Of a stretch of DNA of 64,000 nt, positions 1 through 64,000 are shown piece after piece. Made by a program: the position numbers and the translations under genes. The DNA is from Paraneptunicella aestuarii (GTDB taxonomy: Bacteria; Pseudomonadota; Gammaproteobacteria; Enterobacterales; Alteromonadaceae): assembly GCF_019900845.1 (NCBI RefSeq), contig NZ_CP074570.1, positions 2,976,001 through 3,040,000 of the forward strand. Reading direction: 5' to 3'. Every line of letters begins with the position of its first letter. Position 1 is the first letter of the stretch. The notes beneath the pieces were generated by a model. That model saw nothing but the letters and a program-made list of their open reading frames with translations, was not told the origin of the DNA and did no database searches.

Positions 1-1257
1 AGCTTCTTCCCTTTTCCTTCTATTTTTAGAGTGACGGGCTCGCCTTTCCCGGGGCAAAGCTATCCTATTTTTGCAGCATCAGAACAAGACACCGACATCA
101 CGGGCGCAAAGTTGGTATTGGTGAAAGACACTGACACTTTCCGTTTAAGTTATGGGCTGGATATCGACTCAGAATCCTTCACTGCCAAACAGCATATTTT
201 CGATTTAAATGCCGCCCTTGCTTCTGGTGGATTGGCATTTGAAAAAGTACAAACACTGCAACGTTACCCGAATATCGACAGCGACCACTTAGCCCTGTTC
301 GCACAAGGTGAATGGCAAGCCAACCAACAATGGCGTTTAAGTGCAGGCTTTCGTTATCAACAAATAGACTTGCAAGTCGGTGACTTTACCGGATTGCTAC
401 AACAACATTTGTCTGCATCAGGTTTATATCCCATTGCACCACAAAGCATCCCTGGTGGTGAAACCGATTACGACGAATGGCTATTTAATGCAGGCGCTGT
501 TTATAAGTTAGATGCCAATCAGCAATTGTGGGCGAACATTAGCCAAGGCTTTGATCTACCTGATCCAGCCAAGTTCTTTGGTCAAGGCAATTACTCTGGC
601 CCGTTCGGTGAAGGCCCATTACTGATGGATAGCGTGAACATCGCCAACAACCCGCTATCGGGTATCAAAACAGATTCTTTGGAACTTGGCTGGCGTAAAG
701 CCGCCGACAATTATCACTTCCAGTTAAGTGCCTACTACTCACTTTCAGACAAAACAACGTCATTTAACCGCAACACATTAGCCGTTGTGGTGAACGACGA
801 CGAACGCCGAATTATGGGTATTGAAGGCCAATTGAATGTGGATCTGAGCCAGCATTTCTATACCAGCGTACAAGCCCACTGGCTACGAGGCGAAGTGAAA
901 ACCGACGGTAATTGGTCAGACCTTGCAACAGAGGAAGCCAGCCCTGTCACAGCATCCATTCGCTTTGGTTATGCCGATGACAACAAAGGGCTAGAGCTGC
1001 AATTACAAAGCATGAGCGACTATGACGATGAGCAAAATAATAAGCTCGACGGTTACACACTGGCTCATCTAAATGGTCATTACAAATTGTCTGTTGGTCA
1101 GTTGAACTTCGGCATTCAAAACCTGTTTGACGAAGATTACGAGACCATTTGGAGCCAACGCGCACAAATTCTGTATAGCAGTCTGTCAGCGCCCGCCCTA
1201 TTCACTTATGGCGGTCAAGGCACTCGTCTTGCGATTAGCTATCAGGCCAGCTTCTAA
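1..1257 (+). CDS. TonB-dependent hydroxamate siderophore receptor, C-terminal part (5' truncated by window edge)
   Basis: Outer-membrane beta-barrel that imports a ferric siderophore using TonB energy. The frame is open to base 1, so only the barrel part is present and the plug domain lies off the left edge; a GTG at 31 is probably internal. The C-terminus has the usual ending of these barrels: a NLFDEDYETIWSQRA block followed by a last strand ending in Phe (SYQASF). That block resembles the end of IutA-type aerobactin receptors, which bind hydroxamate/citrate siderophores. It is the first gene of a same-strand cluster of uptake and biosynthesis genes for a hydroxamate siderophore, which supports the assignment. 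The exact ligand cannot be read from the sequence. Confidence 0.9.
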   Translation, partial: SFFPFPSIFRVTGSPFPGQSYPIFAASEQDTDITGAKLVLVKDTDTFRLSYGLDIDSESFTAKQHIFDLNAALASGGLAFEKVQTLQRYPNIDSDHLALFAQGEWQANQQWRLSAGFRYQQIDLQVGDFTGLLQQHLSASGLYPIAPQSIPGGETDYDEWLFNAGAVYKLDANQQLWANISQGFDLPDPAKFFGQGNYSGPFGEGPLLMDSVNIANNPLSGIKTDSLELGWRKAADNYHFQLSAYYSLSDKTTSFNRNTLAVVVNDDERRIMGIEGQLNVDLSQHFYTSVQAHWLRGEVKTDGNWSDLATEEASPVTASIRFGYADDNKGLELQLQSMSDYDDEQNNKLDGYTLAHLNGHYKLSVGQLNFGIQNLFDEDYETIWSQRAQILYSSLSAPALFTYGGQGTRLAISYQASF

Positions 1258-1310
1258 CGTCGGTTCTGAAAAACAATAACCACAAACGTTAATCTAAAAG
1301 GAATATTCTT

Positions 1311-2099
1311 TTGATTCACTTTGAAGACATTAACCTGAACATTGGCAAAGCGCATATATTGCGCTCTGTCAGTGGGCAAATACCAAAGGGCAAAATCACG
1401 GCCCTGATTGGCCCCAATGGTTCAGGAAAAAGCACCTTGTTGTCAGTGCTCAGTGGTCATCGCACACCTGACACTGGCAGTTGTATGTTGCATGCCAATA
1501 ACAGCATTAAGGATTACGCTTACTTAACCCCAGCACAAATGGCAAAAACCATCGCGTTATTGCCACAACGCAATCCGTTGCCTGCAAGCCTGACGGTGTC
1601 GGATCTGGTAGCCTTTGGCCGCCATCCGCACCGCCCTTGGTATCGCAACCTTAGCGACACAGATAAAAAACTCATTGACTGGGCGATGCGTGAAACCGGT
1701 ATTTGGGAATATCAGGCTCGTCCTTTGACTCAGCTTTCTGGCGGTGAATTACAGCGTTGCTGGTTGGCGATGGTATTAGCTCAGGATACACAGGTATTAA
1801 TGCTGGACGAACCGACTTCATGGTTGGATATCGCCCATCAAATCAGCCTGTTACATATCATTCGTCGCCTAAACGAAGAACACAATAAAACCATCGTATG
1901 GGTGCTGCATGACTTAAACCAGGCTCAACAATTTAGCGACCATGCCATTTTACTCAATCATGGCAAAGTGGTGGCTCAAGGCCACTGCCACCAGGTTATC
2001 ACCCCGGAATTAATTTCAGAAGTGTACGAAACCCGCGTTAAATCTCATCCGGTCGCTAACAGCAATATTTTATGGCCAGAATACGGGTACAAGTCATGA
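1311..2099 (+). CDS. fhuC: Ferric hydroxamate ABC transporter ATPase
   Basis: Cytoplasmic ATPase of a siderophore importer. Walker A is GPNGSGKST at about residues 34-42, the signature is LSGGELQR, Walker B is VLMLDEPTSWLD, and the H-loop lies in WVLHDLNQ. The length of 262 aa is normal for FhuC/FepC. The start is TTG at 1311, preceded by an AAGGAA ribosome-binding site about 8 nt upstream; no ATG lies nearby. Its stop overlaps the start of the binding protein gene (ATGA), so the fhuC-D-B order of enterobacterial hydroxamate uptake operons is kept and the genes are probably translationally coupled. Confidence 0.93.
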   Translation: MIHFEDINLNIGKAHILRSVSGQIPKGKITALIGPNGSGKSTLLSVLSGHRTPDTGSCMLHANNSIKDYAYLTPAQMAKTIALLPQRNPLPASLTVSDLVAFGRHPHRPWYRNLSDTDKKLIDWAMRETGIWEYQARPLTQLSGGELQRCWLAMVLAQDTQVLMLDEPTSWLDIAHQISLLHIIRRLNEEHNKTIVWVLHDLNQAQQFSDHAILLNHGKVVAQGHCHQVITPELISEVYETRVKSHPVANSNILWPEYGYKS

Positions 2100-3088
2100 G
2101 AACAAGTTTGAATCACCCAGCTTGTTTAAACTCTTGTCTGCTACAGGCTCTCTTGCTGTTGCTTTTGCTTTGTTCTGCAATGAAGACCATTGCTGCTCAG
2201 AATGAAAAGGTATGCCTATCAACCTGCGTCACTTATTCAACGCCAGCAAAACGCGTGGTCGCGTTGAACTGGTCGGCAACCGAAATGCTGTTATCTCTAG
2301 GCATCACGCCTATAGGTGTGGCACAAGGCAATGGCTATCGCAAATGGCAATCCAACCACCCTGAATTACCAGACACGGTAGCAGAAGTGGGACGACGTCA
2401 AGAGCCGGATCTGGTCACTATTGCGCAACTTAAGCCAGATTTAATTATCGGCTACGACTTTCGCCATGCGCGCTTGCACTCAGCCTTAAGCAAGATCGCA
2501 CCAACGCTGTTATATCAACAATTTCCCCGCCCGGAACAAACGAACTTTCGATATTACGATGCCATTCCTCATATTTTCATCAGTATTGCGCAAGTTACGG
2601 GCACTCAAGAGCAAGCCAAAAACAAGCTGGAATCAATGAAACAGCAGCTTGCTCAGTGGAGAAGCGATATCGCTGCTGCGGAACTTGGCAATCATCCTGT
2701 CACCTATGGCAAGTTTGTCGGTATGGGCTATGGCTTGCGCGTATTTGGTCAACAAAGCCTGGCAGGCAGCATCGCTAAAGAGCTGGGTTTGAATTATCAG
2801 TGGCACTCTGTGTTGCCGGGAAAAGACTTCACACATTTACAGTTAGAGCAAATGGGGGAATTCTCAAACACTCATCTCATTCTAGCCGACAACCAAACCA
2901 ATAATGAGCGCATGATTGCCTCCCCGGTTTGGTCTCAGCTAGCTTTTGTAAAAAATCATCAGATCTCAGAAACGCCAGCACTATGGAGCTTTGGCGGCCC
3001 GGATTCGGTCATGCGCATGGCGCAAGCGTTTACGGAATCGCTTTTAGAATGGAAGGCTGCTCTGGAGAGAAAGGAGAAAGCACTATGA
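2096..3088 (+). CDS. fhuD: Periplasmic iron-siderophore binding protein, FhuD-like
   Basis: Periplasmic substrate-binding protein that hands the ferric siderophore to the FhuB permease. The chosen start at 2096 overlaps the fhuC stop (ATGA) and gives a signal peptide with a poly-Leu core (LLQALLLLLLLCSA). The rest has the class III binding protein pattern: RVVALNWSATEMLLSLGI near the N-terminus, then VGRRQEPDLVTIAQLKPDLIIG. An upstream in-frame ATG at 2072 would put extra residues before the signal peptide and is less likely. The stop overlaps the fhuB start by an ATGA. Confidence 0.92.
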   Translation: MRTSLNHPACLNSCLLQALLLLLLLCSAMKTIAAQNEKVCLSTCVTYSTPAKRVVALNWSATEMLLSLGITPIGVAQGNGYRKWQSNHPELPDTVAEVGRRQEPDLVTIAQLKPDLIIGYDFRHARLHSALSKIAPTLLYQQFPRPEQTNFRYYDAIPHIFISIAQVTGTQEQAKNKLESMKQQLAQWRSDIAAAELGNHPVTYGKFVGMGYGLRVFGQQSLAGSIAKELGLNYQWHSVLPGKDFTHLQLEQMGEFSNTHLILADNQTNNERMIASPVWSQLAFVKNHQISETPALWSFGGPDSVMRMAQAFTESLLEWKAALERKEKAL

Positions 3089-5049
3089 CACGCGCCGTGC
3101 TTGTTATGTTATTGCTGCTAGGGGCAGGCTTTGCAGGCTACTTGTTTACTCATCCTCAAGTTGCCGATCCAATATTACAAACCACCATGATGTCTTCTAT
3201 CTGGCTACCAACGGCCTTCATGGCTGTGCTAACCGGGGCGCTATTCGCTAATTCTGGCTTATTAATTCAAACCACACTGGATAACGACTTCGCATCGCCT
3301 TCTACCATTGGTATCGCTTCCGGAGCATTACTGGGTGCAGTTCTGGTACGTATGTTAATGCCTGAAGCCAGCTTGTATATGGTCTGGTTAGGCGCATTTA
3401 GCGGCGCATCAGGGCTGTCATTTCTGGTATTGGCCGTAAGTCGATTAATCGGCGGCGGCAAATTGCCCGTCATATTAATAGGCATGGCATTAGGTTTGGG
3501 TGCAGGCGCGATTGCTTCGCTATTTTTAATTTACTTTGAACATCAAACCGACGGCTTATTTATTTGGGGTAGTGGTCAGGTACTACAAACCTCTTCAGAA
3601 GTCATAACCCAAACTGCTTTGCCCATGCTTGTGCTGCTATTGGCTAGCCTGTTAGTGCTACCCAAGCTGAGCCTTTTTGTGTTGGGTGATGTGCAGGCGC
3701 GTAGTTTGGGGTTAGCCGTAAACCGTTGGCGCTGGCTCATCTTGTTTTTAGCTATTGCTCAAGCTTCAATGGCAACCGCTCTGGTGGGCATGATTGGCTT
3801 TGTTGGCCTTATGGCTCCTCATCTGGCTCGTTATGTTGTGCTTTATACTCGGCAAACAACCGGAAATCGCCAACAAATTGCCAGCCATACCATGCAGCCA
3901 CACTGGTTCTTCACTTTGATTATTGGTGCATTATTGGTGCTCTTTGCCGAGTGGTGTTCCCGAAGCCTGCTGTTTCTTGGCTATCGACTGCCCACTGGCG
4001 CGTTCACTGCATTGCTCGGTGCGCCATTTTTTATTCTATTGCTGTTACATCGTAATGGCAGAGCTCTGGCGGATACCGAAAGCCAAAGTATCGGCATTAA
4101 GCCGCTATTTTCAGCTCGCCCTACTCTCACCTTAACCAGCTTGTTAACCTTGTTGATTGTGAGTATTGGATATTGGCTTCCGGAGCAGCAACACTTTGAT
4201 GGCAGCTTGGCGTGGACACAGCAACGTATCTTGCTGGCTGGCCTTGCCGGATTTGGCCTGGCGAGTGCGGGAGCTTTGCTACAAACGCTATTTCGTAACC
4301 CTATGGCAAGCCCGGATATCTCCGGTGTGAGTGCGACATCGGTGCTGTTTATTGCTTGCCTTCTGGTGATATTTCCTGCCGCTAACCAATGGCTATTAAG
4401 CCTGGCTTCACTGGCTGGTGCAACATTGGTTGTGTTCCTGCTATCTCGCGGCTTGAAGTATCAATTAAGTGTGTCCCAAGTAGCACTTATCGGGATCACC
4501 ATTACCGCCTTTGCGGGAACCGCAACGCACATATTACTCACCTTTGGCAGTAGCACCGCATCGGTAACCCTGATGTGGCTGACGGGTACGACTTACGCCG
4601 CCTCAATGACTCAGTTAATCCCATTAGCACTGGTGTTATTAATTGGCCTTATTGCCGTTCTGCCCTACTTGCGAGATCTGGACATTCTTCCCCTCGGAGA
4701 AACCATTCCTGGCGCATTAGGTATTCCAGTAGTGAAGCGCAATCGTTGGCTATTAAGCATTGCAGCTATTGTCACGGCCATTTGTGTTGCCTGTGTTGGT
4801 TCCATCAGTTTTATTGGCTTGTTGGCTCCTCACTGCGCCCGCTTACTTGGCCTATATCGTCATAGCCAACTTCTACCTGCAGCAGGGCTTACAGGCGCAA
4901 TCCTGCTGATTTGGGCTGATGGCCTCGGACGTACTCTTTTTGCTCCTAACGAAGTCGCTGCCGGATTAGTGGTTTCCATGCTGGGCAGCCTGTATTTCCT
5001 TTTCTTGCTTTTAATCGGATATCGAAAACACCATGACAGAATTGCTTAA
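3085..5049 (+). CDS. fhuB: Ferric hydroxamate ABC transporter permease, double-length FhuB
   Basis: Inner-membrane permease of the siderophore importer. At 654 aa it has the double-length FhuB form: two fused BtuC/FecCD-like halves, each with its own conserved glycine-rich segments (FVGLMAPHLAR in the first half and FIGLLAPHCAR in the second). These segments precede the ATPase contact region. The protein is hydrophobic throughout, with about 20 predicted membrane spans. The start at 3085 overlaps the fhuD stop and has a GGAGAAAG ribosome-binding site. Because both halves are present, no second permease gene is needed. Confidence 0.94.
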   Translation: MTRAVLVMLLLLGAGFAGYLFTHPQVADPILQTTMMSSIWLPTAFMAVLTGALFANSGLLIQTTLDNDFASPSTIGIASGALLGAVLVRMLMPEASLYMVWLGAFSGASGLSFLVLAVSRLIGGGKLPVILIGMALGLGAGAIASLFLIYFEHQTDGLFIWGSGQVLQTSSEVITQTALPMLVLLLASLLVLPKLSLFVLGDVQARSLGLAVNRWRWLILFLAIAQASMATALVGMIGFVGLMAPHLARYVVLYTRQTTGNRQQIASHTMQPHWFFTLIIGALLVLFAEWCSRSLLFLGYRLPTGAFTALLGAPFFILLLLHRNGRALADTESQSIGIKPLFSARPTLTLTSLLTLLIVSIGYWLPEQQHFDGSLAWTQQRILLAGLAGFGLASAGALLQTLFRNPMASPDISGVSATSVLFIACLLVIFPAANQWLLSLASLAGATLVVFLLSRGLKYQLSVSQVALIGITITAFAGTATHILLTFGSSTASVTLMWLTGTTYAASMTQLIPLALVLLIGLIAVLPYLRDLDILPLGETIPGALGIPVVKRNRWLLSIAAIVTAICVACVGSISFIGLLAPHCARLLGLYRHSQLLPAAGLTGAILLIWADGLGRTLFAPNEVAAGLVVSMLGSLYFLFLLLIGYRKHHDRIA

Positions 5050-5677
5050 CTTTTTAACTGAACGTGTCTCTTATCACGTTCATGAATTAACTCAACCTGC
5101 ACCTGACCAAGCTCAGTTGCAACAGATTCTGCGTGCTGCCATGGCAACCCCGGATCACGGTAATTTAACGCCTTGGCATTTTGTCATCATCGACAATGAG
5201 CGCATCGCGGAATTTGTTGAATACTTGCGCCAAGCTTGGTTAGACAGTGAAGAAGAAGTCGACCCGCAACAAGCGAAACGATTAGCTAATTATCTGGAAC
5301 AAGCACCTTGCATGGTGCTGGTCTCCGCCGAAATTCAAGCACATCAGGCTGTGTCGGAACAAGATCAGCTCTTTTCCGCCGTAGCCAGTTGTCAGAATAT
5401 TCTTCTGGCGGCTGATGCTATTGGCTTTGGTGGCATCTGGTACAGCACAGATGCGGTTGAGCTACCTAATGTGCGTCACATTCTTGGTTTGCAAGCACAT
5501 CATCAACCCGTGGGCTTTTTGGTGCTAGGCACGCCCGAGAACAAACGTAGCAAAAAGCGTAAATCACCAGAGCAATTCACTTATCAATGGCTGGGTAGTA
5601 ACCAGCTAGCGCCTTGGTCAGAAGCATCAACATCCACCTCGTTCAACAACCTCCAATCTATAGAGAAAACATCATGA
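5033..5677 (+). CDS. Nitroreductase family protein, YdjA-like
   Basis: Small FMN-dependent oxidoreductase fold of the nitroreductase family. The sequence RAAMATPDHGNLTPWHFVII carries the FMN/substrate segment typical of YdjA-like members, and the C-terminal half has AADAIGFGGIWYS and GFLVLGTPE. The length of 214 aa is somewhat above YdjA. It overlaps the end of fhuB by 17 nt and the next gene by 4 nt, so it is embedded in the siderophore operon. I infer a role in reducing or releasing iron from the siderophore or in supporting biosynthesis; the sequence does not show which. Confidence 0.85.
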   Translation: MTELLNFLTERVSYHVHELTQPAPDQAQLQQILRAAMATPDHGNLTPWHFVIIDNERIAEFVEYLRQAWLDSEEEVDPQQAKRLANYLEQAPCMVLVSAEIQAHQAVSEQDQLFSAVASCQNILLAADAIGFGGIWYSTDAVELPNVRHILGLQAHHQPVGFLVLGTPENKRSKKRKSPEQFTYQWLGSNQLAPWSEASTSTSFNNLQSIEKTS

Positions 5678-8400
5678 CTGAGCATGTATTACAGGTGCAT
5701 AACCTGAGCTTTCAGGCATTTTTCAATAGCCTGCTTTTGGAAACCCATTTAGGAAAGATTGTGAGGCTGGATAGCACTCAAGAAGTGATTATTGAGATAA
5801 CAGGATCCACCAGCCTGCGTTTACCTTTGCGTTACTGCTCACCCGCCGGTCGTCATCGTTACCGCAATGAAATATGGCTAACCAATTCTAAGGAAAATAA
5901 ACCTATTGATTTTGCTAACGCTATCAACCTGATATTGCAGCATAGCTTTGACAATATTGATGCCAAGCGAAAAGACCGATTTATCAATCGCGTCTCAGAA
6001 TCAGATGCCTATATCAAACGAGCATCAGCCTTTAAGGAACAGGCTGACAATACTGAAAGCTCAAATGCCTTTGTTAATTCCGAGCAATCATTAATCGGTG
6101 GTCACAGTATGCACCCGGCACCTAAAAGCTGTGAACCACTCACCGAGCAAGAGCAATTTGCCTACTTGCCGGAATTTTCCCAGCACTTCGCCATTGAATG
6201 GTTTGCAGTGCATCGTTCGGTATTGGCTGGCGTTAATGTTAACGGTGATCTGGAAACAACCTTGTGGGACTTCTTCCAACACCAAACCAATGATTCCACG
6301 TTAATATCTGAAGATGACTGGCTGCCCTACCCCATGCATCCTTTGCAAGCCAAGGCGTGGAAAGAATCAGAGCAAGGGCTTCAGTTAGCACAAAAAGTAA
6401 AGCCATTGGATATCACATCGTCAGGATGGACTGCCACGTCCTCGTCTCGTGCAATTTATCACGAACAAAGCCCCTGGATGCTGAAAGTGTCATTCCCGGT
6501 CAAGCTAACCAATTCGCTACGTTTGCTCACTGAACCGGAAGCAAAACGCGGCATTCAGTTTAGCAAGTTGATGCAACATCCTGCCGGTATAGAACTACAG
6601 CAACGCTTCCCGGAATCCACCTTCATTGAAGAACCGGTTTGGTGCGGTATTAAAGACATGCAGGGAGACTGTATTCCTTTATCCATTGTGTGTTTTAGAC
6701 AAAACCCTATGCAGGTTTCCCTAGAAGATAACCCAAACGATTTAAGTCAAGAATCCTGGTTATTGGCATCCGCAAATCAGGTCGATAACCCGGAGAAAGC
6801 AACCCAAACCGGGCGTTGGGTTTGCGCCTATGCCGAAGCTCAACAGTTAGATTTGGCAACGGCTGCCAAGCAGTGGATTGCAATGTTCATGAACAAGGTA
6901 ATGAAGCCGATCTGTGTCGCGCGCAGTGATTACGGCATTGTGTTACTCGCCCACCAGCAAAACTTGCTATTGAAGATCAAAAACAACCAACCTGCTGGCG
7001 TTGCTATTCGTGACTGCCAGGGCATGGGACTGACCGACACTGCACTGAAGCGTTTTAAAGAAGTTTTCGCCCATGAGCCCGCCAGCTATTTTATGGCTGC
7101 TCAGGAGCTAAACCCATACCAAGCCTATTATGTGATTGGTAATTCACTACTGAATACGCTTGCTGCTATCGCTGCTGATTGCCATGTTGAAGAGCAGGCT
7201 CTATGGCAAGTATGCCAATATCACCTTGCAAAATGGCGTACCGAGCGTCCTCAAAATGACTCTTTTTATGATTACCTTCTGACATCACCGACATTACGCT
7301 GGAAACGCAATTTTTATTGCTTTTTAGGCGATTTTAACGAAAGTACACTACCGGATCCGGCACAAATTTACTGTGACATTGCAAACCCGCTGCAAAAACA
7401 GGAAAGCACCTCGACTCGGGTTTATCAAGAACTTAAAGATGGGCGTCAATGTTGCCTTGAGGATATCAGCCAAACAGAAGAGTATTTGGCCTTTAACCTG
7501 ATTATTGATGGGCAAGAGTACCACTCATTTAACGCTACAGTCTTGCCGGACAAATCGTTCCTTCTCTCCTGTGAACAAGCGCCCCTGAACGAGTTGTATT
7601 GGTGGTTAGCAATTGAGCATTGTTTTGGACGTACAAATGCGCCTGCGATAACTCACGATTTAGATCACAACCAATGCGCTCAATTTAACGCGCCATTGTC
7701 ACATGGAACCATCACATATTCTGAGTTTATCGAGCATTGCCCTTTGTGGTTACGAAAACCACAGCAACTGGAAGAAACACAGCAAGTTAAGGCAAGTAAT
7801 GGCTGCACTCATCCTGTTCGTCCAGAGAAACCAACTGGCGTTATTTATCAGCGCTATTTTTATCATCTCAATCGCACACTAACCTTGCGGGTCATTGATA
7901 TTGAGCGAGATTTGGATTGCTTTCATCTTTGGCACAATGTGCCTGCTACTGCTCAGGTATGGGAGTTAGAAGGTAGTAAGGAAAGCCATCGGGAATATCT
8001 CACCACACTGCAAAATGACCCGCATCAATATGGCGTAATTGGCGAATTCGATGGCGTGCCATTTGGTTACTTCGAGGTGTACTGGACACCTGAAAACCGC
8101 CTCGGTACACATTATGAGTATCAGGATTTCGATCGTGGTGTTCACATTCTTGTAGGCAACATGTCCTTTAGAGGCAGTGTCTATTTCGATACCTGGGCAA
8201 AAGCCATCATTCAATTCTGTTTTATTGATGACCCAAGAACTCAAAACATAATGGGCGAGCCCAACGCCAAAAATCATCGTGTGATCACCATTACCGACCG
8301 AGTCGGTATGGAAAAACAGTACGAGTTTGATTTCCCCAATAAACGCGCCGCTCTGCTGCAATGCAAGCGCGAACGATTCTTCCAACTTTATGCAATTTAG
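5674..8400 (+). CDS. NIS siderophore synthetase (IucA/IucC family) fused to C-terminal N-acyltransferase
   Basis: A 908-aa fusion. Residues about 1-715 are an NRPS-independent siderophore (NIS) synthetase with the ATP-binding motif GGHSMHPAPKS at about 142-152 and the second core segment around SSRAIYHEQSPWMLKV. Residues about 722-908 are a GNAT-type siderophore acyltransferase, with GVPFGYFEVYW and GVHILVG, as in IucB/AlcE/PubB-type enzymes. NIS synthetases join N-hydroxy-N-acyl diamines into hydroxamates; the acyltransferase makes the N-acyl building block after the monooxygenase encoded next door. The start at 5674 overlaps the upstream stop (ATGA). Acylation and condensation in one chain fits a macrocyclic dihydroxamate (putrebactin/bisucaberin type), but the product is not proven. 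Confidence 0.9.
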   Translation: MTEHVLQVHNLSFQAFFNSLLLETHLGKIVRLDSTQEVIIEITGSTSLRLPLRYCSPAGRHRYRNEIWLTNSKENKPIDFANAINLILQHSFDNIDAKRKDRFINRVSESDAYIKRASAFKEQADNTESSNAFVNSEQSLIGGHSMHPAPKSCEPLTEQEQFAYLPEFSQHFAIEWFAVHRSVLAGVNVNGDLETTLWDFFQHQTNDSTLISEDDWLPYPMHPLQAKAWKESEQGLQLAQKVKPLDITSSGWTATSSSRAIYHEQSPWMLKVSFPVKLTNSLRLLTEPEAKRGIQFSKLMQHPAGIELQQRFPESTFIEEPVWCGIKDMQGDCIPLSIVCFRQNPMQVSLEDNPNDLSQESWLLASANQVDNPEKATQTGRWVCAYAEAQQLDLATAAKQWIAMFMNKVMKPICVARSDYGIVLLAHQQNLLLKIKNNQPAGVAIRDCQGMGLTDTALKRFKEVFAHEPASYFMAAQELNPYQAYYVIGNSLLNTLAAIAADCHVEEQALWQVCQYHLAKWRTERPQNDSFYDYLLTSPTLRWKRNFYCFLGDFNESTLPDPAQIYCDIANPLQKQESTSTRVYQELKDGRQCCLEDISQTEEYLAFNLIIDGQEYHSFNATVLPDKSFLLSCEQAPLNELYWWLAIEHCFGRTNAPAITHDLDHNQCAQFNAPLSHGTITYSEFIEHCPLWLRKPQQLEETQQVKASNGCTHPVRPEKPTGVIYQRYFYHLNRTLTLRVIDIERDLDCFHLWHNVPATAQVWELEGSKESHREYLTTLQNDPHQYGVIGEFDGVPFGYFEVYWTPENRLGTHYEYQDFDRGVHILVGNMSFRGSVYFDTWAKAIIQFCFIDDPRTQNIMGEPNAKNHRVITITDRVGMEKQYEFDFPNKRAALLQCKRERFFQLYAI

Positions 8401-8411
8401 GTAAGTTAATC

Positions 8412-9761
8412 ATGAGCACTCATCAACCATTAGATCTGATTGGCGTGGGCATAGGCCCATTCAACTTAAGTATTGCGGCGTTGTCTGCAACTAAACCGCA
8501 ACTGTCTTCGCTCTTCTTTGAAAAGAAAGAAAAGTTTGCCTGGCATCCTGGGCTGCTTTTGAAAGATTCTAAAATGCAGACCTCATTCCTAAAGGATTTA
8601 GTGACAGGTGTAGACCCAACCAGCCCATACAGTTTTTTAAACTATCTGGTTAATCAACATAAACTGCATCCTTTTATGGCGTCGGGGCAGTCTGTTATTT
8701 CGCGCTTGGAATTCTCCGATTACATGGCATGGGCGGCACATCAAATGCCAAATACTCGTTTTAACAGCGCCGTGGAATCTATTCGTTATCAAGATGGTTT
8801 ATTTGTGGTTACCAGCCAAGGGCAGCAATATCGCAGCCAGCACTTGGTGATGGGGACTGGCATTCAGCCCTATGTGCCAAAGTGTGCAGAGTCTTTCTTA
8901 AGTGCGACCTGTTTTCATGCCAGCCAGCTTGCCTTACATAAACCCGACTTAACCGGAAAACGGGTTGCCATTATCGGCGGAGGACAAACGGGTGCGGACG
9001 TATTCCAGCATGTATTCGATAAAAGCTTTGGTACCCCTGAACAAATCAGCTGGATTTCACGTCGCCCGAATATTGAATCACTGGATGAAGGGTGCTTCAC
9101 CGACGAATATTTCATGCCGGATTATGTGAACGGTTTCTATCACCTGGATCAGAACCATAAGGATCGTGAAGTATCACGACAAAAGCTTACCAGTGATGGT
9201 ATCACCACAGATTGCTTACAAGGCATTTATCAACGCCTGTATCACGACAAGTATGTATTGAAAAATCCTCAGTGGTGGACAATTCAGCCACACCGTACGC
9301 TGGTAGAAATGGACATGAACCAATCCATCGCGAGTGCCAGCAATAACAGTGGCTACAGGCTACAGCTTACTCATGGCCTAACGGGGGAAAGCTCTCTGGT
9401 GGAGGCTGATGTTGTGATCCTCTGTACCGGCTTTAAACGCGCATTGCCAAGATGCCTGGCCAGCCTGTTACCACAAATAGAAACCGACGCCTCAGGGCAA
9501 GCGATTTTGTCGGAAGATTTTTGCGCCAACTGGCAAGGTTCCGATAATAATCGTATTTACATGGTTAATGCTGGCACGCGTTCTCACGGCATCGCCGAAC
9601 CACAACTGAGTCTAGCGGCATGGCGAGCGGCTAAAATTATCAACCATATTTGTGGTGAACAAGTCTATGACATCTCCGAAGACAACCATATTCTGGATTG
9701 GGGCATGATGGATAAGGCAATGCATCAAGCAGATAGTGGGCGAATGTCTGCGATTGCTTGA
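8412..9761 (+). CDS. Lysine/ornithine or diamine N-monooxygenase for siderophore synthesis
   Basis: Flavin N-hydroxylase that makes the hydroxylamine which later becomes the hydroxamate. The FAD site is GVGIGPFNLSIAAL near residues 11-24. The NADPH site is VAIIGGGQTGADVF near residue 180. The C-terminal TGF (D/ATGY-type) motif is in LCTGFKRALP. The length of 449 aa is normal for IucD/PvdA/PubA. The ATG at 8412 lies 11 nt after the upstream stop. An in-frame ATG at 8361 inside the previous gene would add a tail not seen in the family. No diamine decarboxylase is visible here, so the substrate (lysine, ornithine, cadaverine or putrescine) stays open. Confidence 0.93.
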   Translation: MSTHQPLDLIGVGIGPFNLSIAALSATKPQLSSLFFEKKEKFAWHPGLLLKDSKMQTSFLKDLVTGVDPTSPYSFLNYLVNQHKLHPFMASGQSVISRLEFSDYMAWAAHQMPNTRFNSAVESIRYQDGLFVVTSQGQQYRSQHLVMGTGIQPYVPKCAESFLSATCFHASQLALHKPDLTGKRVAIIGGGQTGADVFQHVFDKSFGTPEQISWISRRPNIESLDEGCFTDEYFMPDYVNGFYHLDQNHKDREVSRQKLTSDGITTDCLQGIYQRLYHDKYVLKNPQWWTIQPHRTLVEMDMNQSIASASNNSGYRLQLTHGLTGESSLVEADVVILCTGFKRALPRCLASLLPQIETDASGQAILSEDFCANWQGSDNNRIYMVNAGTRSHGIAEPQLSLAAWRAAKIINHICGEQVYDISEDNHILDWGMMDKAMHQADSGRMSAIA

Positions 9762-9814
9762 TGTTGAGACAGCTCTATTAAGCACGACTATCTTTTTTGA
9801 CATTGGGGGCACGC

Positions 9815-9915
9815 CATCAATGGAAACTTATCACAGACTCGCCGTAAACCCATCCTTGGGGGCTCCACAGCCGCATCCTTGCGGCTGAGGGTCTGCTTAT
9901 AATTTTCCATTGATG
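9815..9915. repeat. Small dispersed repeat with terminal inverted repeats (family B)
   Basis: About 101 bp bounded by CATCAATGGAAA and its complement TTTCCATTGATG, with an inner hairpin CAGCCGCA..TGCGGCTG. The core (CCCTCAGCCGC, GCGGCTGTGGAGCC, ACGGCGAGT in the opposite sense) recurs at 22031-22141 with completely different outer arms. It fills the gap between the monooxygenase and MFS genes. Confidence 0.7.
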
Positions 9916-10064
9916 ACTCATTGCCAGAAAAGCCATTAAGAAATGAACTTAACTGCCTGTTTCACCCCAAAACCCTGCTTTCTCGCCGCAATTAACTTAC
10001 ACTTAAACGGATTAAACAGGCATAATGCTGTCCTCTTCTCCGCATTGTTTTTCTCAAGGTAGTT

Positions 10065-11285
10065 ATGACAAATCAGCAGCAACGTGCGCCCTTGCCACTC
10101 GGAGAGTTTGTGGTATTGATGGCGTTGCTTTCCTCTTTGGCGGCCTTTTCCATCGACGCCATATTGCCCGCACTTCCCAGCGTAGGTGCCAGCCTTAATG
10201 TGACCAACCCTAACGATGTACAACTCATCGTCTCCATGGTGATGTTAGGCATGGGGATTGGGCAATTATTCTGGGGGCCTCTGTGCGACTCCAAAGGCAG
10301 AAAACCCACATTATATCTGGGAATATTGGTATTTTTGCTAGGCTCTGTACTCTGCATGACTGCCGACAATCTGCTTTGGATGCTTATTGGCAGGCTCACT
10401 CAAGGCTTTGGCATTGGCGCGACTCGCGTAGTCTCGTCGGCACTTGTTCGCGATACGTTTAGTGGACGACATATGTCACGCGTCATGTCGTTTGTCATGA
10501 TGGTGTTTATCATCATCCCTATGATTGCTCCGCTTGTCGGGCAATTCATTATCAGTCTGTCATCATGGCAAATGGTATTTGTGGTAATTGGCGTCATGGC
10601 GCTGCTTACCACTGGCTGGTTTGCTATTCGACAACCCGAAACATTACTCGCAGAGAAACGTAAGCCCTTTACTTTTAAAGCCGTTGGGCAAGCATTTCAT
10701 GAAGTGCTGACCCATAAAGTCGTTATTGCCTACACGTTAGGGCAAGGCTGTGTGTTTGGAGCCTTTTTGGCATATCTGGTGGCTTCTCAGGCAATCTTTG
10801 AGCAGACATTCAATGTCGCCAATGAGTTTCCCATGTACTTTGCCATGATGGCATTTTCTTTTGGTATAGGTGCTTTTCTTAACAGCCGCTTGGTTATCAA
10901 ATATGGTATGCGCAAAATGGTGTATTACTCACTCCCCATCTACATTGGTTTGGCAAGTGTTTTATTTGTGGTTTGCCTATTTAATGAAGGCAAGCCGGCC
11001 CTTTGGCTATTCATGATGCTGTCCCTGCCGATGTTCTTCACCATTAATATTATGTTTACCAACTTTAACTCGATGGCAATGCATTTGTTGGGACATATCG
11101 CAGGTGTAGGAGCCGCTGTAGTAGGTAGTTTATCGACAATGGTAGCCGTGCTTTGCTCTGTGGTGGTTGGACAACGCTTTGATGGCACCTTAACTATCTT
11201 TTTTGTCAGCTATATCACCTTGGGTTTACTGACAGTAGCTCTGACCTTATTTGCTCACAAAGCGTGTCCGAATCTGGATGATTGA
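10065..11285 (+). CDS. MFS transporter, Bcr/CflA-like drug or siderophore exporter
   Basis: A 406-aa inner-membrane protein with 12 predicted spans and the DHA1 motif A variant GQLFWGPLCDSKGRKPTLYL between spans 2 and 3. The N-terminal segment FSIDAILPALPSVGASLNV is typical of the Bcr/CflA group. Members of this group export drugs, and related proteins such as AlcS export hydroxamate siderophores. Its position just after the siderophore biosynthesis genes, same strand, makes siderophore export the likely role. It is separated from them by the repeat at 9815-9915, so it may have its own promoter. The ATG at 10065 follows an AAGGTAG ribosome-binding site. Confidence 0.87.
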   Translation: MTNQQQRAPLPLGEFVVLMALLSSLAAFSIDAILPALPSVGASLNVTNPNDVQLIVSMVMLGMGIGQLFWGPLCDSKGRKPTLYLGILVFLLGSVLCMTADNLLWMLIGRLTQGFGIGATRVVSSALVRDTFSGRHMSRVMSFVMMVFIIIPMIAPLVGQFIISLSSWQMVFVVIGVMALLTTGWFAIRQPETLLAEKRKPFTFKAVGQAFHEVLTHKVVIAYTLGQGCVFGAFLAYLVASQAIFEQTFNVANEFPMYFAMMAFSFGIGAFLNSRLVIKYGMRKMVYYSLPIYIGLASVLFVVCLFNEGKPALWLFMMLSLPMFFTINIMFTNFNSMAMHLLGHIAGVGAAVVGSLSTMVAVLCSVVVGQRFDGTLTIFFVSYITLGLLTVALTLFAHKACPNLDD

Positions 11286-11289
11286 TTAG

Positions 11290-11314
11290 ATAGCCAGTCA
11301 ATATGGCTGGCTAT
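11290..11314. terminator. Hairpin between convergent genes
   Basis: Stem ATAGCCAG/CTGGCTAT with a 9-nt loop lies between the ends of the MFS gene and nhaD. There is no clear T-tract, so termination here is plausible but weakly supported. Confidence 0.45.
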
Positions 11315-11345
11315 TCCACTCAAATAGAAATCAGTTTAAGAGGCA

Positions 11346-12614
11346 CTATTTAATAACATAATGCCCCAACGCAAAGACGCACCCGTAACCAATGCTATAG
11401 GCAATCATTAAAGGAATAATAAGGCGGAAATAAGCAGCCATCGTAAGCTCTTTCACTTTACTCATCGCTACAATACCCGCGGCTGAACCAATAATCAGCA
11501 ACGAGCCACCTACCCCAACCGCATAGGTTAAGCACATCCAGTCAGCCAATGGCATATTCACACCAGATTTTAGCAAGGCAGCTGTTAGAGGAACGTTATC
11601 AATCGCAGCGGATAAAAGCCCCATACTGTAGTTCGCTACCGCTGTTGGCATAAACTGGTACATATTCAATAAAGCATCCAGCGCATGAACTTCTTTTAAC
11701 ATGCCAACCAGAAGCAATATGCCCAGGAAGAAGAGCAAGGTATCAAATTCGATGTGGCGGATATAATCCAGTACCGGATCGTTCTCAATATCTTCATTGA
11801 AAAAGTGCGCCAGCAAGAACATCAGAGACAAGCCAAATAAAAAGCTTAATACCGGTGGAATACCAAACAACACGTTACCAGCGATAGTGCTAACGATGGT
11901 CAGGAAGAAAACCAGCGCAATGACTCTATCAACGGGGCGAACGTCAATTTCTCGGGTCTCTATCGCCACCTTGCCTTTTAGTGGAATCGACAACAATATC
12001 GCCAACACAATAACGGCAATTAATGAGGGCACGGATAACATCAATAAGTCGGTAATGCTGACCTTACCCGCCAGGAAGATCATCAAGGTTGTCACATCCC
12101 CGGTAATCAAGGCGACGCCACCTGAGTTCACTGCGAACACCACCAAAGTAGCGAACCTGAGTGTATTTCGAATAGGCAGATTCAAAGACAACACCAATGC
12201 AATAGACACTAGTGTTGCGGTAATGTTATCTGCCAAAGAAGAAAAGACAAAAGCAAAGCCTCCTGTGATAAATAGCAAGGCGCGCTCACTAATATTGGCA
12301 GGTAGCAACCAGTAGATAATCTTCTCAATCATGCCCTTCTTGTTGAGGTAAACAACGAAGGTCATGGCCGCCATGAGGAATAGCCACAACCCGGCGATAT
12401 CACCAATGTTTTCCTGCAAAGCTTCCAAAATACGTTCATGGGTTTCGCCCTGGCTCAAGGCAAACATCAACATCCAACCCAAAGTACCCAGAAATAGCGT
12501 TGTTTTAGCTTTGTTCAGGTGAATAACTTCTTCAAACACCACGCCTGCCAAAGCAATAAAAGCAAGTGCAATAAGTAAACCCGGTAGAAATGCGGGCATC
12601 ATCAGATCGTGCAT
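11346..12614 (-). CDS. nhaD: Sodium/proton antiporter NhaD
   Basis: Inner-membrane Na+(Li+)/H+ antiporter of the ion transporter superfamily. About 12 hydrophobic spans are seen. Conserved pieces include EEVIHLNKAKTTLFLGTLGW near the N-terminus, SLADNITATLVSIAL, NSGGVALITGDVTTLMIFLAGK and SAAIDNVPLTAALL. I start it at 12614, where GGAG lies 10 nt upstream and the product is about 422 aa, the normal NhaD length; an upstream in-frame start at 12653 is possible but less likely. NhaD is common in marine and halotolerant gammaproteobacteria. Confidence 0.93.
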   Translation of the reverse strand: MHDLMMPAFLPGLLIALAFIALAGVVFEEVIHLNKAKTTLFLGTLGWMLMFALSQGETHERILEALQENIGDIAGLWLFLMAAMTFVVYLNKKGMIEKIIYWLLPANISERALLFITGGFAFVFSSLADNITATLVSIALVLSLNLPIRNTLRFATLVVFAVNSGGVALITGDVTTLMIFLAGKVSITDLLMLSVPSLIAVIVLAILLSIPLKGKVAIETREIDVRPVDRVIALVFFLTIVSTIAGNVLFGIPPVLSFLFGLSLMFLLAHFFNEDIENDPVLDYIRHIEFDTLLFFLGILLLVGMLKEVHALDALLNMYQFMPTAVANYSMGLLSAAIDNVPLTAALLKSGVNMPLADWMCLTYAVGVGGSLLIIGSAAGIVAMSKVKELTMAAYFRLIIPLMIAYSIGYGCVFALGHYVIK

Positions 12615-12891
12615 AAGGGTACAGCTCCAAGGTACAACAAGAAGAGGGGGCAAACGGCGCGAATGATACTCTTGTCAGCACCGAAAATCAGCAATTGAAT
12701 GCGTAATATACGTAGGATAATTGATCATGCTGTACGGCTTGAAATTCACGCTGGTAATAGGCGCAATTAGTGAGATTAATATATCGACAGGAAGGCAATA
12801 TTTAGGAGATGTTAGTCCCTGCTCAACAATCACTTTTACATCATTATTGAGCAGAGAAAACCGAGGAAACAGAGAAATTAATGGAATCGCG

Positions 12892-15399
12892 CTAGACCAT
12901 TTGCCTTAACAAGGTAGTAGTGTTCAAAGACAATAAACGCCAACAGCTCAATGCCCCCAATAAACCCACAACACCCGCACCAGCCAAAGGAGCCAGGATC
13001 CAGTATTCAAAATGAATCATGGGTGCCATCTGGAACAAACCGCTTTGTAAGAAGTACAAACTGATTTCATTTGCCATTGCTGCCATAAGCCCGGCTACCA
13101 CACCAAGGATAATAAACTCAAACACCACACTGGCACGAATCAATGAGCCTTTCGCTCCTAATGTGCGCAATATCGCTAATTCCTGTTGCCGTTCATCCAT
13201 ACTGGCCTGAACTTGTGCTACCAACACCAAAGAGCCAGCCACCAACACCAGTACCAAAATAAACTCAATCGCCATTGAAACCTGATCAATAATTTCTCTT
13301 AATTGATCAATTCGCGCATCGACATCTATCAAAGAAACCGTGCCAAATGGCGCCATTAACTCAGGCACCAACGACTTTTTCTCTTTGGGAATATTAAAGC
13401 TGGTGATGTAAGTAGGCTTAAAATTTTCCATCGTTTTAGGATGCATAACGAAAAAGAAATTCGGCTGCATGGTTTGCCAATTCACCTGACGAATACTGGT
13501 AACAGTAACCTCCACGACTTCGCTGCCAATATTGAAGCCAAGCACATCACCCAGCTTTATCTTCATGCGCTCAGAGGCATCTTTCTCAACAGAAACAGGC
13601 AATGGCTGTCCTTCTTGCCACTCAGTTAACCATTCGCCTTCAATAATCTCATTCTCGTGTTGTAATCGGGTACTCCAGGTCAGGTTAGCTTCTCTGCCCA
13701 AACCATCACGCTGCGCCTGCTCATCTTCCTCATTCTTCGCTACAGAGGTACGCACACGCTCACCATTGACCGAAACAAAACGCCCTCGAACAACCGGATA
13801 AAACTCCTCGATCTTCAGTCCCTGTGCGGAGAAACGTTGCTCCATTTCAGGCACCTGCTCCTGATTAATATTGATCATAAAGTAATTAGGCGTGCCTTCA
13901 GGAAGCTGCGCACGCCATTGCTGCACCATATCGTTGCGCATCACCAACACCATCAGCAACAACATAATAGTGATAGCAAAGCTGATCAGCTGCACACTGT
14001 TATCCATAGCTCGGCGTTGAATACGAGCCCAAGCTAACTGCCATGCCCCCATTCTGCCCTGCCCCAAACGGCGTCCAACCCAAATTAACGCAAACGTTAC
14101 CAGCATCAAGGCAATAACCAGAACAACTCCAGAAACGAACAAAATCAAGCTCATTTCCAGATTGCCACTGTACACCCACATCAGAAGTAAGATGCCTACA
14201 GCGGCAGCAATAAATTGTAAAAAACGAGAGCTTAATCGAGCTCCTAAATCTTTGCGCAGAACACGCAATGGCGGCACAGAAAAGAGCTTTAGAAGCGGAT
14301 AAACAGAAAACAAAATAGCGCAGACAAACCCGGTAAATACCGCAATTCCCACAGGCCCCCAGTACCATGATTGAGCAGCAACCGGAATTTGATCAGCAAT
14401 TGCCCACACCACGATTTGTTGAGCGATAAAGCCCAAAACACTACCAATAACAATGCCCAACATTGTCACAAAGAAAACTTGCAGCAGATAAACACGCTGA
14501 ACAAGCTGTTTACTTGCCCCCAGCGTTTTCATGATAGCAACAGGGTCATAATGACGATGGCTGTACCGTTGCGCGGCAACAGCAATGGCAACAGAAGCCA
14601 GAACAATGGCAAGCAAACTGGCAAGTAAAAAGAACTGCTCAGCTTTGGCGACCGATTCGCCCATACCCGACTCGTCATCTTCAATGGATTGCCAATCATT
14701 CAAGTCGTAAATCAACTTAGGCTCTAACCACTCAGAGTAAGCACTAATCGAATCGGAAGAACCCGCGAAATAGTATTTGTGCACCACTCGGCTCCCTGGC
14801 CCGGTAATATGAGCTTTTGCTAAATCCTCAACTCGAATCAGCACCTTGGGATTAATAGCAAATACACTAAAACCACCGTCAGGCACTTCCACCAACACTT
14901 TAGTGACACGCACCACTAAATCGCCAATTTCCAACTCGTCGCCTAAATCAATATTCAGGGTTTTAAATAGCTGAGATTCAACCCAGGCTTCACCAATGTC
15001 AGGTAAGTCATGAGTAATAACACCCGGCGCGAAAGGCTTCTCCGCAATTTTAACTTCACCTTTCAACGGATAAAAACTGTCTGTAGCTCTAACGTCAATC
15101 AACGACATATTATCTTTAGCAAAGGCCATGGAAGTGAGATTCGCTTGATACGCCGTTTCCAAGCCCTGTTGTTTGGCTTGTTGTAACCAGCTTTCGTCGA
15201 TGACATGGGATGATTTAAGCAATGCATCACCGCCAATAAACTGGGCAGAACGGTCGTTCAGCGCAGACTGCAATCGCTCACTAAATAGCGACAAGGACAA
15301 AACCGCCGCCACAGACAAGACGATAGCTAACAAAATAATAGTGAGTTCACCACGGCGTGCTTCGTGTTTGAAAAGACGCCAAGCCAGATTCATCCACAT
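12892..15399 (-). CDS. ybbP: ABC transporter permease with two FtsX domains, YbbP-like
   Basis: Large inner-membrane permease (835 aa) with a periplasmic domain and two FtsX cores. The N-terminus is WRLFKHEARRGELTIILLAI, the first core includes VAQRYSHRHYDPVAIMKTLGAS and the second DERQQELAILRTLGAK. E. coli ybbP has the same length and is encoded next to ybbA, divergent from tesA, as here. It starts 4 nt after the stop of the upstream ATPase gene. The function of YbbAP is poorly known; lipoprotein or lipid extrusion has been proposed for related systems. Confidence 0.9.
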   Translation of the reverse strand: MWMNLAWRLFKHEARRGELTIILLAIVLSVAAVLSLSLFSERLQSALNDRSAQFIGGDALLKSSHVIDESWLQQAKQQGLETAYQANLTSMAFAKDNMSLIDVRATDSFYPLKGEVKIAEKPFAPGVITHDLPDIGEAWVESQLFKTLNIDLGDELEIGDLVVRVTKVLVEVPDGGFSVFAINPKVLIRVEDLAKAHITGPGSRVVHKYYFAGSSDSISAYSEWLEPKLIYDLNDWQSIEDDESGMGESVAKAEQFFLLASLLAIVLASVAIAVAAQRYSHRHYDPVAIMKTLGASKQLVQRVYLLQVFFVTMLGIVIGSVLGFIAQQIVVWAIADQIPVAAQSWYWGPVGIAVFTGFVCAILFSVYPLLKLFSVPPLRVLRKDLGARLSSRFLQFIAAAVGILLLMWVYSGNLEMSLILFVSGVVLVIALMLVTFALIWVGRRLGQGRMGAWQLAWARIQRRAMDNSVQLISFAITIMLLLMVLVMRNDMVQQWRAQLPEGTPNYFMININQEQVPEMEQRFSAQGLKIEEFYPVVRGRFVSVNGERVRTSVAKNEEDEQAQRDGLGREANLTWSTRLQHENEIIEGEWLTEWQEGQPLPVSVEKDASERMKIKLGDVLGFNIGSEVVEVTVTSIRQVNWQTMQPNFFFVMHPKTMENFKPTYITSFNIPKEKKSLVPELMAPFGTVSLIDVDARIDQLREIIDQVSMAIEFILVLVLVAGSLVLVAQVQASMDERQQELAILRTLGAKGSLIRASVVFEFIILGVVAGLMAAMANEISLYFLQSGLFQMAPMIHFEYWILAPLAGAGVVGLLGALSCWRLLSLNTTTLLRQMV

Positions 15400-15403
15400 A
15401 GGC

Positions 15404-16126
15404 TTACACCGCTTTCAAATTTGAAGGGGTTGATGATGATTCGGTAATTTCACTCAACTGACCCGCCTGCATTTGCAATTGTCGCTGGCAGCGTTGCGCC
15501 AATTCATTATCGTGCGTCACCAACACCAGGGTGGTATTAGAAGTACGGTTTAGTTCAAACAGTAATGCTTGCACCTTTTCACCATTGGCGGCATCAAGGT
15601 TTCCTGTGGGTTCGTCAGCGAATAAGATCTGGGGGCGAGTAATAAAGGCGCGAGCAATCGCTACACGCTGCTGCTCTCCACCCGACAGCTGATTAGGATA
15701 ATGTGTACCTCGATGCTCAAGCCCGACTTTCAATAATAATTCTTCGGCTAATTTACGAGGGTTATCCAGCCCGGCAATTTCCGCAGGTAACATCACATTT
15801 TCCAAGGCTGTCAGGCTTTGTACCAGCATAAAACTCTGAAAAATAAAGCCAACATGCGCCCCTCGAACTTGAGCACGTTGCTCTTCATCCATGCTATGTA
15901 GTGCTTGTCCATGCAGATAAATTTCCCCTGTTGAAACCTCATCCAATCCAGCGAGTAAGCTCAACAATGTGGATTTACCGGAACCTGACGCACCGACGAT
16001 AGCAACCGACTCAGCCTCCTTGACATCGAAGCTAATTGGTTGAAGGATCTGTAACTGTCCTTCAGAGGTCGTCACCGTTTTTGTTACGTTACTGGCACTG
16101 ATCATAACTTTGGGAGAATCTGTCAT
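15404..16126 (-). CDS. ybbA: ABC transporter ATPase, YbbA/LolD-like
   Basis: ATPase partner of YbbP. Walker A is VGASGSGKST, the signature is LSGGEQQRVAIARAF, and Walker B is ILFADEPTGNLD. The LolD/MacB-type DEPTGNLDAANG stretch fits a FtsX-class exporter. The start at 16126 (MTDSPK) gives 240 aa; MISASN at 16105 is an alternative. The tesA start at 16128 on the other strand leaves almost no spacer between the two coding regions. Confidence 0.93.
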   Translation of the reverse strand: MTDSPKVMISASNVTKTVTTSEGQLQILQPISFDVKEAESVAIVGASGSGKSTLLSLLAGLDEVSTGEIYLHGQALHSMDEEQRAQVRGAHVGFIFQSFMLVQSLTALENVMLPAEIAGLDNPRKLAEELLLKVGLEHRGTHYPNQLSGGEQQRVAIARAFITRPQILFADEPTGNLDAANGEKVQALLFELNRTSNTTLVLVTHDNELAQRCQRQLQMQAGQLSEITESSSTPSNLKAV

Positions 16127-16127
16127 A

Positions 16128-16784
16128 GTGTTTAAGCGTCTTCTTTTCTTAATGCTGTTATTACCTGCTTGCACATACTCATTGCAAACCTATGCGAATC
16201 AGCCGGATTCCATACAAACTGAATCGACTCAGGCAAAGTCAGGGCATAAATTACTCATTTTGGGCGATAGCCTAAGCGCTGCTTACAATTTAAAGCAAGA
16301 ACAAGGTTGGGTTTCTTTGTTACAAAATGCTTGGAATGACGCCGGAATATCCATTATTGATGCGGCGATCAGTGGTGAAACAACGGATGGCGGTTTAGCG
16401 CGCTTACCAAGGCTTATTGCACAGCATAAGCCGACACATTTACTGATTGAATTAGGTGCGAATGATGGCCTTCGAGGTTATCCAATTCCTAAAATGAAAA
16501 ATAACCTTCTAGCAATGATAGATCTTGCCAGGAAAAACAATATCCAGGTTGCCTTACAGGAAATGCACATTCCCCCTAACTACGGACGACGTTACACCGA
16601 TATGTTCAATAATGCCTATCACCAGTTGGGCGAAGAACATAAATTAACGGTGATACCCTTCTTTTTACAGGAAGTCGCGCTAGATAAATCGCTGATGCAA
16701 CAAGATGGGTTACATCCGAATGCACAAGCTCAGCCGATTATTGCGCGCTATATGAAAGAACAGTTAGAGAGCTGGATTCACTAA
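16128..16784 (+). CDS. tesA: Arylesterase / acyl-CoA thioesterase I / lysophospholipase L1, TesA
   Basis: Periplasmic SGNH hydrolase. The block I motif is GDSLSAAY (catalytic Ser), block III is ELGANDGLRG, and the catalytic Asp/His pair is in DGLHPN. The GTG at 16128 gives a signal peptide with a Lys-Arg start and a Leu-rich core (FKRLLFLMLLLPAC). An ATG at 16110 would add residues inside the ybbA coding region, and one at 16152 would shorten the signal peptide. It diverges from ybbA, the same neighbourhood as in E. coli. Confidence 0.93.
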   Translation: MFKRLLFLMLLLPACTYSLQTYANQPDSIQTESTQAKSGHKLLILGDSLSAAYNLKQEQGWVSLLQNAWNDAGISIIDAAISGETTDGGLARLPRLIAQHKPTHLLIELGANDGLRGYPIPKMKNNLLAMIDLARKNNIQVALQEMHIPPNYGRRYTDMFNNAYHQLGEEHKLTVIPFFLQEVALDKSLMQQDGLHPNAQAQPIIARYMKEQLESWIH

Positions 16785-16790
16785 TTCAAA

Positions 16791-16815
16791 GCTGGAAAAC
16801 TATTGGTTTTCCAGC
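16791..16815. terminator. Bidirectional hairpin between tesA and the DUF2721 gene
   Basis: A perfect 10-bp stem (GCTGGAAAAC with GTTTTCCAGC) and 5-nt loop lies just after the tesA stop and overlaps the last codon and stop of the convergent DUF2721 gene. Confidence 0.55.
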
Positions 16816-17249
16816 ACTCCACCCGGCTTGAGAATTCGAGTCGCAATTTGTACTTCTTTTAAAAACAACAGCAACGCCGTAATCAAAAACAATAATGCAG
16901 CCACAAAAAGCCCAACAACCAGCTCGGCTATGTGGAAATCCCAGAAATCGCCAATAAACACGCTGACAACCACTGCGCAAACAAACAAGGCTGACGCGAC
17001 ACAAAAGCCGATAGCACGATTGATAATATCGCTACGACGCCACAATACCTTCAATTCTGCATTGGCTTTTTCACGCACATCGTCCTGATTAAACGCTCGG
17101 ATCATGCTCTCAACCTGGCGAGCTCGATCGATAATGCGACCCAAGCGCCCAGACATCACATTCAAAAATCCAGCTATCCCGGCTAATAAAAATACGGGGC
17201 CTATCGCCAACTGAATAACACTCGCCAATGCCTCGACTGAATTATCCAC
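16800..17249 (-). CDS. DUF2721 family membrane protein
   Basis: A 149-aa inner-membrane protein with three hydrophobic segments. The N-terminal stretch IQLAIGPVFLLAGIAGFLNV followed by RLGRIIDRARQVE is the DUF2721 signature, and a second conserved part is KVLWRRSDIINRAI. The family has no known function. It is convergent with tesA and probably monocistronic. Confidence 0.87.
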   Translation of the reverse strand: MDNSVEALASVIQLAIGPVFLLAGIAGFLNVMSGRLGRIIDRARQVESMIRAFNQDDVREKANAELKVLWRRSDIINRAIGFCVASALFVCAVVVSVFIGDFWDFHIAELVVGLFVAALLFLITALLLFLKEVQIATRILKPGGVLENQ

Positions 17250-17554
17250 TTATACCTCTCGTTTACTTAAATTGGATTTCCACTGACTTATGAAAAATAT
17301 CACAAAAATCAGAAAGATAATGTGTCGCTCTTGTCAAAATCCTATAAATACTTGTTTTTGGTTACACAATGCAATCTATCCATTTGATTTTAATACTGAA
17401 TTATTAGAGGTATAGAAATATTTCAAATTCTTTAGTATGAATATCAATAAGTAAGAAAAATTTACTCCCTTTATGCCTATTTTAATGGCTGATATAGTGT
17501 AAAAAATGTTCTAGACTAACCGTTATGTAATGGTAAAAGAGTGAAGGTATTGAA
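17250..17554. other. Intergenic region, AT-rich
   Basis: About 300 bp between the divergent DUF2721 and Gln-rich protein genes. It is AT-rich and should hold both promoters, but I see no site clear enough to name. Confidence 0.4.
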
Positions 17555-17812
17555 ATGGAAGTAGGTGCAAGTGGCGGGTCGCAAGCGACACTAGCCAGTC
17601 AACAAATCCAGCAAGAACAACAAACTCAAAATTCAGCTCAAGTTCGTCAAGAGCAGCTGCAATCTCGTAGGGAAGAAGCAACTGAAACTCGTGCTCAGGA
17701 AACTCAAGAGCAACAAGCTTCTCAGCAGGTAGCGCAGCAAACAACTCAGCAAGCAGCCCCAAGTACAGATCCAAACCAGCGCGTCGGTACTATTATCGAC
17801 ACTCAGGCTTAA
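17555..17812 (+). CDS. Small Gln-rich, low-complexity protein of unknown function
   Basis: An 85-aa protein very rich in Gln, Glu, Ala and Ser, with no signal peptide or membrane span. The middle is likely a charged helix or coiled coil (QVRQEQLQSRREEATETRAQ), and the end is PNQRVGTIIDTQA. An AAGG ribosome-binding site precedes the ATG and a strong terminator follows the stop 20 nt downstream, so it looks like a real single-gene unit. I do not recognise a family with certainty. A longer reading frame on the other strand here is an artefact of the Gln-rich composition. Confidence 0.7.
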   Translation: MEVGASGGSQATLASQQIQQEQQTQNSAQVRQEQLQSRREEATETRAQETQEQQASQQVAQQTTQQAAPSTDPNQRVGTIIDTQA

Positions 17813-17832
17813 GCAAAACGGGTTACATCATT

Positions 17833-17867
17833 AAAAAAGCCGCTTTGAATATCAAAGCGGCTTTTTA
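17833..17867. terminator. Bidirectional intrinsic terminator
   Basis: Stem AAAAAGCCGCTTTGA/TCAAAGCGGCTTTTT with a 5-nt loop, with A-tract and T-tract on either side. It serves the Gln-rich gene (+) and the amidohydrolase operon (-). Confidence 0.85.
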
Positions 17868-17888
17868 TTTTCCAAACTTACTGTTTGC

Positions 17889-19202
17889 TTATGGCTTCAC
17901 ATAGCGATAAGGCATGTTGTCCTGTCTGGTCAGGTAACGATCACGCAGTTTGGTTTGGCGTGATTCCATCGGGATCATTTCTCCGTCGATAATCACTACT
18001 TCTGCGTAATTCATCACTTCCAGCGGATCGCCTGTCCACACAACCAAATCGGCTTCTTTGCCAGCAGCCAGGCTACCGGTCTTATCGGCTATCCCCAACA
18101 ATTCAGCATTGTTGATGGTCAAAGCAGCCATGGCATCAGCCCAAGGCATACCCACAGCAACAGCATTACCCGCCAATTGCGTAATAAGGCGTGTATTGTG
18201 AGAGTCTGAACCATATTTGCTGACATTCGCGATGCTGACTTTTACGCCTGCCGCATTTAAACGTGCCGCATTAGTCAAAGTCGCGCCTAATTCACCGAAG
18301 TCAAAAGGCAAGTTGGACTCAGGGTTCACAATAACCGAGATGCCCGCTTTAGCGATTTCATCTGCCAACATCCAGGCTTCTGTGGCGAAAACAAAGGTCA
18401 TGTCCAGCTTGTTAAAGCGAGACTTTAATGCCAACAACTGACGCATATCCGCCGCTCGAGACACGGTTACCATTAAAGGAATTTCACCGCGAACAACCGG
18501 GATCAAAGCATTCACATCTGCTTTGCTGTACTCACCGTTCCACTCATCCTGAATAGCAATGGTTTTGCCTTTGCGCGACTCAGCTTCGTCTAATACTGCA
18601 ATCAAATCAGGCCACAAAGCAGCTCTGGATTCATCCGCGATCATAGGGCCGCTAATGTTCAACGCCATAAAAGCTTTAGACTTAATCACAGGAGAAACCT
18701 TGTCTCCCATAGTGATAATAGTCCCCAAACCCTGGAACATAGAGTTGGAATTATCAACCACAGTCGCGGCAGTGGTAATACCGTCAATACGGGTAATGTT
18801 GATCAAAGTGGAATCCATGTTAATGCCATACTGGCTATCCAGTTTGGCTCCCACTGTATTTTCCGGATGTTGGAACTCAACACTGGCATCCACAATACCC
18901 GCAGACATTCCCACTTCAACCAATCCCAAAGCCGATTTAACCGCAATCAAACCGGGCGTAACCACTTTGCCTTTGGCATCAATAGTGCTGTATCCAGAAG
19001 GCACTTCACCATCAGCAGTAATGCTTTGAATTTTACCGTCTTTGATCAGAATAGTGCCGTTATTCACTTTCCCCATTTTGTCCATGGTGTGTACTGTCGC
19101 GCCAGTAATAGCTAAGGTGTTAGCCAACGCTGGTGTTGCCAAAGCGCCTAGTAATAAGCTTCCGGTCAGAACTGGTGACAAGGTTTTTAATACAGATTTC
19201 AT
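17889..19202 (-). CDS. Secreted amidohydrolase paralogue lacking the metal-binding HxH
   Basis: A 437-aa exported protein (signal peptide ending LATPALA) of the imidazolonepropionase-like amidohydrolase group. The N- and C-terminal beta-sandwich parts are intact, with INNAELLGIADKTGSLAAGKEADLVVW near the end. However, where active members have the strand-1 HxH (GxxDxHxH), this one reads GLIAVKSALG, and the strand holding the later His pair reads VTVSRAADM. It therefore looks catalytically dead or much altered. Its start overlaps the stop of the upstream paralogue (TAATG), so the two are co-translated and may work as a pair. Confidence 0.85.
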   Translation of the reverse strand: MKSVLKTLSPVLTGSLLLGALATPALANTLAITGATVHTMDKMGKVNNGTILIKDGKIQSITADGEVPSGYSTIDAKGKVVTPGLIAVKSALGLVEVGMSAGIVDASVEFQHPENTVGAKLDSQYGINMDSTLINITRIDGITTAATVVDNSNSMFQGLGTIITMGDKVSPVIKSKAFMALNISGPMIADESRAALWPDLIAVLDEAESRKGKTIAIQDEWNGEYSKADVNALIPVVRGEIPLMVTVSRAADMRQLLALKSRFNKLDMTFVFATEAWMLADEIAKAGISVIVNPESNLPFDFGELGATLTNAARLNAAGVKVSIANVSKYGSDSHNTRLITQLAGNAVAVGMPWADAMAALTINNAELLGIADKTGSLAAGKEADLVVWTGDPLEVMNYAEVVIIDGEMIPMESRQTKLRDRYLTRQDNMPYRYVKP

Positions 19203-20650
19203 TAGCGTTCTCCCTCACCAGGTTGATCTAACTCGAAGTCACTAACAGGCCACAAGTCAGGATTATTTCTGTCGTATACCAATGCGCCATCGATATACAC
19301 ATGTTCAGCCAAGGCGTAAGTAGAGAATGGATCAGCACTCCAAAGTACCACATCGGCATCTTTACCTACTTCCAAAGAACCGGTTTGATCAAAAATACCC
19401 ATGGATTTAGCAGGGTTCGCCGACAACCATTGCCATGCATCTTCCTTACTGATATTCAAACCTGCGCGATTAGCACTTCCCAATGCTTTTCCGGCTTCCT
19501 GATTCAAACGCTGAATACCTAAATCACTATCTGAGTGAACAATGGCACAGGCTTTATTACTGTGAACAATACCCACGTTCTCTTCGATAGCATCGTAAGC
19601 TTCCATTTTGAAGCCCCACCAGTCAGCCCACATGGAAGAACAAACGTTGTTTTCAGCTAACTTATCCGCGATTTTGTAAGACTCAACAGCGTGATGGAAG
19701 CTACTGATTTGATAGTTAAACTCTTTCATCACATCCATCATGACTGACATTTCATCAGCACGATAGCAATGCATATGAACTTTAATATCGCCGTTTAATA
19801 CGCCAGCCAGTGTATCCAGTTTCAGATCCTGAACAGGCGCTTCAACATCTTCACCAGCAGCATGTTTCTTACGATACTCGTCCCACTTTTTCTTGTATTC
19901 ACGAGCCTCAATCCACGAAGAACGATAACCCGCTACGTTACCCATACGCGTACCTGGGCCGCCTTTTTGACCATAAACGCGTTTAGGGTTTTCACCACAA
20001 GCCATTTTCAAGCCATGAGGCGCGCCAGGAAATTTCATTTCCTGAACAGAACGATTAGGAACATTCTTCAGCGTCACCGTGCGTCCGCCAACCAGATTGG
20101 CAGAGCCCGGTAGAATTTGCAGGCTGGTTATACCGCCAGCCAATGCAGCAGAAAAGCCCGCATCTTGAGGCCATACCGCATGCTCAGCCCAAACTTCGGC
20201 AGTAACAGGCTTGGTCATCTCGTTACCATCAGAATGAGAATCAACCGAAGGCGTTGGGTAAACTCCCAAATGGCTATGGGTATCGATAATGCCGGGCGTA
20301 ACCCATTTGCCAGTGCCATCAACAACCTTGGCACCTTGAGGAACAGTGATCTTTTCACCTATGGCCTTAATATTGCCGCCTTCCATCAGGATCATGCCCT
20401 TTTTGATAACGCCACCAATACCATCAAGAATACTGACGTTCTCAATGACAGTCGGTACGCTGTCTAACGCATGGTAACGAGAAGGATATGGGTCGGGATT
20501 AAGTTCAACCAAAGGTCTTTGTTCTGTCGGTTTTTGTTCACTGGTACAAGCGAGAAGAGCTGCACCAGAGGCCGCAATAATAGCCACACGAACCGCATGA
20601 CTTAACGACCAAACGCGCTTGGCGTCTTGAGTGAGTGTGTTTAATTTCAT
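19202..20650 (-). CDS. Amidohydrolase lipoprotein
   Basis: A 482-aa amidohydrolase-superfamily protein with a lipoprotein signal (LLAC with Cys near residue 35). Metal-ligand motifs are present: GIIDTHSHLGVY (HxH), VHMHCYRADE, FHHAVES and SDSDLG. The C-terminus has the usual GSLEVGKDADVVLWS. I start at the ATG 20650; the frame extends to a TTG at 20671 without a good ribosome-binding site. It is the first gene of a two-gene operon with a paralogue that lacks the active-site His. Such pairs are annotated as periplasmic or outer-membrane hydrolases of unknown substrate, possibly dipeptides. Confidence 0.87.
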   Translation of the reverse strand: MKLNTLTQDAKRVWSLSHAVRVAIIAASGAALLACTSEQKPTEQRPLVELNPDPYPSRYHALDSVPTVIENVSILDGIGGVIKKGMILMEGGNIKAIGEKITVPQGAKVVDGTGKWVTPGIIDTHSHLGVYPTPSVDSHSDGNEMTKPVTAEVWAEHAVWPQDAGFSAALAGGITSLQILPGSANLVGGRTVTLKNVPNRSVQEMKFPGAPHGLKMACGENPKRVYGQKGGPGTRMGNVAGYRSSWIEAREYKKKWDEYRKKHAAGEDVEAPVQDLKLDTLAGVLNGDIKVHMHCYRADEMSVMMDVMKEFNYQISSFHHAVESYKIADKLAENNVCSSMWADWWGFKMEAYDAIEENVGIVHSNKACAIVHSDSDLGIQRLNQEAGKALGSANRAGLNISKEDAWQWLSANPAKSMGIFDQTGSLEVGKDADVVLWSADPFSTYALAEHVYIDGALVYDRNNPDLWPVSDFELDQPGEGER

Positions 20651-20750
20651 AGTTTTAATATCTATTTTCAAGGGTCGGAAACAGGCTAGTCATAAGCAAA
20701 CCATAATGCAATGTTTTTGCTTAATTGACATAAATTCACGATAAATAGCA

Positions 20751-21683
20751 CTAAATTTGCGCTCGAAGGATATTTACTATGGTGTCAGGACAACGCTGAG
20801 TGCGAATTTGCAAATACAGTTCTCTCGCCTCTGGATATTGCAAATTGATATAGCGCATCCACTGCTTGATACGGTTTGGATAATAGATCCCTTTATCGCC
20901 ATATATTTCATAACCAGAATAATGAATGAGCAACTCTATAACCTCAGACCAAGGCATTTTGTTTTGTTCACCACGAATAACTTGCGCCAGATTGGGAACA
21001 GCCAATGCGCCTCGCCCAAGCATCAAATCCTGACATTGTGACTCTTCCTGACAACGCAATGCATCTTCGGCCGTCCAAATTTCCCCATTAGCAATAATAG
21101 GAACATCGACATACTGCTTAATTTTAGCAATCCAATCCCAATAGGCCGGTGGGTTGTATCCTTCTACCTTAGTACGAGCATGGATAACAAGATGACTCGC
21201 CCCGGCTTCTGCCAAGGCTTGTGCATTCTCAATCGCCAGCGTTTTATCATTAAAACCCAGGCGCATTTTCGCCGTAACAGGCTGTTCATTTACAACTGCA
21301 TCACGCACTTTCTTAACAATTCGATACAGGGTTTCTGGCTCTTGCAGCAATACAGCCCCCCCCTTGCTTTTATTCACCGTTTTGGCAGGACAACCAAAAT
21401 TCAGATCCAAACCGTGGGAACCTAACTCAATAGCTCGCACTGCGTTCTCAGCCAACCAATCAGGCTCCTGCCCCAATAACTGAACCCGAACAGGCGTGCC
21501 CGATTTGGTTACTCCACCTTCTTTTAATTCAGGACAAAATCGGTAAAACACCTTCTTAGGCAAAAGCTGATCTACGACTCGCACAAACTCAGTAACACAC
21601 AAATCAAAGCCACCGATTTGAGTCAGCATTTCACGCATTAAGTGATCAACTACCCCTTCCATCGGGGCCAGCATTAGTTTCAT
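20751..21683 (-). CDS. dusC: tRNA-dihydrouridine(16) synthase
   Basis: FMN enzyme that reduces uridine 16 in tRNA. The N-terminus MKLMLAPMEGVVDHLMREML, followed by TEFVRVVDQLLP, is typical of the DusC branch. The FMN-site Cys is in LNFGCPAKTVNKSKGGAVLL, and a further conserved block is ANGEIWTAEDALRCQ. The length of 310 aa is normal. Confidence 0.95.
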   Translation of the reverse strand: MKLMLAPMEGVVDHLMREMLTQIGGFDLCVTEFVRVVDQLLPKKVFYRFCPELKEGGVTKSGTPVRVQLLGQEPDWLAENAVRAIELGSHGLDLNFGCPAKTVNKSKGGAVLLQEPETLYRIVKKVRDAVVNEQPVTAKMRLGFNDKTLAIENAQALAEAGASHLVIHARTKVEGYNPPAYWDWIAKIKQYVDVPIIANGEIWTAEDALRCQEESQCQDLMLGRGALAVPNLAQVIRGEQNKMPWSEVIELLIHYSGYEIYGDKGIYYPNRIKQWMRYINLQYPEARELYLQIRTQRCPDTIVNILRAQI

Positions 21684-21716
21684 GAAGTTTATCTACAAGA
21701 AGGTTGAAAAAAGCGG

Positions 21717-21938
21717 TTATTTAATGACCTTAGCCACCAATCTATGCACAATTGGCGACACGAAAACAACAGTGGGAAAAGCCACAATGAATGCAAAGGC
21801 CCAGGCATTTAGCCAAACAGATAACAAATTAGGAATAAAACCAACGTTGTATACGGTAATAACGAAAGACATGATGCACGACATCAATAAGGCCATAAAA
21901 AACGCAAAAACAAAACGATGATACTTGGCACTAATCAT
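21717..21938 (-). CDS. DUF2798 family small membrane protein
   Basis: A 73-aa protein with two hydrophobic segments (FAFFMALLMSCIMSFVITVY and AWAFAFIVAFPTVVFVSPIV) and a basic C-terminus. The pattern matches DUF2798, a small inner-membrane family with no known function. It lies 33 bp upstream of dusC on the same strand. Confidence 0.82.
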   Translation of the reverse strand: MISAKYHRFVFAFFMALLMSCIMSFVITVYNVGFIPNLLSVWLNAWAFAFIVAFPTVVFVSPIVHRLVAKVIK

Positions 21939-22030
21939 TCAAAACTCCAATGATGTAAATCTTTCAGGTCAGCAGACCTAAATAACCTGAGCTCCGAGCT
22001 CACTTCTATCTACATACCTGTTCCAAACTA

Positions 22031-22141
22031 TCAGTCACCTGTAGAGAATTAGGAGCAAACCCTCAGCCGCAGGGAAGCGGCTGTGGAGCCTACATGGAAG
22101 TATCCACGGCGAGTTTGCAACAAATCTCTATGAGTGACTGA
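22031..22141. repeat. Small dispersed repeat with terminal inverted repeats (family B), second copy
   Basis: Bounded by TCAGTCAC..TAGAGA and the complementary TCTCTA..GTGACTGA, with an inner hairpin CAGCCGC/GCGGCTG. The core matches the element at 9815-9915 in opposite orientation, but the outer complementary arms are unrelated. Confidence 0.7.
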
Positions 22142-22222
22142 CAATAAAACACAGCTATCTAGCCGCTCTTACAGCAAGGCTTAAGTGCGCGGATTGTACC
22201 ATAATCAGGCCATAATCAAGAT

Positions 22223-22639
22223 TTAATAATCCTTGATCTTGCCACGCATGGTTTTGGTTTTACTACGATGCGTCTTGGTATCCATACGCTTCTGTCTGGC
22301 ACTAAAACTGGGACGAGTCGCCTTGCGAGATTTCTGTACAACCGTCGCACTTTGAATCAACTCAACCAGGCGTTGAATGGCATCTTCTTTATTTTGCTCC
22401 TGAGTTCGATATTGCTGAGCTTTTATAACAATAATACCGTCTTTGGTAATACGGTGATCATGCAACGCCAACAAGCGCTCTTTATAAAAATCAGGCAATG
22501 ATGATGCATTAATATCGAACCGAAGGTGAATAGCGCTTGAAACCTTATTAACGTTTTGCCCGCCAGCGCCCTGAGCACGAATCGCAGATAATTCGACTTC
22601 ATCCTCAGACAAAGCCACATTACTCGAAATTTGAATCAT
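22223..22639 (-). CDS. arfB: Alternative ribosome-rescue factor ArfB (peptidyl-tRNA hydrolase)
   Basis: Release-factor-like protein that frees stalled ribosomes. The GGQ motif is in RAQGAGGQNVNKVSSAIHLR, and the Lys/Arg-rich C-terminal tail (KSRKATRPSFSARQKRMDT) that enters the empty mRNA channel is present. The length of 138 aa matches YaeJ/ArfB. Confidence 0.95.
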   Translation of the reverse strand: MIQISSNVALSEDEVELSAIRAQGAGGQNVNKVSSAIHLRFDINASSLPDFYKERLLALHDHRITKDGIIVIKAQQYRTQEQNKEDAIQRLVELIQSATVVQKSRKATRPSFSARQKRMDTKTHRSKTKTMRGKIKDY

Positions 22640-22750
22640 AATGCTCCCCTCCTTGCTAAACAGGTTCCCACGAACGCTTCCAAGAACGTTTTAAGAGAGA
22701 TAAGTATAAACCCAAGCGACATAATGCCTAGACGGAAAAACACCTAAACG

Positions 22751-22776
22751 AAAAAAGCCGCTCTATTGAGCGGCTT
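22751..22776 (-). terminator. Intrinsic terminator of the tRNA-Ala/Glu/Glu transcript
   Basis: Stem AAGCCGCTC/GAGCGGCTT with a 4-nt loop, followed on the minus strand by a T-tract. It lies 24 bp after the last tRNA-Glu. Confidence 0.8.
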
Positions 22777-22799
22777 ATCCGAGCTTTTACAAGCTAATT

Positions 22800-22875
22800 T
22801 GGCGTCCCCTAGGGGATTCGAACCCCTGTTACCGCCGTGAAAGGGCGGTGTCCTAGGCCTCTAGACGAAGGGGAC
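22800..22875 (-). tRNA. tRNA-Glu (TTC)
   Basis: 76 nt on the minus strand, from GTCCCCTTCGTCTAGAGGCC to an encoded CCA. The anticodon stem CCGCC/GGCGG encloses loop CTTTCAC with anticodon TTC. Identical in sequence to the copy at 23157-23232. Confidence 0.97.
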
Positions 22876-23156
22876 AGTAAAACTGTCACTGGTAAACACC
22901 AATAAACGAAATTCGTTTTAAACTCGCTTGGAAGCGTTGTGAAGCTTGACCTAGTTAGCTTCTCTTCTCAAGAGAGGTGCGCATTATAGCGACTTAATTT
23001 TGCTTGGCAATCCTTTTTTTTAGCAATTTTTGCAACTTTTTCGTTTCCATGAAAAAGGCATTGTTTCACCAAAATTACTTCCATTTTTTCTATCGCTTAT
23101 CAAGAAAACGCAATCTATACCTGTTGATTGCACTCATTGATAAAACCAAGAGTAAG

Positions 23157-23232
23157 TGGCGTCCCCTAGGGGATTCGAACCCCTGTTACCGCCGTGAAAG
23201 GGCGGTGTCCTAGGCCTCTAGACGAAGGGGAC
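23157..23232 (-). tRNA. tRNA-Glu (TTC), second copy
   Basis: 76 nt, identical to the downstream tRNA-Glu, with encoded CCA. Lies between tRNA-Ala and the first-named copy in a likely tRNA operon. Confidence 0.97.
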
Positions 23233-23290
23233 AGCGTATTTACTGTCAGGTAACACCTTTACTCTTTTTACCATCCATGATTGGGCATCT

Positions 23291-23366
<76 letters not shown>

Positions 23367-23454
23367 GGAGAATTGAGGAGATTTCGTTTAAAAACCTGTT
23401 CCTCAACAGCGGGGCGAATTCTATGGCTCAACCTAAAGTATGTCAATGCATTTT

Positions 23455-24864
23455 TTAGGAATTTTCTCTGTCTGCTATATATTTAAGCGCCTTGTTTATT
23501 CGTTGTTCAACATCTGATTGTTTTATCAACTGCAAGGTCACATCCAGAGAAGGAGAATTACCCGAGCCGGTAACAGCAACACGTAATGGCATCCCTACTT
23601 TACCCATTCCCACTTCCAATTCTTCAGCGGCTGCATTAATAGCGGCATGAATATTTTCAGCATTCCATTCAGTAATCGCAGCTAATTTTGCAGCAACCAC
23701 TTCTAACGGCTGTTTCGCCACAGGGCGCAAATGCTTCTTGGCTGCATTCTCATCAAAGTCTTCGTATTCTTCATAGAAATAGCGGCTAATCTCCACCATT
23801 TCTTTTAAGGTTTTCACCCTTTCAGCCTGAATAGCAATAATGTCTTCCAAGGCCGGGCCATTTTGCGTATTCACTCCCGCTTGCTCAAAATGCCAAATCA
23901 AATGCTTGGCCACTTCGGATGCAGGAAGGGTTTTCATATAATGCTGGTTCAACCATTGCAGCTTTTCAGTATTAAAAGCCGAAGCAGAAGAACTGATCGC
24001 ATCCAGATTAAACAGCTTAATCATTTCTTCTTTAGAGAAGATTTCCTGATCGCCATATGACCAACCCAAACGTACCAGATAATTCAGCAACGCCTCTGGC
24101 AAATAACCATCATCACGATACTGCATAACACCTACCGCACCATGACGCTTCGACAACTTCTTGCCATCGTCACCCAAAATCATGGAAACGTGAGCATACT
24201 CAGGTATTGGCGCACCCAAAGCCTGCAAAATGTTAATTTGACGAGGAGTGTTATTGATGTGATCTTCACCACGAACAACATGGGTAATGCCCATATCCCA
24301 ATCATCAACCACTACACAGAAGTTATAGGTTGGCACGCCATCGCTACGCTGAATAATCAAATCGTCCAGTTCACTATTGGAGATTTCAATGCGTCCACGA
24401 ATGTGATCATTGATAACCACACTACCCTCTTGCGGGTTTTTAAAGCGCACAACATAAGGCATATCTTCCGGATGGTCTGTACGATCACGCCAGGTACCAG
24501 GGTAACGAGGTTTTTCACCCTTCGCTTTTTGCTCTTCACGAATTGCATCTAATTCATCCAAAGGCATAAAGCATTTATAAGCTTTGCCTTCATCCAACAT
24601 TTGTTGAACAATTTCTTTATAGCGGTCAAAGCGCTTGGTTTGATAGTACGGGCCATCATCCCAGGTTAAACCAAGCCATTCCATACCTTCCAAAATAGCG
24701 TCAATCGCTTCCTGGGTAGAACGTTCAATATCAGTATCTTCAATACGTAGTACAAATTTACCGCCCTGGCTTTTTGCATATAACCAGGAATACAGAGCCG
24801 TTCTGGCTCCACCTACGTGTAGATAGCCCGTTGGACTGGGCGCAAAGCGAGTTACAACCGTCAT
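23455..24864 (-). CDS. gltX: Glutamyl-tRNA synthetase
   Basis: Class I aminoacyl-tRNA synthetase that charges tRNA-Glu. The HIGH-like motif is [16 protein letters not shown] and the KMSKS-like motif is [18 protein letters not shown] is also conserved. The length of 469 aa is normal. The gene lies just upstream of tRNA-Ala and two tRNA-Glu genes on the same strand, a common arrangement in gammaproteobacteria. Confidence 0.97.
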
Positions 24865-25048
24865 TTCCTAAACCCGTTAAAAAAAGTGCCGGGATCATAC
24901 CAGCGAACCGAGTTAATTAAAACGTAACTTAAACGCCCAGAATGAATAATCAATAGATTAAAACAAAAGAAATTTGCAGCTCGCACAGCTTACTAAAAAA
25001 CCATAATGAGACTATGATTCGCCCACCCGTACATTTTGGTTTAAATAA

Positions 25049-25771
25049 GTGAATTCCAATTCAGTATCCCAGGAATGGCTTAAAGGCTTTCAAGACACAA
25101 TCCCCCTGACTATTGCAGCCATCCCGTTTGCTATTATTTATGGTGCACTCGGGCAATCTCTAGGGCTAGATATATGGATCGTATTTGCCATGTCGTTACT
25201 GGTTTATGCCGGTGCTTCGCAATTTATTGCGTTGTCAATGCTGACGTCTGGTGCAAGTATTCCACTAATCATCATGACCGTATTCATGGTGAACTTACGT
25301 CATAGTCTGTATTCGGTCAGTCTGTTGCCTTTTGTATCGAGAATATCGCTTTTAAAACGATTAATGATGGGATTTACACTCACTGACGAAACCTTCGCAG
25401 TCGTCATTAATCATGCAACAAAAGTTGGACAACAAGCCGATATTTCTGCCTTTTATCTTGGTTCAGCCAGTGTTTTATATAGCAATTGGGTTCTCTTCTC
25501 CGTTCTCGGTTTTTATGTGGGGTCAGCTTTTCCTCAACTCACTGAATACGGATTGGATGTTGCCATGGTTGTGGCATTTTCAGGTATTGTGGCGGGTCAA
25601 TTACGCCTCCCCAGCTATTGGTTATGCGCTCTGGTCGCAGGAGTATCAGGCGCCCTCACCTACCATTGGCCGCATCAAAGTGGCCTGGTCGTTTCAGCAT
25701 TATTGGCTATCACGATAGGCGTGTGGTCGGAAAATCAATTACAGAAAAAACAGGAGCAGCAATATGTCTGA
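25049..25771 (+). CDS. azlC: AzlC family branched-chain amino acid exporter, large subunit
   Basis: A 240-aa inner-membrane protein with the AzlC signature: GFQDTIPLTIAAIPFAIIYG, then YAGASQFIALSML and VNLRHSLYSVSLLP. AzlC works with AzlD to export branched-chain amino acids and analogues. The start is GTG at 25049. It overlaps azlD by 8 nt. Confidence 0.93.
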   Translation: MNSNSVSQEWLKGFQDTIPLTIAAIPFAIIYGALGQSLGLDIWIVFAMSLLVYAGASQFIALSMLTSGASIPLIIMTVFMVNLRHSLYSVSLLPFVSRISLLKRLMMGFTLTDETFAVVINHATKVGQQADISAFYLGSASVLYSNWVLFSVLGFYVGSAFPQLTEYGLDVAMVVAFSGIVAGQLRLPSYWLCALVAGVSGALTYHWPHQSGLVVSALLAITIGVWSENQLQKKQEQQYV

Positions 25772-26081
25772 GTGGTTGCTCATTGTCGGTATGTCCATCG
25801 TAACCTTTATTCCCAGATTTTTGCCTATGGCACTGGCAAATAGATTGAACTTGCCTAAAACCGTCGTGCAAGCACTTTCGTATGTTCCCGTTGCCGTGCT
25901 AACCATTATTGTGGTTCAAAGCAGTTTATTTCATAACGGAAAGCTCAACCTTGCACTGGATAATGGTTATATCTGGGCAGCCATTACAGCCATGCTCTTT
26001 ACATTTATTCAACCGAGACTGCTGTTAAGTATAGTCGCAGGCATGGCGGCCTATTTATTGGTGAAATTTGGACTGACATAG
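25764..26081 (+). CDS. azlD: AzlD family branched-chain amino acid exporter, small subunit
   Basis: A 105-aa membrane protein with three to four hydrophobic spans and FIPRFLPMALANRLNLPKTV near the N-terminus, as in AzlD. It is translationally coupled to azlC by an 8-nt overlap. Confidence 0.92.
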   Translation: MSEWLLIVGMSIVTFIPRFLPMALANRLNLPKTVVQALSYVPVAVLTIIVVQSSLFHNGKLNLALDNGYIWAAITAMLFTFIQPRLLLSIVAGMAAYLLVKFGLT

Positions 26082-26176
26082 TTGCCGAAAAATCCTGCAA
26101 AATATCATCAACTTGAACAAAGAAACGACCAAGTGATTAACAAACAATCGAACAGATTTTTTATTTCAAAATACTG

Positions 26177-26204
26177 TTGACAGTCATCAACGCATCTCTA
26201 TAAT
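26177..26204 (+). promoter_or_regulatory. Sigma-70 promoter of the tRNA-Val genes
   Basis: A consensus TTGACA at 26177-26182 and TATAAT at 26199-26204, 16 nt apart, about 55 bp before the first tRNA-Val. Confidence 0.85.
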
Positions 26205-26260
26205 ACCGCTCCACTTACCGAGGACAGGTAACGATGAAAAAACAGGATGTTTATCAGGAT

Positions 26261-26336
26261 GGACGCTTAGCTCAGTTGGGAGAGCATCGCCCTTACAAGG
26301 CGAGGGTCACTGGTTCAAGTCCAGTAGCGTCCACCA
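26261..26336 (+). tRNA. tRNA-Val (TAC)
   Basis: 76 nt with encoded CCA. The anticodon stem TCGCC/GGCGA encloses CTTACAA, anticodon TAC. Confidence 0.97.
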
Positions 26337-26411
26337 CTCTTTAACGATGAATTTTTGATAGCCGCTTTTTCTAAAACATAATCGTTAAAACCAAAAAACT
26401 TCATATAAAAC

Positions 26412-26487
26412 GGACGCTTAGCTCAGTTGGGAGAGCATCGCCCTTACAAGGCGAGGGTCACTGGTTCAAGTCCAGTAGCGTCCACCA
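26412..26487 (+). tRNA. tRNA-Val (TAC), second copy
   Basis: 76 nt, identical to the copy 75 bp upstream. Accessory DNA starts right after its 3' end, so it is a plausible island attachment site. Confidence 0.97.
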
Positions 26488-26635
26488 AATTCCCCCTACT
26501 CTCATAAAAAAACCAATTTAGACCAAATCCAGACCATATCTCGCCCATGGCATTTTTGCGCCTGTTCGAAAGGGCTCTACCCAATAAACAACCAAAGGGT
26601 TCTCTACACTCGTTAATAATGAAAAGCCTTAGCTT

Positions 26636-27097
26636 CTACTCTATTTTAGGCAAATTCTTTTTATTACCATCAATAGAAAGAATCGTATTGTTATCATTGG
26701 AGTCTAAACCCAGCTCAATTGCCTCAATACTGTCAACAGCATCTTTACTTGATTTTGCAATGACTTCATCTAAATCTTTTTGTAATTTTGCATTATCTTT
26801 CTTTAGTCTTTCTGTTGCTTCGCGCCAAATTTTAGCTTCCTGTTTTAGTTTTTCAATTTCATTTCTATCAAGAGAGTCCATTGCTGCCCTTTCAGCTTCA
26901 GATGCTTTTTGTTCGAAGTCATGCACCTGACTTTCCGCATTCTCACTTACTCTACTTTTTACCTTCTCTTTTAAGATACCTACTAGAAAATCAATTAACT
27001 CCAGCAAATGCTTTCTAATTACAGGCCAAGCATACTCTTTAAACCATGGCCAAAAAGCCTCAACCAAATAAACTTTGACAGTATTCCAGACACTCAT
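26636..27097 (-). CDS. Hypothetical coiled-coil protein
   Basis: A 153-aa protein not recognised as a known family. The first 45 residues are aromatic and amphipathic (EAFWPWFKEYAWPVIRKHLL), which could attach to a membrane. Residues about 50-120 are highly charged with heptad spacing, likely a coiled coil (KLKQEAKIWREATERLKKDN). AAGGA lies 7 nt before the ATG. It is the first gene after tRNA-Val and points back toward it. Confidence 0.7.
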   Translation of the reverse strand: MSVWNTVKVYLVEAFWPWFKEYAWPVIRKHLLELIDFLVGILKEKVKSRVSENAESQVHDFEQKASEAERAAMDSLDRNEIEKLKQEAKIWREATERLKKDNAKLQKDLDEVIAKSSKDAVDSIEAIELGLDSNDNNTILSIDGNKKNLPKIE

Positions 27098-27462
27098 TTT
27101 TTTCCTTACCTCCCTTTGAAGTTAAGTTAGGGTTCTACTCCGTTTTCACGGACAGTTTGTAAAGACTTAAACTTCTTGCCTTGAACCGCTAGTCTACGTT
27201 GCATTTTTGGATTATGAAACTATCCAATGTAATCCATCAGATCTGCTCTTGCTTCAAAGCAGAAAAATAATTGTTAAATGTAAGCCTCCTGCTTTCACAG
27301 CCATATTCCCTTCCACCATTACGCTCAGCGCGCGGTGTGAAATTTACTCGAAACGCTGAATGAAATACTATGGTAGCCCGTGCCACGGGGCTTATGTTCT
27401 CAGGCGCCCTCGGGGGCTCTCGAGCTTTTGCGGATATTTATCTAACCTTAGGAGTTGAAGTT
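27098..27462. other. Intergenic region in the accessory segment
   Basis: About 365 bp between divergent genes. It holds a GC-rich hairpin, AGCCCGTG/CCACGGGGCT, near 27375, and nothing else I can name. It should carry the promoter of the plus-strand small-gene cluster. Confidence 0.35.
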
Positions 27463-27795
27463 ATGAAATTTACGGTTAAAATACTTGGCATTATTTTTGT
27501 CATAATGTCAGCAACGTTCACCAGCACTTTTGCATTGGCAGGTGAAAACGGCGGCAGCAATTTTGGCATATTGGGAAGTGTTTGGGGCAATAGTGCCAAC
27601 GCAGGACATGGCGGCCTTATTGCCAATGGGAGTGGTATTGGTATTCCACCAAAACCGAATACAGGCACTCAAGAAGAAAAACAAGGCGGGATGATCGCTA
27701 ATGGAAATGGTAATACATCTCCCCCAGATCCAACTATGGCAACAACACAACCACTAATCTGTATACAGGGGTTCTGTATTATCATAGGTAACTAA
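27463..27795 (+). CDS. Small secreted Gly/Asn-rich protein with an internal repeat
   Basis: A 110-aa protein with a signal peptide (MKFTVKILGIIFVIMSATFT, cleavage likely after ALA). The mature part is Gly/Asn-rich and repeats the unit GGLIANGSG / GGMIANGNG. The C-terminus has two Cys (LICIQGFC), which may form a disulfide. TTAGGAG lies before the ATG at 27463. I do not recognise the family. It heads a run of four same-strand small genes, the rest of which look membrane-bound. Confidence 0.65.
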   Translation: MKFTVKILGIIFVIMSATFTSTFALAGENGGSNFGILGSVWGNSANAGHGGLIANGSGIGIPPKPNTGTQEEKQGGMIANGNGNTSPPDPTMATTQPLICIQGFCIIIGN

Positions 27796-27810
27796 AGATA
27801 TTGAGAGCAA

Positions 27811-28308
27811 ATGACTACTGTTGACACCCTAAGAGAAGTAGCAGTTAATACTTCATACCTATACTCGTTGGTTTTTCTAGTAGGTATAGCCCTGTTTAAG
27901 AAGCAAACTTCATTGGTGATCACTTCCACTTTTTTAGCTATTGCAGAATTTATCATGCAAGCAATAAATGATCCGGTTCGAGAGTTCTTTAATGATAAAT
28001 CAGTAGAATATGTATTAAGGCTATCGGGCTGGATTGTGTTTTGGTCGTTAGTTGCTCTCTTTATTATCGCCATGCTGCAGAAAGTTCATCAATGGCTGAA
28101 TATAGCCAAAGGCAGAGAACTAAAAGTCGTACAAAGCTGTTATGTTGTAGTGATTCTGCTGCATGGCATGTTCTATATTAATGCCATGTTTTTAGGCACA
28201 ACGATTTTGGATATGGGTTACCGATACGGCATATTAATAATGAACATAGGCATTGCCCTCTATCTACTTACAGAGCTACTTATACAGGCAAGGAAAAAAT
28301 ATGCTTAA
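27811..28308 (+). CDS. Hypothetical four-span membrane protein
   Basis: A 165-aa protein with four hydrophobic segments (around SLVFLVGIALF, WIVFWSLVALFIIAML, VVILLHGMFYINAMF and LIMNIGIALYLLTELL) and basic connecting loops. No family recognised. It overlaps the next gene by 8 nt, so the two are probably coupled. Confidence 0.68.
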   Translation: MTTVDTLREVAVNTSYLYSLVFLVGIALFKKQTSLVITSTFLAIAEFIMQAINDPVREFFNDKSVEYVLRLSGWIVFWSLVALFIIAMLQKVHQWLNIAKGRELKVVQSCYVVVILLHGMFYINAMFLGTTILDMGYRYGILIMNIGIALYLLTELLIQARKKYA

Positions 28309-28600
28309 CCTGTTCATTCAAAGCCTTGTATTACTCTTGATCGCTTCAATAGTGGGGTATGGCATTCACCTTGCCCGCCAAGCCTTTGTGCCAAAACCCA
28401 GCCCCGAGGAATTACTAAACCGAAGGCTGATACAACACGGGGTAGACCTAAGCGAAGCCTTGTTAAAAACCCGTTACGACAACAGCAGTTTTGCAGAGGT
28501 TATGCAAATTCACGACACCATTAAAGCTTGGGAGCAGCATGTGCATCAGGTAGTACAAGCAAGCTTGCAGCGCCCACCGGAAGATGCCTCGCCATGTTAA
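28301..28600 (+). CDS. Hypothetical small protein with one N-terminal membrane span
   Basis: A 99-aa protein starting at the ATG 28301. Residues 1-25 form a membrane helix (FIQSLVLLLIASIVGYGI) and the remainder is soluble and mostly helical. It overlaps both the upstream gene (8 nt) and the downstream gene (7 nt). The following gene has the same layout of one helix and a short soluble tail with RRLIQHG / KRHAMVNG-like segments, so the two may be distant paralogues. Confidence 0.65.
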   Translation: MLNLFIQSLVLLLIASIVGYGIHLARQAFVPKPSPEELLNRRLIQHGVDLSEALLKTRYDNSSFAEVMQIHDTIKAWEQHVHQVVQASLQRPPEDASPC

Positions 28601-28845
28601 CCAGCAGTAATGTACTTGCCATTATCGTGGCCTGTTTTATTGGGTATGTCGCGTATCGTGGAGTGCGTTTTATTGTGTCGTCATACGCGGTATTGCCACC
28701 TGACGACGAACTGGCAAAAGACCTGTTACTTAAGCGCCATGCCATGGTGAATGGCAACAAGCAAGTATTCAATTCAGAAGAAGACGATTATTTTGCCTGG
28801 CTTGAACGCGCCAAAATCTATCTGGAACGCTCAAAAGCACAGTGA
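28594..28845 (+). CDS. Hypothetical small protein with one N-terminal membrane span
   Basis: An 83-aa protein starting at 28594 (ATGTTAA overlap with the upstream stop). It has one N-terminal helix (VLAIIVACFIGYVAYRG) and an acidic tail. It resembles the upstream gene in layout (PPDDELAKDLLLKRH against PSPEELLNRRLIQH). Function unknown. Confidence 0.65.
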   Translation: MLTSSNVLAIIVACFIGYVAYRGVRFIVSSYAVLPPDDELAKDLLLKRHAMVNGNKQVFNSEEDDYFAWLERAKIYLERSKAQ

Positions 28846-28870
28846 TAAGAGATAGGGGGCAAACGGCTAA

Positions 28871-29437
28871 TTATTCTATGTCTTCGCCGTTTTCACCTTC
28901 TCCAAACACATCGGAGTACAGCATTCGGCCTAACCGCTCAATTTCGTAATCTTTCACGCTTTGTGGTTTAAACAGCACTTTGGTTCGCTCACCTATCCAA
29001 AGCATGTCTTTAAATTTTTCCAGAAATTCCCGTTCGGTTACCAATGGCTCACTCACGGGTGGAGAAACAGGATCGCCAGCGTCGGTTTTACTCACTTTCC
29101 CGGTAAGCAACCATTCAATCGACACACCGGTTTTCATGTAAACGTCGTAGCATCCCTTAAAAGGCAAGCCCGCTGCCGTTTTCCAGGCTGAAATGGCACT
29201 GGTGGTTGTACCCAGGAATTTTGCCATACGTGCGTCGTTCTTGACTTTGCAGGCTTGGCGCATTCTAGCCACAATCGCCATGTTCACGTCATTGCTCTCA
29301 CTCACATCTGAGGGTTCAGAGGAGCGAAGGCTATTGTTGTCATGCTCAATATTTGTGTCGTTATCTGTCAAATTCTTTACTGCGCGCTTCTCAGAACTGG
29401 CTGAACTGCTTATGTTATCAGTGCTCTCGATACTCAC
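28871..29437 (-). CDS. Phage CI-type repressor-like regulator (copy 1)
   Basis: A 188-aa protein with an N-terminal Ser/Asn/Asp-rich, probably disordered part, then a phage CI repressor HTH at about residues 53-115: MAIVARMRQACKVKNDARMA, followed by KFLGTTTSAISAWKT and the TGVSIEWLLTGK ending typical of this domain. No C-terminal peptidase domain is present. The frame opens at a GTG (29437); ATG 29281, right before the HTH, is an alternative start. It diverges from an XRE gene and has a paralogue at 30368-30856 with the same arrangement. Confidence 0.8.
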   Translation of the reverse strand: MSIESTDNISSSASSEKRAVKNLTDNDTNIEHDNNSLRSSEPSDVSESNDVNMAIVARMRQACKVKNDARMAKFLGTTTSAISAWKTAAGLPFKGCYDVYMKTGVSIEWLLTGKVSKTDAGDPVSPPVSEPLVTEREFLEKFKDMLWIGERTKVLFKPQSVKDYEIERLGRMLYSDVFGEGENGEDIE

Positions 29438-29550
29438 CGTCGATTACCCAAACGCATACAAAATCATGGCTGGAACTATAATCGCTATCCATTTGATTTT
29501 AAAGACTCTCTCGCAGATTAATTCATTATTTTTGTTAAACCCTTAATAAA

Positions 29551-29573
29551 AGCAAATATTTTTGCTTGATATT
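29551..29573. promoter_or_regulatory. Candidate operator shared by the two divergent regulator pairs
   Basis: AGCAAATATTTTTGCT is a near-palindrome followed by TGATATT. The same AATATTTTTGCTTGATATT stretch recurs at about 30958-30976, at the matching place between the second regulator pair. Confidence 0.5.
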
Positions 29574-29643
29574 TTGTTTTCAGTAACTTATTTTACCTGC
29601 CATACTGATGCATTAACGGCAAATTCCAATCAACGAGGTAAGT

Positions 29644-29874
29644 ATGAGACTAATTACTGGACGTGATTTACGCGCAATGCGCAGAGTATCGAACCTGACC
29701 ACGGCTGCCATGGCAAAAGCCGCGGGCGTTAAAACCCGGAAAACCTATGAAAACTGGGAGAAAAACGTAGGTACACCGAATGTAAATCAGTTCATTAGCA
29801 TGGCGCAAGCTTGCGGGCTAAGCCCGGCAGAGTTCATTACAAACGCTCAAAAAGCTTATCGTTCAGCCGCCTGA
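29644..29874 (+). CDS. XRE-family HTH regulator (copy 1)
   Basis: A 76-aa single-domain HTH protein. The helix-turn-helix is in TTAAMAKAAGVKTRKTYENW, followed by TPNVNQFISMAQACGLSP. A GAGGTAAGT ribosome-binding site precedes the ATG. The protein at 31027-31314 shares the RKTYENWEK and PNVNQF blocks. It probably acts with the divergent CI-like protein in a Cro/CI-type switch. Confidence 0.83.
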   Translation: MRLITGRDLRAMRRVSNLTTAAMAKAAGVKTRKTYENWEKNVGTPNVNQFISMAQACGLSPAEFITNAQKAYRSAA

Positions 29875-30164
29875 AATGCACAGGGTCGAGATAAGCTAAG
29901 CCAGAACCCTGATGCGTCATTTAAACAAGTAAAGCAATGGCTTATCAGCCAGATTATTTATTCGCATAGGTGATTGCCAAATGAGTTCAGGCGAATGCGT
30001 TGCCACTTTTGAGGCGAGTACAATCTTCGGGGTCGGTAGTTGATGGACACAACGGGAAATACCAATAGTGATTGTGCTTGCCTCACTTTATCTCTCTTTA
30101 TCTCTATTTCTCTTTATCACCTTCCCCCTTTCACTCTCTCTTTTACTATCTAGAGCCAATAAAT
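29875..30164. other. Intergenic region with polypyrimidine tract
   Basis: Between about 30080 and 30155 the plus strand is almost pure pyrimidine, with loosely repeated TCTCTTTA units. The rest shows no recognisable feature. Confidence 0.5.
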
Positions 30165-30344
30165 ATGAAGGTTGAACCGGGCAAAACATTTATCGCAATA
30201 CTGCTCTGTTTGCTATGGCTGTTATTGTGCGACGTGGCCTCTGACGCTCTCGATTTCCATCAAGAGCCTAAACAAAAATCCAAGCAAAAATTCAAGCCAA
30301 AAACCGCTCCAACACCCAGGCCAGTTATATCTGAACGGCCTTAG
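30165..30344 (+). CDS. Small membrane-anchored Lys/Pro-rich peptide
   Basis: A 59-residue ORF with a hydrophobic segment (FIAILLCLLWLLLCDVA) and a Lys/Gln/Pro-rich tail (KQKSKQKFKPKTAPTPRP). No clear family. It could be a small phage-type protein. Support is limited to the protein-like composition. Confidence 0.45.
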   Translation: MKVEPGKTFIAILLCLLWLLLCDVASDALDFHQEPKQKSKQKFKPKTAPTPRPVISERP

Positions 30345-30367
30345 ACTTTCTTATTTAAATTCAACGA

Positions 30368-30856
30368 TTATTCAATAAGATCCGGGGGACTCTGTTCCTC
30401 AATATCCCTATTTTCATCAAGCTCGGATTCTGTATGCTCCGTTTGGTGACGGGTGGCAACACAGTCCGTATACTCGTTAAATAATAACTGCCCCAAACGA
30501 TGTAATTCCGCGTCTTGGGCATTATTAGCAATCGCCAGCAATCCGCTCTTTTTCGCGATAGATATTGCCTCCATAAATTTGTTGATAAATACCTCTAACA
30601 ACTCTCCACGCTCCTGCAAGCCTTGGTAAGAATGGCTGCTATTTTCCGATGGATGTATTCCTGTCAGCAACCAATCCATTGTTGCACCAACTTTCTCATG
30701 CACCATTAAACATCCGTTATAGGGAGGATATCGCGCATTTTTCCAGGTCGAAACCGCACTGGTTGTTGTCCCCAAAAACTTTGCCAACTCGGCATCGTTT
30801 CTCGCCAGGCAGACTTGCCGCATTCTTTCCACAATCGCTTTATTATTCAGTTGCAT
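30368..30856 (-). CDS. Phage CI-type repressor-like regulator (copy 2)
   Basis: A 162-aa paralogue of the protein at 28871-29437. The HTH part reads IVERMRQVCLARNDAELAKF, then LGTTTSAVSTWK and WLLTG, with no long N-terminal extension. A possible oligomerisation region follows. It diverges from the XRE gene at 31027, repeating the arrangement of copy 1. Confidence 0.8.
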   Translation of the reverse strand: MQLNNKAIVERMRQVCLARNDAELAKFLGTTTSAVSTWKNARYPPYNGCLMVHEKVGATMDWLLTGIHPSENSSHSYQGLQERGELLEVFINKFMEAISIAKKSGLLAIANNAQDAELHRLGQLLFNEYTDCVATRHQTEHTESELDENRDIEEQSPPDLIE

Positions 30857-30952
30857 AGCAAAACTTCATGCCAATCAGGTAGCAGGTGATTGAGACTATA
30901 GCGGATGAATAACACCATCACAAAGCAAATATTTCACGCAAACAACAATTTT

Positions 30953-30977
30953 AGACAATATTTTTGCTTGATATTAT
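30953..30977. promoter_or_regulatory. Candidate operator of regulator pair 2
   Basis: Carries the same AATATTTTTGCTTGATATT stretch as pair 1, with an extra AGCAAATATT at about 30924-30933. It lies between the divergent starts. Confidence 0.5.
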
Positions 30978-31026
30978 GAGTTTCATAATTTACCTTACCT
31001 GCAAATTGAATTCTAAGGTGAGTAAT

Positions 31027-31314
31027 ATGCGTACCAGAGGGGAAATTCCGAGTTTAGTCATTAGCGGCTCAGATCTAAAAAAGATGCGCCTGGTGTTCGA
31101 CAAAACAACTCAAGATATGGCCACTGCCGCCGGACTGAGAAATAGAAAGACCTACGAAAACTGGGAAAAAGGTATATCGGCACCCAATGTAAACCAGTTT
31201 TTTGCTTTGGCTAAAGCCTGTGGTTTAACACCAAGTGAAGTGGTTAGCATCATGATTTCAACCGATAAAAAGGAAGTTCAGCTATGCTATCGACGAATAG
31301 TAGAAAACCGTTGA
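31027..31314 (+). CDS. XRE-family HTH regulator (copy 2)
   Basis: A 95-aa HTH protein with TTQDMATAAGLRNRKTYENW and APNVNQFFALAKACGLTPSE, closely related to the protein at 29644. The start is ATG 31027 with an AAGGTGAG ribosome-binding site; longer versions from 30964 would run through the operator region. It overlaps the next small ORF by 31 nt. Confidence 0.82.
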   Translation: MRTRGEIPSLVISGSDLKKMRLVFDKTTQDMATAAGLRNRKTYENWEKGISAPNVNQFFALAKACGLTPSEVVSIMISTDKKEVQLCYRRIVENR

Positions 31315-31436
31315 ATACCTATACCAGAGGGATTCTGGCTGATCTTGCTCACCCTGTTAGTGCTTTACAGCACAATACGGGAATACCCTTCTACACCTCC
31401 AGAGAATGCGGTAACACACACCACTCTATTGGTTGA
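31284..31436 (+). CDS. Small ORF, 50 aa, phage-regulator neighbour
   Basis: A 50-aa ORF overlapping the end of the XRE gene, with AGGAAG upstream of the ATG. It contains SALQHNTGIPFYTSRECGN and ends 11 nt before the Rmf-like gene. The tight packing and ribosome-binding site favour a real gene, but the family is not recognised. Confidence 0.45.
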   Translation: MLSTNSRKPLNTYTRGILADLAHPVSALQHNTGIPFYTSRECGNTHHSIG

Positions 31437-31446
31437 GGAAAACCAG

Positions 31447-31644
31447 ATGATAACTGAGCCTAAAACCTCAAAACTCACTATTATCCGGGAAGGCAGAAAC
31501 GCCTTTCTCGCAGACAAATCGGAACAAGCCAATCCCTACAACGAAGGCACGGATTTTCATGCTCTTTGGATGGCAGGATTTGTTCACGCAGCAGAAGAAC
31601 AGCGTAAGTCTCAAGCGGCTCATAAAAACACGCAGCCTCTTTAG
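31447..31644 (+). CDS. Rmf/CrpP-like small protein
   Basis: A 65-aa protein with the spacing of the ribosome modulation factor / CrpP fold: REGRNAFLADKSEQANPYNE, then LWMAGFVHAAEEQR. The pattern GR..A.......NPY......W..GF..A is shared with the family. A GAGGAAAA ribosome-binding site precedes the ATG. In phage-like regions such proteins are common; whether this one binds ribosomes is not known. Confidence 0.65.
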   Translation: MITEPKTSKLTIIREGRNAFLADKSEQANPYNEGTDFHALWMAGFVHAAEEQRKSQAAHKNTQPL

Positions 31645-31659
31645 CGCTTCTGCTGTTTT

Positions 31660-31696
31660 TGAATGGGCGCTCACCCGCTCACCCATTCATGATGAT
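31660..31696 (+). terminator. Possible terminator after the Rmf-like gene
   Basis: Stem TGAATGGG/CCCATTCA with a 14-nt loop, followed within a few bases by TTTTT. Confidence 0.4.
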
Positions 31697-31729
31697 TTTT
31701 ATGTAAAAAACACCCGAAAAACTAACACC

Positions 31730-33454
31730 TCAGCGATTATTTCTATTTACCACAAATACATAACAAGCAGCCACAAGCAATACACCAATAGACATCCAAT
31801 GAGGCCAGCCAAACTCCCCAGAGAACAAACTCACCCCATTGACTTCGGTAATGTTCATGCCGAAAAAGCCAAACAAAAAAATACAGGCAGCGGCAATGGC
31901 ACTAAACGACTCTAGCCTTCGTAACTTTCTACTGCTTTTAGTTTCCTGCTCATACTTGATCAACTCGAAGCATTCTTTTACATCTTGCGTTTGTTCATCC
32001 AGGCGCTTGTCGAGTAAAAACACCTCACGCCAGCGTTGATAAACAATATTGTGATTTTGAATAACGCTGACAGTTGAATAACGATAGTTCAAACGAAAAT
32101 CTATCAACTGTTTAAGGGCGATACTTAATTGCTCGCGCAACGTATTCAGATTATCGACGTTCACATCAAAATGGTTATTAACTTCCAGGCATTTCAAATA
32201 ATGTTGTTCGATAAGCGCCAATACAAAAACAGGTAAGAACACCTGTTCACCTTTTTCCTTTATAAAAGGATAGAGAAATGCTTCATTTGCATGTTGATGA
32301 GTATTCGGCAAAACCATAATGCAACCACCACTTGGCGTTAGGTAATGCACAACATCATCATGATGATAAAGCAACGATGCCTCAATAACTTCCATAGAAG
32401 CCGGGTAACGATAACTTTCTTTTTTGGCAATTTGATATCCCAACCTATGTATTGCAGGGGTTAACGCCTGTTCCGCTAACGTAAGTAAGCTAAAGGTAAA
32501 CGTACGCTGGTTATCTATATCAATCGCTCCATTGAGCAAATTCCCCAACACGGGTTTGAACAGGCTCAGCAATGAAGATTTGCCAGGCGAATAGCAGCAA
32601 TGTAATTCTGTATTGGCAACCGCCTCAAGTTGCGCCAACGACACATTAATACCACGATGCTGTAATTCCTCTTTTATCGCTATAAAACGGTTATCCTTAT
32701 CACTCTTGGGGGCATGGGGTACTGGCAAACACTGGGTATGAACAAGTAACGGGGCTTGCTGACTGTCGCGGTACAAATAGTAATTAGCATGTTGAATGTC
32801 ATTGGCGGTAATTGCCCGCTGCTTTATTGCCACACCTTCCTGAACTAACAACACATTGCAGTAGTGAATTTTTGCAACCAACGCGCCACTGTTCATTGGG
32901 TTTGAATACAGGAAAACATCTTCAATATTAAAACTGATAACACACTGCACATTGCCTTTGTTCTCAAAAGATACGTCTGGAAAAAGCTGTTGGCACAAAG
33001 GTTTTGCTTCAATAGACAACCCCAATGCATTTTTAGCATTAACAAGCACAGATGCAGGAGAATGACTATCGGAAAACTCAGAGGAAGTAAGCAGTGAAAT
33101 GGCTTGAGAGGTTAAACGACAAGGTAAAAACGACGATTGATTTCCCCCTGCATGTAACACCTGCTTGATCCGTGGGCTAATATCGTCATTCCCAACCGGA
33201 GCACCACTGTTCCAAATGCTTTGATTGTTCTTTTCAGGCTCAGCGATGTGATGCGAATTTAAAACGGCTTGCTGTAATTGCCCCACCGTTATTCTTTGCA
33301 AGGTACTTGATAAATGCTCTACCTTTCCCGCCACATATTGAAACGGCCAACAAAAATAAACAGCGTTCGTATTATTTCCTTTTGCTAACCGGGGTTCAGC
33401 AAGTTCAATATTAATAGCACCTGCATTTTCACCAAGTTGAGAGCTTTCCGACAT
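31730..33454 (-). CDS. CorA-like membrane protein with GMN motif and long divergent cytoplasmic part
   Basis: A 574-aa protein. The C-terminus has two hydrophobic spans separated by a short loop, and the first ends in FFGMN (GMN at about residues 532-534). This is the selectivity-filter arrangement of the CorA Mg2+ channel superfamily. The preceding 150 residues are helical and charged, like the CorA stalk. The N-terminal 350 residues are not recognisable. CorA-family proteins are established ancillary genes of type III CRISPR systems, and in at least one case respond to a SAM-AMP messenger made by Cas10. This gene lies 900 bp from CRISPR array 1, so such a role is possible, but a toxin-antitoxin operon lies between them. 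Confidence 0.7.
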   Translation of the reverse strand: MSESSQLGENAGAINIELAEPRLAKGNNTNAVYFCWPFQYVAGKVEHLSSTLQRITVGQLQQAVLNSHHIAEPEKNNQSIWNSGAPVGNDDISPRIKQVLHAGGNQSSFLPCRLTSQAISLLTSSEFSDSHSPASVLVNAKNALGLSIEAKPLCQQLFPDVSFENKGNVQCVISFNIEDVFLYSNPMNSGALVAKIHYCNVLLVQEGVAIKQRAITANDIQHANYYLYRDSQQAPLLVHTQCLPVPHAPKSDKDNRFIAIKEELQHRGINVSLAQLEAVANTELHCCYSPGKSSLLSLFKPVLGNLLNGAIDIDNQRTFTFSLLTLAEQALTPAIHRLGYQIAKKESYRYPASMEVIEASLLYHHDDVVHYLTPSGGCIMVLPNTHQHANEAFLYPFIKEKGEQVFLPVFVLALIEQHYLKCLEVNNHFDVNVDNLNTLREQLSIALKQLIDFRLNYRYSTVSVIQNHNIVYQRWREVFLLDKRLDEQTQDVKECFELIKYEQETKSSRKLRRLESFSAIAAACIFLFGFFGMNITEVNGVSLFSGEFGWPHWMSIGVLLVAACYVFVVNRNNR

Positions 33455-33584
33455 TCTTTCCCCAATGCGTTATGTTATGCACCATTACCATACCTTAATT
33501 CACTTCATAATGTGTCTTTGGCGCTATTGCAAGGGAGAATTGTAGATAAGTTTACTGCGTTTAATTTATCGAACTGGGCTTTCT

Positions 33585-33640
33585 GATATTACCTACCCGA
33601 TATGACTTACCCAATATTACTTACCCAATATAGCCTATGA
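33585..33640. repeat. Four tandem 14-bp iterons
   Basis: GATATTACCTACCC, GATATGACTTACCC, AATATTACTTACCC and a degenerate AATATAGCCTATGA lie head to tail, upstream of both the CorA-like gene (minus) and the DinJ/YafQ genes (plus). The spacing suggests a cooperative protein-binding site. Confidence 0.7.
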
Positions 33641-33719
33641 AGTTAACTCTTCAATATTGCGCTCAAATCCCATCAATTTAAAACTTGAATAGCATCAATC
33701 GCTGACAACAGCTAAACTA

Positions 33720-33738
33720 TGTATTACATTGCAATACA
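33720..33738. promoter_or_regulatory. Palindromic operator of the DinJ/YafQ operon
   Basis: Inverted repeat TGTATT..AATACA about 22 bp before the antitoxin ATG, where RelB/DinJ-type antitoxins usually bind. Confidence 0.6.
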
Positions 33739-33760
33739 AACATAGGCGAATGGCAGCAAT

Positions 33761-34039
33761 ATGAAAACAGAAATGCTAAGCACGCGGATAGATCCGGAAA
33801 CCAAAATAGCATTTACCAATGTCTGCGAAGAAATGGGCCTAAGCCCTTCGCAAGCGATTAAACTTTTTGCAAAAGCCGTGATTAATTATGGTGGCATCCC
33901 TTTTGAACTTAAAGCAAAACAGCCCAATGCCATAACAGCATCGGCGATCCAGGAACTTGAATCTGGCAAAGGCAACAAAGCAAAAGATGTAGATGAACTA
34001 TTTGAAACCATGGGTATTAGTCAGGGACGCGATGCTTAA
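33761..34039 (+). CDS. dinJ: RelB/DinJ family antitoxin
   Basis: A 92-aa ribbon-helix-helix antitoxin. The RHH part is TEMLSTRIDPETKIAFTNVC, then EEMGLSPSQAIKLFAKAV, and the toxin-binding tail is acidic. It overlaps the toxin gene by 8 nt and should repress its own promoter with the toxin. Confidence 0.92.
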   Translation: MKTEMLSTRIDPETKIAFTNVCEEMGLSPSQAIKLFAKAVINYGGIPFELKAKQPNAITASAIQELESGKGNKAKDVDELFETMGISQGRDA

Positions 34040-34304
34040 TTTAGAGTATTCATCACAATTCAAGAAAGACTTTAAGAAGATCACCAAATTGCCTATTGCT
34101 GATATTGTCGAAGTTGGTCATGTCATTAAGCAATTGCAGCTTGGCAACCCATTAGCAGAAAAATATGTTGATCATGCATTATCAGGAAATTGGCAGCACT
34201 ACCGCGACTGCCATATCAAACCAGATTTAGTGCTAATTTACAAAGCGGAAACAAGCACTTTAAAGCTAGCTAGAATAGGCTCCCACAGCGAATTATTCCG
34301 CTAA
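34032..34304 (+). CDS. yafQ: YafQ-type mRNA interferase toxin
   Basis: A 90-aa RelE-superfamily toxin that cleaves mRNA on the ribosome. The YafQ pattern is clear: FKKDFKKITK near the start, HALSGNWQHYRDCHIKPDLV in the middle, and the ending LARIGSHSELF. The start at 34032 overlaps dinJ. It lies at the left border of the CRISPR region; no gene follows before the array-associated repeats. Confidence 0.92.
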   Translation: MLNLEYSSQFKKDFKKITKLPIADIVEVGHVIKQLQLGNPLAEKYVDHALSGNWQHYRDCHIKPDLVLIYKAETSTLKLARIGSHSELFR

Positions 34305-34322
34305 GTTTCTTGTCTTCATAAT

Positions 34323-34937
34323 AAATCCGTTCCCGATGGATTTGTCACGGGCACTCTGCCCATTACATCCTCGTCAAGCTGAACTCGTTTCAGCTTCTCT
34401 TGAATACAGGCACTTTTTAAACCCATCGCCACATTCAACCATGTTTATTCGCGCTTTCCCTAGATACAACTTTCATTGAAGCGACAACAAGTTTACGGTT
34501 GTTTAACCCATCCATGGTGCTGGGTTCCAGCCGCGACGTCCTGTCGCGTCGTTCGTTCCTTTTATCGTGATTACCTATCACGATAAATCTGCTTCGCAGA
34601 CCGGAGCCTCACCCCCATCGGGGCTAGCCTTCGGCTATTCACCAAGATTTGTTGGAACAAATCAGAACAGCGTTAGCTGGCTTGCGAAGCAAGTGGAGCA
34701 CAAGGATGTGCGACATAAAATTGCTCCCGGCAATTTTGTCACGGCACTCTGCCCTAAGCATCGCTCTTATCAGCAACACACTAGATTTAACAGGTGCTTG
34801 TCTGGAAGTCTCCACCACATTCAACCATGTTTATTCGTCCCATCCATGGGACTCACCCCTTCGGGGCTAGCCTTCGGCTATTCAAAATTGCTCCCGGCAA
34901 TTTTGTCACGGGCACTCTGCCCTAAGAGCTCTGCAAC
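34323..34937. repeat. Hairpin-string elements fused to CRISPR repeat pieces (distal end of array 1)
   Basis: A mosaic of several hairpin-string copies. CRISPR-repeat hairpins (CACGGGCACTCTGCCC, one with a base missing near 34740) separate the copies, and each is preceded by a 9-bp hairpin with a TCCCG-type loop, for example AAATCC..GGATTT at 34323. Other modules are TTTATCGTGAT/ATCACGATAAA near 34560, CTGCTTCGCAG, TAGCC/GGCTA, and ATTTGTTGGAACAAAT. The reading frames seen here are chance products of the hairpins. Confidence 0.8.
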
Positions 34938-35739
34938 TTTTACGAGATGCACTGGATTAACCATCATGCTCCGTTTCACGGGCACTCTGCCCTATTCATC
35001 ACTCTTATCAGCAACACACCAGATTTAACAGGTGCTTGTCTGAAAGTCACCACCACATTCAACCATGTTTATTCGTCTCATCCCTGAGACTCACCCCTTC
35101 GGGGCCATGCTGAAGCATGTTCAAATCCGTTCCAGACGGATTTGTCACGGGCACTCTGCCCTAAGAGCTCTGCAACAGCGGGCTTCTGGATGCCTTGATT
35201 TTAAAGGGCTACAGAAGGGCTTTACTACCATCATTTATTAAAGAACGTGTTTTCGGTTGTTGAACCCATCCATGGTGCTGGGTTCCAGCCGCGACGTCCT
35301 GTCGCGTCGTTCGTTCCTTTTGGCGTAATTACCTATTACGCCAAATCTGCTTCGCAGACCGGAACCTCACCCCTAAGAGCTCTGCAACGTTTTGAATCTT
35401 TCTGAGTTGTCGGCATTAAAATTCCGTTTCACGGGCACTCTGCCCTAAGAGCTCTGCAACAATTTACTTTTCCTTAGCAAAAACTATGCATGCCAAGTTT
35501 CACGGGCACTCTGCCCTAAGAGCTCTGCAACACATGTGATTTTCCATGGGAACACGAAAAATTAGTTTCACGGGCACTCTGCCCTAAGAGCTCTGCAACA
35601 AAAAGAAAAAGATAAAGTATATCTTCTTGATTCAGGTTTCACGGGCACTCTGCCCTAAGAGCTCTGCAACCAGATTTGCACGCAATAACACACCTCGAGC
35701 AGGCGTTTCACGGGCACTCTGCCCTAAGAGCTCTGCAAC
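34921..35739 (-). CRISPR. CRISPR array 1 (35-nt repeat), partly invaded by hairpin elements
   Basis: Five intact 35-nt repeats at 35426, 35497, 35565, 35636 and 35705, with spacers of 33-37 nt, plus interrupted repeats at about 34921-34937, 34973 and 35372-35388. Six spacers can be read (34938-34972, 35389-35425, 35461-35496, 35532-35564, 35600-35635, 35671-35704). Read on the minus strand the repeat ends in GTGAAAC, like the 5' tag of type I/III crRNAs, and the likely leader lies on the right, so transcription should be leftward. A leader fragment at 35177-35270 lies inside the array. Confidence 0.93.
35177..35371 (-). repeat. Truncated extra leader copy joined to a hairpin-string module
   Basis: Bases 35177 to about 35270 repeat the first 90 bp of the array 1 and 2 leaders. 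At the point where the leader has its own hairpin block, a standard module follows (CGCGACGTCCTGTCGCG, then TTTGGCGTAAT/ATTACGCCAAA, then CTGCTTCGCAG). The module ends in CCTCACCC joined directly to the second half of a CRISPR repeat. Confidence 0.75.
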
Positions 35740-36121
35740 AGCGGGCTTCTGGATGCCTTGATTTTAAAGGGCTACAGAAGGGCTTTACTACCATCATTTA
35801 TTAAAGAACGTGTTTTCGGTTGTTGAACCCTTCCATGGTGAGGGCTTCCAGCTCGGCATCCATGCCTCGCGTTCGAGCCTGAAATTGCTGCGCGCTCTCG
35901 CAATTTCCGGGCGGCTCTCACCCACCAATTTTTTGTTGGTAAAAATCATGGCTTTTCATTACTGTTTTTGCAAGTTTCATTTGTTGCTTGTCTTCCCGTT
36001 ATTAAAGGGGTGTCACCATGTGTTTTTTGAAAAAGCAAGAAATTAAATTCATAACCCATTGTTTTAATTGAATTATTTTAAAATCCCGAAACAATTTGTT
36101 ACTTATACCAATTTCATGGTG
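35740..36121 (-). repeat. Leader of array 1; 382-bp direct repeat, copy 1
   Basis: Directly follows the last repeat of array 1 and matches 52589-52970 with only a handful of differences, at an offset of 16849 bp. The array-distal part is AT-rich. The middle (about 35815-35935) is a diverged hairpin-string element: GGCATCCATGCC, then GAAATTGC/GCAATTTC, then CACCC. The same small reading frame in both copies is a by-product and not a convincing gene. Confidence 0.85.
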
Positions 36122-36222
36122 CTGGGTTCCAGCCGCGACTTCCTGTCGCGTCGTTCATTCCTTTTATCGTGATTACCTATCACGATAAATCTGCTATGCA
36201 GACCGGAGCCTCACACCTAATC
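36113..36222. repeat. Hairpin-string module next to the truncated cas6-RT gene
   Basis: CATGGTGCTGGGTTCCAG, CGCGACTTCCTGTCGCG, TTTATCGTGAT/ATCACGATAAA and CTGCTATGCAG, ending in CCTCACACC. It begins where the two leader copies stop matching and lies 80 bp from the stop of the cas6-RT gene. Confidence 0.8.
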
Positions 36223-36300
36223 TCTGAGTTTTGAGGGTGATAGAAAAAGTTATCCAGCGATGTTAAAGAGCAATAATTAAAGTAAATTTAAGTAGTTACT

Positions 36301-38091
36301 TTAATTAAAAAACAAATTCTTTTCTTTCAAACTATATAGGCTTACCGAGTAGCCTGTATCTCTGCGCAATTCTGATAACACCAATTGCTCAGCCTGTTCT
36401 TTGGTTTTACATAAAATAATAAAGTCGTCGACGAAGCGGATAAGTTGCAGTTGGTGGTCTTCCATATCTGCCCCTATTAAAAAAAGGCAATCGTCGAGCA
36501 TCAGGTTCGCTAATACCGGGCTTATCGCACTACCTAAAGGCAATCCCTTTAGTTGAAAACCTTCGTATCCGTGAGGCAGTTTGTCGCGGTTAATGGGGGT
36601 ATTTAGCCAAGCCCGTATCAGTTCCCATATTGGGTCGTTTCCATATAACGCTTTAAGTTTATGCAAAAGTTGCGTTGTGTTGACGTTCTGAAAAAAGCTG
36701 CGAATATCGGCGTCAACCACCCAGCGATACCCCTCGCGCCATGCTTGTTGTATTTTGTCTTTAACTGTTAGCCGGGAACGGCCTTTACGGTATCCATAAC
36801 TGGCATAGCTGTACAGGTTGTCGAGCGATTCGCCCAACCACAGGCTGGCCGATTTTTGCAGCACTTTGTCACGGAAACCCGGCAACAATAGCATTCTGGG
36901 CTTGGGTGTATCCTCATCAATCAATACCGGGTGCAAAGGTTGAGGTTGATAGCGATAGGCGTAGTCGGGCTGATGAATGGCATGGATCAAATCCGTCACC
37001 GCTTCTTCACCTTGCCATTGATAACGCTGCTTTTCAGGTAGCTTGCGTAGTTCGTCCTGCCAGACCGAATGGATACGCTCTCCAGCAATCATTTGCTGGT
37101 ACAAGCTATTTGCACGAGTAAAGGTTAATAACGTGCTTTGCGCTTGTTCTTGATTGCCATAAGCAAGCAAGCGATAACGGCCAAAGCCTAAACCTCGGCT
37201 TAGCCCAATTCCCAAATACTGCCCTGCGACCAGATACTGCCATTGTTGCAGGGTGAGGGGGGCGTTAATGGTTAAGCATAGGGAACCACATAGCCCTCCC
37301 AGGGTTTTGTATTCACCTTTAAGGGATTGATAACCGCAATCTGCCCAAAACAGTTGAGTACGCTCTGAGGGGTTCTCAAGTTGCCAATCGGGCTGTTCGC
37401 AAAAAGGTAAACGCTCAGGCTTACCCCACTCATTCACCCGCTCTTTATCGTGTTGAACATTATGCAATTGCTGAATAGCCTGAACCAGGCGCATAAACAG
37501 CATATTCGGGTCGAACTGTTGCGGATGGCGTACTACCCCTTGCTCACCTTTACCTCGCGTTTTCGGTGTACTGAGACGTATAGGAGAGAGAAATTCCAAC
37601 ACCAGAGATTTAGGCTGTAAGGCATACCACTGCTGCGCTTCATGCTCTATGGAATCCATATCAATCGGCATTGCCTGTTCCGGGCTAGCTAACGATTGTT
37701 GCGTCAACGCATCACGAATTGACACCAATTCAAACTGTCCGCCAAACTGCCCGCGCATGTTATGCACAAAATCGCCATGAGGTAGTTTGCTGAGCTGGTC
37801 GAAAAGCTGTGCTTGTGAGCTATAACCAAACGCGCTGTTAGCAGAGTCAGGCGCGCCCACAGAAGAACAGGGAAGCGCAATGCAATAAAAGCGATACCAA
37901 TCTCCTGCGGCATAATGCAATTGCCCCGATTCCGGCGTATGAATAGCCCAGCATTGTTCGTAGTTTTCGGGGCTACCCAACAAATGGCGCATAAAGGCAT
38001 TCACCAATGGCTGGTGAAAAAACGGCATTTCACCCGCTTCTAACCATCGCAGGTTCACTTCAAAGATTTTAAGCGGCAGAAAAGCGAACAT
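36301..38091 (-). CDS. Cas6-reverse transcriptase fusion, truncated within the RT domain
   Basis: A 596-aa fusion. Residues about 1-310 are Cas6-like and end in a glycine-rich loop, GIGLSRGLGFGRYRL at about 294-308; Cas6 cuts pre-crRNA within the repeat. Residues about 400-560 are a group II intron-type RT: YGYRKGRS (432-439), motif A VVDADIRSFFQNV (458-470), motif B GLPLGSAISPVLANL (516-530), motif C FVDD (553-556). The protein ends about 40 residues later, so motifs D/E, the thumb and the Cas1 domain usual in Cas6-RT-Cas1 fusions (as in Marinomonas) are missing. No Cas1 remnant follows, and a hairpin-string module lies 80 bp downstream. It is the last gene of the cas operon, 20 bp after the CARF gene. 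Confidence 0.9.
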   Translation of the reverse strand: MFAFLPLKIFEVNLRWLEAGEMPFFHQPLVNAFMRHLLGSPENYEQCWAIHTPESGQLHYAAGDWYRFYCIALPCSSVGAPDSANSAFGYSSQAQLFDQLSKLPHGDFVHNMRGQFGGQFELVSIRDALTQQSLASPEQAMPIDMDSIEHEAQQWYALQPKSLVLEFLSPIRLSTPKTRGKGEQGVVRHPQQFDPNMLFMRLVQAIQQLHNVQHDKERVNEWGKPERLPFCEQPDWQLENPSERTQLFWADCGYQSLKGEYKTLGGLCGSLCLTINAPLTLQQWQYLVAGQYLGIGLSRGLGFGRYRLLAYGNQEQAQSTLLTFTRANSLYQQMIAGERIHSVWQDELRKLPEKQRYQWQGEEAVTDLIHAIHQPDYAYRYQPQPLHPVLIDEDTPKPRMLLLPGFRDKVLQKSASLWLGESLDNLYSYASYGYRKGRSRLTVKDKIQQAWREGYRWVVDADIRSFFQNVNTTQLLHKLKALYGNDPIWELIRAWLNTPINRDKLPHGYEGFQLKGLPLGSAISPVLANLMLDDCLFLIGADMEDHQLQLIRFVDDFIILCKTKEQAEQLVLSELRRDTGYSVSLYSLKEKNLFFN

Positions 38092-38111
38092 ATTCCTTTA
38101 TTTCTCCTTAC

Positions 38112-40364
38112 TCACATTGATCCCACTGTCGTTTCTTCACGCCACGCTATATCGGCTTCATAGATAAGCTGAATCGTTTGCTCAATAAGCGTTTTATATT
38201 GTTCGAGTAAATTAACATCACCCGTCGTTAATCTGAGCATGGGTTTAAACACATTTTTGACTAAATCCTGAGAAAGAAAGCGCGCTTGAGACTCTTGCTG
38301 AGTGCGAACGTTGGTTTGCTTAGACTTGCTTACGCTATCGCTCCATAAACCCGCAGCTTGATAAGTGGCAATAGCTTCATTAATTTGCTCGGCGCTTAAG
38401 ACTTGGTGAGTGATTTTGTTGCGGTAATCAGCCGGGTAAGTCTTAAAACCGTCTGCCGGGTAACGCAAGCTATGGTTAAAGTTTACTAGAGGAGTAGACT
38501 CTCCATCATAGTTCACTAATCGACACGCTAATTTATGCCAGTTAAAGAGTGATTTTTCCTGCTCCCTTTGCTCAGCACTTTCGAATTTATTCACATTGGT
38601 ATTAGGTAACCAGTTTGCACCTTGGTATTTAATGATTGCCCTACCATCAACGTTTACCGAGTTCAAACCATCATTTGGGATTGCCACTTCCATTTCCTTA
38701 GCCGGATTTAACTCGATAGTGTTAAAAGCCGCGTTAAGCTTATTACCTATGTCTTTAGTTAACTCCCCACTTTTCTCAAAATACCGATAATCCGCTCTCC
38801 CCTGCTCATCTTTATCACTAAACACCAGGCTTAAGTAATCGTAAATCAATACTTCCGCTAAATCGCTAGTGTAGCGAATGGCTTCTTGAATATGGTTTTG
38901 CTGTAGAGCAGCTTCTATCCGAAACGCCACTTTTAAGGCGTAAGGCGTGTGCTTTCCGACCAAATGATGCAGAGGATGTGCAGAATGTTTAGGATCACCA
39001 CCTATTTCCTCTTCACGCTCTAGCGCCAAAGTACCTTGCAACCAATGGCTTATATCCAGTAATACTTGTGTCCAGCGCCAGTTGTAATGTGCTTCTTTTT
39101 CTCTATTGGATTTACCCGAGATTTCAATGGCTATTTGCTGCTGCACCAACTGCGCAATAGTCGCGGCTCCGGCGTAATCACCATGCTGGAGCAATTGAAT
39201 GGCTTGCTCACGAAAGCGGTAGGAAACATCCGGCGCAGGGTATTTGTCGGCGTCTTCTATCAACATTTCTCGGTCAAAATGTTGTGGCGCCACTATCTTA
39301 TTGACCTTGTCAAAATATAAATGACACGCTGCACCAATCTGGTTTTTATACTCGGGAAAACCACCACCAGGGGAGTAGATACAGGTAACAGGCTCATTAA
39401 CCCGCTTGGCAACCGACTCTTTTAAAGCAAATAAGACATTATCAATAATACCTATGGCTTTACGATTTACCGGGAAATTATCCTCTTCGCCGTCAGTTTC
39501 CATTCCACCTTTTAAATATCGCGTGTAAAAAGCAATGCCGTTGAGCTGTTTAGTTGCAGCGCCATCAAGTAACCTTGAAAACTTTTCAGCGATCTCTGTT
39601 TTATTGGAATATGGCTCAATACTTTCTTCAGCACAGTTATCCAGTTCCAGATAATTAGCCGCCCAATCGCAAACCAATTTACCTGCCGCGATATGCTCGC
39701 TCTTGGCGATATGAGCCTTGCCTTTTTCTTTTAACTCGGCCAAATCACGACAAGTATCAAACACAACAACCGCTTTGATCTGATACTTCTTTTGCAACTC
39801 GATCACAACCGGCATGGCTTTCACCAGCCAGACTTGTAGTTTATCTTTTTCACTTGGATTATTAGCAATACTTAAGCCCAACTTCTGTAGCTCTTTAGCG
39901 CTCTTATTACCTTTGAAATCCCGGTTTGTTTCAAATCCAAACATGCTTTGAACGTCCCGTTTGGGTTTAAACACAACTTCAAAATCTTCAGGAACCACCT
40001 CAATAGGTGGCTTATCTAACTCGGGCAATCTAGCTAATAGTGGTTTTAAGTGAACGCTATCACTCTTACTATCACTCTTACTCAAATGAGCTTGTCGAAT
40101 AGTTTCATAATCAACCCAATCAGAGGCACTAGCAGGCTTCCACAAATTCGGGTTATCCAATAACCATTGATTCATTTCCCGTCCACTAACAAACACGCCA
40201 ACCGGAAAACACATACCTCTAAGCTCACAATCAGCGTCGTCGCTAACCTGCACACCCAACTTGATATCTGAATTGCCAACAGTAATAACCAACACCGCAG
40301 GCACTAATGGCACCGCAGACTGACTCGACTTTTCAGTCGAGTCATTATCTAAGCTCTGCGTCAT
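38112..40364 (-). CDS. CARF-HEPN ribonuclease, Csm6/Csx1-like
   Basis: A 750-aa protein. The N-terminal half looks like a CARF domain: VLVITVGNSD at about 24-33, VVVFDTCRD near 199-207, and the ligand-loop-like CIYSPGGGFPEYKNQIG around 328-344. The C-terminal half is helical and has the HEPN RNase motif Rx4H as RNKITH at 648-653. In this family cyclic oligoadenylate made by an activated Cas10 binds CARF and switches on HEPN cleavage of RNA. The adjacent Cas10 keeps GGDD, which fits. The gene starts 2 nt after the upstream stop, so it is part of the cas operon. It is longer than typical Csm6 and rich in inserts. Confidence 0.82.
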   Translation of the reverse strand: MTQSLDNDSTEKSSQSAVPLVPAVLVITVGNSDIKLGVQVSDDADCELRGMCFPVGVFVSGREMNQWLLDNPNLWKPASASDWVDYETIRQAHLSKSDSKSDSVHLKPLLARLPELDKPPIEVVPEDFEVVFKPKRDVQSMFGFETNRDFKGNKSAKELQKLGLSIANNPSEKDKLQVWLVKAMPVVIELQKKYQIKAVVVFDTCRDLAELKEKGKAHIAKSEHIAAGKLVCDWAANYLELDNCAEESIEPYSNKTEIAEKFSRLLDGAATKQLNGIAFYTRYLKGGMETDGEEDNFPVNRKAIGIIDNVLFALKESVAKRVNEPVTCIYSPGGGFPEYKNQIGAACHLYFDKVNKIVAPQHFDREMLIEDADKYPAPDVSYRFREQAIQLLQHGDYAGAATIAQLVQQQIAIEISGKSNREKEAHYNWRWTQVLLDISHWLQGTLALEREEEIGGDPKHSAHPLHHLVGKHTPYALKVAFRIEAALQQNHIQEAIRYTSDLAEVLIYDYLSLVFSDKDEQGRADYRYFEKSGELTKDIGNKLNAAFNTIELNPAKEMEVAIPNDGLNSVNVDGRAIIKYQGANWLPNTNVNKFESAEQREQEKSLFNWHKLACRLVNYDGESTPLVNFNHSLRYPADGFKTYPADYRNKITHQVLSAEQINEAIATYQAAGLWSDSVSKSKQTNVRTQQESQARFLSQDLVKNVFKPMLRLTTGDVNLLEQYKTLIEQTIQLIYEADIAWREETTVGSM

Positions 40365-40366
40365 GG

Positions 40367-43153
40367 TTATTTGCCTGTTTTCTCTGGTAAGGCTTCTTTG
40401 AGCTTGGAGTGAGGTTTTAGGAGGCCATATTCAGGTGACTCACCAGATTCCAAAACATCAGAAATAAATTTGGGCTTTTGCCCATTAACAACGCGTCTTT
40501 GTGCAATCTGGTTTCCTCTCACGTTGCCATGATACTTCATGATAGTTTTTCCCTTGTTGTCCTCCGCCACGGGATACACAATTTGTCCTTCTGCATGTTG
40601 GAAGTTATGCAATATCAGCCAAGGCAATAAAACATCTCCCCAACAAGAGCCCCCTTTTGAATCAAGCATATGCCTGTGCATATATTCTATTGCAGCAACA
40701 ATAACCTTCGAAAGATCATCATCACTGCCTAGCGCTTCAAATGGTCTGGAATCAGTTTTTTTCGGGATGATTATCAAGTCATGCCTATCAATGTTAAACA
40801 CTACCGAACCTAACCCCATCGGCTTCCCATAGCCCAATTTATTAGCAAAAACAGGCTTTCCTTCAACGCTATTGGCTCGCACAGTTTCAATGTACTGCTT
40901 AACATTTTCTGGCAAGACAACTGAAATCTCTGGTTTCAGTAACAAATCCGGTTGAACTGAAATCAATAGCATTCCAAGCTCTACTCGGCTTAGCCCCTTA
41001 AAGCGAATATTGGAGCGATATTGAGTTTCGTTTGGGGAAACATATGCCAACGTTGGCGAGTACACCTCAGATAGGTTTTTAGATAGCTGAAGTTTTTCCG
41101 GATTAACCTGGTAAGATACAGGGTGCTTCTGATGACGATAAAATTTTCGGCCTGCTAGCTGCGAATCTTCATCCCCATTTACCCAACCCCAAGTATTCAT
41201 CTCTGGCGAATCTTCGTCTTGTATCAAATTATGCTCCGCATTGGCCTTCGGTGTACCTGTTCTTGGCATCGCCCAGCAAAGCCCAATATCAGAAATTGAC
41301 CTTCTCTTATTCTGCTCTCCCAACCACTCGACCGCGTGATTCACACTGACTTTACCTGCCAATTTACTAAAAGAACTTGATGACGTTTCGCTGTTATCTA
41401 TTTGCTCAAGCTGTGCAACATCCCCAAACATATTTCGCATAATATTAAGCTGCTCAGGTAATGCATGGGAATTAAAGGCTTCTTCTTCACCTAGAGCCAG
41501 TTCAGCTCTAAGCTTGCCTTGACCATTTGAGTTGTTGAGCAGCTTCACCGAATCCTTGTAGATCCATCGGTAACGGTAGTGGTTACCAAACGAAACAATA
41601 TTGTATGGATTACCTTGTTTATCAATTTCTGCTTCCACAAAGATCAGCAACCGGCCTTTATCATTCGGCGCCCAATTTGCTAAATTTCTCTGTGCATTAA
41701 TGCCGTCTTTGACACTTTGTAATGTAACTCCTTTTTGCTTTTTGCCTGTATTACCAAAATGCGGGTGGTGTGAATCAATATGACCGTGCTTTGAATCCTT
41801 TAGGTGTTCTGTAGTTTGCTTAAATTGTTCAATTAATTGGTCATCAATTACAAACTGGTAGTTACTTATTTCCTCTGAAGATATTTCTCGGTTAAGAATC
41901 GGATTGCCTTTTAAATAAACTTCATCATATACAAGTGGGACTTTTCTTTTATTGGCAAGATGGAATAGTTTTGTAAATGCTCTATCAGCATCAATTCCAT
42001 CAAGATAGCGCAGACGTTCCCCTGCGTAATTAAACCCCCTATAACCACCTTCATGCTCTTCAGGAAATTTAACATCATTTAACCGATAGAGATTTACAAT
42101 GATCTCGCAAACTTCATTAGATTGCTGGTCATAGCGCACATCTTCAACGGTTGCAGCAAATGCTCCTTTGTTGCGTTGCAGACCCTCTAATTTTTTTACA
42201 TTCAAATTAGGGCGATAGGACAAAGTCTTTTCTGCAACTCTTTGCATGGGTGCTGAAACTAAAGCACCAATATTATTCCGCAACATCCCCATTAAGCTGG
42301 AACCATGAATTAATGACAATTGTTGCTCTTCATGTTCAATGAAATTCGGTAACGATATTGTCTTTTTTTCAAACGCTTGCTCAGCTTTCTTTAAACTTTT
42401 TGAATCACTCTGCTTATTAAGTAAAGTGTTTTTGATGTACTCACGAAGGGGTTCAAGACTTTCTTTACCACTAATGTTTAAAGATGAAAGTTGACTAAGT
42501 GGCACTTGATAGTTACCAAAATGCCCAGGGGTTAAACAGGTAATTGTGCAATTTAACGTGCCACTAAATGTATCTTCAAAATAGGTATGATGACCAACTG
42601 TGTTCACATAAACCGTATTCAGTTTTCCGTTTTGAACCACCTGTGGAATATGATGATAAGGCGCATCGACTCCCTTACGAATGTTTTCTTGCTTTTGAGG
42701 AACTAGCTCTTCTTTTGAGAAGAACTTTAATTCGGTATAGACATCCTCTTTGCTTTGTTCTTCTTCGCCATTTGTCTCGATATTCTGTTTCGATTTTAGC
42801 GCCGTTACAACATCACTTATTTCACCCAAGAATATTGCGACATTAGTCAAAATAGATTTGCCATCGCGCACTGCTGGCTCAGCCAGAAAATGAAAAGTAT
42901 TTTCTTCAATTAAGTCAGCAAGTGCATTGTTTTCCATCACTCGGCACTCATTTTCATCTCGCTCAAAATCCAGCAATTCTTCGTTAAACCTAAAAAACAA
43001 AACATCAAAATATATATTTTCCTGAAATCTCAATTTATTTAACGATATGAAGTGTTCTGTGTCACCAGAGTCAGAATCAGATTCAATGACAATAAAGCGA
43101 TTTTTTCGTTTACCGCCTTTGTATTCAAACTCCTTAAATTTGAAAAGCTTCAT
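40367..43153 (-). CDS. Type III-D RAMP protein with large insertion (TIGR03986-like, Cas7-insertion)
   Basis: A 928-aa RAMP-superfamily protein. The key block is LIHGSSLMGMLRNNIGALVS near residue 285, the SSLRGxxR element of Cas7-type subunits. A C-terminal GYGKPMGLGSVVF is a glycine-rich loop. Size and position match the Cas7 with insertion of the III-D variant complex, where it caps the backbone. The start is ATG 43153 with GGGAGGTGAG upstream; a GTG one codon earlier is also in frame. It overlaps the previous stop by one base. Confidence 0.85.
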   Translation of the reverse strand: MKLFKFKEFEYKGGKRKNRFIVIESDSDSGDTEHFISLNKLRFQENIYFDVLFFRFNEELLDFERDENECRVMENNALADLIEENTFHFLAEPAVRDGKSILTNVAIFLGEISDVVTALKSKQNIETNGEEEQSKEDVYTELKFFSKEELVPQKQENIRKGVDAPYHHIPQVVQNGKLNTVYVNTVGHHTYFEDTFSGTLNCTITCLTPGHFGNYQVPLSQLSSLNISGKESLEPLREYIKNTLLNKQSDSKSLKKAEQAFEKKTISLPNFIEHEEQQLSLIHGSSLMGMLRNNIGALVSAPMQRVAEKTLSYRPNLNVKKLEGLQRNKGAFAATVEDVRYDQQSNEVCEIIVNLYRLNDVKFPEEHEGGYRGFNYAGERLRYLDGIDADRAFTKLFHLANKRKVPLVYDEVYLKGNPILNREISSEEISNYQFVIDDQLIEQFKQTTEHLKDSKHGHIDSHHPHFGNTGKKQKGVTLQSVKDGINAQRNLANWAPNDKGRLLIFVEAEIDKQGNPYNIVSFGNHYRYRWIYKDSVKLLNNSNGQGKLRAELALGEEEAFNSHALPEQLNIMRNMFGDVAQLEQIDNSETSSSSFSKLAGKVSVNHAVEWLGEQNKRRSISDIGLCWAMPRTGTPKANAEHNLIQDEDSPEMNTWGWVNGDEDSQLAGRKFYRHQKHPVSYQVNPEKLQLSKNLSEVYSPTLAYVSPNETQYRSNIRFKGLSRVELGMLLISVQPDLLLKPEISVVLPENVKQYIETVRANSVEGKPVFANKLGYGKPMGLGSVVFNIDRHDLIIIPKKTDSRPFEALGSDDDLSKVIVAAIEYMHRHMLDSKGGSCWGDVLLPWLILHNFQHAEGQIVYPVAEDNKGKTIMKYHGNVRGNQIAQRRVVNGQKPKFISDVLESGESPEYGLLKPHSKLKEALPEKTGK

Positions 43154-43680
43154 CACTCACCTCCCTCTTCTTTGCAATTACTTTCCGATGCAGTTTCACC
43201 ATTAAAAAACAAGGCGGAACCTTGCTGCTTAAACACCCACCGCTGTTTATTTAGTGACGGATTCGCTTCTTGAGCTTTTTGGCTAAAGCGTATGTCGAGT
43301 TCTTGTTGTGAATAAACCTTCCGCTCAACGGGTTTCTGCTCAGCACTTTCATCCAGCGTTTTATGCAGCACAAAACAAGGCTGGTGTTCGGCTGCTAGCA
43401 AGTTGCCAGTGTCGGTGAGTAAACGCAGGTAATGCCTGGGTGTACTGATAATGGCTTCGCTAATTTGGCGCTCAGGCTGCTGAACTAACGCTTCTTGCAA
43501 ATCGTCTATATTGCTAAAGTAGCTGGGGAAAAGTTCGTTATTTCCTAACGTGACAGGCTCTACCCAAATAAAGCAGGTATCGCCCACATCTTTGCTCATA
43601 AAGCTGGTGCCTTCCAACGAGCCTTCGCCACACCATTGTTCTAACACGTTCCTTAAGGGCGAATTCATTGTATTAGCCAT
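43153..43680 (-). CDS. csx19: Csx19-like small CRISPR-associated protein
   Basis: A 175-aa protein placed between the double-Cas7 and Cas7-insertion genes, exactly where Csx19 (TIGR03984) lies in III-D operons. Size and an aromatic-acidic N-terminal half (TCFIWVEPVTLGNNELFPSY) fit. Csx19 is a structural subunit of III-Dv complexes. The ATG at 43680 overlaps the upstream stop by 8 nt. Identity rests mostly on size and position. Confidence 0.65.
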   Translation of the reverse strand: MANTMNSPLRNVLEQWCGEGSLEGTSFMSKDVGDTCFIWVEPVTLGNNELFPSYFSNIDDLQEALVQQPERQISEAIISTPRHYLRLLTDTGNLLAAEHQPCFVLHKTLDESAEQKPVERKVYSQQELDIRFSQKAQEANPSLNKQRWVFKQQGSALFFNGETASESNCKEEGGE

Positions 43681-45340
43681 GTTGCACCTCCTGTTGTTTC
43701 GACTCGTCATTCACGGGTGCAGCCTGTGCGTCTTCTTCAAACGTCCATGTTAACCAGCCACTGTCTACCCATTGCTTACTACCCACAGCAAGCAGGCCAA
43801 GTTTTGCCATTTCAATGGCTGCGCCAAGAAGCTGCTCATGCTTGGCCATATCTTCTTCGGGTGCGGTGATCACAATTTCCCCTTCCAGGGCTCCACTAAT
43901 AATTGAACAACGCATGTGCTTGCTGCTTTCGTACACGCCGCCGATAAATTCGTCTTGTGCGTGTCCGTGAAGCAACAAGGAGTCCCAGTTTTTCTTTTTC
44001 TCTTGCTCTTGCTCTTGCGCTTGCGGTTGCTCTTGCTTTTCGCCTTGCCCTTGCGGTTGCGCTTCTTTCAAGCGAGCATCGCTAAAGAAGATGTAGCTGC
44101 TTTCTTCGGTGGTGCCGAACAGTTTGTTGTAGGCATTATTGGTTTCTGAGCTATTGGCTTCTGGGTTATTGCGATGGGTGACACCTTTGTTATTGGGTTT
44201 GCCACAGTTCAACAAGCGCCAGCATTCATGAGCAAAAACGCCGCGAATACTGGAACCGGGAATATAGGGATCGTTTTGTGCATCCATCACGGGTTGAGAG
44301 CTGGGCACAGAGTAAAATGCCTCGGGGTATACTTTTATTACTTCACCTCGGTCGTTCTTCCTTTGTTCAGGTTCTGGCTCATAACCCGGTGGCTTGGAAG
44401 CCTGTTTACGCACCGTATCCATTACATCGTCCACGTTATGACCACCGACCAAATAGCCGTTAAGCCCATAGCCGTCTGCGTCGATACCCGGTGTTAAACT
44501 GTAGCGATAACGCCTGGTTTTCCAATGGCCTATAGGTAACTGTTGTAAGCCAAACGCTTCGTTCCAATCCTCATTGTCACTGGCATAAATGTGACGAGAG
44601 ACTTCATGAGCAGGGTTATTAACCAGATCATCAGCAGTCTCTTTAGGTGACTGAAACGCATCAGGCCACTTGTCGGCTTGCGCGGTAGTCAGTCGAACCG
44701 CTTTTAAGTCCGTTAATTGAAACCAGCCTAATCCTGCTGCTACTTTTCGCCCCAGAAACGCCCCATGATCAGCCCAGTGCTTTAATGCCAAAGCAGCCAA
44801 TTGCTCTTCCAGAATTTGTCCGTTTGAATCAGCCTTTTCATCAAGTCGTGCTTCGGGTTTTCCTTGGGATAGCGCATCAAACGTATTCACCTCCATCAGA
44901 AAATCCCAGCTAATTGGGTTACCCTTTGCATCAATATGCGACAGAGTTTCAATGTCGAATAACGCTCCTTCTTCCTGCGCACCAGTGATTTCGTTAATTT
45001 TTACCTGCTGGCGCACCATCAGTTTTGGCTGGCAACCTTCTTGCAAATGAGCATTGTGCAAAATCCAGTTGGACGGAACTGGCGCTTCGTCTACCTTACT
45101 ATGGCCTTTACTGGTCACTTCTCGCGGTAACGAACCTTTATAACGCTTTCTGGCTGTGTCGATTAACGCCCCTGCCAGCGAGGTTCCGCGCAAAATAAAA
45201 CGCCCTTGTCCATCTCGTAACACAGGCATGTCGATTGTGGTTTGCGCATCGGCACCGCCAGTGGAAAACTCTGATTTTTGGACTAATTTACCTACAAATA
45301 ATGTACGGTAATTTTTCGGATTTGACTGTTGAGCACTCAT
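43673..45340 (-). CDS. Double Cas7 (Csm3-like) RAMP protein, Cas7-2x type
   Basis: A 555-aa fusion of two Cas7 domains. The first runs from KLVQKSEFSTGGADAQTTID and DGQGRFILRGTSLAGALID to the glycine loop RKVAAGLGWF. The second has DPYIPGSSIRGVFAHECWRL and a further RAMP core to the end. Acidic residues in TTIDMPVLRD are candidates for target-RNA cleavage by analogy with Csm3. An insert of about 25 Glu/Gln/Lys residues at about 43985-44075 splits the second domain. A two-Cas7 fusion is a hallmark of the III-D variant complex. It overlaps both neighbours (4 and 8 nt). Confidence 0.85.
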   Translation of the reverse strand: MSAQQSNPKNYRTLFVGKLVQKSEFSTGGADAQTTIDMPVLRDGQGRFILRGTSLAGALIDTARKRYKGSLPREVTSKGHSKVDEAPVPSNWILHNAHLQEGCQPKLMVRQQVKINEITGAQEEGALFDIETLSHIDAKGNPISWDFLMEVNTFDALSQGKPEARLDEKADSNGQILEEQLAALALKHWADHGAFLGRKVAAGLGWFQLTDLKAVRLTTAQADKWPDAFQSPKETADDLVNNPAHEVSRHIYASDNEDWNEAFGLQQLPIGHWKTRRYRYSLTPGIDADGYGLNGYLVGGHNVDDVMDTVRKQASKPPGYEPEPEQRKNDRGEVIKVYPEAFYSVPSSQPVMDAQNDPYIPGSSIRGVFAHECWRLLNCGKPNNKGVTHRNNPEANSSETNNAYNKLFGTTEESSYIFFSDARLKEAQPQGQGEKQEQPQAQEQEQEKKKNWDSLLLHGHAQDEFIGGVYESSKHMRCSIISGALEGEIVITAPEEDMAKHEQLLGAAIEMAKLGLLAVGSKQWVDSGWLTWTFEEDAQAAPVNDESKQQEVQHG

Positions 45341-47616
45341 TCTGCGGCCTCCTTGTCATTAACCTGTTGCTTATCGGCAGTGATGTGCAACCAGATTTTG
45401 TCGAAGAAATACAAGCTAAAAGTAATTTGGTCACCGAAAACCTTGCCCTTAATTTCCTCCTCCCAAACCTTGAAAGCTTGCTCTACGCTCAACCAGGCAT
45501 TGTTGTGGATCTCGCGCTTGGTAAATTGCTTAAACAAATCAGCAATAGCGGAACTGGAGTCTGTTCCAGAAGCATGTTCATATTCCAGCCGCCTAACCTT
45601 TTGCCTTAACTGCTGCCACTGCTGTTTACTGACGTTTTTATCGGTGTCCTTAATAGTCTTTTTAAGGCTATCTGAAATTTTATCTTTCCAAAGTAAATCC
45701 GCTTGTTCATAAAGCTTTTCAGTATTGCAGTATGGCGACGAACTGTTATTGGCTTCTTGTGTTCCAGCACTTGCCCAAACCAGCTCAGGGACATCAGCAT
45801 AGACATAAAATCGCCCTAAGCCCTGCGCTTGCCGTTGCCCAATAGCCGGTTTCTCAAACAATTTCACTAACAACTGTGTTACCAGTTCCCGTTGCTCATG
45901 CGTGAGATTTTGCCAATCAAAATGCAATACACTACCCGCAGCAATTGCTTGCTCAGATCGTTTAGGCAAACCACTGGCAGGGTTAAAGCCTGTAATAGCA
46001 GTGGTAGAACTTCGTTTGAAAAGATGCTCTTCAGGAATGGTTTCACCGTTTAGATTAAGTGCCTTTGCCAGCATTTCTACCGACAACTCTGAATAGGGCT
46101 GCAAGTTATCGTCGTACACTAGCCAGGGTGACGTTGTCACCACTGTCACTGAGCTTGTTTTTTCTGTTATTGCTGGCATCTTTGGCTTGGCTACAGAAAC
46201 AGCGTTGACTACTCGTACAGGTGCCCCACCTCGTCCTATCAATAAGGGCTGCCCTTGTAGCAAACCCGTTAACATCCCGTGATTCAGTTCTTCCAGCAAT
46301 GCTTTTGTGGGAACACATAGCTGGCATGAAAACAAGGTTCCCTTGGGCAACACTTCCTCGGTGAACAGGTTGGCATCATCTCGCTTCGAGTCTCGATTCG
46401 TTAAACCGTTGCGCATGTGAATCGCTGTTTTTTGCTTCAACAATGCCCAACTGTCGGCCTTATCTTTAACAAAAGAAACATAATGCCCCTCTCCTACTTT
46501 TTTGAGCTTCGGCGCTGATGACTCCCCCTCTCTTTCCCCTACAACAGGCGCATTCACTTGAGGCAGCGTTTTAGTGTTATTGAACCACCAAGGTAATGAA
46601 ACAGCGCTAGAGCCAGCTTGTTCCTGCTCACCTTCAACTGCCCCTTGACTCGCACCAGCTTTTGCAACGCCAAAATGTTGAGGTAGAGGAAAACAGAAAT
46701 TTACGTCGCTAGCCGGAACGGGATAAGCATAGCCAACACCCAATTCGCCATTAATAAGCCGATTAAATAGAGCTGGTTGTTTATTTTGCTTACACCAGTT
46801 TGCCAAGGCTCCCAACATTTTATTGCCGTCAATAAAGGTGTCGGTAGGCACTACATTGCCGGGTTTATTGGTAGAAGGCAGGCGCACAGGTTCAAGGGCT
46901 TCAAGCGTAAGCTGAACAAGGGTATTTTCGCCCTTAAACTCCACCTTGCTTTGCTGGTTAACTGAGGCGTTTTCAATTTCGGGGGTCGGTTTGAGACAGC
47001 CCAGTTGTATCGCCCCGGTAGCGCGATGTTTTTGGCTTCCCAGCGCATACATGCGCTTTAGAATGCACAACATGGCTTCTTGGTATGTTTTAAGTTTCGA
47101 GCTTTGGTCACTGGACACACCAAAGAACTGATAGCGACAGGTAAACTCAGTCCCGGCGCGCATGTATTGCTTGGTACGTAAGCTGGCATCTTGAGCAGCA
47201 CGGTTATATAAGCTACGTTCTTTGCTCATTTCATTTTTTGTATCTTTATGAGCTTGCTTGCCCAAAGCCGTGGAAGAAAGCTCAATAAAAAATGACTCTG
47301 GCGAACGAACTTGCTTGTCTTCTTCCGACAACTCAGCAGAGAACACAATCAAACAACCTTGATCAAGGTTCTCTCTTTCCGCGCCAAACAAGGCATTTAC
47401 CGTTTTCAGATGTTCTTTGTTACCCGTAAAACGCGCCCAATCGAACGCCGCTTCACGCAAAATACCTTTTAGATGTTGTCGCCAAATAATAGGGTAGCCT
47501 TGGTCGTCACGGGTATTAAAACTGTCTACAAGACCATTTCCAACGCCCGTACCGATGTGAGTGTCTTCCAGTAAGGTTAGCGTGAATGTGTAACTATTAA
47601 CGTATGGCTGGCTCAT
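45337..47616 (-). CDS. Cas7-Cas5(Csx10)-Cas11-like fusion RAMP protein
   Basis: A 759-aa fusion. Domain 1 is Csm3/Cas7-like: LTLLEDTHIGTGVGNGLVDS with D31 as a candidate cleavage residue, then IIWRQHLKGILREAAFDWAR. Domain 2 is Csx10/Cas5-like: LEALEPVRLPSTNKPGNVVP, then GNKMLGALANWC, and a late glycine loop RQAQGLGRFYVYAD. The last 140 residues are helical (SLKKTIKDTDKNVSKQQWQQ), as expected for a fused Cas11 small subunit. This order matches the Cas7-5-11 subunit of III-Dv. It overlaps cas10 and the next gene by 4 nt each. Confidence 0.82.
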   Translation of the reverse strand: MSQPYVNSYTFTLTLLEDTHIGTGVGNGLVDSFNTRDDQGYPIIWRQHLKGILREAAFDWARFTGNKEHLKTVNALFGAERENLDQGCLIVFSAELSEEDKQVRSPESFFIELSSTALGKQAHKDTKNEMSKERSLYNRAAQDASLRTKQYMRAGTEFTCRYQFFGVSSDQSSKLKTYQEAMLCILKRMYALGSQKHRATGAIQLGCLKPTPEIENASVNQQSKVEFKGENTLVQLTLEALEPVRLPSTNKPGNVVPTDTFIDGNKMLGALANWCKQNKQPALFNRLINGELGVGYAYPVPASDVNFCFPLPQHFGVAKAGASQGAVEGEQEQAGSSAVSLPWWFNNTKTLPQVNAPVVGEREGESSAPKLKKVGEGHYVSFVKDKADSWALLKQKTAIHMRNGLTNRDSKRDDANLFTEEVLPKGTLFSCQLCVPTKALLEELNHGMLTGLLQGQPLLIGRGGAPVRVVNAVSVAKPKMPAITEKTSSVTVVTTSPWLVYDDNLQPYSELSVEMLAKALNLNGETIPEEHLFKRSSTTAITGFNPASGLPKRSEQAIAAGSVLHFDWQNLTHEQRELVTQLLVKLFEKPAIGQRQAQGLGRFYVYADVPELVWASAGTQEANNSSSPYCNTEKLYEQADLLWKDKISDSLKKTIKDTDKNVSKQQWQQLRQKVRRLEYEHASGTDSSSAIADLFKQFTKREIHNNAWLSVEQAFKVWEEEIKGKVFGDQITFSLYFFDKIWLHITADKQQVNDKEAAE

Positions 47617-49298
47617 GCGTTAACCTCCTTGCCCATTTTTTCGTTGCTCATACGACGTAACTTGTTTTTAAGTTCGTGAACTTCCATTAAGTCGGCGTAG
47701 TAGCTCATCATTACAGCCGGATCATTATCAATCTTCATCCAGGGGAAACCTGCGGTATTAGCGTCGCCTTGCGATTGAAGCTGCATGGCCTGTTCTACGC
47801 AGTGTCGGGTATTGGGCGGTACTTTTTGCCAGGCTATCGTTGAAGCCAGCTCACCCTGCGGCAACAACGACAAGGCATTCAGCATTTGGCTACGGGCTGG
47901 AGCACCTTCTTTTTGCAATGCTTTTTGTAAGCTATCGTCGGCTTCTAGCAAACGATCTAGCGTCATAGTGTTGCCATTTCCCGTCCCCTCTTCTGCGCTG
48001 CAAAGGTAGGGCTTTGCGGTGGTCAACAGCGTTTTATTGTTAACTTTGTGAATATGGTTTTGAAGGCGAGCGTCGATAGGCTCATCCACCCATGCTTGAG
48101 TGATCACTTCCCAATCTACAGTTGAATAACGCTGTTGGGCTTTAGGCAACCCTCGCCACTTCACTTTGGCCGAACTTGCCAACGCTTCTGCCACATGATG
48201 TAAACGATGCATAGGTAAAGCTGCCTTGGCGATGGCAACCCCAAACCCCATCGACAAGGGCTCGCCATCACGTAAGTTTTGGCTTTGCAGTTTATTGGCA
48301 ATCTCAGACACCAAAGGCAAAGCGTACTTGGCACGACAAGCCAGCATTAAATCGTCGCCCCCCAACATAAACAATTCAAACGGGCGGGTTTCCTCAAAGG
48401 CAAATTTTTCAAAAGTAGTGGTTAAGGCGGCTTTAACCGACTTACGCATAGCCACACGCGCAGCGTGGTAGAAGGACTCAAACAACGCGTCTTTTTCAAG
48501 GTAGCTAAGTGCCTCATTCTCAGATTTATTCTTTAAATAAGCCTTGGCTCGGTTACCCATGTTGTTACCGTCGGCAACAATTAGCGCCAGGTAATCATCG
48601 CCAGCGAGGTGATTCAATTCTTCGGCTTTTTCCAGTGCATTTGGAAGGGTTGAAAGCCCTTGAATCAATAAACTGCCTACGTCCTGTGACGGTTTATTCG
48701 ATTTTGCTTTACCCTGTTCATGGCGCAAACTCACAGAAGACGATACCCAAAACTTATCGTCATTACTTTTTCTCGCTATTTCCTGAGCCACACCTTCATG
48801 ACTTAACTGGCACGGCTGAAATACAGGTAAAGGCGGAATGTTCAATTGGGGAGAATAATAAGAATCATCGGTTGGAGAAGAACTAACACTATTTTCTTCA
48901 ATTAAATTACCTTCACTATCAAGCTCGTGGCACTTCACTTGTACGGTAATTCCCGGCAACTCTTTGGCAATATGTGCAGTAGCTTCCTTAATAAAGGCTT
49001 TAGCTTTGCCTTTTTCAGAGAAATGTGCCGTAAAATGCCCACCATCACGGCTTAAAATGCCTTTTTGCCACATAGCGTTTGGGTCGTCATCGCCCCCTAA
49101 TGGATCACCCTCAATAGCCCCATCAAGCTCAAACTTCCCAGCAGGAGCACTACAGTTATGTGTTCCAGCCAGGTTAACCAAATCCTGACGGATCACCTGC
49201 CCCAGCAACGCATTCGCACCACGCATAACCGCCAACCTTGGAACATCAAAAATAAACCGCTGAATGCCCCCAAATTCAATCTTAACGATAAAACTCAC
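47613..49298 (-). CDS. cas10: Cas10 with intact GGDD cyclase motif, no HD domain
   Basis: A 561-aa large subunit of the type III effector. It starts directly with a palm-like segment (FIVKIEFGGIQRFIFDVPRL), so the usual N-terminal HD nuclease is absent. The second palm is complete: LALIVADGNNMGNR at 238-250 and GGDD at 313-316 in FMLGGDDLMLACR. It should therefore make cyclic oligoadenylate (or a related messenger) when target RNA is bound, but not cut DNA with an HD site. It is the first gene of the cas operon, with about 390 bp of upstream sequence before the toxin-antitoxin genes. Confidence 0.92.
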   Translation of the reverse strand: MSFIVKIEFGGIQRFIFDVPRLAVMRGANALLGQVIRQDLVNLAGTHNCSAPAGKFELDGAIEGDPLGGDDDPNAMWQKGILSRDGGHFTAHFSEKGKAKAFIKEATAHIAKELPGITVQVKCHELDSEGNLIEENSVSSSPTDDSYYSPQLNIPPLPVFQPCQLSHEGVAQEIARKSNDDKFWVSSSVSLRHEQGKAKSNKPSQDVGSLLIQGLSTLPNALEKAEELNHLAGDDYLALIVADGNNMGNRAKAYLKNKSENEALSYLEKDALFESFYHAARVAMRKSVKAALTTTFEKFAFEETRPFELFMLGGDDLMLACRAKYALPLVSEIANKLQSQNLRDGEPLSMGFGVAIAKAALPMHRLHHVAEALASSAKVKWRGLPKAQQRYSTVDWEVITQAWVDEPIDARLQNHIHKVNNKTLLTTAKPYLCSAEEGTGNGNTMTLDRLLEADDSLQKALQKEGAPARSQMLNALSLLPQGELASTIAWQKVPPNTRHCVEQAMQLQSQGDANTAGFPWMKIDNDPAVMMSYYADLMEVHELKNKLRRMSNEKMGKEVNA

Positions 49299-49692
49299 AT
49301 CACCATCCTTATTCCTGAAAAATCAGCCATTATGGATAGCACAAATCAAAACATATGCAAATGTTTTATACCTTATTATATTTTTAACAGATTCAGATCA
49401 AACTCGAGTTAAAATAGCTTAACAAAAGGCGTTTAAAGGAATTAATTAAAAAGGACAAAGATAAGGAAAGGTAAATAGAAATAGTTAAAGATAGAAAAGC
49501 GATATTGCGAGAGAAGTAATGGAGCTTTGTTAAATCAATGTCCAACCAATCCATCGTCATAAGACCGTCGACATAAGCACCTCTGTTTTGAGGGGGGATA
49601 AGTTCAGCCGACGAGCCCGACGCAATAGAGTCAAAAACCAGAGAATAAACTACTGTTGTATCTATCTGAACCGCACCAACTACACCAATTCA
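49299..49692 (-). promoter_or_regulatory. Upstream region of the cas operon
   Basis: AT-rich just before cas10. Around 49612-49690 a decayed hairpin-element arm is visible (CCAGAGAATAAACTACTGTT, then GTATCTATCTGAACCGCACC), related to copies inside array 3. No consensus promoter is strong enough to name. Confidence 0.5.
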
Positions 49693-50001
49693 TTAATATT
49701 GGTCACCTTGCTGACTAACCCAATAGTCTGGCTTACGATGCAAATTTGCCACAGCAAGAATAACGATAGATTTTTCATTCTCTGTGTAAATCAGGCCGTA
49801 AGGAAAGTTATGAAGCAAGCACCTTCGAGTTCGTTCACTTACCCGTTGCCAAGAAGAGGGGTATGCGATAATCCGTTTAAGGCCAGAGTTAACTTCTGAG
49901 ATAAAGCGATCACCCAAGCCATTCAATTGAGATTCGTAATACTCGAAAGCATTATCTAACTCCAACTGAGCAAGCCTTGCAAACTCAACCTTTTTTTGCA
50001 T
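49693..50001 (-). CDS. ParE/RelE-type toxin
   Basis: A 102-aa RelE/ParE superfamily toxin. LAQLELDNAFEYYESQLNGL near the N-terminus, RIIAYPSSWQRV in the middle and VNFPYG/HNFPYGLIYTENEK-type beta strand (here RRCLLHNFPYGLIY) followed by VANLHRKPDYW are typical. It overlaps the antitoxin gene by 17 nt. It lies between the cas operon and array 2, inside the segment bounded by the 382-bp direct repeats. Confidence 0.9.
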   Translation of the reverse strand: MQKKVEFARLAQLELDNAFEYYESQLNGLGDRFISEVNSGLKRIIAYPSSWQRVSERTRRCLLHNFPYGLIYTENEKSIVILAVANLHRKPDYWVSQQGDQY

Positions 50002-50209
50002 ACTTTTTCAACACATCCTTTGCTGAAACTGTTTCCAATTGACCCGAGTTTAATGCATCAACTCTGGACTCAACTTCCTTACCCCAAACATCTTCAAATT
50101 CTGAGGTCGGTGTATCCAGACTTTTCAATAAACGCTCTACCAGCTCTATTCGAGCCTCAGAAGGTAATGACAAGGCTGTATCAATAATATCCGATTGTTG
50201 ATTTTTCAT
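49985..50209 (-). CDS. Addiction-module antitoxin (Unstab_antitox family)
   Basis: A 74-aa antitoxin with ALSLPSEARIELVERLLKSL, the conserved helix of the putative addiction module component family, followed by an acidic stretch around WGKEVESRVDAL. Pairs with the downstream ParE/RelE toxin. Confidence 0.88.
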   Translation of the reverse strand: MKNQQSDIIDTALSLPSEARIELVERLLKSLDTPTSEFEDVWGKEVESRVDALNSGQLETVSAKDVLKKYAKKG

Positions 50210-50319
50210 AGCACTTACGATTCAAAGGGTATTATCTAGAAGATAACACTCTGGCAATAAAGAGCAAAGCTCAAGCCGTTATCAAATAAGGCAGCGTATT
50301 TAGATTTAACGTATTTGAG

Positions 50320-50488
50320 CGTTTTTGGCACGAGCACTAAACCCTGTCCACTAATCACCATCGAGTTTACGGTTGTTTAACCCGTCCGTGGTATTTGGTT
50401 CCAGCCGCGACTTCCTGTCGCGTCGTTCGTTCCTTTTATCGTGATTACCTATCACGATAAATCTGCTTCGCAGACCGGAGCCTCACCC
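50320..50488. repeat. Hairpin-string module at the distal end of array 2
   Basis: Starts at a decayed half repeat (GGCACGAGCACT) and continues with AAACCCTGTCCACTAATCACC-type sequence, CGCGACTTCCTGTCGCG, TTTATCGTGAT/ATCACGATAAA and CTGCTTCGCAG, ending CCTCACCC before CTAAGAGCTC of the next repeat half. A near copy lies at 51496-51645. Confidence 0.75.
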
Positions 50489-50562
50489 CTAAGAGCTCTG
50501 CAACAATGACTTCATGGGTCATGCCGACGGCTCGCCTTTGTTTCACGGGCACTCTGCCCTAA

Positions 50563-51090
50563 TCAATCCTTCGTCATTCCGGCCTCCGAGCCGGAATCCA
50601 GAGAATCAGCAACAGTTGTGTCTGTTACAACCTTGCTAACTCCAACCATGTTTATTCGCGCTTTCCCTGCGCTCACCCCTTCGGGGCCATGCTAAAGCAT
50701 GTTCAAATCCATTCCCGATGGATTTGTCACGGGCACTCTGCCCAATCAATGCGTCGTCATTCCGGCCTCCGAGCCGGAATCCAGAGAATCAACAACAGTT
50801 GTGTCTGTTATAACCTTGCTAACTCCAACCATGTTTATTCGTCCCATCCTTGGGACTCACCCCTTCGGGGCTAGCCTTCGGCTATTCAAAAATGTTCCCG
50901 ACATTTTTGTCACGGGCACTCTGCCCTAATCATCGCTCTTATCAACAACACACCAGATTCAACAGGTGCTTGTCTGGAAGTCTCCACCACATTCAACCAC
51001 GTTTATTCGCGCTTTCCCTGCGCTCACCCCTTCGGGGCTAGCCTTCGGCTATTCAAAATTGCTCCCGGCAATTTTGTCACGGGCACTCTG
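50563..51090. repeat. Chain of three hairpin-string elements inside a CRISPR repeat (array 2)
   Basis: Three elements joined by repeat-derived hairpins (GGGCACTCTGCCC near 50730 and 50915). Terminal 9-bp hairpins are CAAATCCAT/ATGGATTTG (50704), CAAAAATGT/ACATTTTTG (50887) and CAAAATTGC/GCAATTTTG (51054), all with the same TCCCG loop. Two start with ATCAAT..CGTCATTCCGGCC and one with the alternative arm ATCATCGCTCTTATC. Confidence 0.8.
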
Positions 51091-51170
51091 CCCTAAGAGC
51101 TCTGCAACTTTATTAACCCATAATCCTTCGGGAGCGCGACAGCCGTTGTTTCACGGGCACTCTGCCCTAA

Positions 51171-51430
51171 TCAATGCGTCGTCATTCCGGCCTCCGAGCC
51201 GGAATCCAGAGAATCAACAACTGTTGTGTCTGTTACAACCTTGCTAACTTCAACCATGTTTATTCGTCCCATCCATGGATATAACTTTCATTGAAGCGCC
51301 AACAAGTTTACGGTTGCTTAACCCATCCATGGTGGTTGGTTCCAGCCGCGACTTCCTGTCGCGTCGTTCGTTCCTTTTGGCGTAATTACCTATTACGCCA
51401 AATCTGCTTACTCAGACCGGAGCCTCACCC
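51171..51430. repeat. Hairpin-string element inside a CRISPR repeat (array 2)
   Basis: Begins ATCAATGCGTCGTCATTCC after the first half of a repeat. Carries TTTGGCGTAAT/ATTACGCCAAA near 51376 and ends CCTCACCC joined to CTAAGAGCTC. Confidence 0.75.
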
Positions 51431-51495
51431 CTAAGAGCTCTGCAACTAAGAAGGATAATTTTTATGTTTGAGTTATTTATGGTTTCACGGGCACT

Positions 51496-51645
51496 AAACC
51501 CTGTCCACTAATCACCACCGAGTTTACGGTTGTTTAACCCATCCGTGGTGCTGGGTTCCAGCCGCGACTTCCTGTCGCGTCATTCGTTCCTTTTATCGTG
51601 ATTACCTATCACGATAAATCTGCTTCGCAGACCGGAGCCTCACCC
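51496..51645. repeat. Short hairpin-string module inside a CRISPR repeat (array 2)
   Basis: Starts AAACCCTGTCCACTAATCACC-like after GGGCACT of a repeat and ends CCTCACCC before CTAAGAGCTC. Carries TTTATCGTGAT/ATCACGATAAA. Confidence 0.75.
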
Positions 51646-51717
51646 CTAAGAGCTCTGCAACATGATAATTTCTTTCTTGGCCATAAACTTATTGTCGTTT
51701 CACGGGCACTCTGCCCT

Positions 51718-51952
51718 GATTAATCCGCCGTCAAAGTCCCCTCCCCTGGAAAAGGGGAGGGCTAGGGTGGGGTCAAAAACCATCTCACCACATTCAACCA
51801 TGTTTATTCGTCCCATCCATGGGACTCACCCCTTTGGGGCTAGCCTTCGGCTATTCACCAAGATTTGTTGGAACAAATCAGAACAGCTTTAGCTGGCTTG
51901 CGAAGCAAGTGGAGCACATGGATGTGCGACATAAAAACGCTCCAGGCGTTTT
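51718..51952. repeat. Hairpin-string element with a swapped terminal palindrome (array 2)
   Basis: Where other copies have GCCGG-type palindromes this copy has TCCCCTCCCCTGGAAAAGGG followed by GAGGGCTAGGGTGGGG. It ends with AAAAACGC/GCGTTTTT (loop TCCAG) before the repeat hairpin. Confidence 0.75.
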
Positions 51953-52041
51953 TGTCACGGGCACTCTGCCCTAAGAGCTCTGCAACATAAAAAAAGACAG
52001 GGGCAGTGTTCGGGGTGTAAGGTTTCACGGGCACTCTGCCC

Positions 52042-52282
52042 TAATCAGTCCGTCGTCATTCCGGCCTCCGAGCCGGAATCCAGAGAATCAACAACGGTTG
52101 TGTCTGTTACAACCTTGCTAACTCCAACCATGTTTATTCGTCCCATCCATGGGACTCACCCCTTCGGGGCTAGCCTTCGGCTATTCACCAAGATTTGTTG
52201 GAACAAATCAGAACAGCGTTAGCTGGCTTGCAAAGCAAGTGGAGCACATGGAAGTGCGACATAAAACGCTCCCGGCAATTTT
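52042..52282. repeat. Hairpin-string element inside a CRISPR repeat (array 2)
   Basis: Flanked on both sides by TCACGGGCACTCTGCCCTA, a 19-nt duplication of the local repeat. Internal hairpins include GGCC..GGCC palindrome near 52062, TCCCA/TGGGA, TAGCC/GGCTA and ATTTGTTGGAACAAAT. Confidence 0.85.
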
Positions 52283-52588
52283 GTCACGGGCACTCTGCCC
52301 TAAGAGCTCTGCAACACTTTTCTCTGCGTATTTTTACGCAAATAATTTGTTTCACGGGCACTCTGCCCTAAGAGCTCTGCAACCATAAACGAAGAGATAA
52401 TAAAAAATGGAAAAAGAGTTTCACGGGCACTCTGCCCTAAGAGCTCTGCAACATTAATAAATGTCTGATAAATATGAGATTTTGGGTTTCACGGGCACTC
52501 TGCCCTAAGAGCTCTGCAACTGAATACCTAGAATGGCAGTGCTTTTATTATGCGTTTCACGGGCACTCTGCCCTAAGAGCTCTGCAAC

Positions 52589-52970
52589 AGCGGGCTTCTG
52601 GAGGCCTTGATTTTAAAGGGCTACAGAAGGGCTTTACTACCATCATTTATTAAAGAACGTGTTTTCGGTTGTTGAACCCTTCCATGGTGAGGGCTTCCAG
52701 CTCGGCATCCATGCCTCGCGTTCGAGCCTGAAATTGCTGCGCGCTCTCGCAATTTCCGGGCGGCTCTCACCCACCAATTTTTTATTGGTAAAAATCATGG
52801 CTTTTCATTACTGTTTTTGCAAGTTTCATTTGTTGCTTGTCTTCCCGTTATTAAAGGGGTGTCACCATGTGTTTTTTGAAAAAGCAAGAAATTAAATTCA
52901 TAACCCATTGTTTTAATTGAGTTATTTTAAAAAGCCGAAACAATCTGTTACTTATATCAATTTCATGGTG
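52589..52970 (-). repeat. Leader of array 2; 382-bp direct repeat, copy 2
   Basis: Nearly identical to 35740-36121 and directly next to the last repeat of array 2. Contains the same diverged hairpin-string block at about 52665-52785. Recombination between the two copies would delete the whole cas cassette. Confidence 0.85.
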
Positions 52971-53384
52971 ATTTTTTAGCATTAATTCCTTTTTGAAATA
53001 TATAAAACAACTCAAAAATCAACATTTATCAGTCCTTTTTTAAGTATTCTATGCTTTTATCCTGTTGTCTCTTTTTGGTGTTTTCCCATTCCTTTTCAAC
53101 GAGTCAAATAAAAGCAATTTAATTCAACAAAGTCAATTAATTACAGGTGTTTTTACTATCACTTTTTGTGCTTATTTTCGGCCTTGCATTCCTTTTTATT
53201 CTTTCTCTATATTTTCTATTTTTGATATATTTTTAGCTGTTTCTGATGTTTGATGTGACGAATCGAAAAAGGGAAGAGAAAGTAAAAAGAAAAAAGAAAT
53301 TTAAACCGTATTAAATAGTCGCCGCTTTTAGGTGCTCGAACACCCAAAAGCAGCTAACCATCACAAACTATCAAGGAGTTTATA
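52971..53384. other. AT-rich intergenic region
   Basis: Rich in T and A, lies between the array 2 leader (minus) and the 115-aa ORF (plus). A reading frame at 53065-53253 is a chance product of the T-rich sequence. A short palindrome GGTGCTCGAACACC at about 53331-53344 lies before the small ORF. Confidence 0.4.
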
Positions 53385-53732
53385 ATGGCTGAACATGATT
53401 TTAAGGGCTTTGGGGGATGTTTTGTCAAAGAGTTTCCGCTTGAACGGGGGAATTTGGTGTTAAAACAGCGTTGGTTGTCGCTTTTTCATGCGAATTCAGG
53501 CAGCCAGAACCACACGGGCGAGCCTGTATTCGGCTCTTCTCTCTCACAGGCTCAGGCATCGTTATTGGTACTTCCCGGGTATGTATTAATTACGACTCAA
53601 CCTCAGTTGTGTGGGCAATTGGCGGGCATTGCAGAATTACAGTTCCGGCAAGACGAGTTAAAGCAGGATTTTTCCCACGCCATTGAAGGTTTGCTCATGC
53701 AAATCACCAGGTCAACGCCAGTGCTCATGTAG
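53385..53732 (+). CDS. Unknown 115-aa protein between divergent CRISPR leaders
   Basis: A soluble 115-aa protein with a strong AAGGAG ribosome-binding site and ATG. It has DFKGFGGCFVKEFPLERGNL at the N-terminus, ASLLVLPGYVLITTQPQL in the middle, and an amphipathic C-terminal helix (QDELKQDFSHAIEGLLMQIT). No signal peptide or membrane helix. I do not recognise a family. It is the only gene between arrays 2 and 3, so a role in CRISPR regulation or crRNA handling is possible but unsupported beyond position. Confidence 0.65.
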   Translation: MAEHDFKGFGGCFVKEFPLERGNLVLKQRWLSLFHANSGSQNHTGEPVFGSSLSQAQASLLVLPGYVLITTQPQLCGQLAGIAELQFRQDELKQDFSHAIEGLLMQITRSTPVLM

Positions 53733-54144
53733 AAAATTCATGTAGCGAATTCATGGCAGGCCGTTTCGGGAGGCTTGTGTTAATGGCCTCCTTTATTGGT
53801 GAAATGGAATAGTCGAAATAGCCGAAATAAAAAACCTTAGCTCACAACATCCCATTGCCTTACAATGCCAACCTCGGGGTTTAATACCGCCCGACATCCG
53901 CTAACCTAAAGTGCTCATTGCAAGGTTTGTCAAAAAACCTACTTAACTTGCTGAAATAAAACACTTTTTCAGCCAGACATAAGAAAAACGATTAGCGGAA
54001 AACAAAAGCTCTTTAACAATCAACCAGTTAGCAACACAAACGCAAATGGACATTGCACCAAAAACCTCAATATCAAGGCTAAATAAAGAGGTTAGCGGAA
54101 AACACCAAACCAGGCCGCAAGGAATAAGGCCAACAACAGAGGGA
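53733..54144 (+). promoter_or_regulatory. Leader of array 3
   Basis: AT-rich, directly before the first 37-nt repeat. TTAGCGGAAAAC occurs twice (about 53993 and 54092), roughly 100 bp apart. It is unrelated to the leaders of arrays 1 and 2. Confidence 0.65.
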
Positions 54145-54604
54145 GTTGCAACCAAACCTCAGGGCGAAGTGCCCGTGAAACCACATTAACTCCTCAGCCT
54201 GACGCTGAATCAAATGTTGCAACCAAACCTCAGGGCGAAGTGCCCGTGAAACACTAGGGGTTGTGCAATTTCTTCACTAGGGGGTGGTTGCAACCAAACC
54301 TCAGGGCGAAGTGCCCGTGAAACATATGATCACCGAAACTGTAAACACCGTGTCCACGTTGCAACCAAACCTCAGGGCGAAGTGCCCGTGAAACAAAGCC
54401 CCGATAGGTCTGACATCGGGGCTTTTTGTTGCAACCAAACCTCAGGGCGAAGTGCCCGTGAAACACGCAGAGGTCTATTGCCCCTAGTACATTGGATGGT
54501 TGCAACCAAACCTCAGGGCGAAGTGCCCGTGAAACATGGAGTCAGGCGGAGCAATACACACGCTACAGAAGTTGCAACCAAACCTCAGGGCGAAGTGCCC
54601 GTGA

Positions 54605-54769
54605 CGAATCTTTCGGGAGAAGATTCGAACATGCTTTAGCATGGCTCCGAAGGAGTGAGCGCAGGGAAAGCGCGAATAAACATGGTTGGAGTTAGCAAGG
54701 TTGTAACAGACACAACGGTTGTTGATTCTCTAGATTCCGGCTCGTAGGCCGGAATGACGACGGACTGAT
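54605..54769. repeat. Hairpin-string element in array 3 with 18-nt target duplication
   Basis: A 165-bp insertion flanked on both sides by AGGGCGAAGTGCCCGTGA (54587-54604 and 54770-54787), which is part of the array 3 repeat. Opens with CGAATCTT/AAGATTCG, then CATGC/GCATG, and ends with the GCCGG..CCGGA palindrome and GACGGACTGAT. Confidence 0.9.
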
Positions 54770-54928
54770 AGGGCGAAGTGCCCGTGAAACCTGACCATAC
54801 ATCTAACGTATTAATCACGGGTGGTTGCAACCAAACCTCAGGGCGAAGTGCCCGTGAAACTTTACAAATAGTTATCTAACTTTTTCAGCATCATGTTGCA
54901 ACCAAACCTCAGGGCGAAGTGCCCGTGA

Positions 54929-55237
54929 CAAATCCATCGGGAATGGATTTGAACATGCTTTAGCATGGGCCCGATGGGGGTGAGGCTCCGGTCTGCGAAG
55001 CAGATTTGGCGTAATAGGTAATTACGCCAAAAGGAACGAACGACGCGACAGGACGTCGCGGCTGGAACCAAGTACCATGGAAGGGTTAAGCAGCCGTAAA
55101 CTCGTTGTCGATTCAATGAAAGTTATATCCATGGATGGGACGAATAAACGTGGTTGGAGTTAGCAAGGTTGTAACAGACACAACCGTTGTTGATTCTCTG
55201 GATTCCGGCTCGGAGGCCGGAATGACGACGGATTGAT
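54929..55237. repeat. Longer hairpin-string element in array 3
   Basis: About 309 bp inside a repeat and flanked by GGGCGAAGTGCCCGTGA. It opens with CAAATCCAT/ATGGATTTG and includes the module with TTTGGCGTAAT/ATTACGCCAAA and CGCGAC..GTCGCG. Confidence 0.87.
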
Positions 55238-55326
55238 TGGGCGAAGTGCCCGTGAAACCGACTAATTCAGGGAGTTTAAAGCCACATGCAGAGTTGCAAC
55301 CAAACCTCAGGGCGAAGTGCCCGTGA

Positions 55327-56395
55327 CGAATCTTTCGGGAGAAGATTCGAACATGCTTTAGCATGGCTCCGAAGGAGTGAGCGCAGGGAAAGCGCGAATA
55401 AACATGGTTGGAGTTAGCAAGGTTGTAACAGACACAACCGTTGTTGATTCTCTAGATTCCGGCTCGTAGGCCGCTATGACGACGGACTGATAGGGCGAAG
55501 TGCCCGTGACAAAAATGTCGGGAACATTTTTGAATAGCCGAAGGCTAGCCCCGAAGGGGTGAGCGCAGGGAAAGCGCGAATAAACGTGGTTGGAGTTAGC
55601 AAGGTTGTAACAGACACAACCGTTGTTGATTCTCTAGATTCCGGCTCGTAGGCCGGAATGACGACGGACTTATTGGGCGAAGTGCCCGTGACAAATCCAT
55701 CGGGAATGTTTTATGTCGCACTTCCATGTGCTCCACTTGCTTCGCAAGCCAGCTAACGCTGTTCTGATTTGTTCCAACAAATCTTGGTGAACATGCTTTA
55801 GCATGGGCCCGATGGGGGTGAGGCTCCGGTCTGCGTCAGCAGATTTGGCGTAATAGGTAATTACGCCAAAAGGAACGAACGACGCGACAGGAAGTCGCGG
55901 CTGGAACCAAGCACCATGGATGGGTTAAACAACCGTAAACTCGTTGTCGCTTCAATGAAAGTTATACCCATGGATGAGACGAATAAACGTGGTTGAATGT
56001 GGTGCAGTTCAGGTAGACACAACTGTTGTTGATTCTCTGGTTTTTTATTCTCTTGCATCGGGCTCGTAGGCCGGAATGACGGAGGACTGATAGGGCGAAG
56101 TGCCCGTGACAAAAATGTCGGGAACGTTTTATGTCGCACTTCCATGTGCTCCACTTGCTTCGCAAGCCAGCTAACGCTGTTCTGATTTGTTCCAACAAAT
56201 CTTGGTGAGCATGCTTTAGCATGGGCCCGATGGGGGTGAGTCTCAGGGATGAGACGAATAAACGTGGTTGAATATGGTGCGGTTCAAATAGGTACAACCG
56301 TTGTTGATTCTCTGTTTTTTTATTCTCTTGCATCGGGCTCGTAGGCCGGAATGACGACGGATTGATTGGGCAAAGTGCCGGTGACAAATCCATAT
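55327..56395. repeat. Chain of four hairpin-string elements replacing the middle of array 3
   Basis: Elements joined by repeat-derived hairpins near 55494, 55676, 56094 and 56374 (the last as GGGCAAAGTGCC). Opening hairpins are CGAATCTT/AAGATTCG, CAAAAATGT/ACATTTTTG (55511) and others. No spacer-like sequence lies between them. The chain breaks off near 56395, where the region next to the DUF1501 gene begins. Confidence 0.82.
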
Positions 56396-56499
56396 TGGTG
56401 AGCTCAGCCCAAAAGAAAAAGGCACCCACCCGTTAAGGATGAAGAGCCTTGCTTGTGTGACATAAACCAGATTTACAGCGTTAACCAGAACCAGTCTGA

Positions 56500-57849
56500 C
56501 TAAGAACGAAAATAGTTTATATCGTTATTAAACTGATGCAGGTTGGGGAATAATTCATTGATGTCCGGTTGAGATACGCCAAACCATGTGGCTAACGACG
56601 CAAACATTTGCTCGTTCGCTGTGGTTGGGATCAAGTTGAAGTCGACGGTTTGCTCCGGCATATCACCGTAGATCTTGTTCCCATCAACGGAACCGCCCAG
56701 TATCAGTTGATGCCCTGCCCAGCCGTGGTCGGTTCCATCGCCATTGGAGCGCAATGAGCGACCAAATTCAGACATGGTAAAGGTAGTCACTTCGTTTTCG
56801 ATGCCTTTTACCTGGGTGTCTTGATAAAAACTGGCTAGCGCTTCACTCAGCGTAGTTAACAAGGCCGGGTGCGTATTAACCTGATTTTTATGGGTATCAA
56901 AGCCTCCTAGCCCGACAAAAAAGATTTGCCGCCCTACTCCATTCGCTCTGCCAATTTCAATTAGTTTGGCGACGGTATTCAGCTGAGTGCCAAGGTTTGT
57001 GGCTGGATAAGTTACTGTACTGTCAGCCACCGCCGCTATTTGGGTTGCCAAACTAGCGTTATTATCAATGGCGCTGCTGTAAAGGTCGAAAAAGGCTTGT
57101 TGTAAACGATTACTGGTGGAGAAATTCGTCCTGTAGTTATTAATCGCGTTGGTACGGGTTGATAACAGCCCGGTGCCCGTTGTCAGAAACGATGTCTCAA
57201 TAAACCCGTCCGAATTAGTGGCGTAGGGACTGTAGCGTATGCCCTGTTGCCAGGTATTCGTTCCGCCAAGACTGATATCACGAATAAAGTTAGCCTCCTG
57301 TACGGCATTATTGTTGTGCCAGCTATCTAACATACGACCGCCCCAACCGCCCATTTTCTGGTTCAGGTCGGCACCCCGCATCCAGTTTTCCTGAGAGCCG
57401 TCATGCGCATACAATCCGTGTGGCTTTTTGGCGTTGCTGTTTACACTGCCGTCACTGTTATACATGGGAACAACAAGAGGGCCAACGTTACCCTGAATCG
57501 CTAATGCGCCATTATTGAACAAGGTTCTTAATGCGCTCATGTTCTGATCAAAGGCGATACCATCCGCGAATGTCATGTTGGCTGGCGTAACTTCAAGCCC
57601 CAATGGGCGAGCCAGATTGCCTCGCACATCTTCATAGGCTTGCCTTGACGCGCCAGTCATCGGGGTAAACATATTAAAGGAGTCGTTTCCACCATACAGA
57701 AACACACAGACCAAGGCTTTGTAATCGCTGCCGGGAGTCGCAGCTGCACTGACCATGCGCAAACCAGACGAGACATAAGCCGCAGCGCCAAGGCTCCCCA
57801 TAACGGCTTGTTTGATAAAAGCGCGGCGATTAATACGTAAATCTTTCAT
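56500..57849 (-). CDS. DUF1501 family protein with Tat signal
   Basis: A 449-aa exported protein. The N-terminus NRRAFIKQAVMGSLGAAAY is a twin-arginine-type signal. The DUF1501 pattern follows: VCVFLYGGNDSFNMFTP near residue 50 and TFTMSEFGRSLRSNGDGTDH near the end. DUF1501 proteins are sulfatase-like exported proteins of unknown function, usually encoded with DUF1800. It starts 15 bp after the DUF1800 stop. The gene lies inside what was once CRISPR array 3. Confidence 0.92.
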   Translation of the reverse strand: MKDLRINRRAFIKQAVMGSLGAAAYVSSGLRMVSAAATPGSDYKALVCVFLYGGNDSFNMFTPMTGASRQAYEDVRGNLARPLGLEVTPANMTFADGIAFDQNMSALRTLFNNGALAIQGNVGPLVVPMYNSDGSVNSNAKKPHGLYAHDGSQENWMRGADLNQKMGGWGGRMLDSWHNNNAVQEANFIRDISLGGTNTWQQGIRYSPYATNSDGFIETSFLTTGTGLLSTRTNAINNYRTNFSTSNRLQQAFFDLYSSAIDNNASLATQIAAVADSTVTYPATNLGTQLNTVAKLIEIGRANGVGRQIFFVGLGGFDTHKNQVNTHPALLTTLSEALASFYQDTQVKGIENEVTTFTMSEFGRSLRSNGDGTDHGWAGHQLILGGSVDGNKIYGDMPEQTVDFNLIPTTANEQMFASLATWFGVSQPDINELFPNLHQFNNDINYFRS

Positions 57850-57864
57850 GATATTTCCCTCTGA

Positions 57865-59460
57865 TTAACGTTGAATGGCAAATTCGGGACTTAAAAACAA
57901 CATGATCATCACGTTGCCAATGGCGTCCTGATCGAAAAATTGATTTTTACGCGTGCCGTCTGCTCTTAAATCTTTGTCGCGGGTAACTTGCAATAAACCA
58001 ATAACTTGCGCACGCAATGCCGCGCTCATTTGCCCTTGAGTAAACATCAGGTCGATATAATCTGCATAAGCATTTAAGCCCGCTTCTCTGGTATCGTAAC
58101 TCTCAATAAGTGCAGCGAGACTGTCATAACGAGAGGTTTTGAACCGGACTTCATTGAGCCAGAAGTTGTTCGTTGTTATCCATCGGTCTTCACTGTTAAT
58201 TTGGAATTCTGGCGAAACCATGCCTTCTGGCAAACCGGGTTGAGTAAAGTCGAATCTGAAAAAGTTAAACACTGAATTCGCAACCAGCGGCGCTTGCCCA
58301 ATGCTTCCCTCAAGGCCGTAATAATAGGGAGCATCGCCTTCAGGATAGACATCCAACGCTCTGAAGTAATTGGTTAGCATGATGATGGGTTCTTTTAACT
58401 TACCGTAATTGTCAGCATTGCCGGATACATGACCATTGCGAGCTTCATCGTCTAGAAAAATGGCCTTGGCTACCGCAGCCATATCGCCTTTCACGCCTTT
58501 GCCATTATTATTAAAAACGGCGGCAACCCGTGCGACATAAGCCGGTGTTGGATTGGATGTAATCAAAAGCTGGATTAATCGTTTACTGACAAAAGGCGCG
58601 ATGTTCTGATGCGCAAAGATATCATCCAATGCCGCATCAATATCTGATTTCACACTATCTGGATTAGCAGGCAATACCGTGGAAAGTAACTGTTTTTCCG
58701 ACACATCATGCTTGGAATAGTTTGCGGTCATGGGAGTTTCCATCGTGGCAAATCGTTCGTCACATCTGTCGGCATAACATAAGCCAGTGAACACTTTGGC
58801 AAAGCCCTTTATCTGTTCCTGAGAATAAGTGGCAACGGGTTCGCCATCTTGTAATTGATATTCACCGTTTTGTTGCAGTAAATAAGGACCCAAAGACATC
58901 AGCTGCATAATTTCGCGAGCATAGTTTTCATCGGCCTCACTCGCTCCGTCACCATCATGTGCTTCGTTGGGTGAATAGGTTAAATAGGTGCCCATCACCG
59001 GATGCATGGTCACGTCATACATCAGGTCTCGGTAGTTACCCAAAGCACCATTAATCAGAGTGTCGTAGTAATACATCAAGCCGGATTGCTTCCTGAGCAT
59101 GATGTTACCAACTTGCGATACCACAAATATCTCACTTAAGGCGTATGCCATGCGCTGACGTAACTGGTCTTCAGCATGAAGTGCCGTTTTAAACCATACG
59201 TTAATTCGTTGATGATTGGATCTTGCCAGGTCACCTTCCGGGAGATAAGGGCGATGCAAGGTGGCTGGCAAACTCAATTGCTGATCAATCCACGCTTCCG
59301 CCGTCATGGTTTTCAGCTTTTCAACCTCTGAGGCTGTAGGCCCAAAAGTCGCTTGCTGTAATAAGCGGGCGGCATCAGCGGGCTCCATGGCAAAAGTGCT
59401 TGATGTCATCACAACGCTGAATAACAGCAGCCCATGTAATAGGCGCGTTTTAACGCGCAT
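57865..59460 (-). CDS. DUF1800 family protein
   Basis: A 531-aa exported protein with a signal peptide (LLHGLLLFSVVMTSSTFAME) and the DUF1800 pattern: DAARLLQQATFGPTASEVEK near the start, LRQRMAYALSEIFVVS, and YAREIMQLMSLG. I start it at ATG 59460; the frame is open to 59571 but only this start gives a signal peptide. It forms an operon with the DUF1501 gene. Function unknown. Confidence 0.92.
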   Translation of the reverse strand: MRVKTRLLHGLLLFSVVMTSSTFAMEPADAARLLQQATFGPTASEVEKLKTMTAEAWIDQQLSLPATLHRPYLPEGDLARSNHQRINVWFKTALHAEDQLRQRMAYALSEIFVVSQVGNIMLRKQSGLMYYYDTLINGALGNYRDLMYDVTMHPVMGTYLTYSPNEAHDGDGASEADENYAREIMQLMSLGPYLLQQNGEYQLQDGEPVATYSQEQIKGFAKVFTGLCYADRCDERFATMETPMTANYSKHDVSEKQLLSTVLPANPDSVKSDIDAALDDIFAHQNIAPFVSKRLIQLLITSNPTPAYVARVAAVFNNNGKGVKGDMAAVAKAIFLDDEARNGHVSGNADNYGKLKEPIIMLTNYFRALDVYPEGDAPYYYGLEGSIGQAPLVANSVFNFFRFDFTQPGLPEGMVSPEFQINSEDRWITTNNFWLNEVRFKTSRYDSLAALIESYDTREAGLNAYADYIDLMFTQGQMSAALRAQVIGLLQVTRDKDLRADGTRKNQFFDQDAIGNVMIMLFLSPEFAIQR

Positions 59461-59877
59461 ATTCAATTTATGTTGTTGTCCTGAATACAATAAGGAAATC
59501 TTATTGCCTACAGACAAACAAGTAATATAAAAGTCACTCCATAGCACTCTCATCACTGTATACACTCCCAATAATATTTATGTAGATTCAAATGGCATAT
59601 TTAAAAGCTTTCGAAAGATACTGATTTGTGAAAGAAGCTTTCACGAAGAGATAAAAAGAACCTTAGCAGAAGGATAAAATATTTAACCTTCAATTTTTAA
59701 TTTAAACACAGGATGCAACGATACGGTTATATTTTCTGGTATTAAAAAATACCAATGATTATTTTTTTCCTTACGTGACAAAAAATTAAGCCAGGATCAC
59801 AAACAAGAAAAAATCAATTTTAGCAAGAAGATATGAAAGCAGAGGGATGTCATCAAAGAAGATAGAATAGCCATGCA
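59461..59877. other. Upstream region of the DUF1800/DUF1501 operon
   Basis: AT-rich sequence with an imperfect inverted repeat around AAAGCTTTCGAAAG (about 59607-59620) and GAAGCTTTCAC (about 59634-59644). It probably holds the operon promoter. No gene is seen. Confidence 0.4.
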
Positions 59878-60135
59878 TTAGCAGATTTGGCGTAATAGGT
59901 AATTACGCCAAAAGGAACGAACGACGCGACAAGACGTCGTGGCAGGAACCAAATACCACGAATAGGTTAAACAACCGTAAACTCGTTGTCGCTTCAATGA
60001 AAGTAATATCCAGGGACAGCGCGAATAAACGTGGTTGGAGTTAGCAAGGTTGTAACAGACACAACTGTTGTTGATTCTCTGGTTTTTTATTCTCTTGCAT
60101 CGGGCTCGGAGGCCTGAATGACGTAGGGATTGATT
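59878..60135. repeat. Hairpin-string element, right half of the split array 3 chain
   Basis: Begins within the CAGATTTGGCGTAATAGG module and runs through the CGACGCGAC part and TTGTTGATTCTCTGG arm to TTGATT, then joins a CRISPR repeat hairpin. It completes a chain interrupted at about 56395. Confidence 0.8.
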
Positions 60136-60210
60136 GGGCAAAGTGCCCGTGAAACTTGATTGCTACCATCCTCTAAGCCCTCTCATACCGTTACAAGCAA
60201 ACCTCAGGGG
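60136..60210 (+). CRISPR. Detached end of array 3: half repeat, one spacer, degenerate terminal repeat
   Basis: GGGCAAAGTGCCCGTGAAAC (60136-60155) is the second half of a 37-nt repeat. It is followed by a 34-nt spacer (60156-60189), then GTTACAAGCAAACCTCAGGG (60190-60209), which differs from the repeat start at a few positions and loses similarity afterwards, as terminal repeats do. Confidence 0.85.
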
Positions 60211-60560
60211 ACAGCCCCATCATATTCATCAACATCAACTTCCCCAAATATCCACTTTAAACGCCCCCTTCACAATCACTAACACTTTGATCTATGCCAA
60301 ACCCGCCCAAACTTCTATCCCTCTTTATCGCTTTCACCCTTCATTTATTATCCTTTTAAGCCTAAAATGGCTCCCGTGTGGGAAACGGGTCATTGTTCAT
60401 TAGATGACCTTCGCTAAAAATGTTTAATAAACGCTCATTCCTCTCATAAAGGATAAAAAAGCAATAAAATTTATTTTTTTCTATGTAACTGCATCCAAAG
60501 TGGATAGTCGGTGTATCTAAGTAAATACATTGTTTTTATTAATCTACAAGAAGGTGATTT
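60211..60560. other. Intergenic region before the sigma factor operon
   Basis: About 350 bp, T- and A-rich toward the right. It should hold the promoter of the plus-strand operon starting at 60561. I see no site clear enough to name. Confidence 0.4.
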
Positions 60561-60908
60561 ATGGATGGAATTTATGTTCCAATTATTGCGTCAATCTGTA
60601 TTGCAGTTGCATTTATTGTTTTTTCTTTTCTGAATAGCCGCAATCACTCGGAGGTTCATAAAACCATTCGAGCCACATTGGAAAACGGCACTCAACTTAC
60701 TCCCGACCTGGTTGAACAGCTCAACACATATCGTGCTACCGGCATAGCAGATTTGCGCCGCGGCATTATTATTACCTCAATCGGCGTAGCGACATTCGTT
60801 GCAGGCATCATTACAGATGCAATGAGAGAATTCGGCACCGTTGGCGTTTTTCCACTTTTCATGGGAATAGGTTTTCTGATCGTCTGGAAACTAAACCAAA
60901 ACAAATAA
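60561..60908 (+). CDS. DUF6249-like small membrane protein
   Basis: A 115-aa protein with an N-terminal span (IASICIAVAFIVFSFL), a soluble middle (RATLENGTQLTPDLVEQL) and two further spans at the C-terminus. The middle RATGIADLRRGIIITSIG is typical of small membrane proteins encoded before ECF sigma factors in marine gammaproteobacteria, assigned to DUF6249. It lies 15 bp before the sigma gene, with an AAGGTG ribosome-binding site. Confidence 0.75.
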   Translation: MDGIYVPIIASICIAVAFIVFSFLNSRNHSEVHKTIRATLENGTQLTPDLVEQLNTYRATGIADLRRGIIITSIGVATFVAGIITDAMREFGTVGVFPLFMGIGFLIVWKLNQNK

Positions 60909-60923
60909 GATTAAGTAGTAGTT

Positions 60924-61457
60924 ATGAATCACAGTGACAACGATTTGATTGCCGTCTTCCTCACCAATAGTGATGAAGACGCGTTCAACCAACTGGTCAC
61001 TCGTTATCAATCTCAAGTCAGGCAATTTCTCCGACGCTTAACAGCCGGAGATCACGCCTTGGCGGATGATTTGGCGCAAGAAACCTTTATGAAAATGTTT
61101 TCATCTTTGAACAGTTTTAGAGGCGACTCCAAGCTATCAACCTGGCTACACAAAATTGCCTATCATTGCTTTTTGCGTAGTCAGGAAAAAGACGCTAAAT
61201 ATGAATTGATTGACGATTCAAACCTACACTCCCCTGCTCCTTTTATCACGCATGAGACAAACGACATCATGCTTGAGCAACTTATGGCTAAATTAAGCAT
61301 CGACGAAAGAACCATGCTGACACTAGCCTACGCAGCAGGTATGAGTCATTCTGAAATAGCCACAGTTACTGGCTCGGCCATAGGCACTATTAAGTCACAT
61401 ATTACCCGAGGCAAAGCCAAGCTGACCCAAATACTCAATAATGAGGAGGCTGCATGA
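60924..61457 (+). CDS. ECF-type RNA polymerase sigma factor
   Basis: A 177-aa sigma-70 family factor. Region 2 has FNQLVTRYQSQVRQFLRRLT, ADDLAQETFMKMF and SKLSTWLHKIAYHCFL. Region 4 has ERTMLTLAYAAGMSHSEIAT and GTIKSHITRGKAKL. It overlaps the next gene (ATGA), which probably encodes its partner, and may direct transcription of the transporter genes downstream. Confidence 0.93.
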   Translation: MNHSDNDLIAVFLTNSDEDAFNQLVTRYQSQVRQFLRRLTAGDHALADDLAQETFMKMFSSLNSFRGDSKLSTWLHKIAYHCFLRSQEKDAKYELIDDSNLHSPAPFITHETNDIMLEQLMAKLSIDERTMLTLAYAAGMSHSEIATVTGSAIGTIKSHITRGKAKLTQILNNEEAA

Positions 61458-61774
61458 ACTCTCAAGAAGTCTCGTTTGAGCAAATGCTCAGTTATAAAGC
61501 CGAACTTCCCGACAATGGTTTTAGTCAACAGGTTCTGGCTGACATTAAGAAACAGCAAAGAGTACGTAAATGGGTGCTAGGTGGCATGTTATTGCTCGCT
61601 CCCATTATCGCTTTACTTATTATGCCCAGCGAATTTAACGCGCTATCTATTCTTGTGGAACCAATGTCGATCTTGTCTGACATTGCCAAAAATCTGCCTC
61701 TGCAAGGCTCTACAATGATGTTACTTGTCACCGTATTAATGATTGGTGCCGTCAGCAACATCGACAACGTTTAA
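61454..61774 (+). CDS. Small membrane protein, possible anti-sigma factor
   Basis: A 106-aa protein with a short soluble N-terminal part (FEQMLSYKAELPDNGFSQQV) and two hydrophobic segments (WVLGGMLLLAPIIALLIM and MMLLVTVLMIGAVSNI). Position right after the sigma gene, with a 4-nt overlap, suggests an anti-sigma role, but no zinc-binding or ASD motif is visible. Confidence 0.65.
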   Translation: MNSQEVSFEQMLSYKAELPDNGFSQQVLADIKKQQRVRKWVLGGMLLLAPIIALLIMPSEFNALSILVEPMSILSDIAKNLPLQGSTMMLLVTVLMIGAVSNIDNV

Positions 61775-61796
61775 CTCCGAATAAAAAAGGTATGAC

Positions 61797-62516
61797 ATGC
61801 AACATTCACCAATAAAACTAACTGGAGTATCCAAAGTTTACGACAGTGAACTTGTCGAAACTCACGCTTTATCCGATATTAATCTGGAAATAGCAGCTGG
61901 CGATTATGTCTCTATTTCTGGTCCATCAGGCTGTGGAAAATCAACCCTGCTTTCTATTTTAGGCTTGTTAGACACCCCCACCAGCGGACAATATCTCATC
62001 GACGGTATCGACGTTACATCATTAGACTTCAACCAAAGCGCAGAAATTCGCAACGAAAAAATCGGTTTTGTATTCCAGTCTTTCAACCTGATTGATGAGC
62101 TAAATGCGTTCGACAACGTCGCTTTACCACTTCGTTATAGTATGAAAAGCCGTTCTGCCGATGAAATCGAAAAGCTGGTCAATAGAGCACTAGAAATGGT
62201 GGATATGTCACACCGCAAAATGCACTTTCCTAACCAGCTTTCTGGTGGACAACAACAGCGTATCGCCATTGCTCGCGCTATCGTTCATCACCCAACTATA
62301 CTGCTGGTTGACGAACCAACCGGAAACCTCGATACAAAAAGTGGTGACATGGTGATGCAACTATTGGCAGACCTGAATGAAAAAGGTGTCACCATCTGCA
62401 TGGTGACGCACGACGCTCGCTATGCCAACGCCACAAAAACGCAATTGAAACTGAAAGATGGTGTTCTGATGCAAGGTAAACCTGCCGAAAAAGCGATAGC
62501 GGAAGTAGCCGTATGA
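61797..62516 (+). CDS. ABC transporter ATPase, MacB/LolD type
   Basis: A 239-aa ATPase. Walker A is GPSGCGKST, the signature is LSGGQQQRIAIARAI, and Walker B is ILLVDEPTGNLD. This is the class that drives MacB/FtsX permeases. Its stop overlaps the start of the permease gene (ATGA). Confidence 0.93.
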   Translation: MQHSPIKLTGVSKVYDSELVETHALSDINLEIAAGDYVSISGPSGCGKSTLLSILGLLDTPTSGQYLIDGIDVTSLDFNQSAEIRNEKIGFVFQSFNLIDELNAFDNVALPLRYSMKSRSADEIEKLVNRALEMVDMSHRKMHFPNQLSGGQQQRIAIARAIVHHPTILLVDEPTGNLDTKSGDMVMQLLADLNEKGVTICMVTHDARYANATKTQLKLKDGVLMQGKPAEKAIAEVAV

Positions 62517-64000
62517 ATCAGTTAGCCTACCAATTTCGATTTGCACTACGTAGTCTTCTCAAGAAACGCACGTACTCTCTATCGGTTATCACAAGTGTTG
62601 GAGTAAGCCTTGGTGCATTAGTCTGTATATTAACTCTTTGCCACCTACTGATTATTCAACCCTTACCTTATAAAAACGCGGATCAACTGTATGTTGTCAC
62701 AAACCAGTTTCTGGATGACAAAGGCGGTGTTAAGGGGGAAGCTTACACCTATCCCGGCGTTTTATATCAAGACAAACAACAATCGGTTTTCAGTGAAACC
62801 GCAACGCTGTATTACAGTGAAGATGTGATTACATCAGAGCCTTCACAACCTACGATTCAAAGTACCTACGCCAGTAACGGCTGGTTTACCATGCTCGATG
62901 TACCCATGCATATGGGTCGCCAATTTGACGCTCAAGAGAGTCTTGATAACTTCAATACCAATGCAATTTTGAGCTACGATGCCTGGGTAGAGCACTTTGA
63001 TTCCAATCCCGGTATTTTGGATAAAAAAATCGATATTGGAGGCAAAACTTTCAATATCGTTGGCGTAACCGCTAAGGACTTTTCTGAGCCTCAATTGTCT
63101 GAAAAAGGTCGAAATACTGATTTGTGGCTAGCTTGGGACTTCAACCCCACAACAGAAGACCGTCGCCAAAGCTGGAGTAGCATCAACGGATCTATTTTCT
63201 GGGTTGGTCGTTTAACCAATGAATATTCGAAAACTCAGGCTGAGCAAGTTCTCACTCCCATAATCAATTCCAAATGGCAACAGGAAGTTAGCGGCAAGAA
63301 ATTTTTTGCTGGCTGGTCAATCAACGTCAAAATGACGGAAATGAAGGAATTCATTACTGGTGACAGTAGTACCCTTGCCATTTTATTGCTGGTAGGTGTA
63401 TCCGGTTTGGTCGTTATTACCTGTGTAAACATTGCCTGTTTAATGATGTCTCGCGCAGCCGAGCAGCAAAAACACATGGCAATTCAAGCCTCAGTGGGTG
63501 CCAGAAAACATCAGCTTTTCTTCGACAAACTGGTTGAAGTAAGCATATTAATGGCAGCATCCATCATCACCGCCTTTGTCATTGCCCTATTCGGTTTCGA
63601 GTTATTACAAACTTACATGAGCACTGTACTGCCGAGAATTGAAGAGCTCAGTCTGAATACCATTACGGTAATAAGTGCTCTGATCATTGGCACAATACTC
63701 GCTCTAATATTCGCCTATTTGAGCATCAACGCCATTAGCTACAAAGCCTTAGCCAGCATGTTGCAAACCGGAGGAAAAGGCTCAGGATTACAGTTATCCA
63801 GAAAGAAACAGCAAGTGCTAATCGCCACTCAAGTTGCCATAGCGTCTTTCCTGATTTTCTGTAATATCGCTTTATTCATGGATGCAAAACTGATTATTGA
63901 TACCGACACGGGTTTCGAAGTGGAGAATGTGACACGCCTATATTTAGATAAGGCCAATGAGACCCGCTTCACCAAAGAAGAAGCGGTGGTAGCCATGACA
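62513..64000 (+). CDS. ABC transporter permease, MacB/FtsX type (runs off the right edge)
   Basis: The frame is open from the ATG at 62513 to the window end (496 codons seen). The N-terminus has the usual span (LAYQFRFALRSLLKKRTYSL), a periplasmic MacB-type domain follows (FSETATLYYSEDVITS and AILSYDAWVEHF), and the FtsX core begins around SSTLAILLLVGVSGLVVITC. A second set of spans begins near the edge. It partners the ATPase upstream. The duplicated permease layout is common in peptide or lipid exporters of marine gammaproteobacteria. Confidence 0.9.
   Translation, partial: MNQLAYQFRFALRSLLKKRTYSLSVITSVGVSLGALVCILTLCHLLIIQPLPYKNADQLYVVTNQFLDDKGGVKGEAYTYPGVLYQDKQQSVFSETATLYYSEDVITSEPSQPTIQSTYASNGWFTMLDVPMHMGRQFDAQESLDNFNTNAILSYDAWVEHFDSNPGILDKKIDIGGKTFNIVGVTAKDFSEPQLSEKGRNTDLWLAWDFNPTTEDRRQSWSSINGSIFWVGRLTNEYSKTQAEQVLTPIINSKWQQEVSGKKFFAGWSINVKMTEMKEFITGDSSTLAILLLVGVSGLVVITCVNIACLMMSRAAEQQKHMAIQASVGARKHQLFFDKLVEVSILMAASIITAFVIALFGFELLQTYMSTVLPRIEELSLNTITVISALIIGTILALIFAYLSINAISYKALASMLQTGGKGSGLQLSRKKQQVLIATQVAIASFLIFCNIALFMDAKLIIDTDTGFEVENVTRLYLDKANETRFTKEEAVVAMT

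Follow-up and report, generated by a model that had tools for sequence, protein, structure and literature searches.

CRISPR arrays of the window and their hairpin strings

The DNA that we analysed (the window, 64,000 nucleotides, positions 2976001-3040000) lies within the single-contig, 4.91-Mb genome of Paraneptunicella aestuarii. It holds three CRISPR arrays and one decayed remnant around a type III cas set consisting of Cas10, a Csx10-like protein, several RAMP proteins, a CARF-HEPN protein and a Cas6-RT protein without Cas1. The gene for this Cas6-RT protein (596 aa; 36301-38091, minus strand) is a neighbour that lies outside the element described here; the Cas1 part absent from it is present in a 1044-aa homologue at 2.04 Mb. 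A 115-aa protein without a family match is encoded beside array leaders in the window (53385-53732, plus strand), and coding sequence similar to it can be read beside leaders at ~797.2-797.6 kb (L031) and ~3307.3 kb (L032). YafQ/ParE-like toxin genes are located beside array 1 (33993-34304) and between the cas set and array 2 (49693-50001). A search for known structured RNAs with Rfam at gathering scores returned five tRNAs in the window and nothing else.

The arrays are built from two repeat types with one hairpin core in common, type 1 (GTTGCAACCAAACCTCAGGGCGAAGTGCCCGTGAAAC) and type 2 (GTTGCAGAGCTCTTAGGGCAGAGTGCCCGTGAAAC), and repeats of these types are also found at two further loci, 794-800 kb and 3304-3306 kb. 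Array 3 (54145-56384, plus strand) carries the type-1 repeat, with its leader upstream (~53990-54144) and a decayed distal end. Reading the sequence and parsing the array placed the focal hairpin string, 165 bp long, at 54605-54769. The original prediction had set this string between two copies of AGGGCGAAGTGCCCGTGA, and its coordinates hold: on the plus strand, the left copy (54587-54604) is the last part of the preceding repeat piece with only AAC missing, and the right copy (54770-54787) is followed by AAC. The modules of the string run in the order terminal hairpin CGAATCTT..AAGATTCG, CATGC/GCATG, CTCC/GGAG and GCGC hairpins, and CGTC-type REP hairpin. Further inserts of the same kind, which we call A-type, follow in array 3: one with a module B inside (54929-55238, gap of 310 nt) and a tandem string of three, opened by 55327-55491 (gap 165) and continued by 55510-55674 (gap 165) and by 55692-56091, which has modules B and C (gap 400). 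An extra A-type insert (56110-56366) precedes a decayed core (56367-56384) and stands outside the count of 29 given below.

Array 2 (50487-52588, minus strand) has the type-2 repeat, which reads GTTTCACGGGCACTCTGCCCTAAGAGCTCTGCAAC on the plus strand, and its leader lies on the right from 52589. The array-2 copy named in the original prediction is an A-type insert with module C (52045-52283, gap 239), and its flanks were confirmed as TCACGGGCACTCTGCCCTA at 52025-52043 and 52284-52302. Elsewhere in array 2, the left half of an A-type insert is a different palindrome (CCCCTCCCCTGGAAAAGGGGAGGG; 51718-51954), an A-type left half is joined to module B and followed by a right piece that starts at repeat position 18 (51171-51428, gap 258), and module B sits in the loop of a type-2 repeat as R(1-14)-B-R(18-35) with no overlap (51496-51643). 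Three tandem A-type inserts (50563-50726, 50744-50909 and 50930-51076) occupy 50563-51076. Array 1 (34345-35739, minus strand), also of type 2, contains inserts at 34362-34742, 34759-34905 and 34995-35144 and, at 35177-35370, a module B attached to a leader fragment. The decayed remnant (59880-60209, plus strand) comprises an element part, the core TGGGCAAAGTGCCCGTGA, a 34-nt spacer and a degenerate type-1 repeat.

Junctions and modules of the inserts

In total, 29 A-type inserts of 147-403 nt were counted in six arrays at three chromosomal loci (A, B and C); they come from 33 gaps of more than 60 nt in type-1/type-2 arrays, from which we left out four, three where module B stands alone and one where it accompanies a leader fragment. 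With the leader oriented to the right, each insert follows a left repeat piece that runs to position 19-24 and precedes a right repeat piece. The right piece starts at repeat position 4 in 27 of the 29; in the other two it starts at position 9, which coincides with a core deletion, and at position 18, which follows module B. The flanking pieces thus overlap by ~16-20 nt in 27 inserts and by 12 and 6 nt in the other two. Module B alone splits type-2 repeats three times, always as R(1-14)-B-R(18-35) and without overlap. At 98-403 nt between partial repeats, the inserts of this genome are unlike spacers, which measure 32-39 nt. Since all 77 spacer-size gaps parsed fall within these 32-39 nt, no insert lies inside a spacer with two whole repeats.

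The original prediction that the flanks match the local repeat type is borne out. The flank loops are of the array's own type in 58/58 cases, CTCTG in type-2 arrays and CTTCG in type-1 arrays (with the variant CTGCG in two flanks); this count rests on 29 long intervals between matched repeat cores, which are partly composite and differ from the 29 A-type inserts. Loop variants of the flanks alternate in array A1. The array-2 flank has 39 matches with at most 3 mismatches, compared to a shuffle mean of 0.00. Unequal exchange is visible in the arrays themselves: one spacer occurs twice in succession at 796.09-796.20 kb (L031), and a 586-bp array segment, inserts included, is duplicated at 3305.0-3306.1 kb (L032).

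Inserts are distributed unevenly along the arrays. The 3 to 14 repeats nearest to the leader are uninterrupted in seven of eight arrays, the exception being A2, whose first repeat is interrupted. Summed over arrays, these leader-proximal uninterrupted runs amount to 42 of 84 repeats (31 of the 84 being interrupted), a value reached by 0 of 200000 within-array permutations; the position vector was coded by hand, with tandem strings counted once and two terminal repeats left out, and with these two added the result was 42 of 86 and 0 of 100000. The leader end is avoided, and therefore the inserts either postdate spacer acquisition or are tolerated only in the old parts of arrays.

A fourth locus at 2.04 Mb (locus D) has inserts of its own. 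Two arrays with the repeat GTCTCAACAGCTTCAAACAGCTAGTGGTTCCAGAC lie around the open-frame Cas6-RT-Cas1 gene (1044 aa), and this repeat is unrelated to types 1 and 2 and lacks a GGGC..GCCC hairpin. In the D arrays, different hairpin strings (D-a to D-d, 98-143 nt) form 12 inserts, which likewise sit between overlapping pieces of their own repeat, so that 41/41 A- and D-type inserts sit between overlapping pieces of the local repeat. The right piece starts at position 11 in 12/12; left pieces end at 20, 23, 25, 29 or 31, which gives overlaps of 10-21 nt. Judged from these ends, a single left junction at 31, altered afterwards, seems to underlie D-b and D-c, and one that lost five bases seems to underlie D-a. 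The REP dimer of D-d differs from D-c and is found at identical junctions, R(1-31)/R(11-35). The claim that insertion occurs at the GGGC..GCCC hairpin thus survives in part: the inserts are always at repeats, but the rule fails at 2.04 Mb, where there is no such hairpin, and module B splits the loop without overlap. The type I-C array of this genome, which has an RT-less Cas1, contains 19 normal spacers and no large gaps; REP-like palindromes lie directly past its distal end (L041, ~1756.49-1756.65 kb).

The left half of the T-type strings, those of the type-1/type-2 arrays, usually has a CGTC-type REP hairpin, CGTC-ATTCCGGC-CTCCGA-GCCGGAAT-CCA. A CGTCATTCCGGC or CGTCATAGCGGC tag, in agreement with the CGTC (TGTC/CCTC) tag of known REPs, is present in 18 of 23 aligned left halves; the remaining five (the TCATCRC type and 51717) are without a CGTC-type hairpin, and other palindromes may replace it. 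D-b and D-c carry the REP tag CGTCATGCTGA. In most tagged left halves the stem ATTCCGGC/GCCGGAAT is followed by CCA, which agrees with CGTC-tagged REPs in its 8-9 bp, AT start and CCA tail. Some REP hairpins have mismatched arms (ATAGCGGC with GCCGGAAT, in array C and at 55492), CTA in place of CCA, or an enlarged hairpin. The loop, CTCCGA or CTACGA, is 6 nt long and departs from the 4-5 nt of CGTC-tagged REPs; we therefore name the hairpin CGTC-type and do not file the whole string as a REP. By eye, terminal inverted repeats are absent, as the T-type ends differ (TCARTCC.. versus ..TTTTG); the D dimers show only GTCAT..ATGAC.

Four hairpins in succession make up the right half; each has two to six stem alleles, and the stems are more variable than the loops. 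For the two hairpins that align cleanly, 120/120 cells pair and changes on both sides occur in 6 of 12 pairs. Their covariation score was reached by 0 of 500 shuffles, a threshold that related sequences easily exceed, and sliding the partner by one column reduced pairing to 54-58%; the alignment comprised all 10 distinct right blocks among 16, with inserts carrying modules B or C left out. Hairpin-templated repair could yield such compensatory arms without selection. Both m1 x m3 and left half x m3 show four of four allele combinations among arrays at loci ~2.5 Mb apart. Stem alleles have thus been reassorted between arrays at different loci, and therefore segments have been exchanged. Module B resembles a stretch of the type-2 leader (~75-85% over 41-59 nt; 52590-52790, 35741-35941, L031 and L032), and a module-B fragment (~36115-36213) lies just past the end of the Cas6-RT gene, adjoining a leader copy.

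Distribution in the genome, in relatives and among known repeats

Searches of the whole genome revealed that the strings are confined to arrays with the same repeat core. T-type matches of at least 70 nt occur only in loci A, B and C or in the decayed remnant (window 60 kb), as do 15/15 matches of module B, among them one in the remnant and the fragment between the array 1 leader and the RT gene. The D element has 12/12 matches of at least 83 nt in locus D, and a 21-nt D segment has 33/33 (at most 3 mismatches) there. In these whole-genome searches no D family appeared in T arrays and no T family in D arrays. The original prediction had reasoned that GGGC..GCCC flanks found away from CRISPR repeats would belong to the element. 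The core GGGCNNAGTGCCCGTGA (at most 1 mismatch) has 86 matches genome-wide, compared to 3 for a reversed control pattern, and all 86 lie in the three CRISPR loci or in the decayed remnant at window 60135, which upholds the reading of the flanks as repeat sequence. One decayed element piece at 3660.8 kb leans the other way: it includes 15 nt (GGCACTCTGCCCTAA) from the type-2 repeat, and the 6 kb examined there yielded no further piece of a repeat.

Outside the arrays only pieces are found: this 3660.8-kb piece, terminal hairpins of 56-68 nt adjacent to 5S genes and REP hairpins of ~30-40 nt. By eye, the terminal hairpins (GTGACAAAAACGTCGGGAGCGTTTTTGAACATGC) follow three 5S rRNA genes, at 35.56, 725.96 and 4515.8 kb (L037, L035 and L036), with a partial 5S repeat and a gene that we take to be IS630-like nearby. 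A loose GTCA-hairpin pattern matched 39 times in ~21 kb of arrays and 14 times in 400 kb of evenly spaced background, where 7 of the 14 form one cluster. The REP dimers outside arrays, only five found by pattern and three of them of one sequence family, are without a flanking duplication in 5/5 cases: their longest shared word is 4-5 nt, and random pairs have a mean of 4.7 nt, with 9 or more in 2 of 400. The proposal that the flanks are duplicated target and not element thus holds in its second half, since they come from the local repeat and do not form a constant part of the element; a target-site duplication is left unsupported by these dimers.

The full-length partner suggested by the original prediction did not emerge. 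We saw no transposase, recombinase or RT borne by the element, and plasmid and phage collections gave no match to it at E 1e-5 in distant mode. A Y1 transposase (PF01797) had no match in the P. aestuarii genome, with control matches in 5 of 14 known genomes; for this reason we dropped RAYT/IS200-type insertion 3' of a GTGA tetranucleotide. A search with RVT_1 for a group II intron partner gave four genes in the genome; one of them, of 556 aa at 4.324 Mb and read as an ORF only, has a REP dimer ~0.8 kb past its end.

We surveyed relatives around Cas1 genes, using 54 loci (53 from the same family and one from the order; 48 array calls, 1311 normal spacers) and a further 40 loci of the order (41 array calls, 830 normal spacers), these totals including calls that are variants of a single array or overlap within it. 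Three related genomes had comparable inserts, and most arrays examined had none. In G507, whose repeat appears I-F-like, the arrangement is R(1-27)-110 nt-R(4-28), plus partial cases, with overlaps of ~22-24 nt; the string contains hairpins. G019, of the same genus, has REP dimers in a cluster upstream of cas1, with 81 and 117 nt between complete 28-nt repeats (overlap 28), and the same REP dimer directly after the last repeat of the real array; by its sequence its repeat also seems I-F-like. In G402, from another family, a 125-bp unit with REP hairpins occurs five times in tandem with an overlap of 13 nt. Each copy has before it a 9-nt piece of the repeat similar to GAACCCAGC; before the first stands R(1-13), and a complete repeat follows the last. 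Loci L163, L169 and L181 had no comparable insert; large gaps at L114 (2.3 and 7.1 kb) and at L180 (4.4 kb) fall outside the survey, and L127 was read and is uncounted. Copies of the element itself matched in 4 of 59 genomes (P. aestuarii, G016, G032 and G058), the foreign matches being pieces of 24-39 nt. An order-wide search for Cas6-RT-Cas1 gave P. aestuarii, G157 and G195 (3/394, among the matches listed), and the G195 array (L142) is clean; a contig scan with the same protein gave four distant loci and was uninformative.

Several known systems resemble these strings. GTAG REPs with their RAYTs, and IS200/IS605 derivatives, have short hairpins with a tetranucleotide beside the stem; GTGA precedes several of our modules and may be such a tetranucleotide, whereas the tag here is not GTAG and a Y1 transposase is unmatched in the genome. 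BOX, ERIC, NEMIS and NIME are modular palindromic, MITE-like repeats dispersed in genomes; the present families are likewise mosaics of hairpin modules and are instead confined to CRISPR loci. A transposon or MITE that duplicates its target would leave a duplication of constant length at each new site; here the overlap within arrays ranges over 6-28 nt, and the outside REP dimers show none. In the excerpted text of Di Nocera et al. (2013; PMC3733652), CGTC-tagged REPs, including Neisseria dRS3 and Rickettsia RPE-6/RPE-4, are widespread and their dedicated transposase is unknown; in H. neapolitanus 41-bp palindromes enclose CGTC-1 dimers, and in T. roseum small palindromes enclose GTAG-23 elements. 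Our REP hairpin resembles those described there in its CGTC tag, 8-bp stem starting with AT, CCA tail, dimers and absence of an associated transposase; it differs in being one module of a longer string, in its 6-nt loop and in its residence in CRISPR arrays. Mobile DNA also interrupts CRISPR-Cas loci through IS insertion into cas genes, as an excerpt of PMC10359306 relates, with coding transposons there as opposed to palindrome strings at repeats here. Among the literature matches listed (titles and abstract openings, few subscription journals), hairpin or REP strings inside CRISPR repeats are undescribed. The strings are thus of a known kind, modular palindromic repeats with a CGTC-type REP, and their residence at CRISPR repeats in several lineages is new as far as we searched.

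Origin and spread of the inserts

The explanation that we favour, at roughly an even chance, is a rare founding event per array family followed by copying driven by homology. The inserts are hairpin-module mosaics that usually include a CGTC-type REP. A string of this kind would have become established at a CRISPR repeat on one or a few occasions in each array family; homologous recombination or template switching would then have copied it between repeats and between arrays, with homology supplied by the repeats and by the inserts themselves. Such copying would explain the confinement to same-core arrays, the fixed junctions, the tandem strings and the reassorted hairpin alleles. In type-1/type-2 arrays, crRNA processing on either side of the inserts could survive because most flanks keep the repeat hairpin. 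The two pieces that flank an insert could stem from a single repeat by duplication, or from adjacent repeats that lost the spacer and their edges; G019, with complete repeats on both sides, looks like two repeats with a lost spacer. Leader-end avoidance fits any gradual insertion.

Homology into an intact repeat amounts to at most ~20-35 nt per side, which is near the usual minimum for RecA, and to much less for T1 versus T2, and the m3/m4 exchanges share only a ~6-nt linker, all of which argues against copying. The presence of D-d at the junctions of D-c suggests a repeated site-specific event, and these shared junctions, together with the insert-free spacers, speak for more than chance plus copying. 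They would be expected of a non-autonomous mobile element that an unlinked enzyme inserts into CRISPR repeats, duplicating part of the repeat as its target. Flank overlap in 41/41 inserts, flanks of the local type, 0/77 interrupted spacers, unrelated strings at identical junctions, similar inserts in G507 and G402, and the fact that the type-1 20-nt segment TCA..TGA is the folded part of the repeat all agree with this reading. We nevertheless consider it unlikely, given an overlap that varies from 6 to 28 nt across P. aestuarii, G507, G019 and G402, outside REP dimers without duplication, the unmatched Y1 transposase, families that do not cross between unrelated repeats, a D cut inside the folded stem of the repeat and not at hairpin edges, and a further G402 copy (L185:12430) with no repeat piece before it. 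The original prediction of a mobile element that targets repeat hairpins is unsupported on the same grounds, and homology-driven spread, not a hairpin-seeking transposase, explains the confinement to same-core arrays.

About as improbable is an origin at array ends, in which an array end abutting a REP string, with a truncated last repeat, was duplicated inwards by unequal recombination, so that the fixed junction marks the old array end. At several arrays the distal end does begin with an element end (window 34323-34345, 56385 onwards, 794.21 kb, and D1 as GGTCA/CTTCAAACAG), although decayed inserts would account for such ends equally well. In A2 the last repeat is 4 nt short, close to the fixed junction; G019 has its REP dimer right after the last repeat, and the clean I-C array has a REP-like palindrome just past it. 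In G507 (L144), however, the distal repeat runs from position 1, yet its inserts are followed by position 4. The CRISPR adaptation machinery, especially Cas6-RT-Cas1 at 2.04 Mb, might also integrate long structured RNA or DNA into repeats via reverse transcription. RT-Cas1 stands beside the D arrays, the right end and right junction stay constant across inserts with different left halves, and the I-C array with its RT-less Cas1 is clean. The known product of adaptation is a full repeat duplication plus a short spacer at the leader, whereas the inserts avoid the leader end, overlap mostly in part and measure 98-403 nt; moreover, the G507 and G019 repeats appear I-F-like and G019 has no RT-Cas1 relative among the matches listed. 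We regard this route as very improbable. A broader proposal, doubtful and a little less probable than either the mobile element or the array-end origin, is that CRISPR repeats are a recurrent landing site for transposase-less CGTC-type palindromes, into which a structure-recognising enzyme, possibly an RT-Cas1 complex, inserts strings, with a duplication of part of the repeat that lets crRNA processing survive.

Programs that find arrays may break them or report false spacers at such palindrome strings. Since different hairpin strings in three related genomes behaved similarly, such DNA may have a refuge in CRISPR arrays. Because the order of an array reflects time, the inserts can be dated against spacer acquisition, which makes the arrival and copying of CGTC-type palindromes testable.
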